From Nannobrachium achirus (taxonomy: Eukaryota > Chordata > Actinopteri > Myctophiformes > Myctophidae), in NCBI GenBank assembly GCA_963921795.1, contig OY997658.1:26589456-26653455 (forward strand): 64,000 nucleotides of DNA. Reading direction: 5' to 3'. Shown piece after piece: positions 1 to 64,000 of the stretch. How positions within the stretch are numbered: position 1 is the stretch's first letter; each line of letters opens with the position of its first letter. Position numbers and translations under genes: made by a program. Under the pieces are notes generated by a model. It had not been told where the DNA came from. It was given only the letters and a program-made list of their open reading frames with translations, and made no database searches.

Positions 1-1014
1 TTAGAACAGGAATAACTTTTAATAATAATAATAATATGTTTTAGGGAACGCCAATCTACACTGTATCATCTTAATTTAACTCTGAGAGTGTACAAATGGA
101 ACCAAATGGACCCATAAGGTTCATGTCATTCCTTCAAGGGTCCAGGTCATTTTGGTTCAATTTGTTCACTCTCAGAAGTCCGGACCCCATAAAGGTCCAT
201 TTGGACCCCTGGTGGTCCCCGGAACTGGCGTTGAGAACCAGTGATATAGGACAGTGATACTCAAACTCAAACTCAGGCTCGCGGACCACTTCCTGCCTTT
301 GGCACAATTTTGACAGGCCCACCAATCAATCAATCAAAAAAAAAGGAAACAAAGACATTTTTCTTTTAGACAGAATGAAGTTATTATCTTATCTTTAGCC
401 CAATTACATTACTATTACATGAATAATCATCCAGGAAGGGCCTTCAGAACAGCAGCAAATATGAGCCTCCGCCTCAGGTGTGAACCAGCACTTTAACCCA
501 AAATGGACAGATGCTTTCGCTTTCATTTTACCATCTCATGCAAATCCGATACTGCTGTTGATGTTTAATTTGCCAGAAAACAGTGTCAGTTGTTAAGATC
601 GACAATATAAGGCTCCAATGAAAGACAGAAGTTACCAAGTATCATTAATGTTGTAATTTTATCAAATGGCCCGTCCCTTGCCATTTTTGTATTTGAGTAT
701 CCCCGATGTAGGAGATGGTTAAAAGGATCTGATTGCATTACTTACTGTCAAATGACCCCATTCCAGGAATCCAAGGTCTGTTTTGAATACAGCGAGGCTG
801 GATCTGAACGGATACATTTATCCATAATTCAGACCATCTTTTCACACAGTTCTGTCATAAAGGCATCATTTGGTGCATATCTTTTGCAATCCTTCCTGAT
901 TTTGTGGACATTTCTGAAAATCTTCATTCATAATGGCATGAGCAAAATAGCGATTTTTAGGGATATAGGGTTAAAGTGGTTAATTTAGTTTTTTGTTGCA
1001 AATACATATTATAG
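1..1014. other. non-coding stretch, no gene seen
   Basis: AT-rich sequence with no exon-like or conserved protein signal. Short runs near 20-35 and 325-345 are simple sequence. From about 252 there is a decayed terminus resembling the CAGTGGTTCTCAAAC-type hAT ends found elsewhere in the window, but no partner end or target duplication was found. Confidence 0.5.
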
Positions 1015-1192
1015 TGTGCATGTGTGTGTGTGTGTGTGTGTGCGTGCGTGCGTGTGCATTAATATGCACACATTATGTGTGCACTGTGCATTATTCACAT
1101 ATTATGCACACAATATGTGTTCATTATTATGCACACGTCCATGCATTATGCGTGTGTGCATGCCTGCATTATACGTGCGTGCGTGCCTGCGT
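1015..1192. repeat. TG / CGTG microsatellite with degenerate ATTATGCACACA units
   Basis: An uninterrupted TG run passes into CGTG units and then into imperfect repeats of TGCACACATTATG. The related simple sequence resumes at about 1644-1730, immediately after the MITE at 1203-1635, so that MITE inserted into this tract. Confidence 0.85.
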
Positions 1193-1202
1193 TGCATTAC
1201 AG

Positions 1203-1635
1203 CAGGGGTCTTCAACAGGGGGTTCGGGACCCCTAGGGGGTCCTCAGAGTTACTACAGGGGGTCCTTCAAATCTTTGTGTCATAGAAACCTTTTTTCTCC
1301 TTTTTTATATTAATCACTTGAACCCTAACGTCCATATTCTGAGAACTTTAACCAAAAATAGCACATCTACAAGCAGATCTGTAGATCGGCTATTTTTGGC
1401 AAAGAGCTTTTGTGTAGAGGGGAAAAAAGAACAGACTAAGTACAGAGTGAAAGGTCAAGTTTATTAAGTATTGACGGTTCAAGTGGTTAAATATCTGATA
1501 ACACAAATTGACATGAATCCAAAATACACTGATGATTGTGCTGTCAAACGATGAAACTATATGGAATCTGGGGGTCCTTGCTTCATCTCTCTCTCAGCTA
1601 AGGGGTCCTTGCCCTGAAAATGTTGAAGACCCCTG
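1203..1635. mobile_element. non-autonomous hAT-type MITE (CAGGGGTCTTCAAC family)
   Basis: The ends are perfect inverted repeats, CAGGGGTCTTCAAC and GTTGAAGACCCCTG. They are flanked by a perfect 8-bp direct duplication, cattacag (1195-1202 and 1636-1643). Eight-base duplications and CAGGG termini are typical of the hAT superfamily. There is no coding capacity. The interior holds the palindromic GCAGATCTACAAGC-type core at about 1360-1405, which recurs across the window in elements with other termini. Confidence 0.9.
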
Positions 1636-1984
1636 CATTACAGTATGCGTGCATGCGTGCACGCGTGCATTATGCGTGTCTGCGTTGCATTATGCGTGCG
1701 TGCGTGGCATTATGCACACATGCATCTTGCAGTGGGCTCCTAGGGCCTGTGGTGCCATATGCCAGCTGGGTGCTGTGGAGCAGAGCCTGGGGCAGGCAGC
1801 ATGCTCCAGACTGGCTGATCCAAGAGCCTCCTCCACAACAGACACCTTTATTTACTGCTCAGCTGCCCACGTGACGTCAGCACCCAGGGGAGACGTGAAG
1901 GGGTCCAGCTGCTGCCTGCTGCCGCGCGTGTGCGCGTGTGTGTGTCAGGGCTTGGTCGAATCCGCCATTGCTTCTCTGGGCGTA
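1636..1984. other. non-coding, simple sequence then moderately GC-rich
   Basis: TGCG/TGCA-rich simple repeat continues to about 1730, followed by moderately GC-rich sequence. Open frames here have no recognisable domains and lie partly in simple repeat, so I do not call a gene. Confidence 0.5.
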
Positions 1985-1987
1985 CAA

Positions 1988-2112
1988 CATAGAGCTTTCT
2001 CCATAGAGCATCGCAGTGGGCGTGGTTTACTGGTGCCACTAAAGAAATCTCCCGTTCATTTCCCCATAGACTTTCACGAAAATATTTATAACAATTATGT
2101 TAAGTCTATACA
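1988..2112. mobile_element. half of a fold-back MITE also seen at 26478-26895
   Basis: The sequence from the GAGCATCGCAGTGGGCGTGG motif through the run ATATTTATAACAATTATG matches the arms of the fold-back element at 26478-26895. Only one arm is present here, and it runs into the LINE fragment that follows. Confidence 0.6.
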
Positions 2113-2640
2113 AACAGTAAGTATAAAGAAGTATATACAAAGAAGGGTCAGGGAAGGGTAGGGCTGGGCTACGTTTGTTTTTACCAGTTGCGAACGGCTG
2201 CCGCCTGTAAGTGGTTTTTCAGGGCGATTTTAAAGGATGCTAGGGATCCACACTCCTTTAAGGCATTCGATAGGGCGTTCCACATTTTGGTGGTATAGCA
2301 GAAGAATGAGTTTGACCCTTTGTTGGATTTGACTCTGGGTTGAACGTGATCTGTGGCGCTGCCTCTGGTGTTGTAATTGTGGACATCCTTAACGTTTATA
2401 AAGTATTTTGACATGTACATGGGTATCATAGTGGTGTAGTGTATCTTGTACACCAGGCCCATTGCAAGTTGCTGTACTCTGTCATCTACTCTGAGCCACC
2501 CCACTCTTAACTGGTGAGTAGCGGTGAGGTGAGTCTGATAGGGACCCTAATTAGTTTGTTTTGGGCTGTTTGGAGTTTAGTTTTTAGGGCTTGTGGGGCG
2601 TCACAATACCATACGTGGACTCCGTAGTCAACAGATGGTG
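2113..2640 (-). mobile_element. 5'-truncated LINE fragment, C-terminal end of ORF2
   Basis: The minus strand encodes the C-terminal region of the same non-LTR retrotransposon polyprotein seen complete at 43903-44367. Shared landmarks are LAMGLVYKIHYT, VKDVHNYNTRGS, KGSNSF..CYTTKMWNAL and SLASFKIALKNHL, ending at about 2181. Frame continues upstream to about 2640 with the VWYxDAP..LKTKLQTAQNKLIR segment, interrupted by indels. The piece is a dead 3' fragment, probably of the L2/CR1 LINE group. Confidence 0.8.
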
Positions 2641-2645
2641 AAGTA

Positions 2646-3490
2646 TTTTAGTGCAGGTAATTGCAGCCACCACCGATCTCGTGAAGAGTGAAAACGGGAC
2701 CGCTAAACATTCGGAACTTTCCGCGACTCTGCCAATAATACATTATTTGAGACACAGCCGAGTTTTTGCCGAGCCAAACAAGGGAATCACGTGATCCCCT
2801 CCCCCGATTGGCTCATAACTAGGACATGACGTATGTGTGGTCAGAAGAATAGTGGGATTCGTGAGGACACTTCCTGGTCCTCACAAGATAAATGGCTTTG
2901 TGGTGCACCCTTTAAGACCCGGACGGTTTAGATTTTAACCACTTTAACCATTATTCCATGCTTTAACTATTAACAAAATAGCGGATCTACAAGCTCACAG
3001 CCCAAAGCAAACTTTTGCATTCAAATCTCTGCTTCTGGAGGGGTCCCTGGAAAAAAAATATTTAGATGGGGGTCCGTGGCCAAATACCTATCATTTTGGG
3101 GGTCCTTGACATGTTTGAGAACCACTGATTTCGTTGAAGGATTTAGAAGACCTTTATAGAATCGTGTCAATATATTCAAAGACACATTTTTTTCAGGAAT
3201 GTTGTGGTGTCATGTGTGACAGCTACGTGCGTCACAATAATCTGAAACCTGGCAGCGATCGGTCCAGCAGTTTGCAAGACTAGGATAGATAGACTTGCAC
3301 GCACGCACGCGCGCACGCACGCACACACAGTATTGCCATACCTATACTGTATAGGCTACTGTTTCTGACATTACAATTGTAGGGGGCGGCACTGAAAATA
3401 GCTGAAAATGTGTGAGCTTATTTATTGGGCTATTTTTCGGTGTGTGACATCGCAATGCTAAAAAAATAGGGTCAACTCCAACCCCTAAAC
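2646..3490. other. non-coding; decayed hAT terminus and CA/CG microsatellite
   Basis: At about 3040-3130 there is a right-end hAT-like terminus reading into GAGAACCACTG, preceded by GGGGGTCC motifs typical of these MITEs. A short CGCA/CACA tract lies at 3296-3328. No gene signal was seen. Confidence 0.5.
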
Positions 3491-3494
3491 CTAA

Positions 3495-3765
3495 CCTCTA
3501 TATCGTTGTTGTCGTGTGGAAACCGTGTCCAAAACCGTTTGTTTTGTGTTTATCACTTTAACAATGATTTGAAACTAGTGAAGATAGCCGATCTACAAGC
3601 ACACAACGCCTCGCACCGCTTGTGTGCTTGTAGATCTGCTATTTTCACTAGTTTTGTGCGACAGTCTTGTATGATGAAGCAGGGCTTTAATTTGCGCTGG
3701 GAAAAAAACGTGCAAATTTGAAACTTGGAGATACAAGGTTTCTGCCCGACAACGACAATATGCCT
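3495..3765. mobile_element. palindrome-bearing MITE with TCGTTGTCG-type termini
   Basis: Imperfect inverted ends are visible: TCGTTGTTGTCGTGTGGAAA near 3502 and TTTCTGCCCGACAACGA near 3738. The centre (about 3583-3650) is the GATCTACAAGCACACAACGC palindrome with flanking ACTAGT. Related copies lie at about 14100-14240 and 36746-37000. There is no coding capacity. Confidence 0.65.
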
Positions 3766-3843
3766 ATAGAGGAGCAGGAAAATGGTCCTCACATTGTTGA
3801 TTTCTCGAATTTAGATTTCTACAATACTGGTCCCCACAAGTAT

Positions 3844-3920
<77 letters not shown>
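3844..3920. repeat. (CA)n microsatellite
   Basis: A nearly pure CA run of about 75 bases. Histidine/threonine open frames through it are artefacts. Confidence 0.97.
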
Positions 3921-3921
<1 letters not shown>

Positions 3922-3965
3922 GACCGACCCTCTTATAGACGGCTAGCCCCGGCTAGCACGCCGTG

Positions 3966-3967
<2 letters not shown>

Positions 3968-4004
<37 letters not shown>
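3968..4004. repeat. (GA)n microsatellite
   Basis: A GA run about 36 bases long, directly downstream of the CA tract. Confidence 0.95.
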
Positions 4005-4009
<5 letters not shown>

Positions 4010-4730
4010 GCAGCAAGATGTGAGCTTGTTGCCTAGCAACCATCCACCCTGTCTCCCTCAGCAGGGTGATGGATAGACCGCAGCCGGCCGGTCACAGAAT
4101 ATTGCAGAAATAATAAAGAAAACACATAAAAAAAGCACTTTCATCGACGCGAAGGCAGACCCAACATGGCTATTATATAGAACCGCTGACGTTATGGAGA
4201 GATATCCCTGCGTTGGTCCCTTATGTGCCAAAAGAGATAAGCACGTTGCAGGGGAACAGTAGTCTCGCGTGGCCAGACTGTTGCCTCCGCGATTTGGACA
4301 AATGCTCCCGGCATACAGTCTGGCAAACGGAAATAGAAACGATGAGTGCGAGAGGAAGCGGATGTGACGCAACCGCTCCCTTGGTGCAGTAACAATAACA
4401 TGTCCTACTGGAAGCGTTAAGTCCCCTTTCAATATTTCTGGGGGTGTTATTACGTCTTTCTCTGGTGTTGTTGGTGTTACCTCCATGATGTTTTGAAACG
4501 TTTTCTTAAACTATACACCCATAACAAGAATAGGCCGCTCGAATGACTTTGTCTGAGCTCTTGTTTTTCTGTTATGTTTCCAATGGGACTACATGGGTAG
4601 TCCCATGTACTAATGGGTACTACTAGCAGTACCCTCGCTCTCTCCCTCTCCACCCTATCATTCCCTTTGCCCTGCGTCAAGTGTGGGCTTTAACCCATTC
4701 AGAATGGGTACACTATATTGTGTATCATTA
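4005..4730. other. non-coding, no recognised feature
   Basis: A 142-codon minus-strand open frame covers 4058-4486. It shows no recognisable domain, no splice context and no support from neighbouring exons. I see nothing else in this stretch. Confidence 0.45.
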
Positions 4731-4734
4731 TTTT

Positions 4735-4905
4735 ATGCTTTAACTATTGAAAAATAGCAGATATACAAGCTCACAGCGCGGCAACGAGTGCCGCGCTGCG
4801 AGCTTGTAGATCTGCTATTTTTGAAAAATCGTGAAAATTTGAATTTTGACCCGATTCTATAAGTGTCTTTTGAATCCTTCTAAGATTTTTTTTTGAAAAA
4901 CCTAT
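4735..4905. mobile_element. palindromic MITE core (GCGGCAACGAGTGCCGC type)
   Basis: A near-perfect hairpin from AATAGCAGATATACAAGC to GCTTGTAGATCTGCTATT (about 4752-4822) with a GC-rich loop. It is followed by the GACCCGATTCTATAAGTGTC tail, which is repeated at about 16535 and 21865. Confidence 0.75.
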
Positions 4906-5129
4906 GTTTCTATGTCAATATATGAAATAACAGTTCAGTGCAGCAGTGGCTACTTCCGATACTCGCCGTTCGGGAGCTGCCGTTCCAGACTCTATATAGC
5001 ATTGGGAGATTGTGGAATAGTTGTCTGGCTACGCGAGACTAGAGGAACAGGGCAGTTGTGCAGTGTTGCCTTGTCTGCTCATTACAAGGGACTCTGGGCT
5101 TGTTTCTCTTAGATATATTTATGTTTGGC

Positions 5130-5714
5130 TTAGTGAAGGGTTTGATTTATTGATTGAAGACTTTATTAGAAGTTTGCATAGGAAAAGGTACAGTTTCATG
5201 ACGGTACAGTTCACTGGTACATGGTCTACTAAAAGGAGATCCATGAAAAGACTAAGCTTATTTCCACAGGAAACCATTAAAGTATCTCATATAACATTGA
5301 ATGACAGACGAATAGAACACAGTACTATGCAGTAGATATGTAAAGAAAAATAAAATGAGAAAAAAAAACAAAAAAAAAACAGTAAGTCTAAACAAACAGT
5401 AAGTATAAGAAGGGGCAGGGTAGGGCTGGGCTGGGCTGGGCTATGTTAGTTTTTTTTTACCAGTTGCGAATGGCTGCTGCCTGTAAGTGGTTTTTCAGGG
5501 CAATTTTAAAGGATGCTAGTGATCCACACTCCTTTATGGCCTTCGGTAAGGCTTTCCACATTTTGGTGGTATAGCAGGAAAAAGAGTTTGACCCTTTGTT
5601 GGTTTTGACTCTGGGTTGAAAGTGATCTGTGGCGCTGCCTCTGGTGTTGTAATTATGGACATCCTTAATGTTTATAAAGTATTTTGACAGGTACTTGGGT
5701 ATCATAGTGGGTAT
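5130..5714 (-). mobile_element. 5'-truncated LINE copy with 3' UTR
   Basis: The minus strand carries the LINE C-terminal coding end (about 5457-5712, same landmarks as the fragment at 2181-2504). It then runs through a 3' UTR (about 5135-5340 on +) that matches the 3' UTR of the longer copy at 44400-44640, including TTCAATGTTATATGAGATAC and the terminal CTTCAATCAAT repeat tail. This defines the 3' end of the element family. An A-rich stretch at 5350-5380 splits the UTR. Confidence 0.8.
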
Positions 5715-6900
5715 CCACAGTATAACGTCTGGCCTTCGGCCTATTGGCAGCTTGAAAAGTGGGCGGGAGTACTTGCCTTGACAGACAGACTCTTCTAACC
5801 AATCAGCGTAGCAAAACATCTCTCAGCCAGTCGGAAGAACGGCAAACAAACAAGTTTTTTCGGCCGATGAACTCCGCTAGCGCATCCCCCGTGTTACTTT
5901 TTAATTGTTGTCTCCACCAGCCGAAGGCTGAGGGAGAGTATGTTTTCCCCTCCGTCCGTCCGTCCGTCCGTGCGTGCGTGCGTGCGTCCGTGCGTCCTCC
6001 GGCGCCGTTGGCCCGGTCGCTGCCAAACTGTGCACACACACTCCCTCGACACCAATTCAGAACCTCTGCCCCAAATATTTCACATGGGCCTGTTCTAGCG
6101 CCACCAGGAGGCCGACTTTTGCAAAATTAACTTTTGCCAGTACTCCTACAGATTTTGTCCAAAAATCACGTAAATCAGTAGACAGTATCTCTACAGTCAT
6201 GTGATCGACATGGATGTGACAGATTTTCCATATTCCATCCTGATTGGCTAAAACTGGCTTTCAAAGTTTGCAGGATTGGTCAGTTTTGAATAAAATGCCT
6301 GAAATCCTGAACGCAGTGTGCGATTTTGGTGAAATTGTGCATGCACATTCCCAATAGGCAGAGGAATAAATGCCACTTAAGAAAAATCAAATCAGCCTCA
6401 TGGTGGCGCTATAACAGGCCGATTCATGTTTTCACCTATAACTCCACCGATTAGTGTCAAACTTTGTATGCTCACTCCTTAGAGGCCAAGGTAAAACCTT
6501 TTCCCTGCATTTTTTACATCAGCCTTTTATAGCGCCATCAGGAGGCCGACTTATGTAAAACACATTACATGCCTGACCTGGTGGAGACCTGTGCTCGGAA
6601 GAGCACTGCTTCTAGTTGTAATTGATTCCAACTCTGAAATAACTGCACTTATTGCTTGTTTTATTGTTAGAGCGTTAACTGTTACACTTGTTGCATCGCG
6701 AGGGCAGCCATTGTTGTTTTGAAAATGCTGCAGCATGCATCTACGTCACCGTCTACACATGGACCAATCAGGAAAAACTTTTCACTCGTTGTCAGGAAAG
6801 ACTACGTTTGTTGTGCGGAAGCAGTCACTGATTGGCCCCGATCAGAGAATAATCAGTATACTCGCTGCCAATCCTCGGAAGTCTAGACGTTATACTGTGG
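5715..6900. mobile_element. 1.2-kb terminal-inverted-repeat element containing GCGCCACCAGGAGG repeat units
   Basis: The ends share a perfect 16-bp inverted repeat, ccacagtataacgtct (5715-5730), with its reverse complement at 6885-6900. Weaker similarity extends inward to about 40 bp (both sides read ATTGGCAGC). Inside are a CCGT/GCGT microsatellite (5948-5998) and the TAGCGCCACCAGGAGG...CTGATTGGCTAA repeat also found at 56.46-57.86 and 62.9-64.0 kb. No transposase was seen. Confidence 0.6.
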
Positions 6901-9015
6901 AAGGAATGAGTGAGTGAACGCAGATGACGTCTGGCCCCGCCAGGCTATCTGTTACCACCCAGGCTAGGGCCTCTGTTACCACCCAGGCTAGGGGTCCCTA
7001 GAAATGTGATAAAGCCACAAAAGCATTTCATAAATATCAGACTACATTTCACTTAAACGCCAGAGCTTAACTCACTGTAACTAAGACTTTTTTTTAATTA
7101 ATGTGAAGAGAAACCTCACATTTTGCAGGTTACATTTTATCTAAAAGGCTGAATTTCTCAGATCTAGTATTTCTGCATGGCATAACTCTATAAGCTATAT
7201 CTACAAAACTGTTGGGTCAATCTTCACAACCAATATATCATTTTGTAGCTATGATTCCCAGCTTTCAAATGAAATGAAAAAATGAAAATGAAAAAAATGT
7301 CAATGACTAGCCCTCAGCTGTGTTCGGTCACATATGAAGGCATGGTTGACAATGGGCGAAGTGCTCAATATTTCCCTAGTCTTCCTCCTTTGCTCTCTCA
7401 TACTGGCTGTTCCTCTCGCGTCCCTAGATGCCTTCCATCCAGCGTTGCCACGTCCGCTTATTATAAGCAACTTTGGGCTTGGTTTAGTGTGAAGTCGCTT
7501 GTAAATATTGGTAGTTGCGGGTTGCGTTTTTTTGGGGCTTGCTTCCTACAGTATATGTTGTTTTTACCAGTGATTCTCAAACATGTTAACTCAATTAGCG
7601 CCGATCCCGAGAATACTCGTGAAAAATACTCGAGTAGCACATGCTGCCGATCCCGAGTATACTCGTGAAAAGTACTCTATTACTGTAACGGCGGTACTCT
7701 ATTACCTGTTGGTGCACGGAAGGTCCTGACACGATCGCCCTCGCCGATTCATCATCATCACGGATCCACGAGCACAAAATAGTAATCCCATAACATTGAG
7801 GCAGACGGGGAATCTCATCTTTAATGTCCATTATCTCGAAACAACACTTTCAAAGGGAGGATGGCAGTAGATTCTCGCTTATATAACACATGTTGAAAAG
7901 CACCGATCCGCCATTACTCAACAGTATGTTGATGACGAGCGATTCCGGTGAAGGACGTGATGACGTCAAACCGGAAGTGTTTACGCTATGGACTTCTGGC
8001 CTTCAAAATAAGACAACGGTCGTGGATGCAGCCTGCGGGAGGCACGCTGGACATTTTAATCCGTTAATTTCAGGAGCACTAAATGAGTTAAGAACCCCCT
8101 ACAGGGCAACCAGACTATAGTTCTTGTCCCACTTTATTCCTTTCTTTCCCTTCCTAGATAAACGTTATTTTGCCGTGCTACTCGTCCTCCCACAGCACTT
8201 GGGCCATACGACCAATCGGCTGGCTTCATTGGGAATCGATTCCGTGCAATTTGCTAAGAGATATGTTTTATAGTTTAATTTATATCATTTTATTTGTGAA
8301 TAAACGTTCTCCATTGACTTTAATTAAGAATTATTATAAACCTTTCACAGATATGGAGATGACTGACATCATAGACCACATGAGGCTGACACAGTATATC
8401 CATATATGGGCATTCCAAGATATGCGCTTAATATTGTTGACATCATGGATCTCCATATATGGGCATAAAAGGGACGAGGACGGAATTTCCAACTGCGTCT
8501 TTCTAGTTTCAAATAGCTAATGTATATAACTTTAAAGGGGGCTCATGTGGCCTATAGTCATTTCTTTCGTGCTTGTTTTCAAAGACCTGGCTGCTTGTTA
8601 CTCTCGCAAAATCTGTCAACACTGCTTCCATGGCTCTCCCCAGGGACGTGCTGGCCATTGGGAAAAGCGGGGCCTCTCTCTATAGCGCGCAATGAGGGCC
8701 TCTCCAACTCTTTTTCCCGGGCTGAATCAGGGGCCCAGCATGTCCCTGGCTCTCCCCCTCCATCTGGCCTTGTTCACCTCACCATGGCATCAGCATCATT
8801 GATCTCTGTCAGGCTGCACTCAGACTCGCCCCGGACGAAAATCGATCGATGCCTTTCCACAGAGGCGACGCTTTGATTAGCTTAGCGGTGTAATGGCTCA
8901 ATGATCTTATTTTTGCTCTGTGGTATCAAATGGAACGGGCTCCTCGGTCCATCTGCTGCTACAGACTACACCCCCGTTGCATGCATCAAGACAGAGTGTG
9001 TATAGTGCACCTTGT
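6901..9015. other. non-coding, no gene seen
   Basis: The sequence holds scattered repeat remnants, including two GCCGATCCCGAG.ATACTCG units (7598-7672) and CCATATATGG-containing segments (about 8395-8465). Open frames of up to about 128 codons show no domain, codon-use or splice evidence. Confidence 0.5.
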
Positions 9016-9498
9016 CAGGGGCGTCACACCAAATTCTGGGTACAAGGACTCACTGCGGGCCCCCCATGAATGTTAACTATTGAAAAATAGCAGATATACA
9101 AGCTCACAGCGCGGCACTGAGTGCCGCGCTGCAAGCTTGTAGATCTGCTATTTTTGAACAATTGTGAAAAAGTGTGCAAGAAACCCATGTTTCCATGTCA
9201 GTGATGCTCAAACTTTTTCATGTGATCCTTCACATGAAAAAGTCCCCCAAAAAAGTTCCAGGGACCCCCCCCGGAAGCAAAATTTGAGTTACAAATGTCA
9301 ACTTAAAACAATACATATTCAAAGATTTGCACACATTTTCACGACTTTTCAAAAATAGCAGATCTACAAGCTTGCAGTGCGGCACTCGGTGCCGCGCTGT
9401 GAGCTTGTATATCTGCTATTTTTCAATAGCTAAAGTTACTACTCCACCTTGGGCCCTGGTAACTCAGTCCCACTTTCCTACCTCTTGTGACGCCCCTG
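9016..9498. mobile_element. non-autonomous hAT MITE (CAGGGGCGTCAC family)
   Basis: The terminal inverted repeats are perfect: CAGGGGCGTCAC and GTGACGCCCCTG. The 8-bp target duplication caccttgt is perfect (9008-9015 and 9499-9506). The interior carries two hairpins (about 9079-9158 and 9352-9424), each built on GCAGATCTACAAGC-type arms around a GCGGCACTGAGTGCCGC-like loop. Sister copies are at 33047-33545 and 46560-47013. Confidence 0.93.
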
Positions 9499-11228
9499 CA
9501 CCTTGTTCCAAGGTTATTCCAAGGTTGTTGCTGTTTTGGTCCTTTTTTAGCGGTGCTCCTGCAAGGAGCCAACCGCTCCTTGTTTGTCCTGAGGAAAGGG
9601 TCACCATATAGCCACATTTGTGGGACGCTCAATGAAATTAACTCACTAATAGCACCGGTCACTTCACACTGGGTGTGATTTTCTTTTTCATTACGTTTGA
9701 GCAGATACAGGCTTTATGAATAACATTCAAAGAACCTATCACTGATCTGCAGCTACTCATATAAACTGAATGTTGGATGATCCATGGGATTACACTCACA
9801 TATGGAGGAGGTGTTTTGTTCAGCCTCTTCTTAAAGGCATGAATACTTCTCGATGTAATGTCTCCAACAACCGCAGGGGGAAGGCTGTTTCCATGTTGTA
9901 GTACTGTAGCAGAGTGGAGACAGGGGGAAGGCTGTTTCCATGTTGTAGTACTGTAGCAGAGTGGAGAACGCTCCTATCAAGGCATTTGGTGTGTTGACTT
10001 GAGGATCTTCAGGGCATGACTTGGTAGTACCCTCCGGATGATACGACCCGGGATGTGAGCTTGGGGTTAGTTACTGTTAATAGTTACATTAACCCATTAA
10101 GTAACACTCAATGCCAATGCCCAAAATGGCTCCAAGGTAGATGTGCCATGATTTTGTATGTTTTTCTTTACTGTGCAATGAAAAAAATGTTTTTTTTTTT
10201 TTTTATAATTTTTTTCCCCACAGAAACAGACACAGTTGTTGTGATTCAGTGGCAAAAAATTTGTCAATCAGACAAATGGTTCCAGAGATAGAGCTGTTTG
10301 AATCAAAAAAAGTGTCCATCCACTAGAATGAACACACATTTTCTCAATCAGCTAAACGAGGGAGCCAACACACAAACAGAGAAAAGCATCTCTCTGATCT
10401 CAGGTCATTTTGACATCTTAAAAAAAAAAAAATAATAATAATAATAATAATAATTAAATATTATAGCCTTTGATCTAAAGACGTCATTGGCACACAGGGC
10501 CCATTGAAAAAAGCAGTCATGAGACGTCATTGGCATTGAGTGAGTTAAGACCTGGAATTATTTTATACTTTAGCTATTGAAACTTTTTTTTTAAAAGACT
10601 TGCACAAAATAATGTTCAAGATTTTTCAAAAATAGCAGATCTACAAGCCCGCAGCGCAGCACTCGGTGGCGCGCTGTGAGCTTGTATATCTTCTTTTTTT
10701 CTAATGGGTTAACTAAAACCATACAAAATAACAAAAACTTGATATGGAAATAAAAATAAAACGAGGCGTTACAAATAAACGATAGCTAACTAAAACTGTA
10801 TTTTACTGTGTTTTGGGTGGATGGATTTGGAATCTATGAAAAATGTTGCAGCTGTGCCCGTTTTAACCACTAAACCAAGCACTGTTGTCAAAAATGGTTA
10901 CAGATTTTGATGCCACGTAAAAAGTGGTTAACTGTGAATAAAAAATAATTTTGGGGTCCAAATGCAAAATTCAAGGCTATAATAACCTTGCCCTGTTCAA
11001 CGCCATGGTACTGTAAATGTCATTTTGAGATGAATTAGCTTCATTCTCCTATTCAATGTCATCTCTCACACCCTGCATACCCACTGTATACCCTGCATCT
11101 TCTAAACAGTGTGATGTGCTGTAGTACTCTCATAGTTTTATTCTTTACCAAATACCAAATTCCCCAAAGTGCTGCCGTTGCAAAGAGCCAACAAAACCAC
11201 TAGACCAGGGCTTCCCAAACCTTTACAT
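9499..11228. other. non-coding; 47-bp tandem duplication and a lone palindromic core
   Basis: A 47-bp unit beginning CAGGGGGAAGGCTG occurs twice in tandem (9874-9920 and 9921-9966). A poly-T/AAT simple stretch lies at 10190-10215 and 10430-10455. A palindromic MITE core sits at about 10625-10697. No gene was found. Confidence 0.55.
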
Positions 11229-11951
11229 CAGGCGTCTTCAACGTTTTCAGGCCAATGACCCCTTAGTTGAGAGAGAGATGAAGCAGGGACCCCCACAACC
11301 TCTTCATAGATTTGTGTTTTCAGATATTTAACCACTTGAACGGTCAATACTTATAAAACTTGACCCTTCACTCTGTACTTAAATCTGCTCTTTTTACCCT
11401 CTACAGCAAAGCTCTTTGCTAAACATTTTTGGCTAAAGTTCTCAGAATATGGGTTCAAGTAACCTGACTTGCGTCAGATGGTGGCAGTAGTGCGTAGGCT
11501 ACCGCCCTACTTTACCATCTGAGATCTCTCGGTGGGAGTTGATAACGCTCGTAAAGCCCCGGGCCGGACCAATCAGCGGCAGCTATGGGCGGGCTCTGAG
11601 CGGCTCTGAGCCAATAGAGTCTGATTGCAGACCACGTGGATGCAGACAGGCCAATATGAGTGGTTGGAGTTGGCACTCCCAGACTGTGATAGAGAGACGG
11701 CCACATCCAATCGCCTGCTAAAGAATTTCAAAAAATGGCCCGCCCCTTACATCGAGTCTGCCCGAGAGGTCCCAGATGTAAGGCAGAGCGTTACGCACTG
11801 CTGCAACTATCTGGCGCAGTCAGGTTAGGGTTCAAGTGGTTAATATAAAAAAGGAGAAAAAAAACTTTCTATCACTCAAAGATTTGGAGGACCCCCTGTT
11901 GTAACTCTGAGGACCCCCTAGGAGTCCCGGACCCCCTGTTGAAGACCCATG
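11229..11951. mobile_element. hAT-type MITE (CAGGGGTCTTCAAC family) carrying a nested element
   Basis: The ends are CAGGCGTCTTCAAC and GTTGAAGACCCATG, with a perfect 8-bp duplication ctttacat (11221-11228 and 11952-11959). The body aligns with the copies at 1203-1635 and 25852-26106, but is interrupted at 11460-11827 by a second element. Confidence 0.9.
11460..11827. mobile_element. nested 368-bp TIR element with 9-bp target duplication
   Basis: The ends are TAACCTGACT and AGTCAGGTTA. Imperfect inverted similarity continues for about 40 bp (GCAGTAGTGCGTAGGCT against GCAGCAGTGCGTAACGCT). The flanking duplication gggttcaag is perfect and 9 bp long (11451-11459 and 11828-11836). A 9-bp duplication points to a Mutator-like element, but no transposase is present and the class is inferred. 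Confidence 0.82.
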
Positions 11952-11959
11952 CTTTACAT

Positions 11960-12591
11960 GCCAACATCCGCAGCCTCCGGTTGTGGACTGATTTACAAGC
12001 TCACAAGTCACAAACAATATTTCATAAGCATAACGGTGGACACACAATATTCCTATTCCTAAATAAATTTAACAGATCATCACACCCATCTGCTGCAGCC
12101 TGTTCTTATGCTAATGCAGTGTCATTTGAGGGGTTCTGTATAATATTTGTCATTGTCCTGGGTTGTTAATTGAATTCCAATACCAAATACGCATACATTT
12201 GCATAAAGCACGCATATTTTTAGCACTCCCATGTTGATACTGTAAGAGTATGCAAGACTTGAAAGATATCCCTTTAAGGTATATTGTGAACAGATAAAAA
12301 CGGATGACTTAGTAGCATTTAATCATGCGATTAAATGATATGTAGCCTGCATGCAAGTTTAGTTCAGGCAGAATACAGTATACTCGAGAGGTTTGTGGGT
12401 GCATATGGTTGCGTATTACAACGGTACTACGCAATACCCATATGTCATGCAGTCAGCTGACAAATTCACCCTTTGTCAAGTCCCGCTCGTTGTTCCAGGG
12501 ACCCCCCCAGAAGCAACATTTTTGTTACAAATGTTCGCTTAAAAAAATACATACGGTATATTCAAAGATTTGCACTCATTTTCCTGACTGT
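11960..12591. other. non-coding stretch upstream of the first recognised arhgef4 exon
   Basis: No exon-like signal was found. From about 12485 the sequence matches the right half of the CAGGGGCGTCAC MITE family (GGGACCCCCCCAGAAGCAAC onward). Confidence 0.5.
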
Positions 12592-12690
12592 TCAAAAACA
12601 GCAGATCTACAAGCTCACAACGCGGCACTCGGTGCCACGCTGTGAGCTTGTATATCTGCTGTTTTTCAATAGCTAAAGTATAAAATAATT
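12485..12690. mobile_element. partial hAT MITE with hairpin, ending just before the SH3 exon
   Basis: This is the right half of the 9016-9498 family, with the hairpin at 12592-12668. The hairpin ends about 55 bases before the acceptor AG at 12724-12725. The terminal GTGACGCCCCTG is missing, so the copy is truncated. Confidence 0.7.
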
Positions 12691-12725
12691 CCGGGGTGTT
12701 TACGCGTCCTCTCCCTCCCTTCCAG

Positions 12726-12905
12726 CTGATCAGCGATGGCAGTGTGGTGTACGCCGAGGCCCTGTGGGACCACGTCACCATGGACGACCAGGAGCTGGGC
12801 TTCAAGGCCGGCGACGTCATCGAAGTAGTGGACGCCAGCAACAAGGAGTGGTGGTGGGGCCGCATCCTGGACAGCGAGGGCTGGTTCCCAGCCAGCTTCG
12901 TGCGG
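12726..12905 (+). CDS. arhgef4: arhgef4 exon: SH3 domain
   Basis: The acceptor is CCCTTCCAG and the donor is GTGAGT; both exon ends are in phase 0. It encodes 60 residues starting [16 protein letters not shown] and ending GWFPASFVR, essentially the whole SH3 fold. The WWWGR and GWFPASFV motifs form the ligand groove. Codon use is strongly GC-biased at third positions, unlike the surrounding AT-rich intron. This is the first exon I can recognise. The phase-0 acceptor and the family structure mean that coding exons exist further upstream. Confidence 0.95.
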
Positions 12906-13458
12906 GTGAGTGAGTGGTAGAAAACACTTCTCCAGCGACGGAAGAAGTATACTCACATGTTTTGCTTATAGTCAAGTCGCTTGTGTAATTTGGTTTTTAT
13001 TTTCGGGGGATTATTAAAAATATATATTTTTTTGGAAACTTCAGAGTATAACAAATCAGAAAATCCATGATTCCATTTGCAAAATCCGTAGGGACATTTT
13101 GACAGCTGCTGAAAGTTTGTCTCATTCATTTACTATATACACTATACTATAAAGGGGAAAGAAATACCCCCAAAAATCTGCTTTAAGTAGCATTACTATA
13201 TACACTATACTATAAAGGGGAAAGAAATACCCCCAAAAATCTGCTTTAAGTAGCATGTGACGGGTCAAACTAGGGGTTTTTAATGATTCTGAATCCAATG
13301 CAAGCATCAAAATGTACATAAAGTACCAATAGTCAAAGTACTCATTGTGCAGAATGTCCTTTTTCACAAGTTATCATATGTCTAAAATGTCTAAAAATCT
13401 TTTGAGAATAGCAGATCTACAGTACAAGCTCTTTACACCACTGGTACCACTTCTCTAC

Positions 13459-13521
<63 letters not shown>

Positions 13522-16500
13522 CCCCTCCCTCCCTCCCTCTTTGGAGAGCTGAGATAGACAGAAATTCTTTGCCACCTTGCACTTTTAATTGCCCGTGGTG
13601 ATTAATGACAGCAGCTGCTGTACTACTGGCAGAGAGTGTGATTGCCCGTGCCAAAGAGCTGTTTCCCATCACCTGCAAAATTAGGGCTCTGATATCTAGG
13701 TGTCTTCAATTGGTCTGTCGTCATTGGTCTGCTCTGTTGTACTAGTTCCTTTATTTGTCAGGGTTTGGTTTCCAAGTCCATTAATGCATGACAAAGGCTT
13801 GTACAGTACAAAGCAAAGGCTTTTTTCTGATAAATATTATGGGAAAGCTGAAATGTTTCATCATCACATCAGAGCTTCTGTACAGGGGCTCTTAATGCTG
13901 TAGGAAGCCAGCTCTAGACTTTTAGAGCAGTGGTTCTCAACCTATTTGGTCGGGATCCCCAGGGGGGTCCCCACATGGTTTTATTTATTTCATATAGGGA
14001 GAAGAAGTGATATGAATAATTCCATACTGCATCAAAAGTAATCAACAAACTATATTATAAAAACTGGTCAAGCATTGGTCAAATTTACGAATAATATAAT
14101 ACAGCAGATCTACAAGCACGTTGTGTGCTTGTAGATCTGCTGTTTTCACTAGTTTAGTACATTTTATAGATGACAAATACAAAACGAACGGTTTTGGACA
14201 TACAAGTTTTCCACCCGTCAACGACGATATGCTATAAATATAAGGTGCTGGGAGTGAAAATTGTAATGTAGGGGTGCCTCGGATTAAAAACATATTCACG
14301 GGGTGCCCTGAGACAAAAAGGTTTGGGAACCCCTGGATTAGGCATCGGTCTGTTAGGGAGGCGGAGCGATCTGTTATCAAGAAATAACACACCGCTGATT
14401 TCAGCGATCGACCAATCAGAATCAAGCGTTCAAACCGAGCCGCGTGATAACAGTGCGCTAACAGTGGCCTCTCTGCCCGCCGCCCCCAGCTCCGCGTCAA
14501 CCAGGACGAGCCCATGGAGGAGTACCTGGCCCAGCTGGAGGAGACGCAGGCCGGGGCGGAGGAGCTGCTCCTGGGGCCCGGCCTGCCCTGCAAGGAGCAG
14601 ATGAGGACCAACGTCATCAACGAGATCATGAGCACCGAGCGCGATTACATCAAGCACCTCAAAGACATCTGTGAGGTCAGTTGTCTGTTGGTTTCACTAA
14701 GTGTACATCAGGAATACAAGCAGTCCATTTAAGAGTCCATTTGAGAGAGGGTGGCTGCAGTCGGTAGCGCTGTCGCCTCACGGCTAGAAGGTCCTGGGTT
14801 TGATTCCCGCCGGGGGACGCTGGGGGCGTGTTCCCTCCTCCACGTCATCAGCGCCCACACCCTAGGTGGGGTTGGCGAAAGGGCCTTTCTGTGTGGAGTT
14901 TGCATGTTCTCCCCTAAACCCTAGGGAAGGTACCTCGTACCCTCACTAAAAACATGCAGTAATCCTGGTCTCTATAATGCCTCCACCGGGGCGCCTGATG
15001 GAGGGCAAAGGAACTAGTTGGAATAACATGTTCCTTCCATGCGCTATGTTCAACCGGGGAAGCGGCCTGTTCACTCCTCATGCACTGAAGGAAGCTTGAG
15101 CTCAGTTCAGGGCCCTTCCCAGGTTGGCAGAGGGAGAGCAGAGCCCAGGATTACTAGCCTGGTTCCAGTCCATAGACCCGCCCACTCTCAGAGTGGACTG
15201 TTTCTCTGGTCTGGAATTGTGTTCATAATAAGTGATTTCTGGAGCCGAAATGACGGCTCCTCCAATTAGCGCAGGGGGTGGGGGTGGGTTTAACAAATAA
15301 CCAATCCGTGCCGTCAAAGTCCCTCCCCTCCAGAAATCGCTCAAACAGGGCACAATGTCAGACTCAAGCTTCAGCTGAGTCTGAAATCAGGCTACAGGAT
15401 TACAGCTTAGGCACTTGGTTAAACATGGGTTACAGAATTGTGGGATAAAGATTTTAGAGATTTTAATTTAATTTTTTTTAGAGAGTCCATTTGAGAAAGG
15501 AGAATGTTGCAAGTGAAGTGAGTGTATTTAGTTTCTGCAAGCACAAAAAAGGAAATCACCAGAGGTATAGTGAAGATATATGGAGAGTCTACTGTACTGC
15601 AGTGTTTTCCCACACAGTCAGGCTCTAGTGAAGTCCCTTGTTTGATTCCCGGGCCGGCTGAACCATTTCCTAATGACAGGCATTCCTTCTCCCTAATATT
15701 GTATACCCATCAAAAGCTCAGAAAAAGCACAACAAATTTCACTACACATTGTGAGCTTATAGATCTTTCTTTCTTTCCTTTTTTCTAATTAGTGAAAGAA
15801 GTAGGGCATAAGCGGTTAAACGTTTTAATTTGGCAATGTGACAACACGTGCTATTGAGGCTATTCTGCATGGATATGAATACTGTAATACATACTGTATA
15901 CAGTGGGCCTTGATATTCTGACTCACCCTTTGGCAGTGATAGAAGACGTACTCACATGTTGTACTTACGTAAGTGAAAGTACCAATACCACCATGTAGAA
16001 ATCCGGTACTCAAAATTGACTCGAGTAAAAGTACAGAAGTATTCACATCCAAATATACTACTCCATTACTGAAAGTAAAAGTACTCATTTTGCAGAATGT
16101 CCCATTTCACAAGTTTCCCAAATGTATAAAAATGCTTTGAAAATGGCAGATCCTAACGAGGCGTGTTGGTTTGGTCATACCGCGACGCAGGGTTACATCA
16201 AGCAGTGTCGCAAGAGGACGGACATGTTCAACGAGGAGCAGCTGCGCACGATCTTCGGCAACATCGAGGACATCTACCGCTTCCAGAGGAAGTTCCTCAA
16301 AGGTCTGGAGAAGAGGTTCAACAAGGAGCAGCCGCACCTCAGTGAGATCGGCTGCTGCTTCCTGGAACATGTGAGCATACTTGGACATTTTCTCAACCCA
16401 TCTAGACCGGGAACGCATTATCACGCAATATTTTATGCTTTAACTATTAAAAGAATAGCAGATATGCAAGCTCACAGCGAGCTTGTAGATCTGTTATTTT

Positions 16501-18710
16501 TGGAAAATCGTGAACATTTGTGCAAGTCTTTGAATATTTTCACCCGATTCTATAAGTGTCTTCTAAATCCTTCTAATGTTTTAAAAAAAAAGCTATGTTT
16601 CTATGTCAGTGGTGCTCAAACCTTTTCATGTCAAAGACACCCAAAACAAAATATTTAGTTCCAGGGACCCCCAGAATAAATATTTTAGTTACAGATGTTC
16701 GCTTTAAAAATACATATATTCAAAAATGTGCACACATTTTCAAGGCTTTTCAAACATAGCAGATCTACAAGCTAGCAGCGCGGCGCTGTGAGCTTGTATC
16801 TGCTATTTTTCAATACTTTAAGCATAAAATAATTAAATAAGGAGTTTAGCTGATTCTTGTTTTGGAATCATTCCATATTGTATAAATCCTGTTGTTCTAT
16901 TTTAATGAAGTTCATCATGTCCAACATCATTAAAATAATACAGAACTTACTTGAATTATTGAGTCAATGTTTGCTTAACAACACCGCTGGCTAATCAGTC
17001 ACGTAGACCTATAGTTGATTTATTTAGATTTTTATATACAGTATATTTATTTTCCGGGACTGTTTTCGGTGACTTTTCAAATCAATCCACACAAGTGATA
17101 ACATAGCTTGCAAGCTGCAAGCTAATTTTCAACACTGTACTGAAATGAATGGAAAACAAAGTGATAAAAATCCCACACCACCCCTTTATATGGCCATGTG
17201 GTTAAAAACCCTTTGTCACCGACTGCCTGTCCCCCCGCCTCCATGATCCAGCAAACAGATTTCCAGATCTACTCGGAGTACTGCAACAACCACCCCAACG
17301 CCTGCATCCAGCTCTCCAAGCTCATGAAGGTCAACAAGTACGTGTTCTTCTTCGAGGCCTGCCGGCTGCTCCAGAAGATGATCGACATCTCGCTAGACGG
17401 CTTCCTGCTCACCCCTGTCCAAAAGATCTGCAAGTACCCGCTGCAGCTCGCCGAGCTGCTCAAATACACCAACCCGCAGCACAGGTGAGTCTCGTGGTTT
17501 TGCGTTCTCAGTCGCCCGCAACAGTTTTTATTTTATTTTTTAATACTTTATTTGCGGGTTTATACAATACCTGTTATTCATTTCATCCATAGTAGCTCAC
17601 AATTTTTCTTCACTTATTTAATACATCCTGCATTTCTTTATTTTTTTAATGTACAAACAGAAATTAATACAAAAAGAAAAAGGAAAAGGGGAGGTAGAGT
17701 AGAATTAAAGCAGAAATAAGCAGTTTTCTGCTGACAGGAATCATGCAATTGCTTATTTTTATTTTTTATTTGTATTTTATTATATTCAGGCGGCTAACAA
17801 TGCTCCATAAAAAAGGTCTCTATGGTGCCTCTAGGAGCCGCAGTCTACCTCCAAAACTATTATTTCATCTGTAAGAAGCTCTGTCATTAGCAGCTCATTG
17901 GTGCATGAACCAGCCGACCGGGGCTAAACGGATTGACAGACAGGTCAACCAATCTGAACAAGAACAAGAGGCGGTCCTGATTGATCTGTTATTTTGGATG
18001 GGCACCCAGTTTAATCGACCAATGACAGAACTTCTCATAGATAAAAATAATAGTTTTAGAGGCAGATTGTAGCCCCAGGAAGTGTCACACACACAACATT
18101 TCTTTAGGAAGCATTGTTAGCCGCCTGAATACAATAAAATTAAAAACATTTTTTTTAAATAAGCAATTGCATGATTCCTGCTTATGTCAGCAGAAAACTG
18201 CTTATTTCTGCTTTAAGAGAGAGAAAAAATAATAAAAGGGGGTGGATAGCTTTTATGTATGCCCCTAAAAATACTTTAACCCTTCATGTACCATTTCTGA
18301 GACCCATTTACTCCAGTTTCTTTGAAACTCATCTTCACGGTTTCTCATTTTGTAAGTAATTCTTTCCATCTCATTAATCTCTTCAACTGTTATTTTCCAA
18401 TTGTTACTAGATGGTGGCTTTGCATCCAACCATTTGCGTGTGATTTGTTTTAAAGCAGATTCGTAATATTGTATACAGAGCCCACGACTGATGTGAGTCA
18501 TTTGGATTCCGTAGAAGTCAGCATGTCTTTTGTGGAAGCATGTTGCGCAGCCGCAGCGAAAGTAGCCTATCTACAAGCTCTAAATGCTTGTACACTACTT
18601 ACGTGGATTATTTTAGGTCAAACCAGCAAATTATGCTCAGAAGCATCTTCTATAAAACCCTAATGGTCTTTAGGTATTTTTATTTTTGAGCGGTGGTCAC
18701 AACGTGCTCC

Positions 18711-18755
<45 letters not shown>

Positions 18756-18815
18756 CCGGGTCTGTAGCCTGCAGTAACCTTTTCTGACCACACATGTTAA
18801 GGGAGGGGCGCTGTT

Positions 18816-18910
<95 letters not shown>

Positions 18911-20605
18911 ACCGCTCAGTTCACACAAGTGTGATTTTATTTATATTTCACAAAGAAAAAGGTTAAAGCCTCGATCTTATTTCTTCACCTGGTTGGCAGT
19001 ATGTAGAAGAGTAATATTACTAAAACATCAGCATTTTACATAATTATTCTGTTAAGAAACAGCGCTGGGGAGGGCTCCTTTCACAGTGTTTCGCAAATCA
19101 CATATTAGGACTTGTGCTGAGGTTGTATTTTGCTTTCATCCATGAAGTCTGCCATCTACGCACAAAAGAAAAGAGAACACAAAAGAAAAGAGAAAAGAAA
19201 AGACTGCTGCTTTGCCTTTTTTATATATATGGTCGAACTATATAGAACTAAACTCTACGAGCCAAAGGTCACAGCACTATTCACGATGCAACCCATATCT
19301 GTGTTGGCTGCAGGCCCATGGGAAGTCATTTACAGCAGGGGGGGGGGGGGGGGGGGGGGGCTCATGCACATGTGGCCGCGATTCGCGTGCGCCGAAAAGA
19401 AATCGGGTTTTATTGGGTTTTGTTCGTCTTATTATCGGGTTATATATATAATCCGAAAATACATAATATAATATATATTATTATTTTTTTTGCACCCAGC
19501 ATCCCTACTTCCCGCGGTAATGGTTGGCTGTTCTCTGTATTCCTATACAATTCCCATGATACGTTTCATGTAGTCGCCACTGTTTCTATTTGTAAAGCAA
19601 ACAAGAAGTAAGAGTTTTAGTTTACACATTCACAGATTTTATACCAGTGACGTCACTGAAGAAAATGTTAGCCCTACTAAAGGATTACCGTACTGTACTG
19701 TATGCACGAAGTCCTTTGGTTTTTCAACTGAATATATTTTTTATGACTATATACCATCTGTTAAAATTGGCAGTTACATGATGAAATATCATTACCTTCA
19801 ACCACAAAATTTGTGGCAGAAGGTAATGATATTTCATTTTATTTTATACGCTATTAAAATGTAATTTATATGAACCAACCTCTCCTCGCCTCTCCTCTGT
19901 GTTCTCTAAGGGATTACAAGGACGTGGAGGCTGCGCTAAATGCCATGAAGAACGTCGCCAGGCTCATCAACGAGAGGAAACGGCGCCTGGAGAACATCGA
20001 CAAGATCGCACAGTGGCAGAGCGCCATCGAGGACTGGGAGGTAAGCAGCCACGCTTCATGTTGGGAACATGTGGCCTCAGCTCACACAGGAAGATTCTGC
20101 AGCCATGTATCTGCTAGGGCGGTGGTTCTCAACCTTTTCAGGCTGTGACCCCCAAAAGAATCCTATTTTAACTGGGGACCCCCCCCCCCACACTGACGAG
20201 CACTCAGAGTTGAGGCATAACATTTTGTATAACATGGTTCTATGGTGAAAATAGCAGATCTACATGCTCACAACGCCTCACAAGGCGTTGTGAGCATGTA
20301 GATCGTCTATTTTCACAATTTCTCCCTCTAATATTTGTCAGTTTGGCCAAGGTTTAATTTGTCATTTTAGAGCTATTAAAACGTCCTTACATTGTCATTT
20401 TAGAAATGTGCAGATACCCTAGTCTATACACTTAAACGTTATGTTTAAGTGTATACATAACGTTTAAGTTATGTATATAAGTTATGTATACCCCCCCCCC
20501 AGGTTGAGAACCACTGTGCTACGGTAACGTAAAGGTTATGTATAGTATCGTGTTAAGACAACCGTTTCTGTGTGTGTGTGCGTGTGCGTGTGCGTGCGTG
20601 CGTGC

Positions 20606-20644
<39 letters not shown>

Positions 20645-23600
20645 CGTGCGCGCAGGGTGAAGACGTGCTCAGTAAGAGCTCTGACCTGATCTTCTCTGGA
20701 GAGCTGACCAAGCTCTCCCAGCCCCAAGGCAAGAGTCAGCAGAGAATGTTCTTCCTCTTCGACCATCAGATGGTCTACTGCAAAAAGGTGAGTCAGAATG
20801 TCTTCATATTCAGCAGCCAGTGTTGGCCAAGTTACTTTCACATTTGAAAGTAATAGACTTTACAATATTGACTTTCTGTGTATTATGGCACTTATTACAC
20901 TACGTTTGTGACTTTCAAAAAAACCATACAAAATTAAATAACCGAGGCAGTATGACTTGGCCCTTTTGAAATGGAAGAGGGATAATGTTCCATAGCTGGT
21001 AACCTAAGCACAACAGCTCACATTTATTGCGGTATATTATATCGATGCTGCATTCTTCTTGTGCAATATGTACCGGTAGGTAGGCCTATTAGCAGATGTA
21101 GAAAAAGTACTCACATTCTTTACTTAAAGGGGAAGACCACCCCCATTTTCAATATTGAACTATGTCATTAATATACCTTAGAGGAGTTGTGTGGAAATAG
21201 AAAAAAAAGTTCCCCCCCTTCTGTGTTGCCTAGAACTGGAGGATTGATTTTGGGGTTTGTATTGTAAAGTGATGTAATCACATTGTACTTTGCAATACAA
21301 ACCCCAAAATCAAGCTTGTAGATCTGCTATTTTTAAATAGCTAAAGTATAAAATAATTCCAGGTCTTAATGGGTTAATGGTGCATTTTGGAGCACCACAT
21401 ATGCCGTAGCAACATAGGTTTTTTTTAAACCATGGGTCTCCCATTCCGGCTCGCAGGACCTTCTGAGGCGGGACATGCTGTACTACAAGGGCCGCGTGGA
21501 CATGGACCAGATGGAGGTGGTGGATGTGGAGGACGGCAAGGAGCGAGACTTCAACGTCAGCGTGAAGAACGCCCTGAAGCTGAAGCTGCGCTCGCCCGCC
21601 GGCGAGGAGGTGCACCTGCTGTGCGCCAAGAAGCCCGAGCAGAAGCAGCGCTGGCTGAGGGCCTTCTCTGACGAGAGGAGACAGGTCCAGCACGACCGCG
21701 AGACAGGTCAGGATTAACCCATTTAGAACATTATAGTGTATCATTATTGTATGCTTTAACTATTGAAAAATAGCAGATATACAAGCTCACAGCGCGGCAC
21801 CGAGTGCCGCGCTGCGAGCTTGTAGATCTGCTATTTTTGAAAAATCGTGGAAAATTTTAATTTTGACCCGATTCTATAAGTGTCTTTTGAATCCTTCTAA
21901 GATTTTTTGAAAAACCTATGTTTCTATATGTCAGCAATCTGGCTATAGCCATCATCAAAGAAAAGGTCCTTTTCAAAAAAATCGTCAAATCCATTCTCAC
22001 ATAATTTGGGTAAAATCTGGTTACGGATCTCGCTCTTTAGAGCCTAGAGCTGTGAAAGAATATTTGATATACGAATATTCCTTTGAATGTTAACAATAAA
22101 AGAATATTCTAAAGTTAATTAATTAATTAAAAAAAATCTGCCGTACTTCTCGCGAGATTCTGGGCGCATGTAACATTAAAAGGTGGCTGGTCTCGCGAGG
22201 CAGAAGTCTCCATTCGCCGCTGCAAAAGTGGGCTGATCTACAAGTCCACAATGCGTCGCTGATCCAATACGTTGTGGGCTTGTAGATTAAGGGTGCATGT
22301 TTAGCGACACCGTCATTCAGCGAAGAATAAACCTCCAGCTGCTTAACTTTCTCTTCACACTGACCGTCGTCCGCCTAGCAGACACAGTGCTTTGCCTCTG
22401 AGTTAAACTTGCTCACGTTTAATCACACAATATAAATTTAATTGATTCAGAATGATAACGAGTCAAGCTGAAACGGGCGACTCATTTGGTAGTGACGGGA
22501 AGGCAGACTGTTTACAACGAGACTTCTCCACCGAAAACACAATGTAAAAAAGCATGGATTTCTTCTCTCACCGAGTCTCCCCGCACGCAGCCACGGTCAC
22601 GGTAAAACTCCCTCCGTCACACTACTCTTGTAGACTACCTAATTTGGTTCAAACCAAAACATAATCCATTGGTGTGATTATAATTGCTCGTTTCATGTCG
22701 TGGCTGTTCCAACTGCCATCACAGCTGCTGTTACGCTTCGCATCGACGATGCGATGCTGCTCTTGCCTTTACCAACGCCATAGATAGAAGCGACTGTCTA
22801 GAATAAACAGCTTCAGGGGGGTCGTGAACGTCGCCTAATACAGGTCTATTGATATGCATATAGGCTCGTCGGGGGCGCGACCGCAACAATGGCTGTATTG
22901 GTGTGATTATAACGTGTAAAAAAAAAAAAAGCTCCGAAGCTCCGAAGTGCGAATGCTTCGAATTTTTTGAATTATTCAAATTATTCAAATTTATTCGAAT
23001 CAACGATGGATTTTAAAGGGAATATTCGAATGCCATTTTTGGCAAATTTTGACAGGCCTACAGCCCGGTCCTCCTAAAACACAATAAGGTTTTGCAATAT
23101 AATAAGCCTGAGTCCGACACCAAATTAATGTCATTTCTCTCTGACGTCACTTTATTAATCCCCAATTTGATCTTTCTTTGTCTACGGTTTGGACTTTATT
23201 CCCAATAGAAGGAAAAGAAATATCACATTTGTTAGCATTTTTTTTTAATGAAAACAATATTTTTGAAACAATGTATTCCTGAAAATCTTCGATGCGACAC
23301 ATTGACACTATTAGGGATGTTCGATATTATCGGCCTCCCGATATTATCGGCAGATATAGTAGCATAAAAAAAACTATATCGGAAAATATGTTGCTATTTT
23401 ATCTCGACAAAAAAGAATCAACTTGTTTGTTTTACCGTCTGTTGCACATCTGTGAGGTCTGAACTGAATAATAAGTTGTATTTCGCTATGCATCGTGTAC
23501 ACATAAACCACTCCCCCTTCATTAACAACATGTATTACATTAGATTTATTCGATATTTATGTTAGATATTATGTTGATATTATAGCTATTTTATTGTATT

Positions 23601-25387
23601 AGATATGTGATGCTGTTACCTGACAATTAGTTTACTTTTGGTAAAACTCCATGATACGATTATCGTGAGTGTTTTTTTTTATCACGATGAACGATAATAT
23701 CGCTGATCTCCCATCCCTATCTGTATGGCAGAGTATGTTGTGTACAATATAACTCATACAATTTGGAGTGGTTGTATTTGGTCTCCCTGTTCTTCTACTG
23801 GGACATTTAGATCCTGTGTCTTGGTTGTACCGTACATGACCTTTGATGCCATCCTGTTTCTGGATTGACATGTATTTTGACCAGTTTAGTGCTTAAAATT
23901 TCAGCACTTGCATTGGAGACTCGGGTTCAAATCCGTGATTGAACAGGAAAGTTACTAGTACAGCTTTTAAACATGAATTTACCAAGGAGTATTAGGGCTG
24001 AGAGGGGGGGGGGGGGGGGGGGAAATCCTCCGGTGGGGGCGGGGCAAATTTCTGACATTTAAGTCAGAGTAAAACGGATTGTGGAGGAGATTTTTTTTTA
24101 AACCGTTTTGGATTTTTGAAATACAATTTATTACACCTGTGTTCAGAATTGTCATCTTAGTAAATTAGGTTGCATAAAACATGGAAGTACATTATTGAAT
24201 TGCGTCATAAAGGAAGTCCGGAGGAAGACGAGACACGCAGCCTCAAATATCGACGTTCGATCCATTAACTGTCATGAGGACACTTTGAAGTTTACACGGC
24301 CCACTGCTAGTGCGCAGCGTTCAGTTTCTTGCTGAAGGACATGCAGACAAGGACATGTGGCCTTTGATGGACAGATTGGCAAGCACAGGATCAGTGATCT
24401 TCCGGTTATCGGGCGATCTCGTTTACCACCTGCTACCAAAACCCACAGGGATGCTGTTGGAAATGAGAGGAGAAACAAATGCGAGCCTTTTCTCCTTGAT
24501 AGTCCTTTTGTCGACAATCTGTATGAATAGTTAAAGGACAACTTTGTTTTTTTACAACAAGGGTTCATATTTTAGATTGTAATTAGAGAAAAGAAAAAGT
24601 GAGTGTTAAAATGTTTTCATTTGCTTCGTTCTATTGTTTTATTGCGTTTACTGTGCTAAAATGTGGGGCATGCGTACGCATGGGGGCATGCGTACAAGTG
24701 GCTAAATATGTCTTTTTAGACACAATAAGCCAGCAGTTTCTTTATTGCTATTTACAGTAACACTTCTAGACCCCATAAGTCACATCCAACCATGAAAGGT
24801 TGCGTTGTATCTTGGGAATGGGATTATTCTGTGTAAAATGACATATTTAGCCACTTGTACGCATGCCCCAAACCACTGAAATAAGAATCTCTAAAACAAT
24901 AGAAAGAAGTAAATGAAATAATTTTAACACTCATCTTTTATATTCAGCGCCGCCGCTACTATGACGCGCTGTGAGTCAGGCATCACGTTGCCAAAAGGCA
25001 CCAAAAAATGAGAGAGAAAAGAAAAAAGAGCCAAGCCGATCCATTTGATCTGGGGGCGGGGCCGCAGCGCAGTCCACAACGGCAACGCACTCTGAGTCTG
25101 CACTCACTCACAGACAGACAGACACTCACCCAGTGGAGATCCAATGGTCATAGTCTGATCTGAGCTGATACATTGCAAGTAAGAATCAAACATTTTTCCA
25201 CCTCATGTGAATTAACTTATCCCTGCCCAGCTCAACAACTATGGAATATCAACTTGGCCGAGCAGTTAACCCCGCAAGTCAGGCACCACAAGGGCTTGTG
25301 GCGCCCCTGTTTATATTCTTTAATTACAATCTAAAATATGAACCCTTGTTGTAAAAATCAAACCTTGGTTCGAAGTGGAGCGGTGAA

Positions 25388-25463
<76 letters not shown>

Positions 25464-28400
25464 TGCCTGCACAACAGCGCCCCTCCTTTAACTTGTGTGG
25501 CCACTCAAGGTATTGCCAGGCTACAGACATACCCAGCCAGCCAGCCAGCCAGCCACATAGCCAGCCAGCCACAGACATACCTGTCTATTGGGAGCGCTTT
25601 CACCGCTCCAAAAAACTAAAGTTGTCCTTTAAATACTCTGAGCTGCCAAAGGGTCAGTGAATGTGGACTTGGCTGCAGTTAAATGGATCTGTGTGAAGGT
25701 CTTACAACACACCAGGGAGCGTTATGAATAAACAGTATTTCTATTCACATTGCTAACGCCTCATTCATGCAGGTTGATGCGTATACACGCAGTGCCAGTG
25801 GAACATTGACCTTGTTCTGGATAAAGACTTATGCTTTATCTTTGCATAGAACAGGGGTCTTCAACGTTTTCAGGCCAAGGACCCCTTATTTGAGAGAGAG
25901 AGATGAAGCAGGGACCCCCACAACCTTTTCACACTGCGAGGCGTTGTGAGCTTGTAGATCTGCTATTTTCGGCTAAAGTACTCAGAATATGGACCCTAGG
26001 GTTCAAGTGGTTAATATGAAAAAGGAGAAAAAAAGATTTGGAAGACCCCCTGTAGTAACTCTGATTACCCCCTAGGGGTCCCGTACCCCCTGTTGGAAGA
26101 CCCGTGGCATAGAATTTATGGTTTGTGTGGATGAACGCCCCCGGCAGATATGATCCTTGACCCTGATTACAATACCCATACTTAAAGCCCACCTCCTGTT
26201 CCTAGCTCCAAGCTCCAAGCCACAACTACAGTATATGCAAAAATAAATAGCGTGAAAGTCACATTTAAAATATATTGGTGACGCTTTGTTGGATTATAGT
26301 ATAACAGCACCAATGAAGGGTACAAGATTGGGATCTTGAACCCTGCTGTATACTTTGTTTAACAGGGTACCCCAGGGGTCCGCATCTGGCCCCCTCCCCT
26401 CTTCACTGAAAATAACCGTTGTGACTCATTGTGAGCTTGTAGATCTGCTGTTTCCACAGAATGAAAGGTTCATGTGCTTATAGAGCATCGCAGCGGAAGT
26501 GGTTTACTGGTCCCACTAAAAAATCTCCCATTCATTTTCACCATAGACTTTTACAAAAATATTTATAACAATTGTGTTAAGCCTAGAACCAAGCCATCCA
26601 GGATTGCAGTGAATCATGACGATAAAACCTTTGATCCTATGTGAAAACATATTTTAATATTAAATTATTTGATATACTACATTTAATAAATACACTTTGT
26701 TTAGCGATTTTCAAAATGTCCATGACCATACAACAAAGGTTGTATGGCCATGATTCACTGCAATCCTGGATGGCTTGGTTCTAGGCTTAAAATAATTGTT
26801 ATAAATATTTTCGTGAAAGTCTGTGAGGAAAATGAAAGTGAGATTTCTTTGAGGGACCAGTACAGTAAACCACGCCCACTGCGATGCTCTATTCACGTTA
26901 TTCCTGGCCCCGCCCCCGGCTTCCTGTTCATATCCTGAAATAGGCGGAGGCTGAAAAAGCTGGCCTGAAAAACATCATTTGGTTTCCTGTTGTCCTTGCA
27001 TTAAAGTGTCAGTAGTTGGCGTTCTAGGCTCTGGGCTCTGAATGTACCTGGGTTGCCATGCCAACTTATAATAAGCAATTTGTGTCTCTAAAAAATAGTA
27101 TAGTTGCTTATTGGGCTTATTTTCTAATATTTTTTAAACCAGTGGTTCCCAAATCTTTTCATATCAAGGACCCCAGATTAACATATTTGTCCACAGTCGC
27201 AGACCTCCATCTGAAAATATGTGGTGCCAGGGAACTCCACACAGATTTATGTTGTTAAAATGTTTCAAAAATATTAAAATTTATTTTTTCCCCCCTCAAT
27301 ATTCTTTTAACTCTCCCCACGCTTTGAACGATAACGCTCGCCCCATTTTTTACAGAAACTCGATGCCAATACGGCGCTCGTTCGGTTCGTTCGTCTGATG
27401 ACTGTAAGCTGATGAGGCGTCGCGCGGCCGTTTACTGTAAACACATTTTCCGCTGTGATGGTGTAAAAAATCCATTATGCGTTAGATCAACGGAGAACAA
27501 TTCACTTCCTTGTTGATTTCCTCTGGCCCGGAGGCTCTGTAGCCAGTGACTGCTCTGAATGTACGGCAACACATAGCAGGACAATTCACATTCATTCTCG
27601 CATGACGCCGCCCTCTGCTGCCTGGCAGACCAAAGTGCACTATTGCACAACCAAAAAAAATAAAAATAAATAAATAAATGTCTGTCTGTCTGTCTATCTA
27701 CTATAACGTCGCAAAGGTAAGCCGCTTTTTGATGGCGCCAGACCCAATAAATAAATAAATAATCTGGCAGTAGGAGAGTTAATAGCAAATATACAAGCTC
27801 ACAATGTGTCGCAATGTGACACATTGTGAGCTTGCTGATCTGCTATTTTCAATTGTAAATGTAAAGTAGTATAGCCTAGTTGCTTCTGTTGGGCTTATTT
27901 CTTTGGCAAAATCTGGCAACAGACAATTCCGTGTCACTTCCTTACTTGGGAGGAAGTGAAAAGATGTTTTTTGAAGCAGCACATAGAGAAAAACTCTCTA
28001 GCGCCCTCTATAAAAGAAAATGGCAGCCTCCGTAGAGAGGGCCAGGAATATGGTGAATAGGCAGAACAACTAGAAATAACACGTTTTCAGTTTGCTGCAC
28101 GCTGATCCATTTCTTCTTGTCATTTCAGGATTTTCTCTCACTGAAGTCCAAAAGAAACAGGCCATGCTGAACGCATGCAAAAGACACCACCATGCTGGGA
28201 AACCCAAAGGTATGCACAAGTTTACACACAAGTGCCCTGGAGAGTGACATAACGCAGTGTTTCTCAACCTTTTTTCTGCATGGGCACACTTTTCATGTCC
28301 CAAGAATCCATGGGCACACCAACATAATACGGGGGGTGTAAATATCGTCACTGTCTGGAAGAAACCTTGTATTTCCAAGTTTCAAATTTGTATGTTTCTT

Positions 28401-30362
28401 CGCAAAGTAAAGCTCTGCTTCATCAGACAAGGCTGTCGCACAACAGTAGTGAAAACAGCAGATCTACAAGCACACAACGCCTCGCGCCGCGAGGCATTGT
28501 CGGCTGTTTTCAGGGACCCTTCTCAGGGGCACACCAAAGGTCCCCAGGCACAGTGGTTGAGAAACACTGACATAACGGGATTGCACTGACAATGATCATT
28601 TAGTAGCTACTCGCTCGCCTCGCATGTTTCTGGGTTCTATCCTGGGGCATGAGTAGTAGGGATCGGATGATATGAAAATGTCATGTCACGATTATTGTGA
28701 CCAAAGATATTGCGATTTACGATATTGCGATAATCAAAATATCCACAACATCCATTATCCTGGCGCGGAACGTTTGCCAGCAGATCTACAAGCTCACAGC
28801 GCATCACGCTGCGACACCTTGTGAACTTGTAGATCGGCTATTCTTTGGCAAAGAGATTTGATAGAGAGTGAAAAAAGACTATTTCTACCAACCACTTTTT
28901 GTGGTCACATGGGTTAGATACTGGATTCTGATTGGCTTAAAACAGTGGTAAATCAGTCAACAACCTTGAGTTGGCTCATGGACCCCGCCCACTGTTGTGT
29001 TGCAGTTGTATAACTAAATAACCTTGCAAGTTACAACTGTGTTTTCTTTCATTTATATGGTAGAAGTGTTAGAAAAGCAATTTACCATTCGAGGGTCGTG
29101 GGTTGTTTGAAACAGTGGTAAATCAGCCAACAACCCACTCCCTCTCATGGTAAATGGCTTACATCAAGTATGTTATTTCCAGGTCCGTTTTACCAATTAA
29201 GAGGGTTTAAATGTTACCGGATATGTGTGGCGGAGAGAGTCGCAGCCCCAGCCTGAAGCCTCAAAATTCTAGTATCTGCTCTCGTTCCATAGGGATCTCC
29301 CTTTGGAGTAATGGTTAAGATATTGGACTTTCACGCGGGAGACCCGGGTTCGAAGCAGGGTGGGGAGGTTCGGATCACCTCCGTTACATTGGTGCCGTGA
29401 CCCGGATTCGGGCTTCCCCGTAGGAGGAGGTCAAAGGGGGGTGAGTGTGGCGGAGAGAGTCGCAGCCCCAGCCTGAAGCCTCAAAAGTCTAGTATCTGCT
29501 CTCGTTCCATAGGGATATCCCTTTGGAGTAATGGTTAAGATATTGGACTTTCACGCGGGAGACCCGGGTTCGAAACCGGGTGGGGAGGTCCGGATCACCT
29601 CCGTGACATATGCAGCTTGGCAAATAAAAGGTGAATTGATCCCAGTGCATGACGGAGGATAATTTCACCATACATTTTAATCTTATTTTGAAAAATTAAT
29701 TCATTTTAAAATAATAATAATTAAAACAAAACATTGGAAACACAAAATAAAGGGATATTTACTCACGACCCATATAAATGGGTCCATGACCCAAAAATAG
29801 GTCCTGTCCCACCGTTTGGGAAACAGTGTTCTAGCTGTTAACTCGTCCAGTGCCACCACTAGATGGAGCCCAACTCCTGCTCAATGGCCGAGATATGGTA
29901 GCCTGATAAATCAGTCCGCACATCACCACCCCCTGTTGGTGGGTGGTGTGTAGTGTGGACTGAACCCGGAGATATTTTATTTTATTTCAAGCTCGCCTAA
30001 AGAGGGGCGCATTGAATGGGCCAATCAGGGCTGTAGACTTGAGGCACGTGGTAGGCTGGTCCGGTCCCAGCCCCCTCCCTTCGGAGCTGTTCTGCCCACG
30101 TGAGAGTCCGTAGTGGACTCTGATTGGTGCTCTTCTGCCCACGTGAGCCGCTAGTGGACTCTGATTGGTCCGTGAAAACTGTCATGGCGGAGTCAGACTC
30201 GACTCGAATTCTTTTAATAAACTATACAATAGTGCCATTTCATTACGTTTTAATACCATTTTGCACTAACGTAAACATGCAGTCATATAATATGTTATGA
30301 GAAATAACGTATTTTTGCAATGTCACGCCACGTCGCCGTCGGCGACACACGGGGCTGTGTGT

Positions 30363-30418
<56 letters not shown>

Positions 30419-32127
30419 CGTCAATAGGCTTTACCCCGCCCCCGCTGAAGTAGAATCTCCGTCCCCAGGCTCAATCCCAAAACGAAGTGTGTGATAGAGT
30501 CTGACGCTTGCAGTCAGGCTAGAGATATGGCCCATTGACCAACGCTGTAGCTGCGCAAGCCCTGCGCAGCCGTGGCGTGCGCGATGACTTTCGTGCGTGT
30601 CCTCACTATGCGCCGGAAGGCCTTGGCTTTAATTGCCTCTAGGCTAATGTTATTGTTAAGCACATTTTTCGGCTATTTTGCCATGAATAAAGGCTGTCCT
30701 CTTCCAGAAAAGCATAGATTCAGAGAAAATGGGCTTCAAAGTTGGCCATCTGCATTGGATTACATTGAATAAATCAGCGGAATATGACGATACTAACGTT
30801 AGTAAACGTAGGACGACTGGGACCACCTACGTTTTCAAGAATCGGCTCACGGTAAGGACCAAAGCACAGCGTCGCTTGCCGACAAAAAGAGCCGAACTAG
30901 TTTGGGATCGGCACTCCAAATTGCGTCGCTAGCCGACAAATTAACTAGTTCGGGATAGGCACTAGAAGAGTTAACCAAGCCCAAAGAACCACGGTAGAGC
31001 AGTGAATTGGCCGTAGCCTGGTGGTCAAATCTGGGATAGCAACACTTCCGCATTTAAAACACTACTACTCGCGCTTGCTTCTATAATCTGAAACGCTAGC
31101 TATTGGCCAAGAGTTGGCCTTGATATTGAGGCCAACTCCTTATTTGGGATTCTTCTGGCAGACTTCCGGGTGCTTCAAGCGCCTCTGAGCAACTTTCATT
31201 GAAATGAATAGCTGGGGGTGGGGCAGTCCGTCCTCTAGTTTTTCTCTAAGGGATAGACGCACTTTATTCTTTGTGCAGCAGCCATTCATTGTAGCAGCTA
31301 TTCTGTGAAAAATCAAAGATCGCTAGCTGTCTTCTGCTCTGTATTTTGGTTCCTTTGCATGCACATAAACTCCAGTATCTCCTCAGCCGTGAATTCTATC
31401 AAATCATACGCTGCAACCGAGCTTGACGTCTGAGTTTTGTCCACGTTTGTCACTCAGTCATAATAACAGTTCAGCATGCGGTGGCACCTGAGCTTTCGCT
31501 GATTGTTTCGGCTGACAAAAGCATTAACGCCTTCGTCTTTTTATAAGCCCCTCATCCATGGAAAACAAATGCTGGGTATGTCCCCAAATATAATAGTGAT
31601 GGCCCTAGCGGTCCGGGCACTTAGTCGCTAATGTAGCCTGATAGCGCATTGCGGGTTCGAGTCCTGTTCCCGACGATCTATATGCTGCATTTCTCTCCCT
31701 ATCTCTCTCTCTCCCTGTTTCCAGTCCATTTCCAAGCCAAGCCAAACAAAATATCTAAAAAATATATATGCTATATATGGTAAATGAACACTCTCTGCCT
31801 CTATTTCCATTCCTGGGCTTTGGCCACTCAAGTATGCATAATGCAGAAACTTTGTTATATAATGCATGAGCCGGCGCTTTTCATTTTCTTTTTCTTGGGG
31901 CTTAAAGCATTAGCATTGGTATGCATTTTTAATCCATTCCTTTCTGCCTTTCTTCTGTTTTGTCCTCAGCCGTGACCAGGCCCTACTACGACTTTCTGCT
32001 GCGCCAGAAGCACCCGACTCTGCCCAGCGCGCTGCCCCAACAGCAGGTCTTCATGCTAGCCGAGCCCAAGCGCAAGACCTCCACCTTTTGGCACAACATC
32101 GGCAGACTGACGCCGTTCAAGAAGTAG
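12726..32127 (+). CDS. arhgef4: arhgef4-like Rho guanine nucleotide exchange factor (Asef), nine spliced exons, 5' incomplete
   Basis: Exons 12726-12905, 14490-14675, 16191-16370, 17252-17484, 19911-20040, 20656-20787, 21457-21706, 28129-28209 and 31970-32127 join in one open frame of 509 codons plus stop. Relative to the first visible residue, an SH3 domain spans about 5-60 ([19 protein letters not shown]), a Dbl-homology domain about 98-285 ([35 protein letters not shown]) and a PH domain about 300-420 ([23 protein letters not shown]). The tail ends [13 protein letters not shown]. Known family members are cytoplasmic exchange factors that load GTP on Rac1/Cdc42. Asef is kept inactive by SH3 contacts and activated by APC binding to its N-terminal region, which is not in view. 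The start [32 protein letters not shown] matches remembered ARHGEF4 better than ARHGEF9 (collybistin) or SPATA13. All introns are GT-AG. Alternative: a teleost-specific paralogue of arhgef4. Confidence 0.93.
13131..13256. repeat. tandem duplication of a 63-bp unit
   Basis: Two almost identical copies of the unit containing TACACTATACTATAAAGGGG lie side by side within the intron. Confidence 0.9.
13461..13520. repeat. (CT)n microsatellite
   Basis: A CT-rich run with a few CG interruptions, followed by CCCT repeats, within the arhgef4 intron. Confidence 0.95.
13928..14335. mobile_element. decayed hAT-type MITE (CAGTGGTTCTCAACC end)
   Basis: The left end is CAGTGGTTCTCAACC. The right end reads GGTTTGGGAACCCCTG. 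The palindromic core with GCAGATCTACAAGCAC arms is at about 14103-14143, within a piece related to the element at 3495-3765. No clear 8-bp duplication remains, so it may be a composite. Confidence 0.6.
14490..14675 (+). CDS. arhgef4: arhgef4 exon: SH3-DH linker and start of DH domain
   Basis: The acceptor is CGCCCCCAG and the donor is GTCAGT; phase 0 at both ends, 62 codons. It begins LRVNQDEP, an acidic linker of about 35 residues ([18 protein letters not shown]), and then enters the first DH helix at [20 protein letters not shown]. The linker differs from the mammalian one I recall, as expected for a less constrained segment, while LRVNQDE and the DH start are conserved. The donor GTCAGT is a weaker but acceptable form. 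Confidence 0.94.
14750..14965 (+). mobile_element. tRNA-derived SINE
   Basis: The tRNA-like head has an A-box region at GGTAGCGCTGTCGCCTCACGG and a B box at GGGTTTGATTCCC. It is followed by the body TGTGTGGAGTTTGCATGTTC, common in teleost SINEs. Confidence 0.8.
15155..15394. mobile_element. 240-bp TIR MITE with 9-bp target duplication
   Basis: The ends TAGCCTG and CAGGCTA are inverted. The direct duplication caggattac flanks the element (15146-15154 and 15395-15403). There is no coding capacity. The superfamily is not certain; the duplication length fits Mutator-like or hAT-like elements depending on where the ends are set. Confidence 0.82.
15395..16190. other. intron sequence with a decayed AAGTACTC-type repeat
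   Basis: The segment at about 15935-16110 resembles the dispersed fish repeat with GTACTC, AAGTAAAAGTAC and CAGAATGTCC motifs, also seen at about 13300-13365 and 41510-42035. No gene was found. Confidence 0.5.
16191..16370 (+). CDS. arhgef4: arhgef4 exon: DH domain, second segment
   Basis: It is phase 0 at both ends, with 60 codons from [13 protein letters not shown] to GCCFLEH; the donor is GTGAGC. The residues [12 protein letters not shown] form the second conserved DH segment that contacts the GTPase switch regions. The acceptor CGACGCAG has an unusually poor polypyrimidine tract (GTTTGGTCATACCGCGACGCAG). The sequence and phase fit to both neighbours leave little doubt about the boundary. 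Confidence 0.95.
16405..16830. mobile_element. two palindrome-bearing MITE remnants directly after a DH exon
   Basis: A hairpin with AATAGCAGATATGCAAGC arms lies at about 16453-16500, only about 85 bases from the exon donor. A second hairpin at about 16755-16812 sits in right-half sequence of the CAGGGGCGTCAC family. The termini are lost. Confidence 0.7.
16831..17251. other. AT-rich intron sequence, nothing recognised
   Basis: No repeat family or coding signal was recognised. The last 45 bases hold the pyrimidine tract of the next acceptor. Confidence 0.5.
17252..17484 (+). CDS. arhgef4: arhgef4 exon: DH domain core
   Basis: The acceptor is ATGATCCAG and the donor is GTGAGT. It starts in phase 0 and ends with two bases (AG) of an arginine codon completed by the next exon. 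It encodes [21 protein letters not shown] through [10 protein letters not shown]. The segment [21 protein letters not shown] is the strongly conserved CR3 helix of DH domains, which packs against the bound GTPase. All signature residues ([10 protein letters not shown]) are present, so catalytic exchange activity is expected. Confidence 0.96.
17709..18212. mobile_element. 504-bp fold-back MITE with TTAA duplication
   Basis: The flanking TTAA is duplicated (17705-17708 and 18213-18216). Inverted arms of about 100 bp (AGCAGAAATAAGCAGTTTTC near 17709 and its complement near 18193; GGCGGCTAACAATGCT near 17790 and its complement near 18110) surround a roughly 300-bp centre. A TTAA duplication fits piggyBac- or Kolobok-type elements. 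There is no coding capacity. Confidence 0.82.
18713..18909. repeat. (CTGT)n plus (CA)n microsatellites bracketing a short conserved spacer
   Basis: A CTGT tetranucleotide run (18713-18753) and a CA run of about 90 bases (18815-18909) bracket a short segment with GGGAGGGGCGCTGTTGCACA. The same arrangement occurs inverted at about 25390-25570, so the spacer and both microsatellites moved together as one repeat. Confidence 0.85.
18910..19910. other. intron; G-homopolymer and perfect short inverted repeat
   Basis: There is a run of about 22 G at 19338-19360. An inverted repeat with arms AAATATCATTACCTTC and GAAGGTAATGATATTT lies at about 19781-19837. No coding signal was seen until the next acceptor. 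Confidence 0.7.
19911..20040 (+). CDS. arhgef4: arhgef4 exon: end of DH domain and DH-PH junction
   Basis: The acceptor is TTCTCTAAG. The first base completes an arginine codon, followed by [43 protein letters not shown]. The donor is GTAAGC and the exon ends in phase 0. The helix [20 protein letters not shown] links DH to PH and is nearly invariant in the Asef/collybistin group. Confidence 0.96.
20120..20516. mobile_element. hAT-type MITE (CAGTGGTTCTCAACC family)
   Basis: The ends are CGGTGGTTCTCAACC and GGTTGAGAACCACTG. The target duplication is tgctaggg / tgctacgg (20112-20119 and 20517-20524), 7 of 8 matching. The palindromic core with GCAGATCTACATGCTCACAA arms lies at about 20254-20317. 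It is a sister of 35346-35779. Confidence 0.87.
20571..20655. repeat. (TG)n/(CGTG)n tract running into a splice acceptor
   Basis: TG and CGTG units run without interruption to the CGCGCAG acceptor of the next exon at 20655. The tract occupies the place of the usual polypyrimidine tract. Confidence 0.95.
20656..20787 (+). CDS. arhgef4: arhgef4 exon: first half of PH domain
   Basis: It has 44 codons in phase 0 at both ends; the donor is GTGAGT. It encodes [20 protein letters not shown] through [14 protein letters not shown], the first beta strands of the PH domain. The GEL and [12 protein letters not shown] strands match the family closely. The acceptor GCGCGCAG lies directly at the end of a TG/CGTG repeat, with no normal pyrimidine tract. 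Confidence 0.95.
20788..21456. other. short intron with MITE half-palindrome
   Basis: A 22-base inverted pair around GGTTTGTATTGTAAAG (about 21250-21312) continues into half of the palindromic core (CAAGCTTGTAGATCTGCTAT, about 21311). The acceptor follows about 130 bases later. Confidence 0.55.
21457..21706 (+). CDS. arhgef4: arhgef4 exon: second half of PH domain
   Basis: The acceptor is GGCTCGCAG and the donor is GTCAGG. It has 83 codons plus one base of a glycine codon completed by the next exon. It encodes [34 protein letters not shown] through [23 protein letters not shown]. The tryptophan in KQRWLRAF is the invariant PH C-terminal helix residue. The GC-rich codon use contrasts with flanking AT-rich repeats; a palindromic MITE core begins only about 10 bases beyond the donor. 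Confidence 0.96.
21715..21925. mobile_element. palindromic MITE core directly after the PH exon
   Basis: The hairpin at about 21768-21836 has AATAGCAGATATACAAGC arms and a GCGGCACCGAGTGCCGC loop. It is followed by the same GACCCGATTCTATAAGTGTC tail as at 4850. It matches 4735-4905 over its whole length. Confidence 0.75.
22045..23062. mobile_element. about 1-kb decayed TIR element with GAATATTCGAAT ends
   Basis: The left end, TAGAGCTGTGAAAGAATATT, and the right end, GAATATTCGAATGCCATTTT to TTGACAGGCCTA, are inverted relatives of each other. This style is common in fish hAT-like elements. No target duplication could be fixed and no open frame is credible. Confidence 0.5.
23310..23722. mobile_element. 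decayed TIR element with TAGGGATG / CATCCCTA ends
   Basis: The left end is TAGGGATGTTCGATATTATC and the right end is GATAATATCGCTGATCTCCC followed by ATCCCTA. They are inverted around an AT-rich core of about 370 bp. No clear target duplication was found. Confidence 0.55.
24003..25345. mobile_element. composite fold-back region
   Basis: A G-homopolymer lies at 24006-24021. Inverted pairs flank it in nested order: AAGGGTTCATATTTTAGATT (about 24558) against its complement near 25325; TTAAAATGTTTTCATTTGCT (24606) against a relative near 24905; and GGGGCATGCGTACAAGTGGC (24682) against its complement near 24850. A decayed repeat at 24290-24460 resembles a common fish repeat beginning CTTGCTGAAGGACA. 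No gene was seen. Confidence 0.55.
25390..25575. repeat. (GT)n plus CCAG repeats around a conserved spacer
   Basis: A GT run of about 70 bases is followed by the spacer CAACAGCGCCCCTCCTTTAA and CAGC/CAGCCACA repeats. It is the inverted counterpart of 18713-18909. Confidence 0.85.
25852..26106. mobile_element. hAT-type MITE (CAGGGGTCTTCAAC family), short form
   Basis: The ends are CAGGGGTCTTCAAC and GTTGGAAGACCCGTG. The 8-bp target duplication gcatagaa is perfect (25844-25851 and 26107-26114). Only the right half of the palindromic core is kept (GAGCTTGTAGATCTGCTATT at about 25948), so the copy carries an internal deletion. Confidence 0.9.
26478..26897. mobile_element. fold-back element with about 140-bp inverted arms
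   Basis: The left arm begins TATAGAGCATCGCAGCGGAA and the right arm ends GCGATGCTCTATT. The arms share the ATATTTATAACAATT and CCAAGCCATCCAGGATTGCA segments in opposite orientation. A TA at each outer edge suggests a TA target. One arm is also found at 1988-2112. Confidence 0.75.
27130..28128. other. intron; hAT-like left end and palindromic core
   Basis: A CAGTGGTTCCCAAATC end lies at 27141. AAATA/CTGT simple repeats are at about 27655-27700. A palindromic core with AGCAAATATACAAGCTCACA arms lies at about 27782-27853. No coding signal was found before the acceptor at 28128. Confidence 0.5.
28129..28209 (+). CDS. arhgef4: arhgef4 exon: C-terminal tail, first part
   Basis: The acceptor TTCTTGTCATTTCAG has a good pyrimidine tract; the donor is GTATGC. 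The exon starts with the last two bases of the glycine codon, reads [26 protein letters not shown], and ends one base into an alanine codon. In human ARHGEF4 as I recall it, the matching segment is FSITELQRKQAMLNAS..GKPKA, so orthology is well supported even in this less constrained region. Confidence 0.94.
28255..28569. mobile_element. hAT-type MITE 46 bases after an exon
   Basis: The ends are CAGTGTTTCTCAACC and GGTTGAGAAACACTG. The 8-bp duplication acataacg is perfect (28247-28254 and 28570-28577). The palindromic core with GCAGATCTACAAGCACACAA arms lies at about 28452-28512. It inserted just downstream of the donor at 28210. Confidence 0.93.
28650..29225. other. intron; palindromic core remnant
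   Basis: A decayed element beginning TAGGGATCGGATGATATG (28656) contains a palindromic core at about 28780-28845. A 20-bp sequence, AACAGTGGTAAATCAGYCAA, occurs twice (about 28941 and 29110). No gene was found. Confidence 0.5.
29226..29388 (+). repeat. 5' LTR of the TRIM
   Basis: It runs TGTGGCGGAGAGAGTCGCAG ... CTCCGTTACA. Differences from the 3' LTR include AAAATT for AAAAGT, GATCTC for GATATC and CGAAGCA for CGAAACC. Confidence 0.85.
29304..29356 (+). promoter_or_regulatory. tRNA-like Pol III A box and B box inside the 5' LTR
   Basis: An A-box-like tggagtaatgg lies at 29304-29314 and a B-box-like ggttcgaagc at 29347-29356, 43 bases apart start to start, within normal tRNA spacing. The interval reads like a degenerate tRNA body. 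The anticodon stem does not pair well, so it is tRNA-derived rather than a working tRNA. Confidence 0.55.
29446..29608 (+). repeat. 3' LTR of the TRIM
   Basis: It has the same length as the 5' LTR and ends CTCCGTGACA. It keeps the better B-box consensus. Confidence 0.85.
29524..29577 (+). promoter_or_regulatory. tRNA-like Pol III A box and B box inside the 3' LTR
   Basis: The A-box-like tggagtaatgg is at 29524-29534. The B box ggttcgaaacc at 29567-29577 fits the GGTTCGANNCC consensus exactly. The flanking CCGGG sequences could form a partial T-arm. Confidence 0.6.
29613..31599. other. intron; GT microsatellite and repeated GCCACGTG-type segment
   Basis: A GT run lies at 30355-30417. A sequence with TCTGCCCACGTGAG is repeated at about 30088 and 30130. 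GATCGGCACT/GTCGCTAGCCGACAAA motifs recur at 30868-30970. No exon was recognised. Confidence 0.55.
31600..31765 (+). mobile_element. tRNA-derived SINE
   Basis: The A-box region is at TAGCGGTCCGGGCACTTAG and the B box at GCGGGTTCGAGTCC (31651). The body TGCATTTCTCTCCCTATCTC resembles the tail of the SINE at 57889-58085. It ends in an AT-rich run about 200 bases before the last acceptor. Confidence 0.7.
31970..32127 (+). CDS. arhgef4: arhgef4 last coding exon
   Basis: The acceptor TTTTGTCCTCAG follows a strong pyrimidine tract. The first two bases complete an alanine codon; the exon then reads [51 protein letters not shown] and stops at TAG (32125-32127). The Asef/collybistin group shares the C-terminal FW.. 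I.RL.PF.K ending, which confirms this is the natural terminus. Confidence 0.97.
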
Positions 32128-33046
32128 AACGGCAAAAAACAAAACAAAAAAAGACACAAGCAAGGAGAAGGGGAGTGAGGGGGGGGAGGGGGGGGGGGGG
32201 GCTAGAAGACCCATCTGCTCGTGCCTGAACTGGTTCTTTTTTTTACGTCTCCCTCTTTTCTTTCCTGCCCGCGCCGTTTGCCCTAATATACTTATTGTAA
32301 AGATGAAGAAGATGATGATGATGATGATGGAGGAGGAGAAGGAGTGGGGATTTTTCTTTTCTTTGAGAAAGCACTTTATAGGTTGGTTAACAATCACACT
32401 TGAGAATGGTCTCCTGGAGACGTGTAATGCGTAATTTATACTCCATCGCGCCGTGGTGTTGCGCAAAGAAAATAGCCCATTTTCGCACCACACCGTTGTA
32501 CGAACAAGTATAAATCAAGATTAGAACGTTGGGGGAGAACGGACTATTGAATACCTACTACTACTACAACTACTACTACTACTATTACTACTACTACACC
32601 TTCAATCAAGCGTCGATTGGTACTAATCTACTACTGTACTGCTGCGAGCGACCACAGGACTGACGACTGTGCTGCCTCGGTGAAAAAGACGTTGCCTGTC
32701 GACAAAAATGTGTTTTTTTGTTGTTGTTGTTTTCTTTTTCACTGTTCTTTGGATTTATGTTTTGCCAACTGTTCACCGTGCCAGATGCGTCGAGTTTTTG
32801 TCTTTTTTTTCCTTTCTCTTTTTCGTACAGTATTTGTTTTATTCCGTGTCCACTTGTGATAAAAAAGGGAACAAAATCAAGGAGGGGATGGGATGAAGTT
32901 TCCTCCCGTATACTTCTCTCTTTGCGAAATAGTGTCGATAATCTCACCCTGAGTTCACGGTTTCAATGTTGTGTTTTGTTCTTCTTTTCCACATGGATTA
33001 TGATTTTCTTTTTCTTTTTTGTACATAATGAGGTCATGTGCAGGAC

Positions 33047-33545
33047 CAGGGGCGTCACACCAAATTCTGGGCCCCGGGTACAAGGATTCACTGTGGGGCC
33101 CCTGTGCTTTAACTATTGAAAAATAGCAGATATACAAGCTCACAGCGCGGCACCGAGTGCCGCGCTGCGAGCTTGTAGATCTGCTATTTTTGAAAAATCG
33201 TGAAAATGTGTGCCAAGAAACCTGTTTCCATGTCAGTGATGCTCAAACTTTTTCATGTGAAGGACCCCCCCCCCCCCCCCCATCTCAAAATATTTAGTTC
33301 CAGGGACTCCCCAGAAGCAACATTTTTGTTACAAATGTTCACTAAAAAAATACATAGATTCAAAGATTTGCGCACATTTTCACGACTTTTCAAAAATAGC
33401 AGATCTACAAGCTCGCAGCGCGGCACTCGGTGCCGCGCTGTGAGCTTGTATATCTGCTATTTTTCAATAGCTAAAGTTACTAGGGCCCCTCCACCTTGGG
33501 CCCTGGTAACTCAGTCCCACTTTCCTACCCCTTGTGACGCCCATG
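33047..33545. mobile_element. hAT MITE (CAGGGGCGTCAC family) in the arhgef4 3' UTR
   Basis: The ends are CAGGGGCGTCAC and GTGACGCCCATG. The 8-bp duplication tgcaggac is perfect (33039-33046 and 33546-33553). Two hairpins lie at about 33121-33191 and 33397-33472. The copy aligns end to end with 9016-9498. Confidence 0.93.
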
Positions 33546-33799
33546 TGCAGGACATGCGCAGTATTGGAAGCCGAATGGAACCCAAAGAAGATTTGACTCG
33601 TCGCAGGTCTTTTTTCCCCCAACACACTACCTAACAGTACACACCCCTGCAGCACACATTCCACCACTCTCCCTTTCTGCTTGTCCTCTCTGTGAAAGCA
33701 AGACAACTCTGTTTTTTTAAAGTGCCATTTGAAGTGTGTAACCCATGGAAGTGCTAAGAGAACATGCATGGATGTGTCGAAAATAGCTCTGAAGAATTC

Positions 33800-33825
33800 T
33801 TTTTTTTTTTTTTTTTTTTTTTTTT
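33800..33825. repeat. poly-T tract
   Basis: A T run of about 25 bases inside the probable 3' UTR. Confidence 0.9.
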
Positions 33826-34954
33826 CTGAAGCACCCCTGCTATATTTAACCATATTCTGCATTGGACAAAGATTTCAATTTCCCACTGGGCTGAACACCA
33901 CTGAACACACACGTTATACAATACCTTACATGCCTGTAATTGTCATGTTGCAAGTCTTATTCTCTTATGTATTTGGGCTGAAATACTCTGATCTTAAAGG
34001 CCAGATGTGACACGGTAGTTACGCAAGTGCATTCTGTGAAGTTTACTCCTCGACTATTCTGTTTAACTGTTATTAGCTTATAAAGGTAAAACATAAAAAA
34101 ATGACCAAGCTGACAAAAGGTGTCCATCAGCTGGGGTGGTCAATATTTTCTTTTACTGCTTATTAAGTGTGCATTCAGAGTTCTGTTCTATAAATGCTAC
34201 ATTTGGGTAAAATGCTACTATAGCTATACTGTATGTTATTTCAGCTGTGATCTCCAGCTGAAATTCCTCAATTTGTTATTTCGCTGTAAAGTTGCTACCG
34301 CTGTGGTACTTGAAAAGTGCCACAATCTGATTTCATTTTGTGTTTGGAATTATTAGTATTATTATTATTATTTCCATTGTAAAACTGAGTCTCATCTTTT
34401 CAAATTGAAAAGATGTTATACAGGAATTATTAACTCATTTATGCTCCGTCGGACAATGAAGTTGCATGCTGGCACTCGACGCCGCGATACGACGGAGGTA
34501 TAAAGGGCGCTCAAAGTATCCACAGTCTCCCCAGAGAGCTGAGAATCGGGACGTCTCCGAGACCTGACACCCCTTTCATCTGGCGCTGGCTGCATATTAA
34601 CGATGGTAATGTGAGAAAAGGGCTGTTTGTAGTGACAAAAATGTGTCTTTGTACTTCCAGCAAGACAGCAGTACTGGAGGGAACGTGAGGAGTATTGTAG
34701 GCCAAAGCCCCATGGGGCCTCGACAGAGTGTCTGTCCTCGCCCTTTGATGTGAGTTATAGATTCCCTTTTGACGCTGCTTTTTCATATGCGATGCTGGAA
34801 TTCATCGCAAGTCAACACCTCTCTCTATCGACAGTGATTTATTGCCCTGGACACCTCATAGTACAAAACCATGAATTATAACGACAACAACTGAACATCA
34901 CAGGCTGTTTCGCACACTCCCCTTTACTGGTGAAACACACAAACAACATTGTAT

Positions 34955-34992
34955 GCATGCGTGTGTGCGTGCGTGCGTGCGTGCGTGCGTGT
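34955..34992. repeat. (CGTG)n microsatellite
   Basis: A GTGC/GTGCG run in the region downstream of arhgef4. Confidence 0.85.
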
Positions 34993-35345
34993 AGGTACTT
35001 TAGTGTGAGTTTGCATGAGAGAGATAGAAAGAACTGACGAGGACCATAGCATACGAGCCGAGCCTATTTATATCATTAAAAGCTATAATAGAGAACCGAA
35101 GTCTGACATCACTGCCACTAGGCGCCGCTATCCCCCTATGTAACATGTATTTTTTTCCTATTGAAAATCCAATTTTTTCATCTTAGATCACATTGTATGT
35201 TGAAAAAATAGACAAAGCTACATTCTACTTGTATGGATTGAAACATCAACTGACGGCGAGTACTAATTTAGCCAAATAGTACGATTATAAAAATAAAAAA
35301 ATAAAATCTCCAAACACAGACACTATCAAACTCAGTATAATAAAT

Positions 35346-35779
35346 CAGTGGTTCTCAACTTTTTCAGGCCGTGACCCCCAAAATAATCATATTTTAACTG
35401 GGGACCCCCCACCCTGACGAGCACTAAGAGTTGAGGCATTACATTTTGTATAACACGGTTCTATTGTGAAAATAGCGTTGCAAGGCGTTGTGAGCATGTA
35501 GATCGGCTATTTTCACAATTTCTGCCTCTAATATTTGACAATTTGGCCAATGTTTAATTTGTCATTTTAGAGGTATTCAAAAATAATTAAATTGTCACTT
35601 TAGAAATGTACTGATGCCCTCTATACACTCAAACTTGATGTTGGTTTGTTTACTGTTGAGTGGGAAAACAATGTTGCACATTAAGTTAATCATCTGGGGG
35701 ACCCCCCCCCCCCCCCACACACACACAAATAATTTGGGGACCCCCCTGGGGGTCCAGACCCACAGGTTGAGAACCACTG
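35346..35779. mobile_element. hAT-type MITE (CAGTGGTTCTCAACC family)
   Basis: The ends are CAGTGGTTCTCAACT and GGTTGAGAACCACTG. The 8-bp duplication is taataaat / tcataaat (35338-35345 and 35780-35787), 7 of 8 matching. It keeps part of the palindromic core (about 35470-35518) and aligns with 20120-20516. Confidence 0.87.
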
Positions 35780-36739
35780 TCATAAATGACACAGAGTCAC
35801 ATGCCTGATGGAATCGTTTTGTTTATTTTTGGAACACAGTTTTTATGTGATTCGATCTAAGATTTCAATTGAAGAAATTACTCTGTGACCTAAGGGTAGC
35901 TGGGGTGAAGTCATGACTTCAGGACGATATTAGATTTTGTATTTTACAGCAGGTCATATAAAAAAGAAAATCTAATTTGGATGAAGGTGGTCTGGGGTAC
36001 AGGGCCGAACACTTCCTGGTTTCTCATTTTCGGTTCCAATTAAATCAATTAAAAATCTCGACACCCCAGCATTAACCTAGCAGCATGACCGCGACTGATT
36101 CCATTGTGTTTGCATTTCCATGACTAGGCCTAATTTGTTTTCATCACTTCAGCAGAGTTGAAATGAGATGATAACAGAATTCATCATGTGTAACCATCTG
36201 ATTCATCACCCCCCCCCCCACCTTTCCTTGTGGGCCCCACAACAACAATGTCCTATACTGGAGGGAGATACTGTAACTGAACCTTTTTGCCCGTTGAATT
36301 GAATTGTAGTATCGTCAGAGAGAACGTTAAAGACGTTTTGGCATCCATATCTTGGGTTGAGTTGCACACTTGTGTAAAGTTTTACTAATTTTTGTTTTAA
36401 TTAAAAGAAAAAAGACAGTGTTTGAATATTATATTTGTGTATGGTTGTTTACATATGCACTCAAAAACTATGGGAAAATAAAATAATTTAAAGTGAGTCT
36501 AGAAGTATATATATATTTTTTTGTTGTGCCAACAGTGGTTTTGTGATTCAAGGTGTGGTTCTGCAGAGTCCAAAGCAGGGACGTGCTGGGCCCCTGATTC
36601 AGCCCGGGAAAAAGAGTTGGAGAGGCCGTCATTGCACGCTATAGAACGAGATCTCTCTCTATAGCGCTGCTGCTACTCAATGATTTGCCATTTCAGATCA
36701 TGACAAGTGACAAAGCCAGTGGGCCAATTACTGTACATG

Positions 36740-37000
36740 AGTTATATTTTGTCGTTGTCGGGTGGAAACCTTGTATGTCCAAAACCGTTGTTTTGTATTA
36801 ATCATTTTAAAAATGATTTAAACTAGTGAAAATAGCCGATCTACAAGCACACAACGCCTCGCACCGCGAGGCGTTGTGTGCTTGTAGATCTGCTGTTTTC
36901 ACTACTTTATTGCAACGGTCTTATATGATGAAGCAGTGCTTTATTTTGCGAAAAAAATGTATACATTGGAAACTTGGAGATACAAGGTTTTTCCTAATGG
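36740..37000. mobile_element. palindrome-bearing MITE, TCGTTGTCG-type
   Basis: The left end GTCGTTGTCGGGTGGAAACC lies at about 36752. The central hairpin (about 36828-36897) has GATCTACAAGCACACAACGC arms and a GAGGCG loop. The right side ends in ATACAAGGTTTTT. It is related to 3495-3765. Confidence 0.65.
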
Positions 37001-37439
37001 CCAGCCTGGACCGGCCGGGAATGAACCGGCCGTTCGGGAGTTGTCCCGCTTTTCCCAATGGCCAGCACGTCCCTGGTCCAAAGTAAGTATGTGAAGAGTG
37101 GAGCGCATCCATCCACAGTAAGAACATCAGCAGGGGTCATCAACATGTCCGTACACACAGACAATTGTGTCCTTAGCAAAGACTTGGCCTTTTCTGTGGC
37201 AAATTTGAGATATCTTTTTTTTTTACACACCATACTCTCTCAGAGTTACAGAGCTGTTATGGTCATTCAGGGCTAGCTCTTTGTATTTCTGATAATATTA
37301 TTGTTCACTTATGTTGAGTGTCCGTGGCAAGATTTGGCGATGACCACTGAACATCAGTGTACATTTCACTAGCTAACAAGAAACACACCATGAAGGTTTA
37401 TAGCCTATACTGTATTTGTCAAGTGTGCTATTTCGGAGA

Positions 37440-37870
37440 GGGCCGTGGCTGCGTCCGAAATCACATACCAGCCCATTTAGTATGCCAAATTACGTTTTAG
37501 TATGTCCGAATTGAAACCCTAGCTAATGCTTAGTTAGATACTAAATAGTAATCTGAAAATAGCATAGTGTGTAGTATGTACGTTATTGTATGTATTGTAA
37601 GTTGCGTTCTTGCAAAACACATTTTTGGACACTGCTCCTACAGATGTTGCCCTAAAATCACGCAAGGCGGTACAGAGTATGTCTAGAGTCATGTCATCAA
37701 CATGGATCTGTCCCATTTAGCGCCGCCATTAGGGCCGACTTTTTCAAACACATTTTTAGACACTGCTCCTACAGATTTTGCCCTAAAATCACGCAAGGCG
37801 GTACAGAGTATGTCATCAACATGGATCTGTCCCATTTAGCGCCACCATCAGGCCCATTTTTACATGTGAC
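37440..37870. repeat. decayed MITE arm plus two partial GCGCCACCATCAGG units
   Basis: A GGCTGCGTCCGAAATCACAT arm (37448) is followed by two direct copies of CACTGCTCCTACAGATTTTGCC (about 37630 and 37755). They are related to the 430-bp repeat unit at 56.6-57.8 kb. Confidence 0.55.
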
Positions 37871-37973
37871 CTGACGGTCGCTTATCTCCCGATAAGGGAG
37901 TCTTACTGGTTTTATGTGGTTTCGAACGCAGCTTGTGGCAGTGTGTTCAAGTGTTTGTTTGCTTTTTTGTTTG

Positions 37974-38108
<135 letters not shown>

Positions 38109-38678
38109 TTTTGTTGTCTTTGTTGCCAATTCGTCATGTGTACAGTTTAGGCTACTGTGGCCCCTGTTGCTGCTTGTCACCGTTGGAAACGTCACCAGTG
38201 TCAAAACAGTCATACACCTTGCTGTGTTCCAGTAGCCTACCTCCACTGTGTCCCTGAAGCCACAAAGTCCTACTTGAGATATTAGCTCCATCTTCTGGTG
38301 GACATGACGTGACAGAAGCACATTGCTTTGGTTTTCGATAACTACTCCATCTGTTTCTTGACCGCTCTTACCATGCAGCCTGTTTTTCTGGAAATGTTAC
38401 GTTAAAAGATGTCAATATTTTCAAAAATGTTTTAATGGGAACCGAGTTACAGGTTGAGCCTTACATACGGTCTGCCTTTTCCAGCCTTTTTTGTTCACAT
38501 TTTTTCCAAAGTCAGAGAGACCCTGGACGGAGATTGTCTTCTGCTCCCAACTCTACTAACCAATTATTATGATCATATTTCATTGGCCAACCTGGAGGAA
38601 ACCACCTCACAAGATGACTGATGTCAGTTATCTCCAAATTTGGGCATTGTTTCAGCATGCCGCTGGTTAAAAGGTTAA

Positions 38679-38991
38679 AGGAGTAGTTCACCCCAAAATG
38701 ATTTTTTTCCTATTGATTACTCATGCCATGGAGCGTAGAGTTCAATAATATTTATTGTTTTTTGTCACATTCCTAAGACAAAAATTTGATTTGAGTAAAT
38801 TTACCCCCATTGATTCCGGATGGTGACCCGTTTCGAAACGGGTCACCATCCGAAATGAATGGGGGTAAATTTATTGTTATCACATTTTTGTCTTAGGAAT
38901 GTGACAAAAACCAAAAAATATTATTGAACTCTACTCTCCATGGCATGAGTAATCAATAGAAAAAAAGTCATTTTGGGGGTGATCTACTCCT
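38679..38991. mobile_element. 313-bp full-length palindromic MITE with TTAA duplication
   Basis: The outer ends AGGAGTAG and CTACTCCT are flanked by TTAA (38675-38678 and 38992-38995). The two arms, each about 150 bp, are inverted over nearly their whole length and meet at GGTGACCCGTTTCGAAACGG (about 38824). TTAA targets suggest a piggyBac/Kolobok-type source. Confidence 0.88.
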
Positions 38992-39259
38992 TTAACCATA
39001 GAAACACAGAAGAAACGTTGGTTATGACGAGAGGACTGTTTAATGTCAGAGTGTTTGTGTTGTAGTGTCTCAGACAGTGCTATGGAAGAGTTCAGCTTTG
39101 CTGGGGTTATTCATATTGCAGCAGTGAGTGATAATAAGATAATTGATACATTCATGAAACCGTTAAAAAGATGCCCGTATCCGAAGGAAAATGATGGGGG
39201 GAAAACCGGCCGAAAACCGCTATCGGCACGGCGTGCATGTGTCCCCTTCCAGGATTATC

Positions 39260-39645
39260 TGGTGTTTGCGTGCCTGAACTATTTGCATATCCAGCAACTG
39301 CAGGAAAAGGTGGTACACTGCTTGTGCAGTGGACAGCAGAGCACACAGGCAAGGGGACATCACGGGTCAAGGTCTGATTGCAAATAGTATCTCTAATATT
39401 ATGTGTGTTAAAATAATATTATTGTAGAGCTGTTGTAATTAGTATTATGTTGTAGAGGCGTTTTGATTATTATAACGATGTGTTTTCATTACGATTATGT
39501 TGTAGAAGGGTTTTGATTAATATTACTTTACTATTCAAAGTGTCGCTTATCACAATGTTCACTGTCCCTCTGTATTTTTTCCATCCTTTGTTCATTTGCC
39601 GGTCTCTCCAAAAGACAGCGCACTCAAATCAAAGCTGGCAGGAAG
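39260..39645 (+). promoter_or_regulatory. conserved 5' leader of the first GPCR copy
   Basis: This flank aligns with those before the copies at 48774 and 58479 (GAACTATTTGCAT, GGACAGCAGAGCACACAG, then repeats of TTATGTTGTAGARGNGTTTTGATTA). It ends in a pyrimidine-rich tract reading into CTCCAAAAG, a plausible acceptor for a 5' UTR intron. Promoter or leader function is inferred from conservation only. Confidence 0.5.
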
Positions 39646-40425
39646 ATGAACACATCAAATGAGTCCTCCATCTACAGCAACGTGGACATTTTACGCATCA
39701 CCAGCACAACAATCAACCTGGTCCTGGGAGTCCCCATCAACAGCTGGGTTCTGTGGCTGGTATTAACCGGACCAGCTGGTACAATGGCCTCAGAGATCTT
39801 CACACTCAATCTGAGTGTATGTGAGATCATCTTCAGCTTGTTATTTCTTTCCCTTGCTATCAAGCCAATTCTCCTCTTTGAAACATTCACTAATGGTTTC
39901 CTGTTCACCGGCCGTCCGCTCTTCCAGAGCTGTATCTGCGTAGAGAGATTCATGGCAGTGGTTCACCCAGTGCTCTTCCTCAAGTACAAACCCCTCAGGT
40001 ACAGGGTGGCTTGCTCTGCGTTGGCCTGGTTGGTCATCATTGGGACATCACTATTGTACATGCTGTTGGGTCCTTCCATGATATTGTTGTATGTTCATCT
40101 GGGCAAATGCCTATTTTTCATGATAGTGATGCTGTTCTGCAGCCTCGCCGTTCTCAGGGTTCTGAAACAGCCCATGCCAGGGGAGATGGGGAGGGAGAGG
40201 GACAACAGCATGAAGAAGAGAGCCTTCACTATCATCTGCATTATGATGGTGTCATTTTTGGGAACTTACTTTATTTGGTGCATTATTCTCATTTTGGCCA
40301 GTCAAGGACAATTGTTAGATGAAATGGATTTAGTTGACGAAATATGTATGTTCTTTGCTGTGGTCGCTGGGTTTGTTCAGCCACTGCTGTACCTCTGCCA
40401 AAAGACTGGCAAACTGCCCTGTTAA
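39646..40425 (+). CDS. intronless rhodopsin-like GPCR, copy 1 (C-terminally shortened)
   Basis: 259 codons in one exon. Two N-glycosylation sequons open the protein (MNTSNES). Hydrophobic segments fit seven helices: TM1 about 21-42 (GVPINSWVLWL, N1.50 at 32), TM2 52-75 (NLSVCE, with E60 where most receptors have D2.50), a shortened TM3 ending ERF (R101), TM4 119-140, TM5, TM6, and TM7 with VQPLLYL in place of NPxxY. From E60 to R101 is 41 residues, about ten fewer than usual, and the common TM3 cysteine is absent. A two-base loss after CCCTGT relative to the other copies brings TAA early, removing the final VKPIQGT. It resembles an uncharacterised teleost class A receptor group; ligand unknown. 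The upstream AAAGCTGGCAGGAAG context and homology support this ATG. Confidence 0.82.
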   Translation: MNTSNESSIYSNVDILRITSTTINLVLGVPINSWVLWLVLTGPAGTMASEIFTLNLSVCEIIFSLLFLSLAIKPILLFETFTNGFLFTGRPLFQSCICVERFMAVVHPVLFLKYKPLRYRVACSALAWLVIIGTSLLYMLLGPSMILLYVHLGKCLFFMIVMLFCSLAVLRVLKQPMPGEMGRERDNSMKKRAFTIICIMMVSFLGTYFIWCIILILASQGQLLDEMDLVDEICMFFAVVAGFVQPLLYLCQKTGKLPC

Positions 40426-41129
40426 ACATGAGATAGCAGGTTTGTCATGTTCCCAGGATAAACAAGTGGCGGAAATGGACAGCAGAGCCAAAATACATGA
40501 GCAGCAGCACATAAAAGATGTGGGCAGCGGTCATCCGGTCATCATACACACAGCATCATTTAAAGGATGCTGCACACCTGTGCGCATGCATGCTCACACG
40601 CACACAAATGCATACACACAGTTTCGAATCGATGTAACATGCTTCAGGTCAGGATCTAACCACTATCACTGGTTTATTAAAAAAGTAGAGCACATTATTC
40701 TAAAGATATATGGTCACATGAACACATAAATAGTATGTGTTCATAATCATAATGATGATGAATGATGAATAGACAAGGGGTTGAGAGCTTTCAGATGTTA
40801 CACATTTCCCAGTTGAAGTATCATGTGTTTCACAAATCTTCATTCATTTACATAAAGTTGACATCAGTTGACAGGACACAAATCATTTTTGCATTGCGGT
40901 GTACATTTCATACTCTCCATTTGATGAATGGTTCTGTGACCCTTTTTGTTTGTTTTTGTTTGTGTCAGCTGGCCCAATACTCACAAAGATGTGTATAGTG
41001 CTGAAACCGGGACTCTTTCTCCCAAAATAAATAGTGAACCATTAAGAATGCAAGCTAAAGAAGCTCACACAACAGATTCAAATTAATTTGCTGCTTTATA
41101 AGTGCTCAGTCCGCATTTTCTGTGAATTC
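40426..41129. other. non-coding between GPCR copy and relic
   Basis: There are short CACA-rich patches (about 40590-40620) and AT-rich sequence, with no recognised gene or repeat end. Confidence 0.5.
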
Positions 41130-41490
41130 TGCCATTGCTGTTCCAGTCACCAGATGAACTTTATTTCTGCAGGAAAATGAAAACCTTTAGTTTCTTCAGC
41201 TGTATTTATATTACCAACCTCAGTTTCCCTGCCGATGACTGTGACCTGTGGTTGACATCAACAGAAAATGTAAAATACCTTTTGATCTATTTTCAGTTTT
41301 CACCCATCTCTGCCTATGATCTATCTTAAGCACAACCCCCTGAGATATAGATTTCATGCTTGGCTTTGTCGTGATTTGGATTATTTCATTAGTGTTTTCT
41401 TGACTAATAATCACCTGTGGTCAGTGAAATAATTCTGCTGCCTGCCGGGCTCTGAAACAGCTGAAGTCAGGGGAATTTGTTCAGGAACTG
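41130..41490 (+). pseudogene. old GPCR relic of the same family
   Basis: Broken frames retain landmarks in order. HPSLPMIYLKHNPLRYRFHAW (about 41302-41366) parallels HPVLFLKYKPLRYRVACSALAW of the intact copies. RALKQLKSGE (about 41447-41476) parallels RVLKQPMPGE. Between and before them lie stop codons and indels. It is more diverged than the pseudogene at 45802, so it is an earlier loss. Confidence 0.6.
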
Positions 41491-41509
41491 TAGGTCCCAA
41501 ACACAGGAA

Positions 41510-42038
41510 CTTACTTTTACTTCTACTCCACTACATCTCGGATCCAAGTATTGTACTTTTACTCCACTACAATTATTTGAAAACTATAGTCACTAATTAC
41601 TTTGCAGATGTACATTATTATATTATAAAACATACAGTAGGCCTACATTAATCCACTTTAGTAGAAATTAAATTACTTTAGTAGAAATTAATTCGGGCCT
41701 TGCAGGGTTAAGTACTTATTGATGCCAATACTTTTATACTTTAAGGGTGCCCTCACACCAAAATACCCATGAGAGTGGAATCCGCGTTCCGCCAATGCAT
41801 TTCAATGAGAAGGGAGTGTTTTTTTTGCAGAAATCCTCTGCTGGCATGAAACCGCTTCACTCTCATTGAAATGCATTGGCGGAACGCGGATTCCACTCTC
41901 ATAGGTATTTTGGTGTGAGGGCACCCTTACGCAAGTACATTTTGAATTCCGTACTTCTACTCGTAACAGAGTATTTCTACATTACAGTATTGATACTTTT
42001 ACTTAAGTAAAACATCTGAGTACTTTTTCCACCACTGC
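41510..42038. mobile_element. dispersed GTACTTTTACT-type fish repeat with nested MITE
   Basis: The outer sequence (TACTTTTACTTCTACTCCAC near 41510; AGTACTTTTTCCACCACTGC near 42018) is a repeat also seen in pieces at about 15935, 21095, 46443 and 47330. A palindromic insert occupies 41744-41927. Confidence 0.6.
41744..41927. mobile_element. 184-bp palindromic MITE with TA duplication
   Basis: The ends are AGGGTGCCCTCACACC and GGTGTGAGGGCACCCT, with TA on each side (41742-41743, 41928-41929). The arms extend about 75 bp (GAATCCGCGTTCCGCCAATG). TA targets suggest a Tc1/mariner-like source. Confidence 0.83.
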
Positions 42039-42044
42039 CTGCAT

Positions 42045-42046
<2 letters not shown>

Positions 42047-42111
<65 letters not shown>
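42047..42111. repeat. (TC)n microsatellite at the LINE 5' junction
   Basis: A pure TC run of about 64 bases immediately before the first recognisable LINE codons. A TC run also follows the LINE 3' tail (about 44657-44672), which may be target-flank sequence on both sides. Confidence 0.95.
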
Positions 42112-42112
<1 letters not shown>

Positions 42113-43434
42113 AAATACATAAGTCCAAAGCTGACGGCCACAAAACAGTTGAAGCTAGAAACCTCAAAACCTACTCTAGCGAAGCCTTTAATCACAAACT
42201 GGAGAAATCTGACTGGTCCCCAGTACTAGCTAGCACTCAGGTCGATGAAGCCTGGCTGGGCTTTAAATCCATTTTCAACACTACCCTAGACGAAGTGGCT
42301 CCTTTGCGTAGGGTCAGGGTTAAAGCCCGCTCACAGCCATGGTGGAATTCGGAAATCTGTGAATCAATGAAACTCAGAGACAAAAAATACTCTGAGAAAC
42401 GCAAATATAATCACAAACTCAAAAAAGGCCCCAATAAACACCTTGAAGCCAAATTAGAAATAGTCAGTTTAGAGGCTAATAAACTGAGAAATCGGACAAC
42501 CTCCTTAATCCTTTCTGCCAAAAAACACTACTTGGATGAGAAAGTTGAGGAAAACATCCACAAACCACGAGACCTATGGAAGCTATTTAAAACCCAGCTA
42601 GGCTGTGGTGCTAAACTTAGATCCATAGCCAGCAACATATCCATCCAAACTCCCATAACCCTCCTCACTGACAGTCTCGATGTAGCCAAAAATCTCAACA
42701 TCTATTTCACCTCCATGGCCAAAAATCTGGTCAATAAACTGCCCGCTCCATCTGGGCTGTTTGGTGTTAGGCACATCTTGAAATTCTACAGGAACCTTGG
42801 GGTATGCAAAGACAATTTTAAACTTACCACGGTGACAACTGATGAAGTGTTTAAAAAACTTCGCACCCTACCTCAATTCAAGGCCGCTGGCCATGATAAA
42901 ATCGCCCCCAAATTTCTCATAGACTCAGCTGCCACCATTGCCCCAATCATTACCCATATTATTAATCTATCTATCAAGCAGGGTTATGTCCCCCAGGACT
43001 TCAAATTAGCTAAGGTAACCCCCCTGCACAAAAAAGGCAGTAAACTTGACCCTGGCAACTACAGGCCAATCTCAATCCTTAGTTCCATCTCTAAGGTAAT
43101 GGAAAAAATTGTCTATGAACAGGTGGCTAAATATCTTGAAGAGAATAAACTGATCTACGAGTTCCAGTCTGGCTTCAGAGAGTCCCATTCCACAGATACA
43201 TGCCTCATCTATTTGAATGATTACATCAAACGTGAAATTCACGATGGCAAATATTGCGGCATGGTCATGCTGGACCTCCAGAAGGCATTTGACACCGTCG
43301 ATCATTCTATTCTGATCGAAAAACTCAAAGCTATTGGTCTTGATAGCACAGCAGTGAGATGGATGCACTCTTACTTGGTGGGGAGGGAACAGATGGTGGA
43401 AGTCAACGGAACCCTGTCCCCCCCCTCCCAGTAA
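42112..43434 (+). pseudogene. LINE reverse transcriptase, N-terminal part (frameshifted)
   Basis: About 440 codons. The visible RT blocks are VTPLHKKGSKLDPGNYRPIS, VMEKIVYEQVAKYL, FQSGFRESHSTDTCL and the block A sequence VMLDLQKAFDTVDHSIL, with its catalytic aspartate. The frame ends just after a C-homopolymer near 43420-43428, where the next frame takes over at VNCGVPQGS. A one-base slip in the C run is the simplest explanation. The region before about residue 60 is the linker downstream of the missing endonuclease. Confidence 0.85.
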
Positions 43435-43902
43435 ACTGTGGAGTACCTCAAGGGAGTATACTAGGACCACTGTTGTTCTTAATATACGTAAACGACATGT
43501 CATCTGCTTGTGACTGCAATCTGTTTCTGTTCGCGGATGACTCGGCTCTCCTAGTCTCCGGCAGAGACTTATTGCAGGTTGAAAAGGCCCTTAACTGTGA
43601 ACTAAACAAGATCTGCACCTGGCTCAATGACAACAGACTCTCAATTCACCTAGGCAAAACTGAATGTATCCTCTTTGGATCTAGTCAGAAACTTAGCCTA
43701 GTTGAGAACTTCACAATTAAAGACACTGTGATAGAAAGAAAAAACTACATCTGCTACCTGGGTTGCATCCTGGAGGCTAACCTATCCAGTGAAAAAATGA
43801 CCACCAAGGTCATCAATAAAGTCAACCAACGAATTCGCTTCTTGCAAAGGGTTGCCCCGCTGATCAATACTAAATCCCGAAAGACACTAGGAGGAGCTCT
43901 TA
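43430..43902 (+). pseudogene. LINE reverse transcriptase, catalytic C-terminal part (second frame)
   Basis: It continues with block B, GVPQGSILGPLLFLIYVNDM, and the catalytic block C, FLFADDSALL, followed by the thumb-like region ending RKTLGGALIG. The FADD aspartates are intact. The frame is lost again near 43900. The sister fragment at 2504-2640 has a DYGVHVWYCDAP-like sequence here, so this copy also appears to lack a few codons. Confidence 0.83.
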
Positions 43903-44367
43903 TTGGGCCCCTCAGTCCTTGTCTGGTATCGCGACGCCCCAGCCGCCTTAAAGTTAAAGCTTCAAACAGCCCAAAACAAACTAATTAGGGTTGTGCTTGG
44001 TCTCCCTCCTCTGACCCACCTTACCGATCATCACCACGAAAGCGTGGGATGGCTCAAAGTAGCTGACAGAGTACAGCATCTTGCAATGGGCCTGGTGTAC
44101 AAGATACACTACACCTCCAAGATTCCCATGTACCTGACAAACTACTTCTTAAAGGTCAAGGATGTTCACGACCACAACACCAGAGGCAGCTCCACGAATC
44201 ATCATCAACGTAGATTTAACACTAAACAAGGCTCTAACTCGTTCTCCTGCTACACCATCAACATGTGGAACGCCCTTCCTCAAGCCCTAAAGGAGAGCAA
44301 ATCCCTAGCCTCCTTCAAAATTGGTATGAAAAGTCACCTTCAGACAGCTGCTACCCGTGACTTGTAA
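43903..44367 (+). pseudogene. LINE ORF2 C-terminal domain (third frame)
   Basis: It encodes VWYRDAPAALKLKLQTAQNK through KDVHDHNTRGSS, GSNSFSCYTINMWNALPQAL and SLASFKIGMKSHLQTAATRDL, then TAA. It is the reference copy for the two antisense fragments near the window start. Confidence 0.83.
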
Positions 44368-44663
44368 ATAGACTAAGCCCCCATGCCCCCCCCCCCCCTT
44401 TTTTATTATTCTTTTTTCTGGCTTTGTATTTGATGTTATGCTTTTGAAACTGATATTATCCTAGATAAAGTACTATGTTCTATCCGTCTGTCTTTCAATG
44501 TTATATGAGATACTTAAAGTGTGGTTCCTGTGGAAATAAGCCTCGGCTTTCTAGGATCTCCTTTTAGTTGACCTTGTACCAGTGATTTGTACTGTCATGA
44601 AACTGTACTTTTTTCTATTGCAAACTTCTAATAAATTCTTCAATCAATCAATCAATCTCTCTC

Positions 44664-44725
44664 TCTCTCTCACTGCATCCATAAACCTCGTATTTGGCCT
44701 TCCTGTTCTCCTCTTGCAGTCTGCA
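44664..44725 (+). pseudogene. possible TM1 fragment of the GPCR family
   Basis: The frame reads [15 protein letters not shown], close to STTINLVLGVPINSWVL of the intact receptors, immediately after the LINE tail. Only about 15 residues match, so chance cannot be excluded. Confidence 0.3.
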
Positions 44726-44848
44726 CATCACAACCTTCCAACCTGGGCTGATGATCAAATGTAGTCATTTCTGATCCTGTTAACAGTCACTCCTTGTCAC
44801 TCCAAATGAGAATCGCTGCATCCTCAATTCTGTATGTGTGCGCGCGTG

Positions 44849-44970
<122 letters not shown>

Positions 44971-45359
44971 AATGGAAACAAGCCAGAGCTTTCTAGTAGG
45001 CTATTTAAAATCCTCTTAGCAGACCTTCTATTGAACTGTACTTTCCTGTGCTGTTTTTTTCCACATTGCAAACTGCTAATCAAACACCCTACTCATTGTG
45101 TAATAGTATATACAATATTTATTGTAGTATATACTGTAGTTTAGTCAAGAGGCACCACTTTCCATTTAAGATGTTACAGTAGGCCCTATTATTTTACATT
45201 AGGCTACATTGTTTCAATTCATCTCAGTTGTTCTCCAGTAACAATTCACTCTTATGTATGACCTCAAATCATCATGGGGTGACTGTAGATAGCAAGATTT
45301 TGTTTGTGCTGCAGAGGTTTCACATTGTGTCGCTGATGGATGAGCACTGATGCCCCTAT

Positions 45360-45801
45360 CAAACAGTTTTTTTATTAGTATTAGGTTGTAGATGTGTTTT
45401 GATTAGTATCATGGTGAACATGTGTTTTAATTAGAATGTTAGGGTAGATTTGCACATTTAGAAATCACAACCATTAGGAGAAGTGCAGCACGCAGAGAGA
45501 GGAGGGGTTAACTGTCTTGCTCAGGGACACTTTGACACATAGACCAGGGCTGTAGTGCGAACCGGGAATCTCCTGTTTCCCAGAGACACAATAGCTATCT
45601 ACAACACTCAGGTAAGGCCACTTCTATTGTAGAGGTGTTTTGATTAGTGTTGTAGAGATTTTTAAATTAGTATTCTTTTGCAGGGGTGTTTCAATATTGA
45701 AAGTATCTTTCGTCGTCACGATGTTCCTGCCTCTCTCTCTCTGCCTTTTACTCTCATTTGTCCATCTCTCCAAAAGAAAAAGAGCCAAAGCTGCCAGTAA
45801 A
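45360..45801 (+). promoter_or_regulatory. GPCR-type leader before the pseudogene
   Basis: It contains TTAGGTTGTAGATGTGTTTTGATTAGTAT-like units, as in the other leaders, then TCTCCAAAAG and the GCCAAAGCTGCCAGTAAA start context. A decayed repeat with CTTGCTCAGGGACACTTTGA lies at 45514-45600. Confidence 0.45.
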
Positions 45802-45985
45802 ATGAACACATCAAACTCAGTCTAGCCTACTATAGCATCATTTTAGACATCACTGGCGCAACAATCAACCTGGTCCTGGGAGTCCCCATGCATCAACAGC
45901 TGGGTTCTGTGGCTGGTATTAACCGGACCAGCTGGGACAATGGCCTCAGAGATCTTCTCCCTCAATCTGAGTGTATGTGTGAGCA
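45802..45985 (+). pseudogene. truncated GPCR pseudogene
   Basis: The start ATGAACACATCAAACTCAG aligns with the intact copies, but the eighth codon is TAG. A two-base insertion follows in the TM1 region (CCCATGCATCAACAGC for CCCATCAACAGC). Similarity (AGCTGGGTTCTGTGGCTGGT, ATGGCCTCAGAGATCTTC, CTCAATCTGAGTGTATGTG) stops abruptly at about 45985, inside TM2; the rest of the receptor is missing. Confidence 0.9.
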
Positions 45986-46329
45986 CATGTCTAAAATTGG
46001 TCTAACACTGGTAAGTGAACGTTTTTTAGACGTCTAAACATTAGGACGCATTAGGACAGTGCTTTTTCATTCAGTGCACCAGGGGTCATCCATGCTGGAT
46101 CCATGTTCGCACTTTATTAAAAAACAGAGTTTGCTACATCTGCCTCATCATCAACGATACTGGGACTAGTTTTACAATGCGTTTTAGCAGCACCAATTGG
46201 TTGTGTTGTTTCAATATCTAAACTTTATGTCAGTACAAAATTTACCTAAATAAGTCACTCTATGTCTGATATTTTCAGCTCCTCATCACGGAGAGACTGT
46301 TTGCTTAATGGCCTTCCCTTGTCTGATAG

Positions 46330-46445
46330 TGAAATTTGATAGTTTCCACATTTGTGTTGATGATGAATGAACAAACGCCGATGCCCTGTCATAATGTGAG
46401 AACTATTTGCATTTCAGCCACGGCAACATTGGTACATTGCATGCA
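46330..46445 (+). repeat. extra copy of the GPCR 5' flank without a gene
   Basis: GATAGTTTCC, GAACTATTTGCATTTCAGCC and GGTACATTGCATG match the far-upstream leader of the 48774 copy. They are followed by repeats instead of a receptor, marking another broken unit of the array. Confidence 0.5.
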
Positions 46446-46559
46446 ATGGTGGGAAAAGTACTCAAATGTTTTACTTAAGTAAAAGTATCAATATTGAAAT
46501 GTAGAATTAGAAATACGCTGTTACAAGTAAATGCCTGGAGAGCTCCAGGCAGGAGCAAC

Positions 46560-47013
46560 CAGGGGCGTCACACCAAATTCTGGGCCCTGGGTACAAGGAT
46601 TCACCGTGGGCCCCCCATGAATGTTAACTATTGAAAAATAGCAGATATACAAGCTCACAGCGCGGCACCGAGTGCCGCGCTGCGAGCTTGTATATCTGCT
46701 ATTTTTGAAGAATCGTGAAAATGTGTGCAAGAAACCTATGTCAAGGACCCCCAAGATGATATGTATTTGGCCACGGACCCCGATCTCAAAATGTTTAGTT
46801 CCAGGGACCCCCAGAAGCAAAATACATAATAAGATTTTCACACATTTTCACAACTTTTCAAAAATAGCAGATCTACAAGCTCGCAGCGCGGCACTCGGTG
46901 CCGCGCTGTGAGCTTGTATATCTGCTATTTTTCAATAGATAAAGTTATTAGGGCCCCTCCACCTTGGGCCCCAGTAACTCAGTCCCACTTTCCTACCCCT
47001 TGTGACGCCCCTG
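46560..47013. mobile_element. hAT MITE (CAGGGGCGTCAC family)
   Basis: The ends are CAGGGGCGTCAC and GTGACGCCCCTG. Hairpins lie at about 46635-46705 and 46862-46932. No 8-bp duplication is visible (ggagcaac against cccacagt), so one flank has changed since insertion. It is a full-length sister of 9016-9498 and 33047-33545. Confidence 0.88.
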
Positions 47014-47784
47014 CCCACAGTACTGGAGAACTCTACGTACCTGTGTCACCTCAAGACCTCAGGAGGGACCCACCCAATGCCTCCCCAGATAGAGCAGGAA
47101 AGGAGAGTTTAGCCTTGGCCAGGAGGAGGAGATGGGCAGTGATTTGGCCACCACTGCCGACCCTGCCATCAGGAGGGTGTAGTGGTTCAAGGGTCGAAAC
47201 ACCTGATGATCGATGGGTACCGCCTTAAGACATCAAATTTCCTTGGCTGAGGCTACATTCACCAAACATGAATGGAGAAGCATCGTTAGATGTAATTATA
47301 ATCTGGAAATCTAAATTAATTTACTTGAATATAGTCCAAAAGAATTGGTATCAAAATGTACTTAAAGAACCAAAAGTAGAAAGTATGTGTCCCCTTTCAA
47401 AAGGTATATGTATTTAAATCTTTTGTGATCTACAAGCTCACAATGCATCGCATCGTTGTGAGATCAATAGAAGTAAAAGTATTGAACATTTGAAATAGGC
47501 CTATACAGGAAAGTAAAAGTAACTCAAAATTCAACTTAAAGGAATATTTCACTTTCAAAAAACTTTCCGTCATTTTATCGTCTACTCAGGCTTTTGGGAA
47601 CATCCGGGACAGTTTTTAAGTTGCTTGATTCAGTATTTAGATTTTTGATATGGGATATGCTGGGGGTAACATCAACAATCAAGGGACAATAACAAACTGA
47701 ATCGGCTGGTGAGAGAGACCGAATAATCTGGTGGGAGCAGAATGGATGATAGGGAGGACGTTGGAATATAGTGCTGAACCCCTC
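47014..47784. other. non-coding with repeat remnants
   Basis: There is a GTACTTAAAG / AAAGTAGAAAG dispersed-repeat piece at about 47340-47540 and a short palindromic core half (GATCTACAAGCTCACAAT) near 47428. No gene was found. Confidence 0.5.
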
Positions 47785-47790
47785 CCAACC

Positions 47791-47827
<37 letters not shown>

Positions 47828-47878
47828 AAATAAATAAATCAATCGATCGATCGATCTCTCTCTCTGTCTCTCTCTCTT
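47785..47878. repeat. (AATC)n, (AATA)n, (CGAT)n, (CT)n compound microsatellite
   Basis: Consecutive tetranucleotide runs pass into CT repeats. The CAATCAAT part resembles the LINE 3' tail, but no LINE sequence precedes it on either strand. Confidence 0.93.
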
Positions 47879-48149
47879 GTGACAGAATGATAGCATATAT
47901 AGAAACCACACAATATCTCTCACAAAATATAAGCACATGAATCCTTTTAAGATGTCATAATAGAATATATATTGTATATTTAATATATACAGTCAAAAGG
48001 TACCACTATCCATTTCTAATTATTTTTGCATTACATCTGCATATTCACTGTTAATTAATCTCATTTGTTCTCCAGTCACTCTTCTGTCTGATTTTTCAGC
48101 TCCTCGTTTGCTTATTAATGGAGGAATGGCCATGACTCATAGTGACATT

Positions 48150-48773
48150 TGATAGTTTCCTACATTAGTGTGATGATGGATGGACACTGATTGATGCTAT
48201 ATGAGAACTATTTGCATTTTAGCCACTGCAACAGCTGGTACTGCTTCATGACTGTGACTGACATTGTGTTGATGATTGGTGTGAACATTGATGGCCTGTC
48301 ATAATAATGACAACTATTTGCGTATGTCCAGCCACTGCAGAACATTAATAATTAAACAACATTGGTACATTGCATGTGTGGACAGCAGAGCACACAGAGA
48401 AGAGGACATCAAAGGCCAAGGTCTGATGGCAAATATTATATCTAATATTATGTGTTTTGATAAGTACCGTATAATATTGTAGAGGTGTATTGATTCATTT
48501 TAGGTTGTAGAGGGGTTTTGATTAATATAGGTAGAGGGGTTTTAATTAGTATTGTGTTGTAGAGGCGTTTTGATTAATATATTATGTAGAGGGGTTTTGA
48601 TTCACATTGTGTTCTAGTGGTGCTCTGATTAATATTATGTTGTAGAGGGGTCGCTTATAACGATGTTCTGTGTCTCTCTGTCTTTTACTCTCCTTCCTTT
48701 GGCGGTCTCACCAAAAGACTTTGCAGGATTGTGAAAAGAGAGACAGCGCACTCAAATCAAAGCTGCCAGGAAG
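48150..48773 (+). promoter_or_regulatory. GPCR copy 2 leader with minisatellite-like repeats
   Basis: Five to six imperfect units of about 28-35 bases (TTATGTTGTAGAGGGGTTTTGATTA consensus pieces) cover 48470-48655. They are followed by a pyrimidine tract, CACCAAAAG, and the CAAAGCTGCCAGGAAG start context. Upstream pieces (GAACTATTTGCAT) occur twice, at about 48208 and 48308. Confidence 0.5.
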
Positions 48774-49583
48774 ATGAACACATCAAATGAGTCCTCCATC
48801 TACAGCAACGTGGACATTGTACAAATCTCCAGCACAACAATCAACCTGGTCCTGGGAGTCCCCATCAACAGCTGGGTTCTGTGGCTGGTATTAACCGGAC
48901 CAGCTGGTATGGCCTCAGAGATCTTCACACTCAATCTGAGTGTATGTGAGATCATCTTCAGCTTGTTATTTCTTCCCCTTGTTATCAAGCCAATTCCCCT
49001 GTTTGGAACATTCGTTTATGCTTTCCTGTTAACTGGACGTCCGCTCTTCCAGAGCTGTATCTGCGTAGAGAGATTCATGGCAGTGGTTCACCCAGTGCTC
49101 TTCCTCAAGTACAAACCCCTCAGGTACAGGGTGGCTTGCTCTGCGCTGGCCTGGTTGGTCATCATCGCGGTTTCACTATTATATATGTTATTACACGTCC
49201 TGTTTGGTAACAGTAAGAAGATATTGTGTTATGTTTATTTGGGTGAATTCCTATTCTTTATGTCAGTGATGCTGTTCTGCAGCCTCGCCGTTCTCAGGGT
49301 TCTGAAACAGCCCATGCCAGGGGAGATGGGGAGGGAGAGGGAGAGGGACAACGGCATGAAGAGGAGAGCCTTCATTATCATCTGTCTGATCATGGGGTCA
49401 TTTTTAGGAAGTTTCTTAATTTGGTGCATCTTTCTCATTTTCGCCATTGAAGGAATTGACCTTGATTTACTTTTAATTATATCTATGTTAATTACTGTGG
49501 TCACTGGGTTTGTTCAGCCACTGCTGTACCTCTACCAAAAGACTGGCACATTGCCCTGTGTTAAACCTATACAAGGTACATAG
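48774..49583 (+). CDS. intronless rhodopsin-like GPCR, copy 2
   Basis: 269 codons. The N-terminus MNTSNESSIYSNVDI has two N-glycosylation sequons. Helices: TM1 (INLVLGVPINSWVLWLVL), TM2 (LNLSVCEIIFSLLFL), short TM3 ending SCICVERFMAVVHP, TM4 (ACSALAWLVIIAVSLLYML), TM5 (FLFFMSVMLFCSLAVLRVL), TM6 (IIICLIMGSFLGSFLIW), TM7 (ITVVTGFVQPLLYLYQ). An extracellular-loop-2 cysteine (KKILCYVYLG) remains although the TM3 partner is missing. One codon (Thr) is lost relative to copies 1 and 3 after GPAG. Intracellular loop 3 is basic (MGRERERDNGMKRR), as usual for G-protein coupling. The C-tail is very short (TGTLPCVKPIQGT). No disabling change was seen. Confidence 0.86.
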   Translation: MNTSNESSIYSNVDIVQISSTTINLVLGVPINSWVLWLVLTGPAGMASEIFTLNLSVCEIIFSLLFLPLVIKPIPLFGTFVYAFLLTGRPLFQSCICVERFMAVVHPVLFLKYKPLRYRVACSALAWLVIIAVSLLYMLLHVLFGNSKKILCYVYLGEFLFFMSVMLFCSLAVLRVLKQPMPGEMGRERERDNGMKRRAFIIICLIMGSFLGSFLIWCIFLIFAIEGIDLDLLLIISMLITVVTGFVQPLLYLYQKTGTLPCVKPIQGT

Positions 49584-49937
49584 ATACTGTAATCACATAG
49601 TGGACTCCCAATAATTATATCTGTAGTTATACTAATGAATCAAGTATAGTGAGGGGTCATGGCTACAAGTTCAATGATTAATGTAATTGTATATTGCTTA
49701 TTTTATTCATTTATGTCTATGCCATGTTTTTTCACTTGTTTCGCAAGGCACTTTGTAACTTTCTTTTGTGTAACTGTGTAACACTGTATAGCCAATAATA
49801 ATGTATATTATTGTAGTGAGTATACAGATATAATCCACACGCTTTCATTGTGAACACTTGTAGGTATGATGTGTTTTGCTGTAATTGTATTGTGTTTCGT
49901 AAGGCACTTTGTAACTTTATTTTGTGTATAACACTGT

Positions 49938-50135
49938 AGTAAGCCTTACCGAGCCTTGAGACCCATAGGGCAGGAGCCTATCCCCTGTTTCTGTACACGC
50001 TTGGATATGATGCTAGTATGGAGGCACTGGGTCCCATTTTTCAGTGTCTTTGGTATGACCCGGCTGGGGATCGAAGCCCGACCTCCAGGTCTCAGGGTGG
50101 ACACTCTAACCACAAGGCCAATGAACTGGTCATGA
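49938..50135 (-). mobile_element. tRNA-derived SINE, antisense
   Basis: On the minus strand the head reads GTGGTTAGAGTGTCCACCCT, followed by the B-box region GGGCTTCGATCCCC. The body ends near AGGCTCGGTAAGGC. The duplicate is at 59665-59895; it keeps about 30 bases that this copy lacks. Confidence 0.75.
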
Positions 50136-51302
50136 ACAGTGAACACAGTACTACGGTAGCCTAATGACTGCCGTCCTCAGTCTCTTTTATCAATTGTTTG
50201 TTCAGTTGCTAAATGTTATACTGCTATGCCACCATGTGCCAACGTATGCCACTTGTTGTGGCACTCTGAATTATGTTTTATACTGTAAAACACTTAGAAT
50301 TGCCTCGATGTATGAAAAGTGCTGTATAGATAAAGTTGCCTTGCCTTGCCTACATAATCTACACTGTACACATCACCCATCTGGGCATTGGCAGACAAAG
50401 GGACAGGGCTTAACATATCTTACATTAACAATGCTTTCATGTGAAAATAATGTTGTGTCCTGTAATGTGTCAACAACACTATCTCACCTGGGATACATTG
50501 GCAACTATATTCACCCACTGTAGGACATGAAATACATTATGGAATTTTAGAAAATAATGTTTAGAAAAGAATAACAATCACATGTGGCCTTGATGCTTGT
50601 TTGACGTTCTGGCTATTAGTGTTTTCCTCTTTGAGGGCACAGTGATAAGCTAAAGTATATCATTCTGTTTCTGCATGCACACACTTTACTCCTGAAATTC
50701 ACTGATTTGTCCAGTAGGTGGTAGTATTGTACTGTACCATGTAATGCAGTTGTGTTGTACAGTACCTGTCAGGCCCTTCATGTGCGAACAAGTGTCGTCA
50801 TACCTGTAAGCAGGGCCCAAACTCATCTACAACCACAGCACCACCCACCCCAGCTGTAACAATGGAAATCTCAAATAAGCTCTTTTTAGCCTTGTAGTCT
50901 TTCAATACAGTGACTGGGACTATATGGCTGTGATCTTTTACATTATGTAACAGTCATATTAAAATATGAATATTATTTCTGGTCTCGTTCTTGCGAGTTC
51001 TAATAATTATTTAGATGCAGCACATCCACAAAAGAATGTAGAGTGAGTGAGGAGTTGATAAAACAGAGGAAAAGTATAACATGTATTTGAATCTTTTCAT
51101 GCGCTTCTATTTCCTGTTTTAATGGCCCTATATTTATTATGGGAGTGACTGCCCCAATTTCAGCCACAATGATAACGTTAATGAATTTATTTATACTGTA
51201 CAGCAGATTTCCATACATAGTCACAAAGTGCTCTACAGAGCTGGGGTAAAAGAGAAACATGATAAGCATTTAGGGAAAAACAGCAAAAACTACAACAAAA
51301 GA

Positions 51303-51770
51303 TCAGTGAATAATGATAATAGCACAGTAGGCACATAAAATGGACACGTACATATATATAATCAATGAAAAGAAGGCTGGCAAGAAGAATTTAAGAAAAG
51401 GATTTAATGTAGAGGTGGCGTTCCACAGCTTAGGGGCCCGGACTGCAAAAGCTGTGGGAGCCTCCAGGAGGACCTGGTCTGAGGACCTGAGGCTGCACAC
51501 AGGCTTGTAAGGTTCGTCAGAGATATAACTGGGAGCCTGAGTGTCCATTCACATGCAGCTTTAAAAGTCAATCATAAAATCAATTCTGAAACTAACGGGT
51601 AACCAGTGAAGAGCAGCTAAGCTGGGGGTGATATGGTCATTAGAGTTGGTCAGCAGTCTGGCAGCTGTATTAATTGAAGAAGGGATATTGCTTTTTTGCA
51701 GAAGCCATAATGTGCACACCTTTGTGAGTGTTAGGTCAGCTGACACAAACAAAAACAAACACAAAGGATG
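51303..51770 (-). mobile_element. LINE fragment, RT C-terminal end
   Basis: Minus-strand frames read AARLLTNSNDHITPSLAALH, WLPVSFRIDF, then APSYISDEPYKP, SLRSSDQVLLEAPTAFAVRAPKLWN. These are hallmarks of the C-terminal part of a fish LINE polyprotein different from the one at 42112. It is frameshifted and truncated, and duplicated at 61217-61685. Confidence 0.75.
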
Positions 51771-52288
51771 ACCACAGAATCTAAATAATCAAATGGACAT
51801 GTGTGTAATGTATACTGAAATGCAAAAAAGGAAAATGCTGAAAACGTTGGTGGACAATGTTTTCTGCCCCTGTCAACTGATTTATGTAAATTAATGAAAG
51901 CAAATGCTCCAACCTAGCTGGGAGATGTGTAACATCTGAACATTCTCAACCCCTTAGTTAGAACCTATCTATTTAGATCATTATTATGTTTACATGTGTA
52001 TACAGTATATGTAATATCTTTAAACTTATTTACTCTTTTGAATAACTTTTTTTAATACTTTTCAGTGATAGTGCTATGCATTCAAATACTGACATGGGTG
52101 AACTTGAAACTGTGTGCATGCATTTGTGTGCCATATCATCATTGCATGACATTAGCCGTTATGTCAGTATACTAGTAAGACACCTGAGGGTGGAATGCGA
52201 CCTCAGGGTGACATGCGATCTCGCCCTAAAGGGCGAGGTCGCGCCAATTCTTGACCATCTGGCCAACCACAGCGTTTCTCTGACGATA

Positions 52289-54961
52289 TGACGGTAGTCC
52301 CATATGACATGATGGAATGGACTTTCTCCATATATGGGTCAGTGACGTGACGCCCCAAAAAATGTGTTTTTAAAAAAACTTTAAATTGCAGGCATAAAAG
52401 TTATTTACTTTTGTTCTACTCACTCTCAACCTTATGGAAATACATTTTGTTTTTAGATATTTTATTGGAATCAGACTTTATTCAGCAGTTTGTTGTACTT
52501 GTGCCTAAAATCGTCATATGGTGTGACATGAAAATAATTGTTCATAAAATGAAAATGGAGTACATCTTTCTTAAGTTACTCACTTTATCAAAGTCCTTTA
52601 TCATAACTAACCAGTGATCCACTATAGTTTTTTGAAAATTAATTATATCTGTATATTTTTTTCATAATCTACACTCTGTGTGAGGCCCATGTTCATGATC
52701 TTACAACATATTTTAAATGTATTCTGTCAAAACTTTCTCTAAAATTACACAAATATTTGTGACTCTTCCTGATAATATTCTCTATGTAATCCATAAACAT
52801 TTTTTTGGTTTAATCATTAATAAAGGTATGATTTCTCACTATTTGGAATGTCACACCAAATGATTTAGTGTCACACCGTATGATCATATCTTCATGTGTC
52901 AAAGCAAACTGTGTTTTAACCTACCTATTAGTGAGTACTGAACTGAACTACTGATTGATTAAACAATTACCCAGGATAACATGGCCTTAATATTTCTGAA
53001 CAGGATATTATTGTAGGGCTTTAACATGGGATAAGAAAGAATTGTAGTAGTAGATGGATGATGAGGATGTGCACAGGAATGCTACGCACACCTAAGTCTT
53101 CTGCCGGCCCACGGCAGAAGGATCCTAAAGGGACAATAAGGCGCATAGCCACACTTGGAGCCAAGGCATTGAAGGCAACATTTTATTAACACCAATTAGT
53201 GGAAACAGAACTCAGCATTCAGGTAAATTGCTTTTTTCCGAAGTCTCCTGAACTTGAACACAGCATTTTGTGTTGAACAAATGTAATTAGGAATCATGAC
53301 ATTACACCACATCTCCACTAGCTAAAGAGTGCTGGGTTGCGCAACTCCGAAAATAGCTGATCTACAAGCTCTCGCAGCACAACGTGTTGAGAGCTTGTAG
53401 ATCAGCTATTTTCGCTAGTTTTGTCTCGGGTCCTACCTTAACACTGTCCACTGTCCAGTCCAGTGAGTGAAAGTACAAAAGTATTAGATCAGATTAGATT
53501 ATACATTTAGACTGTATTGTACATCAGCCAGTCGTATTTGGTGAGGGTAGCAAACCGGCTGCCTTGTTGCGGTTCTGCTATGCCACAGACAACCTCCTGC
53601 TCTTCGTAGAAAATGCAGTCTCGCCCCTTTGGCTCCTCTCTCCTTGCTGGGTCATTGTTTAGTTTCTCCCTGTACTTTCTCGTTCTCTCAGCACTTGTCA
53701 TTTTCCAGCTGACAAAAGAAAATGCAATGTATAGTTTAAGACAAAGAGAAAATATTGTTTAGATTGAAACAATATGTTAAGGTTTCTGTGAAGGGGTTTC
53801 TGCTCTGTCTAATGAATTTGAAGTATCACTGAATGAAGCTAAATTACATTTTATGTAAAAATGTTAAAAAAAAATGTTTAAATGTACAAAAGAAACATGG
53901 AACTTTGTTATTTGTTGTTATATCTGTAGTTAAATACAGTATAAATCATATGGTGTGACAGTCAAGTCATATGGTGTGACAAGCAGACATGTCACACCAT
54001 ATGATTAAGTGTCACACCATATTACTGTTTTCTCCATTTAGGTTTACCTTGAGGCTACTATGTACACATTAGCATGCTAACAGCATGCTAGCTATAACAA
54101 AGCAGCCTAGATCTACATGGAAATATGACCAAAACTTCAAATAACTTAAGCTTTTTTTAAAGAAAAGGTGTCACACCAAAAGACATCCAGAATGGTGAGT
54201 TTGTCAACGTTTCAACAAGATGGCATTTCATGAAAATGTTAAAATCATAACTCACCTCAGACACCTGTCTTGCAGTTGTGCTGGGAGTGCTGAATAGCCT
54301 TACAGAAGAAGGACCTCTCTAGCCAATAGGTGTCCAAATAATTGCCTGTTTAATTTTTCCAAACTAGTGTCACACCAAATGATTTTGGGTTGGGGGACAA
54401 AATGTTTTTGATCAGAAATGACTGAAAACATTATGCTTTGACTTTGAAAAGATATAGGCTCAAAATAGACATTTTTTTTTAGCCTAAATTCATTTTCAAA
54501 TGATTTTTAGCAATTCTTTTTCTTAGTTTTATTCAAGTTCCCACTTTGAGAAACAAGGTCAGGACAGTCACACCATATGAGTTTTGCCATGTTTGGTTGA
54601 AGATTCTGAAGAAATGAGGAATGAAATGTTTTAATCTTGAGTAAGTTCACATAAAGCTTAATGTCCTGCACAATATTCAGAAGGTTTTTGACAAATATAT
54701 TTTTTATTTATACATGTTTGACACCGAGGACAGCGAAAACGTTACGTCACGTCACCCACCCACATAGTGTTCTCCACATCTCCATGTTTAGGCCAAACAG
54801 ATTCGCTCCATTTCTCCATGTATAGGTCCAAATGCCCAACGTTGAGCTTGACAACGAAACGTTCTTAACACAGACGAGAGTGACGAGGGTAAACATGGAG
54901 ATGTGGAGAACACTATATATGGAGATAGTCCAGTCCATCATGTCGTATGGGACTACCGTCA
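52289..54961. mobile_element. 2.67-kb TIR element with remnant ORF and many GTCACACCATATGA motifs
   Basis: Inverted ends of about 50 bp (TGACGGTAGTCCCATATGAC ... and its complement ending at 54960) match at about 46 of 50 positions, with TA on each outer side. A second inverted pair (GTGACGTGACG near 52342 and CGTCACGTCAC near 54744) lies inside. The interior is AT-rich and holds a small reverse-strand ORF plus about ten motif copies of GTCACACCAWATGA in both orientations. It looks like a non-autonomous DNA transposon. Confidence 0.7.
53507..53701 (-). pseudogene. internally deleted transposon-type ORF (AERTRKYREKL N-terminus)
   Basis: 64 codons from a true ATG. The first 23 residues (MTSAERTRKYREKLNNDPAR) are a lysine/arginine-rich motif that I recall at the start of large uncharacterised fish and invertebrate proteins of probable transposon origin. 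The remainder (FYEEQEVVCGIAEPQQGSRF) resembles the C-terminal end of the same large proteins, so the middle is probably deleted. This would be a derivative of the autonomous element. A host micro-gene or one exon of a spliced gene is possible but less likely given the TIR setting. Confidence 0.5.
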
Positions 54962-55142
54962 TAGACAGTAGCCATTGTTAGGCCGGAGTCAATGGCTGTC
55001 TGTCTGACTGTCTGTACATGGAGGTGATACTTTTCATGCCCATATATGAGTCATTCTGTACCACATCTCCATGTTTAGGCCAAACAGGTTCGCTCCATTT
55101 CTCCATGTATAGGTCCAAATGCCCAACGTCGAGCTTGACATG
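54774..55142. repeat. 80-bp direct repeat pair, about 286 bp apart
   Basis: CCACATCTCCATGTTTAGGC ... GAGCTTGACA occurs at 54774-54853 and 55060-55139 with about three differences. Confidence 0.88.
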
Positions 55143-55164
55143 GAGGATACTGCACATTGTACCT

Positions 55165-55545
55165 CATCCATCCTTTCTTCTCTCTCCTTTTGGTATCTTT
55201 ATCCTCCTCCTCCTTTTTTTCTTTTTTATTCTTCTCTTTTTTTCACAGCCGCCCCCATATTTACTTTAGAAAATATATATTAAATTCTAAGAACGTTTCG
55301 AGTACCAGTTTGATACAAGAGCGAATAAGAGCTACACTTCTGGAATCCTGTGCGTCGACTTAAAGTCGGATCCAGGCCTAATAACTTTATCTATCCGCCC
55401 CGTTGCCACCTCCTTGTTACATTTTCTTTTCTGAGACACATTGTACCTCATCCACCCTTTCTTCTCTCTCCTTTTGGTATCTTTATCCTCCTCCTCCTTT
55501 TTTTTATTCTTCTCTTTTTTTGTCTTTCTTAGTCTTGTGTATCCT
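55165..55545. repeat. direct repeat pair, T/C-rich
   Basis: CCTCATCCATCCTTTCTTCT ... TTATTCTTCTCTTTTTTT occurs at about 55161-55245 and again at about 55448-55520. Together with the 80-bp pair this shows a locally duplicated segment of about 280 bp. Confidence 0.82.
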
Positions 55546-55824
55546 TCTAATTTTTTAGTCTTTCGTGTAGCCGCCCCGTACAGGAAGTGATGTCACAACT
55601 CGCTGACATCACACTGACATCACTCCCTGTACAGAAGGAAGGTTACAGAAGGAAGGTTACGGAAGGAAGGAAGGTCACTCAAGAGACAAGGTTTTTCAGG
55701 GTAAATGCGACCTTTGGTCGCAATAATCATGTCAGCTGAAAGTTAACCTGTGACGAATGTGTGCATTTTCTGCTATACAGAACGTCCAAAGGAAGGTACA
55801 GTAACACAACTACATCACTGACAA

Positions 55825-56455
<631 letters not shown>

Positions 56456-56459
56456 AGTT

Positions 56460-57860
56460 TTTCGTTCGTCCGTCCGTCCGTGCGTGCGTGCGTGTGTGCG
56501 TGCGTCCTCGCAGTTTGTTACCACCTAATCTCAGTCGCCGTTGGCCCGGTCGCTGCCAAAATGAGCACACACACTCCCTGGATGCCAATTCAGAACCTCT
56601 GACCCACATTTTTCAAATGGGCCTGTTCTAGCGCCACCATGAGGCAGATGTTTGCAAAACACATTTCTGTACTCTACTCTTAGAGATTTTGTCCAAAAAT
56701 CCTACAAATTGGTAGGGAGTATCTCGACAGTCATGTGATCAACACGGATCTGTCCGATTTTGCATATTCCATCCTGATTGGCTAAGATTCCTATACGTTT
56801 GTAGGATCGTTTTGAACAAAATGCCTCAAATCCCAAATGCAAAGTGCAATTATCATGAAATCGCACACATGTTCCCACTAGGCAGAGGAAGAAATGCCAC
56901 TTCAAATTTTTGAAGTCAGCCTCATGGTGAGGCCGATTTGTGGTTTTACATATAACTCCACCGATCAGTTGCAAACTTTGTAAGCGCACTCCCTAGAGGC
57001 CAAGGAAAAACCCTTTCCTTGCATTTTTCACATCAGCCTTTTATAGCGCCACCATGAGGCTGTTTTTTGTCAAACACATTTTTTGACAGTACTCCTACAG
57101 ATTTTGTCCAAAAATCACGCTTATCGGCAGACAGTATCTCTACAGTCATGTCATCGACATGGATCTGTCTGATTTTCCATATTCCATCCTGATTGGCTAA
57201 TATTGGCTTCCAAAGTTTGTAGGATTGGGCTGTTTTGAACAAAATGCCTCAAATCACAAACGCAGAGTGCAATTATCATGAAATCGTGCACACACGTTCC
57301 CACTAGGCAGAGGAAGAAATGCCACTTCAAATTTTTGAAATCAGCCTCATGGTGGCGCTATAACAGGCCGATTTGTGGTTTTACCTATAACTCCACGATC
57401 AGTTTCAAACTTTGTAAGCACACTCCCTAGAGGCCAAGGAAAAACCCTTTCCTTGTATTTTTCACATCAGCCTTTTATAGCGCCACCAGGAGGTCGACTT
57501 ATGTAAGACAAATTTTTGGATCCTTCAGAATTTACCCAAAATTAACAAAAATCAGTACACAGCATCTCTACAGTCATATGATCAAGACGGATCTGTCCCA
57601 TATTAAATATTCCATCCAGATTGGCTAAGATTGGCCTCCAAACTTTGCAGGATTGATCCGTTTTGAACAAAATGCCTCAAATCATGAACACAGCGTGCAA
57701 TTGTAATGAAATTGGCAGTATCTCAACAGTCATGTGATCGTCACCGTTAAAGGCCAAAGAAGACATGGCACCCTTTTCACATGTAGCGCCACCAGGAGGC
57801 CACAATAATTAATACCTGACCTGGCGGAGACCTGTGCTCGGAAGAGCACTGCTTCTAGTT
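56460..57860. repeat. about 430-bp units in tandem (TAGCGCCACCA repeat), unit A
   Basis: After a CCGT/GCGT microsatellite (56464-56506), units starting TAGCGCCACCA recur at about 56630, 57046, 57480 and 57783. Each contains TTTGTCCAAAAATC, CATATTCCATCCTGATTGGC and CACTAGGCAGAGGAAGAAAT. The tract ends CTCGGAAGAGCACTGCTTCT, the same end as the element at 5715-6900. Confidence 0.82.
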
Positions 57861-57888
57861 TGTGCTGAGTTATCTTTTTTTTTTAAGA

Positions 57889-58085
57889 TTAGTCTTTTGG
57901 GGCTTTTATGCCTTTATTGATAGAACAGTAGACTGACAGGAAATGGGGGGAGAGATGGGGAGTGACACGCTGCAAAGGTCGTCCGGATCGGGAATCGAAC
58001 CGACGCCGCCACCAGGCAACCATGCCTATATATGTGGCAATGCCTAGATATTCGCCTGGACCAGTAGGCCAGCAGGCGCCTGCTG
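57889..58085 (-). mobile_element. tRNA-derived SINE, antisense
   Basis: On the minus strand the B box is GGTTCGATTCC (about 57990). A body with GTGTCACTCCCCATCTCTCC and a tail with CAATAAAGGCATAAAAGCCC are typical of a widespread teleost SINE. It sits between unit A and the leader of GPCR copy 3. Confidence 0.83.
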
Positions 58086-58478
58086 CAGAGTTTTCACATT
58101 GTGTTGTTTTGTCATGTTCATCCATCATGAGAACTGTCAGAATATGAGAACTATTTGCATTTCCAGCCACCACTGAACATTAAAAGGTGCTATACTGCAT
58201 GTGTGGACAGCAGAGCACACAGAGAAGACGACTCCACTGCAGGGCAAAAAGGTTTGATTGCAAAGGTTACAAGATTATGCATTTTGAGTTATATTTTGTA
58301 GTTGATTTAGTATTATGTTGTAGTGGAATTTTCATTAGCATTATGTTTTAGAGGTGTTCTGATTATAGCATTATGTTAGAGATGTTTTGCTAATCAAAGT
58401 GTTTATTATTTGTCTTTTCATTTGTCTGTCTCCCCATAAGACTGAATTGTGAAAAGCGTGTTCAAAGCTGGCAGGAAG
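58086..58478 (+). promoter_or_regulatory. GPCR copy 3 leader
   Basis: GAACTATTTGCATTTCCAGC, GGACAGCAGAGCACACAGAG and four imperfect TTATGTTNTAGAGNTGTT-type units (58300-58390) correspond to the other leaders. It ends with TCTGTCTCCCCATAAG and the AAAGCTGGCAGGAAG start context. Confidence 0.5.
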
Positions 58479-59294
58479 ATGAACACATCAAATGAGTCCG
58501 TCATCTACAGCAACGTGGACATTGTACAAATCTCCAGCACAACAGTCAGCCTGGACCTGGGAGTCCCCATCAACAGCTGGGTTCTGTGGCTGGTGTTAAC
58601 CGGACCAGCTGGTACAATGGCCTCAGACATCTTCACACTCAATCTGAGTGTATGTGAGATCATCTTCAGCTTGTTATTGCTTCCCCTTGTTATCAAGCCA
58701 ATTCCCCTGTTTGAAACATTTGTTACTGTTTTCCTGTTACATGGACGTCCTGTCTTCCAGAGCTGTATCTGCGTAGAGAGATTCATGGCAGTGGTTCACC
58801 CAGTGCTCTTCCTCAAGTACAAACCCCTCAGGTACAGGGTGGCTTGCTCTGCGTTGGCCTGGTTGGTCATCATCGCGGTTTCACTATTATATATGTTATT
58901 ATACGTCCTGTTTGGTAACCGTATTAACAAGATATTGTGTTATGTTTATTTGGGTGAATGCCTATTTTTCATGTCAGTGATGCTGTTCTGCAGCCTTGCC
59001 GTTCTCAGGGTTCTGAAACAGCCCATGCCAGGGGAGATGGGGAGGGAGAGGGAGAGGGACAACGGCATGAAGAAGAGAGCCTTCATTATCATCTGTCTGA
59101 TCATGGTGTTATTTTTAGGACGTTTCTTGATTTGGTGCATCGTTCTCATTTTTGCCATTGAAGGAGTTGACTGTGATTTACCTTCAATTATATCTATGTT
59201 TATTACTGTGGTCACTGGGTTAGTTCAGCCACTTCTGTACCTCTGCCAAAAGACTGGCAAATTGCCCTGTGTTAAACCTATACAAGGTACGTAG
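58479..59294 (+). CDS. intronless rhodopsin-like GPCR, copy 3
   Basis: 271 codons from the ATG at 58479, chosen because it matches the start of the other copies; an in-frame GTG 30 bases upstream has no support. The topology is as in copy 2. N1.50 is N32, NLSVCE ends in E60 at the D2.50 position, and R101 lies in ERF. TM6 lacks the usual CWxP and TM7 reads GLVQPLLYLCQ in place of NPxxY. Copy-specific changes cluster in TM1 (VSLDLGVP, an aspartate in the helix) and in the TM2-TM3 region (TVFLLHGRPVFQ), which would face ligand. ECL2 has NRINKILCYV. The tail is KLPCVKPIQGT. No disabling lesion was found; ligand and coupling are unknown. Confidence 0.86.
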   Translation: MNTSNESVIYSNVDIVQISSTTVSLDLGVPINSWVLWLVLTGPAGTMASDIFTLNLSVCEIIFSLLLLPLVIKPIPLFETFVTVFLLHGRPVFQSCICVERFMAVVHPVLFLKYKPLRYRVACSALAWLVIIAVSLLYMLLYVLFGNRINKILCYVYLGECLFFMSVMLFCSLAVLRVLKQPMPGEMGRERERDNGMKKRAFIIICLIMVLFLGRFLIWCIVLIFAIEGVDCDLPSIISMFITVVTGLVQPLLYLCQKTGKLPCVKPIQGT

Positions 59295-59664
59295 ATACTG
59301 TAATCACATAGTGGACTCGCAATAATTATATCTGTAGTTATACTAATGAATCAAGTATAGTGAGGGGTCATCATGGCTAGCAGTTCTTCAATGATTAATG
59401 TAATTGTATATTGCTTATTTTATTCATTTATGTCTATGCCATGTTTTTTCACTTGTTTTGCTGTATTTTTACTTGTTTCGTAAGGTAACTTTCTTTTGTG
59501 TAACAGTGTAACACTGTATAGTAATAATGTATATTATTATTGTAGTAGTGAGTATACAGATATAATCCACACGCTTTCATTGTGCACACTTTTAAGCATG
59601 ATGTGTTTTGCTGTAATTTTATCTTGTTTCGTATGCACTTTGTAACTTTCCTTTGTGTAACAGT

Positions 59665-59895
59665 ATAACAAGCCTCACCGAGCCATGAGGCCCATAGGGC
59701 AGGAGCCTAGCTCCTGTTTCTGTACACGCATGGATATGAACGCTAGTATGTCACAGGGACTTACCCCCAATTCCACCCTTGGTGCTGAGAGCCAAACAGG
59801 GAGGCACATTTTTCAGTTTCCTTGGTATGACCCGGCTGGGGATTAAACCCCAACCTCCAGGTCTCAGGGTGGACACTCTAACCAGAAGGCCAAAG
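59665..59895 (-). mobile_element. tRNA-derived SINE, antisense (unit B copy)
   Basis: This is the counterpart of 49938-50135. It is longer, keeping CAGGGACTTACCCCCAATTC and nearby sequence missing from unit A. Confidence 0.75.
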
Positions 59896-61216
59896 AACTG
59901 GTCATGAACAATGAACACAGTACAGTAGCCTAAATAATGTCTATTATTATTGCAGTGGGTAGACAGATATATATGTGTTTTGGCTGCACCAGTTGTTTTA
60001 TTAAAGTTGGACTTAGAGGATTCTATTCAGATTGTCAGGTTTGAAAGTTGTTGGTTGTGCAGCTTGAGGGTCCTTCACATTAAAATGTTTGAGAAACACT
60101 GGTATTATGACTGCCTTCCTCAGTCTAACCCTCTTTTATCAATTGTTTGTCCAGTTGCTAAATGTTATACTGCTATGCCACAGCTACACCCCGTGCCAAC
60201 ATATGCCACTTGTGGCACTCTGAATTATTTTTTATTCTGTAAAGCACTTTGAATTGCCTCGATGTATGAAAGGTGCTGTAGGCTATAGATAGAGTTGCCT
60301 TGCCTTGCCTACATAATCTACACATCACCCATCTGGGCATTGGCAGACAAAGGGACAGGGCTTAACATATCGTACATTAACAATGCTTTCATAACAAAAT
60401 AATCTTGTGTCCTGAAATGTGTCAACAATCTCACCTGGGATACATTGGCAACTATATTCACCCACTGTAGGACATGAAATACATTATGGAATTTTAGAAA
60501 ATAATGTTTAGAAAAGAATAACAATCACATGTGGCCTTGATGCTTGTTTGAAGTTCTGGCTATCAGTGTTTTCCTCTTTGAGGGCACAGTGTTTCTGCAT
60601 GCACACACTTTACTCCTGGAATTCACTGATTTGTCCAGTAGGTGGTAGTATTGTACTGTACCATGTAATGCAGTTGTGTTGTACAGTACCTGTCAGGCCC
60701 TTCGTGTGGGAACAAGTGTCGTCATACCTGTAAGCAGGGCCCAAACTCATCTACAACCACAGCACCACCCACCCCAGCTGTAACAATGGAAATCTCAAAT
60801 AAGCTCTTGGCCATTAGCCTTGTAGTCTTTCAATACAGTGACTGGGACTATGGCTGTGATCTTTTAGAGTATATAACACTCATATTATTTCTGGTCTGGT
60901 TCTTGCGAGTTCTAATAATTATTTAGATGCAGCACATCCACAAAAGAATGTAGAGTGAGTGAGGAGTTGATAAAACAGAGGAAAAGTATCACATGTATTT
61001 GAATCTTTTCATGAGCTTCTATTTCCTGTTTTAATGGCACTTTATATTTATTATGGGAGTGACTGCCCCAATTTCAGCCACAATGATAACGTTAATGAAT
61101 TTATTTATACTGTACAGCAGATTTCCAGACATAGTCACAAAGTGCTCTACAGAGCTGGGGTAAAAGAGAAACATGATAAGCATTTAGGGAAAAACAGCAA
61201 AAACTACAACAAAAGA

Positions 61217-61685
61217 TCAGTGAATAATGATAATAGCACAGTAGGCACATAAAATGGACACGTACATATATATAATCAATGAAAAGAAGGCTGGCAAGAA
61301 GAATTTAAGAAAAGGATTTAATGTAGAGGTGGCGTTCCACAGCTTAGGGGCCCGGACTGCAAAAGCTGTGGGAGCCTCCAGGAGGACCTGGTCTGAGGAC
61401 CTGAGGCTGCACACAGGCTTGTAAGGTTCGTCAGAGATATAACTGGGAGCCTGAGTGTCCATTCACATGCAGCTTTAAAAGTCAATCATAAAATCAATTC
61501 TGAAACTAACGGGTAACCAGTGAAGAGCAGCTAAGCTGGGGGTGATATGGTCATTAGAGTTGGTCAGCAGTCTGGCAGCTGAGTTCTGTATTAATTGAAG
61601 AAGGGATATCGCTTTTTTGCATGAAGCCATAACATGTGCACACCTTTGTGAGTGTTAGGTCAGCTGACACAAACAAAAACAAACA
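61217..61685 (-). mobile_element. LINE fragment, RT C-terminal end (unit B copy)
   Basis: This is the counterpart of 51303-51770, with the same APSYISDEPYKP and SLRSSDQVLLEAPTAFAVRA frames. Confidence 0.75.
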
Positions 61686-62186
61686 CAAAGGATGACCACA
61701 AAATCTAAATAATCAAATGGACATGTGTGTAATGTATACTGAAATGCAAAAAAGGAAAATGCTGAAAACGTTGGTGGACAATGTTTTGTGTCCCTGTCAA
61801 CTGATTTATGTAAATTAATGAAAGGCAAATGTTTCAACCTAGCTGGGAGATGTGTAACATCTGAAAATTCAGATCTATACAGATCATAATTATTATTACA
61901 TGTGTATACAGTATATGTAATATCTTTAAACTTATTTACTCTTTTGAATAACTTTTTTGAATACTTTTCAGTGATAGTGCTGCTATGCATTCAAATACTG
62001 ACATGGGTGAACTTGAAACTGTGTGCATGCATTTGTGTGCCATATCATCATTGCATGACATTATGATAGCCGTTATGTAAATATATATTCATGTCAGCTG
62101 AAAGTTAACCTGTCACGAGTGTGTGCATTTTCTGCTATACAGTACCTCCAAAGGAAGGTACAGTAGCACAACTACATCACTGACAA

Positions 62187-62352
<166 letters not shown>

Positions 62353-62399
62353 TGGGCAGTGTTTGAAATAAATGTATTTGAAATACATATTTGAAATAC

Positions 62400-62419
62400 T
62401 TTTTTTTTTTTTTTTTTTT
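62400..62419. repeat. poly-T tract specific to unit B
   Basis: About 20 T residues, absent from the aligned position in unit A (about 55985). Confidence 0.9.
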
Positions 62420-62899
62420 GTATTTGGAAAAAATGGATGTAATTTGTATCAGAATACTTTCAGGTCTAGTATTTTCTGTATTTGAAATACAAAATACTTT
62501 TTTGATTTAACTTTATTCTCAAATGCACACATATTAAACATTCACAAAGGTTTAAACTGTAGGGGGAAAGACACATTTTATTTCAATCTAATTTGCTGGT
62601 GTTTTGTATGCTTTTGTGATACAGCCATAGCACTTGACTTTGATTTGTTAGTATGATGTATGATTATAATTTTTTCTTTTTCTTTTTTGAGCATCCGGCT
62701 GATAAGAGCACTCTTCTAGACAGACCTTCATTCAGCCATGGACACTATTGAGGACGAGTTAGTCATACTGTGTAAAACCTACAAGTGGAAATGGAAAATG
62801 GGCAAAATCCACTCAGCTAATGGATGGAACTACAAATGAAAAACAGCTGAACTACTTCCTGTTCTGTTTCTTTGTACCATGCAAATATCTTTTTTTAGT

Positions 62900-64000
62900 T
62901 TTTCGTTCGTCCGTCCGTCCGTCCGTCCGTCCGTGCGTGCGTGCGTGTGTGCGTGCGTCCTCGCAGTTTGTTACCACCTAATCTCAGTCGCCGTTGGCCC
63001 GGTCGCTGCCAAAATGAGCACACACACTCCCTGGATGCCAATTCAGAACCTCTGACCCACATTTTTCAAATGGGCCTGTTCTAGCGCCACCATGAGGCAG
63101 ATGTTTGCAAAACACATTTCTGTACACTACTCTTAGAGATTTTGTCCAAAAATCCTACAAATTGGTAGGGAGTATCTCGACAGTCATGTGATCAACACGG
63201 ATCTGTCCGATTTTGCATATTCCATCCTGATTGGCTAAGATTCCTATACGTTTGTAGGATCGTTTTGAACAAAATGCCTCAAATCCCAAACGCAAAGTGC
63301 AATTATCATGAAATCGCACACATGTTCCCACTAGGCAGAGGAAGAAATGCCACTTAAAATTTTTGAAGTCAGCCTCATGGTGAGGCCGATTTGTGGTTTT
63401 ACCTATAACTCCACCGATCAGTTGCAAACTTTGTAAGCGCACTCCCTAGAGGCCAAGGAAAAACCCTTTCCCTGCATTTTTCACATCAGCCTTTTATAGC
63501 GCCACCATGAGGCTGTTTTTTGTCAAACACATTTTTTGAAGGTACTCCTACAGATTTTGTCCAAAAATCACGCTTATCGGCAGACAGTATCTCTACAGTC
63601 ATGTCATCGACATGGATCTGTCTGATTTTCCATATTCCATCCTGATTGGCTAATATTGGCTTCCAAAGTTTGTAGGATTGGGCCGTTTTGAACAAAATGC
63701 CTCAAATCACAAACGCAGAGTGCAATTATCATGAAATCGTGCACACACGTTCCCACTAGGCAGAGGAAGAAATGCCACTTCAAATTTTTGAAATCAGCCT
63801 CATGGTGGCGCTATAACAGGCCGATTTGTGGTTTTACCTATAACTCCACCGATCAGTTTCAAACTTTGTAAGCACACTCCCTAGAGGCCAAGGAAAAACC
63901 CTTTCCTTGCATTTTTCACATCAGCCTTTTATAGCGCCACCAGGAGGTCGACTTATGTAAGACAAATTTTTGGATCCTTCAGAATTTACCCAAAATTAAC
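62900..64000. repeat. about 430-bp TAGCGCCACCA tandem units (unit B), running off the window
   Basis: It matches 56455-57550, with a longer CCGT microsatellite (62908-62950). Units start at about 63083, 63499 and 63932, and the window ends inside the third. Confidence 0.85.

Follow-up and report, generated by a model that had tools for sequence, protein, structure and literature searches.

Can a vertebrate LTR element that carries no gene of its own be transcribed from tRNA-like sequence within its LTRs? This question is raised by a gene-less element of 383 bp at positions 29226-29608 of the window, which is the whole stretch of 64,000 nucleotides of DNA analysed here. A first-pass annotation had described the element as a TRIM with RNA polymerase III (Pol III) boxes in both LTRs and had known of no described vertebrate example.

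Anatomy of the element and its primer-binding site

The two 163-bp repeats with TG...CA ends, the 57-bp interior and the polypurine tract (PPT) were found exactly where that annotation had placed them, and the 4-bp target duplication that it had called perfect is TATG on both flanks. The features of the element, with the basis of each assignment in brackets, are as follows:

29222..29225, no strand: target-site duplication TATG, left copy (flank comparison)
29226..29388, plus strand: 5' LTR, 163 bp, TG...CA (direct sequence comparison)
29298..29367, plus strand: tRNA-like stretch of the 5' LTR (local alignment to tRNAs)
29304..29314, plus strand: A-box-like TGGAGTAATGG of the 5' LTR (off the TRGYNNARNNG consensus)
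29347..29357, plus strand: B-box-like GGTTCGAAGCA of the 5' LTR (sequence)
29389..29445, plus strand: interior, 57 bp (gap between both LTRs)
29390..29410, plus strand: primer-binding site, PBS (21/21 complementary to a host tRNA-His-type 3' end plus CCA)
29433..29445, plus strand: PPT AAAGGGGGGTGAG (adjoins the 3' LTR)
29446..29608, plus strand: 3' LTR, 163 bp, TG...CA (direct sequence comparison)
29518..29587, plus strand: tRNA-like stretch of the 3' LTR (local alignment to tRNAs)
29524..29534, plus strand: A-box-like TGGAGTAATGG of the 3' LTR (sequence)
29567..29577, plus strand: B-box-like GGTTCGAAACC of the 3' LTR (sequence)
29609..29612, no strand: target-site duplication TATG, right copy (flank comparison)

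The two LTRs differ at 6 of 163 positions (3.7%). Within the interior, a 1-base spacer is followed by the PBS, and the PPT AAAGGGGGGTGAG occupies the far end. With 383 bp and a short non-coding interior, the element falls within the size limit of TRIMs (<1000 bp). The motifs TATA[AT]A, AATAAA and ATTAAA do not occur inside the element and its right end bears no A-rich tail; an AATAAA is located 15 bases past the 3' LTR, in the right flank of the window's copy. An A box and a B box of the sequence ggttcgaaacc, 43 bases apart, had been assigned to each LTR. This B box is present in the 3' LTR, whereas the 5' LTR reads ggttcgaagca and differs at two positions; the spacing of 43 bases applies only from start to start (LTR positions 79 and 122).

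The PBS had been matched to tRNA-His at 19 of 20 bases. The tRNA type is correct and the fit is closer, all 21 bases being complementary to the tRNA-His-type 3' end of the host genome plus CCA; human tRNA-His gives one mismatch. Twelve places of the host genome match a 22-base tRNA-His 3' end, and all 12 carry G, not A, at the position that was allowed to vary. At one of these places the match is to the reverse strand of a TRIM copy (L069); the remaining 11 are known by their 3' end alone. A search with a 24-mer of the PBS (at most 2 mismatches) yielded three places, namely L070, which is the place of L059/L062, and L069 and L071, which carry TRIM LTRs. The exact PBS 18-mer with T occurs at eight places, six of which belong to the family of the window's TRIM; the others are L065 and L067.

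L065, on its minus strand, contains a 41-bp interior with a tRNA-His PBS, which is located at 1501 when the locus is reversed. This interior is enclosed by two LTRs, 138 and 133 bp long and 74% identical over 129 columns, and the 4-bp flanks agree in 3 of 4 bases. The LTRs align with those of the window with scores of 66 and 70, compared to shuffle maxima of 28 and 30, and GGTTCAAA of L065 aligns with the window's B box. Judged from these alignments, L065 is a second, older TRIM and a diverged relative of the window's element. For L067, alignment gave no relation to the window's LTR (score 30, shuffle maximum 32); this locus contains one sub-threshold tRNA match, on the strand opposite to its PBS.

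Several other features were noted in the window. Palindromic repeats of 69 nt whose long arms are complementary form a family (D7) that occupies 13 places, for example 21769-21837 and 33122-33190, and is like a small hairpin transposon. GPCR-like open frames are found in duplicated blocks at 39517-40425, 48735-49583 and 58446-59294. The first two match Pfam 7tm_1; the third is as long as the second and is part of a block that repeats the second at 9.7 kb spacing. A reverse transcriptase remnant extends across two frames at 42007-43988 (Pfam RVT_1), and a RhoGEF-like exon is located at 16029-16658, its best PDB match being Rho guanine nucleotide exchange factor 4.

Copies in the host genome

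The element recurs genome-wide, both as intact copies and as solo LTRs. The 383-bp query gave at least 44 matches in the 1.66-Gb host genome, 40 of 2,400 first-look candidates having been scored. A conserved 23-base LTR mark occurs at 2,136 places and a 21-base interior mark containing the PPT at 894 places (at most 2 mismatches; controls 0 and 2, respectively). Since the two marks differ in conservation, their ratio of 2.4 gives no more than a rough indication of solo LTRs. Exact-pattern scans for the element in viral contigs and in other genome contigs gave 0 matches each.

The fetched loci were chosen in different ways. L001-L030 are the best matches to the window's copy and therefore favour its subfamily. 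Exact matches to the PBS numbered 165, and the first 30 of them make up L031-L060. L072-L111 represent 40 of the 100 interior places that were listed, taken from C1 and C2; because places already fetched were left out, this set favours copies in which the PBS context is changed. The 20 regions L112-L131 come from 100 listed LTR places and were picked mostly without a nearby second exact match, so that their share of solo LTRs is uninformative on the genome.

The 71 loci L001-L071, some of which overlap, contained 51 complete two-LTR groups, and 28 were contained in the 40 interior-fetched loci L072-L111. Of the 39 gaps between LTRs in the interior-fetched sample, 30 measured 57 bp. After all fetched loci had been pooled and duplicates dropped, 78 distinct complete two-LTR copies were obtained. 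Perfect 4-bp duplications flank 55 of them; 8 copies show one mismatch, 10 show two or more, and 5 are without recognisable TG...CA ends. A shuffled-flank control among the 73 copies with TG...CA ends yielded 8.6% perfect duplications. The duplicated sequence shows a preference for T/C-A-T-A/G. The TRIM reading of the first-pass annotation is thus borne out by the sampled copies, which keep the order LTR-57 bp-LTR with PBS and PPT and mostly have 4-bp duplications; copies lacking PBS and PPT or the duplications as a rule were not seen in the samples.

Pooling also gave 16 complete single LTRs. Five of these adjoin an interior and therefore represent half elements. Among the 11 true solo LTRs, six have a perfect duplication, two have one mismatch, two have two mismatches, and one is without TG...CA ends. 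The perfect duplications of six of the 11 are as predicted by LTR recombination. Tandem arrays of the type LTR-interior-LTR-interior-LTR are found at L005 (4 LTRs), L008 and L020/L021, and in each case the duplication flanks the array as a whole; at L005 and L008 it is TATA within TA-rich flanks and is weak. Only these arrays are named because the count of groups with three LTRs includes split matches (L056). In addition, a fold-back copy was observed around 1400-1700 of L034, in which inverted LTR and interior halves are arranged around a doubled PBS. It is perhaps an aberrant reverse-transcription product.

Tandem arrays, small size and tRNA-like sequence would also fit a SINE-like unit that was tandemly duplicated and spread by LINE machinery and is not a true LTR element. 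Such an origin is, however, at odds with the 21-base PBS, the PPT and the TG...CA ends, with an interior of 57 bp in most sampled copies, with 4-bp duplications that also flank solo LTRs, and with a right end that bears no A-rich tail. The SINE dimer was rejected on the basis of PBS, PPT and 4-bp duplications and is extremely improbable.

The LTR pairs of 74 of the 78 two-LTR copies could be compared. Their median divergence is 3.1% for 47 copies from L001-L071 and 4.9% for 27 copies from L072-L131. Eight pairs are identical, seven from the former loci and one from the latter. Low divergence and identical pairs indicate that the family was active fairly recently. The window's copy, with a divergence of 3.7%, is of intermediate age among the sampled copies.

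tRNA likeness, promoter boxes and transcription

In local alignments with 23 tRNA genes, both LTRs reached a best score of 51; the maxima of 100 shuffles per LTR were 32 (5' LTR) and 35 (3' LTR). When 1,596 scan windows on both strands were compared with 14 tRNAs, the four best, with scores of 49-51, were all located on the element, and the maximum of a reversed-tRNA control was 34; the likeness therefore exceeds what chance would give. The 3' LTR was aligned with tRNA-Asp over the whole tRNA (LTR positions 73-142, score 50). The isoacceptor source is ambiguous, as Gln, Val, Asp and Glu lie within a few points. The tRNA-like stretch is present in both subfamilies of the element, with mean scores of 48.4 (27 LTRs) and 48.1 (64 LTRs). 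Within the window, all occurrences of a 19-mer of the B box (at most 3 mismatches) fall in the two LTRs; shuffled sequences contained none.

The first-pass annotation had named a tRNA covariance model as a check on the segment between the boxes. This check was negative: neither the Rfam tRNA model nor ARAGORN gave a tRNA match in the element. For this reason a functional tRNA was rejected, and the tRNA-like stretch is considered a promoter-like remnant that cannot be recognised as a tRNA gene. Two more tRNA-like stretches of the window, at 50050-50140 (minus strand) and at about 14745-14815 (plus strand), have scores of 48 and 43, compared to the control maximum of 34, and look like parts of tRNA-derived SINEs.

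The conservation of the boxes was determined for 91 different full-length LTRs, which come from 65 loci. For the A-box stretch of 11 bases, the mean majority frequency is 0.871 and the rank is 126th of 153 windows; for the B-box stretch, the values are 0.918 and 108th of 153. The whole LTR has a mean of 0.940, and the segment that separates the boxes has one of 0.954. Both the A and the B consensus are fitted by four of the 91 LTRs. The variation of the boxes is mostly found between two subfamilies. In the main subfamily (60 LTRs, including the window's copy), 57 LTRs contain TGGAGTRATGG, which is off the A consensus, and 53 contain GGTTCGA. The minor subfamily comprises 29 LTRs, all from L031-L071; 24 contain TGGTCTAGTGG and 21 have GTAC in place of GTTC. 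In the sample that was fetched by means of the PPT and LTR marks, the A consensus is fitted by 9 of 82 LTRs and the B consensus by 46, and GGTTC[AG]A is present in 64. Box B contains a CpG, which is prone to decay. Sense T4 runs are absent from the element; of 200 LTRs, 9 contain T4, and no interior does.

The promoter that the first-pass annotation had proposed is therefore supported with respect to the tRNA-like sequence in the LTRs, but not with respect to its boxes, which are less conserved than the average LTR position and rarely fit both consensuses. A lack of box conservation across copies, which according to that annotation would refute the Pol III idea, is thus observed in part. The box data neither prove nor exclude a Pol III promoter, and box conservation does not favour it. 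Judged from its sequence, the stretch is a candidate promoter, and Pol III transcription of the element, which would be the mark of a TRIMp3, is unproven.

The reading that we consider likely as a whole is that of a Pol III-transcribed TRIM, which is primed by tRNA-His and depends on enzymes provided in trans by an autonomous element. Transcription by Pol III would begin in the 5' LTR, immediately before the A-box-like site, continue through the interior and the 3' LTR, and stop at T-runs in the flank. The read-through is expected because the element contains no sense T4 terminator, and it would result in an RNA with the same sequence at both ends. tRNA-His would then anneal over 21 nt and prime the minus strand, whereas the plus strand would be primed by the PPT. 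Reverse transcriptase and integrase would be contributed in trans by an autonomous element, which is probably of the Gypsy type and makes a 4-bp stagger cut. Later recombination between LTRs would lead to solo LTRs or arrays.

Alternatively, a TRIM of the same anatomy might be transcribed by RNA polymerase II (Pol II) or by transcription that runs in from adjacent genes, and the tRNA stretch might be the fossil of an old SINE insertion that has no promoter role today. The below-average conservation of the box stretches and the small number of LTRs that fit both consensuses agree with this alternative, as does the result that no tRNA fold was matched in the element; moreover, the AATAAA in the right flank of the window's copy could be used by a Pol II transcript. 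Against it stand the element itself, which contains neither TATA[AT]A nor a polyadenylation signal, the 191 of 200 LTRs without a sense T4 stop, the occurrence of the tRNA-like stretch at nearly equal scores in both subfamilies, and the frequency of GGTTC[AG]A. Transcription by Pol II or from neighbouring genes is considered somewhat unlikely.

As a partner, the first-pass annotation had envisaged a full-length element with the same LTR ends and the same tRNA-His PBS; for animal Helenus elements, mobilisation is expected from a Gypsy element with a similar PBS. A PBS pattern chosen so as to exclude the TRIM matched eight places, and at three of these it is followed by GACA. In one of them, L132 (55-241), TACAT and the 18-base PBS are common with the TRIM and precede a different leader and an ATG. 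Three copies that are nearly identical contain both the leader and the start of the frame, and 13 more contain the first 60-97 bases at 84-90%; L132-type PBS copies are located at C24:29736299, C5:57491285 and C20:7303634. The open frame of the three copies extends over no more than 90-114 aa. No element with a demonstrated reverse transcriptase, the L132 family included, was linked to the PBS of the TRIM. The link between L132 and the TRIM is weak, because 18 of the 23 common bases are the PBS, which is expected of any tRNA-His-primed element of the host. The search for a partner thus provided a candidate with a common LTR/PBS junction and a tRNA-His PBS, but one with a short frame; the L132 family is a weakly supported candidate for the LTR-element partner.

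Origin and relation to known elements

According to Kojima 2024 (PMC10886601), TRIMs with tRNA-derived sequence in their LTRs are named Helenus, and the hosts listed are coelacanth, sterlet, paddlefish, zebrafish and other Ostariophysi. The same paper states that animal Helenus elements have 4-bp duplications and that their primers in vertebrates are tRNA-His, -Leu or -Lys. Zebrafish LTR-11_DR is listed with 5,575 LTRs, 2,618 interiors and tandem arrays (PMC10886601). Box A contains TRGCY and YGG and box B contains GGTTC in most animal Helenus families. Transcription by Pol III is deemed likely but unproven for Helenus, and Cassandra is the sole such group for which it has been shown (PMC10886601). 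Helenus is mentioned again in a 2026 meeting report (PMC12859917). Vertebrate examples, of which the first-pass annotation had known none, have thus been described, since Kojima 2024 reports the class from zebrafish and from other fish. The interpretation was correct as to the type of element, and this type was already published in 2024. Among the matches listed from the open literature, as far as these were accessible, there was no further vertebrate case; four strings of the element were not found in the open full-text literature.

An independent, previously undescribed invention would imply a host outside the orders of Kojima's table and a tRNA stretch that was gained separately. In line with such an origin, five segments of a P2X-like host gene on C12 are 56-71% identical to a P2X4 chain of the PDB, with a weighted identity of 63.7%; the corresponding value for human is 66.8% over the same segments. 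We take this chain to be that of zebrafish, and the P2X4 of a cyprinid is expected to be far closer to it. The host is therefore unlikely to be a close relative of zebrafish, and it is probably not a cyprinid. However, the matched exons may belong to a paralogue, the comparison comprises one gene only, and a sixth, overlapping exon (50%) is outside the mean. The host is regarded as a fish on the strength of the first-pass annotation and of general properties of the genome. Furthermore, divergent fish hosts are already listed in Kojima's work. An independent origin is thus quite unlikely, and no range extension is claimed for Helenus because a P2X paralogue could mislead. It is also unlikely that all of the following holds together: a still-active, Pol III-transcribed TRIM lineage in a fish not closely related to zebrafish and outside the reported Helenus orders, with two subfamilies that have an almost fixed 57-bp interior but a different canonical box, and which is driven by a low-copy LTR element with a common tRNA-His PBS junction.

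The element combines LTR-type replication with SINE-like promoter sequence in an abundant, fairly recently active mini-retrotransposon of a 1.66-Gb fish-like genome. As its vertebrate copies include some with identical LTRs, a direct test of Pol III transcription in an animal would be possible, and the subfamilies with their complementary box defects offer a natural promoter comparison.

The element resembles tRNA-derived SINEs in its small size and in A and B boxes that stem from a tRNA; however, SINEs are not known to have LTRs, PBS, PPT or integrase-made 4-bp duplications. Cassandra of plants is likewise a TRIM with a Pol III-type promoter sequence in the LTR, but this sequence is 5S rRNA. 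No match to a 5S rRNA family is listed for the element or for eight loci, and a Cassandra-like 5S promoter was rejected for this reason. Ajax of nemerteans is also a TRIM with small-RNA-derived LTR sequence; according to PMC10886601, it is 5S-derived and has 5-bp duplications, in contrast to the tRNA-like sequence and the 4 bp found here. The likeness to Helenus includes a tRNA-like stretch in both LTRs, PBS, PPT, 4-bp duplications and a tRNA-His primer. The length of 383 bp lies within the animal range of 311-1263 bp (PMC10886601), and nothing points to a functional tRNA in either. With LTR-11_DR the element has in common that its LTRs number in the thousands and that tandem arrays occur, and very recent copies are reported for goldfish Helenus (PMC10886601). 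A difference exists in the A box, where YGG is present but TRGCY is replaced by TGGAG or TGGTC, TGGAG being that of the main subfamily. By these structural features, the element is a TRIM of the Helenus kind. It is well suited to the study of Pol III-driven LTR retrotransposition in vertebrates and does not represent a new kind of system.
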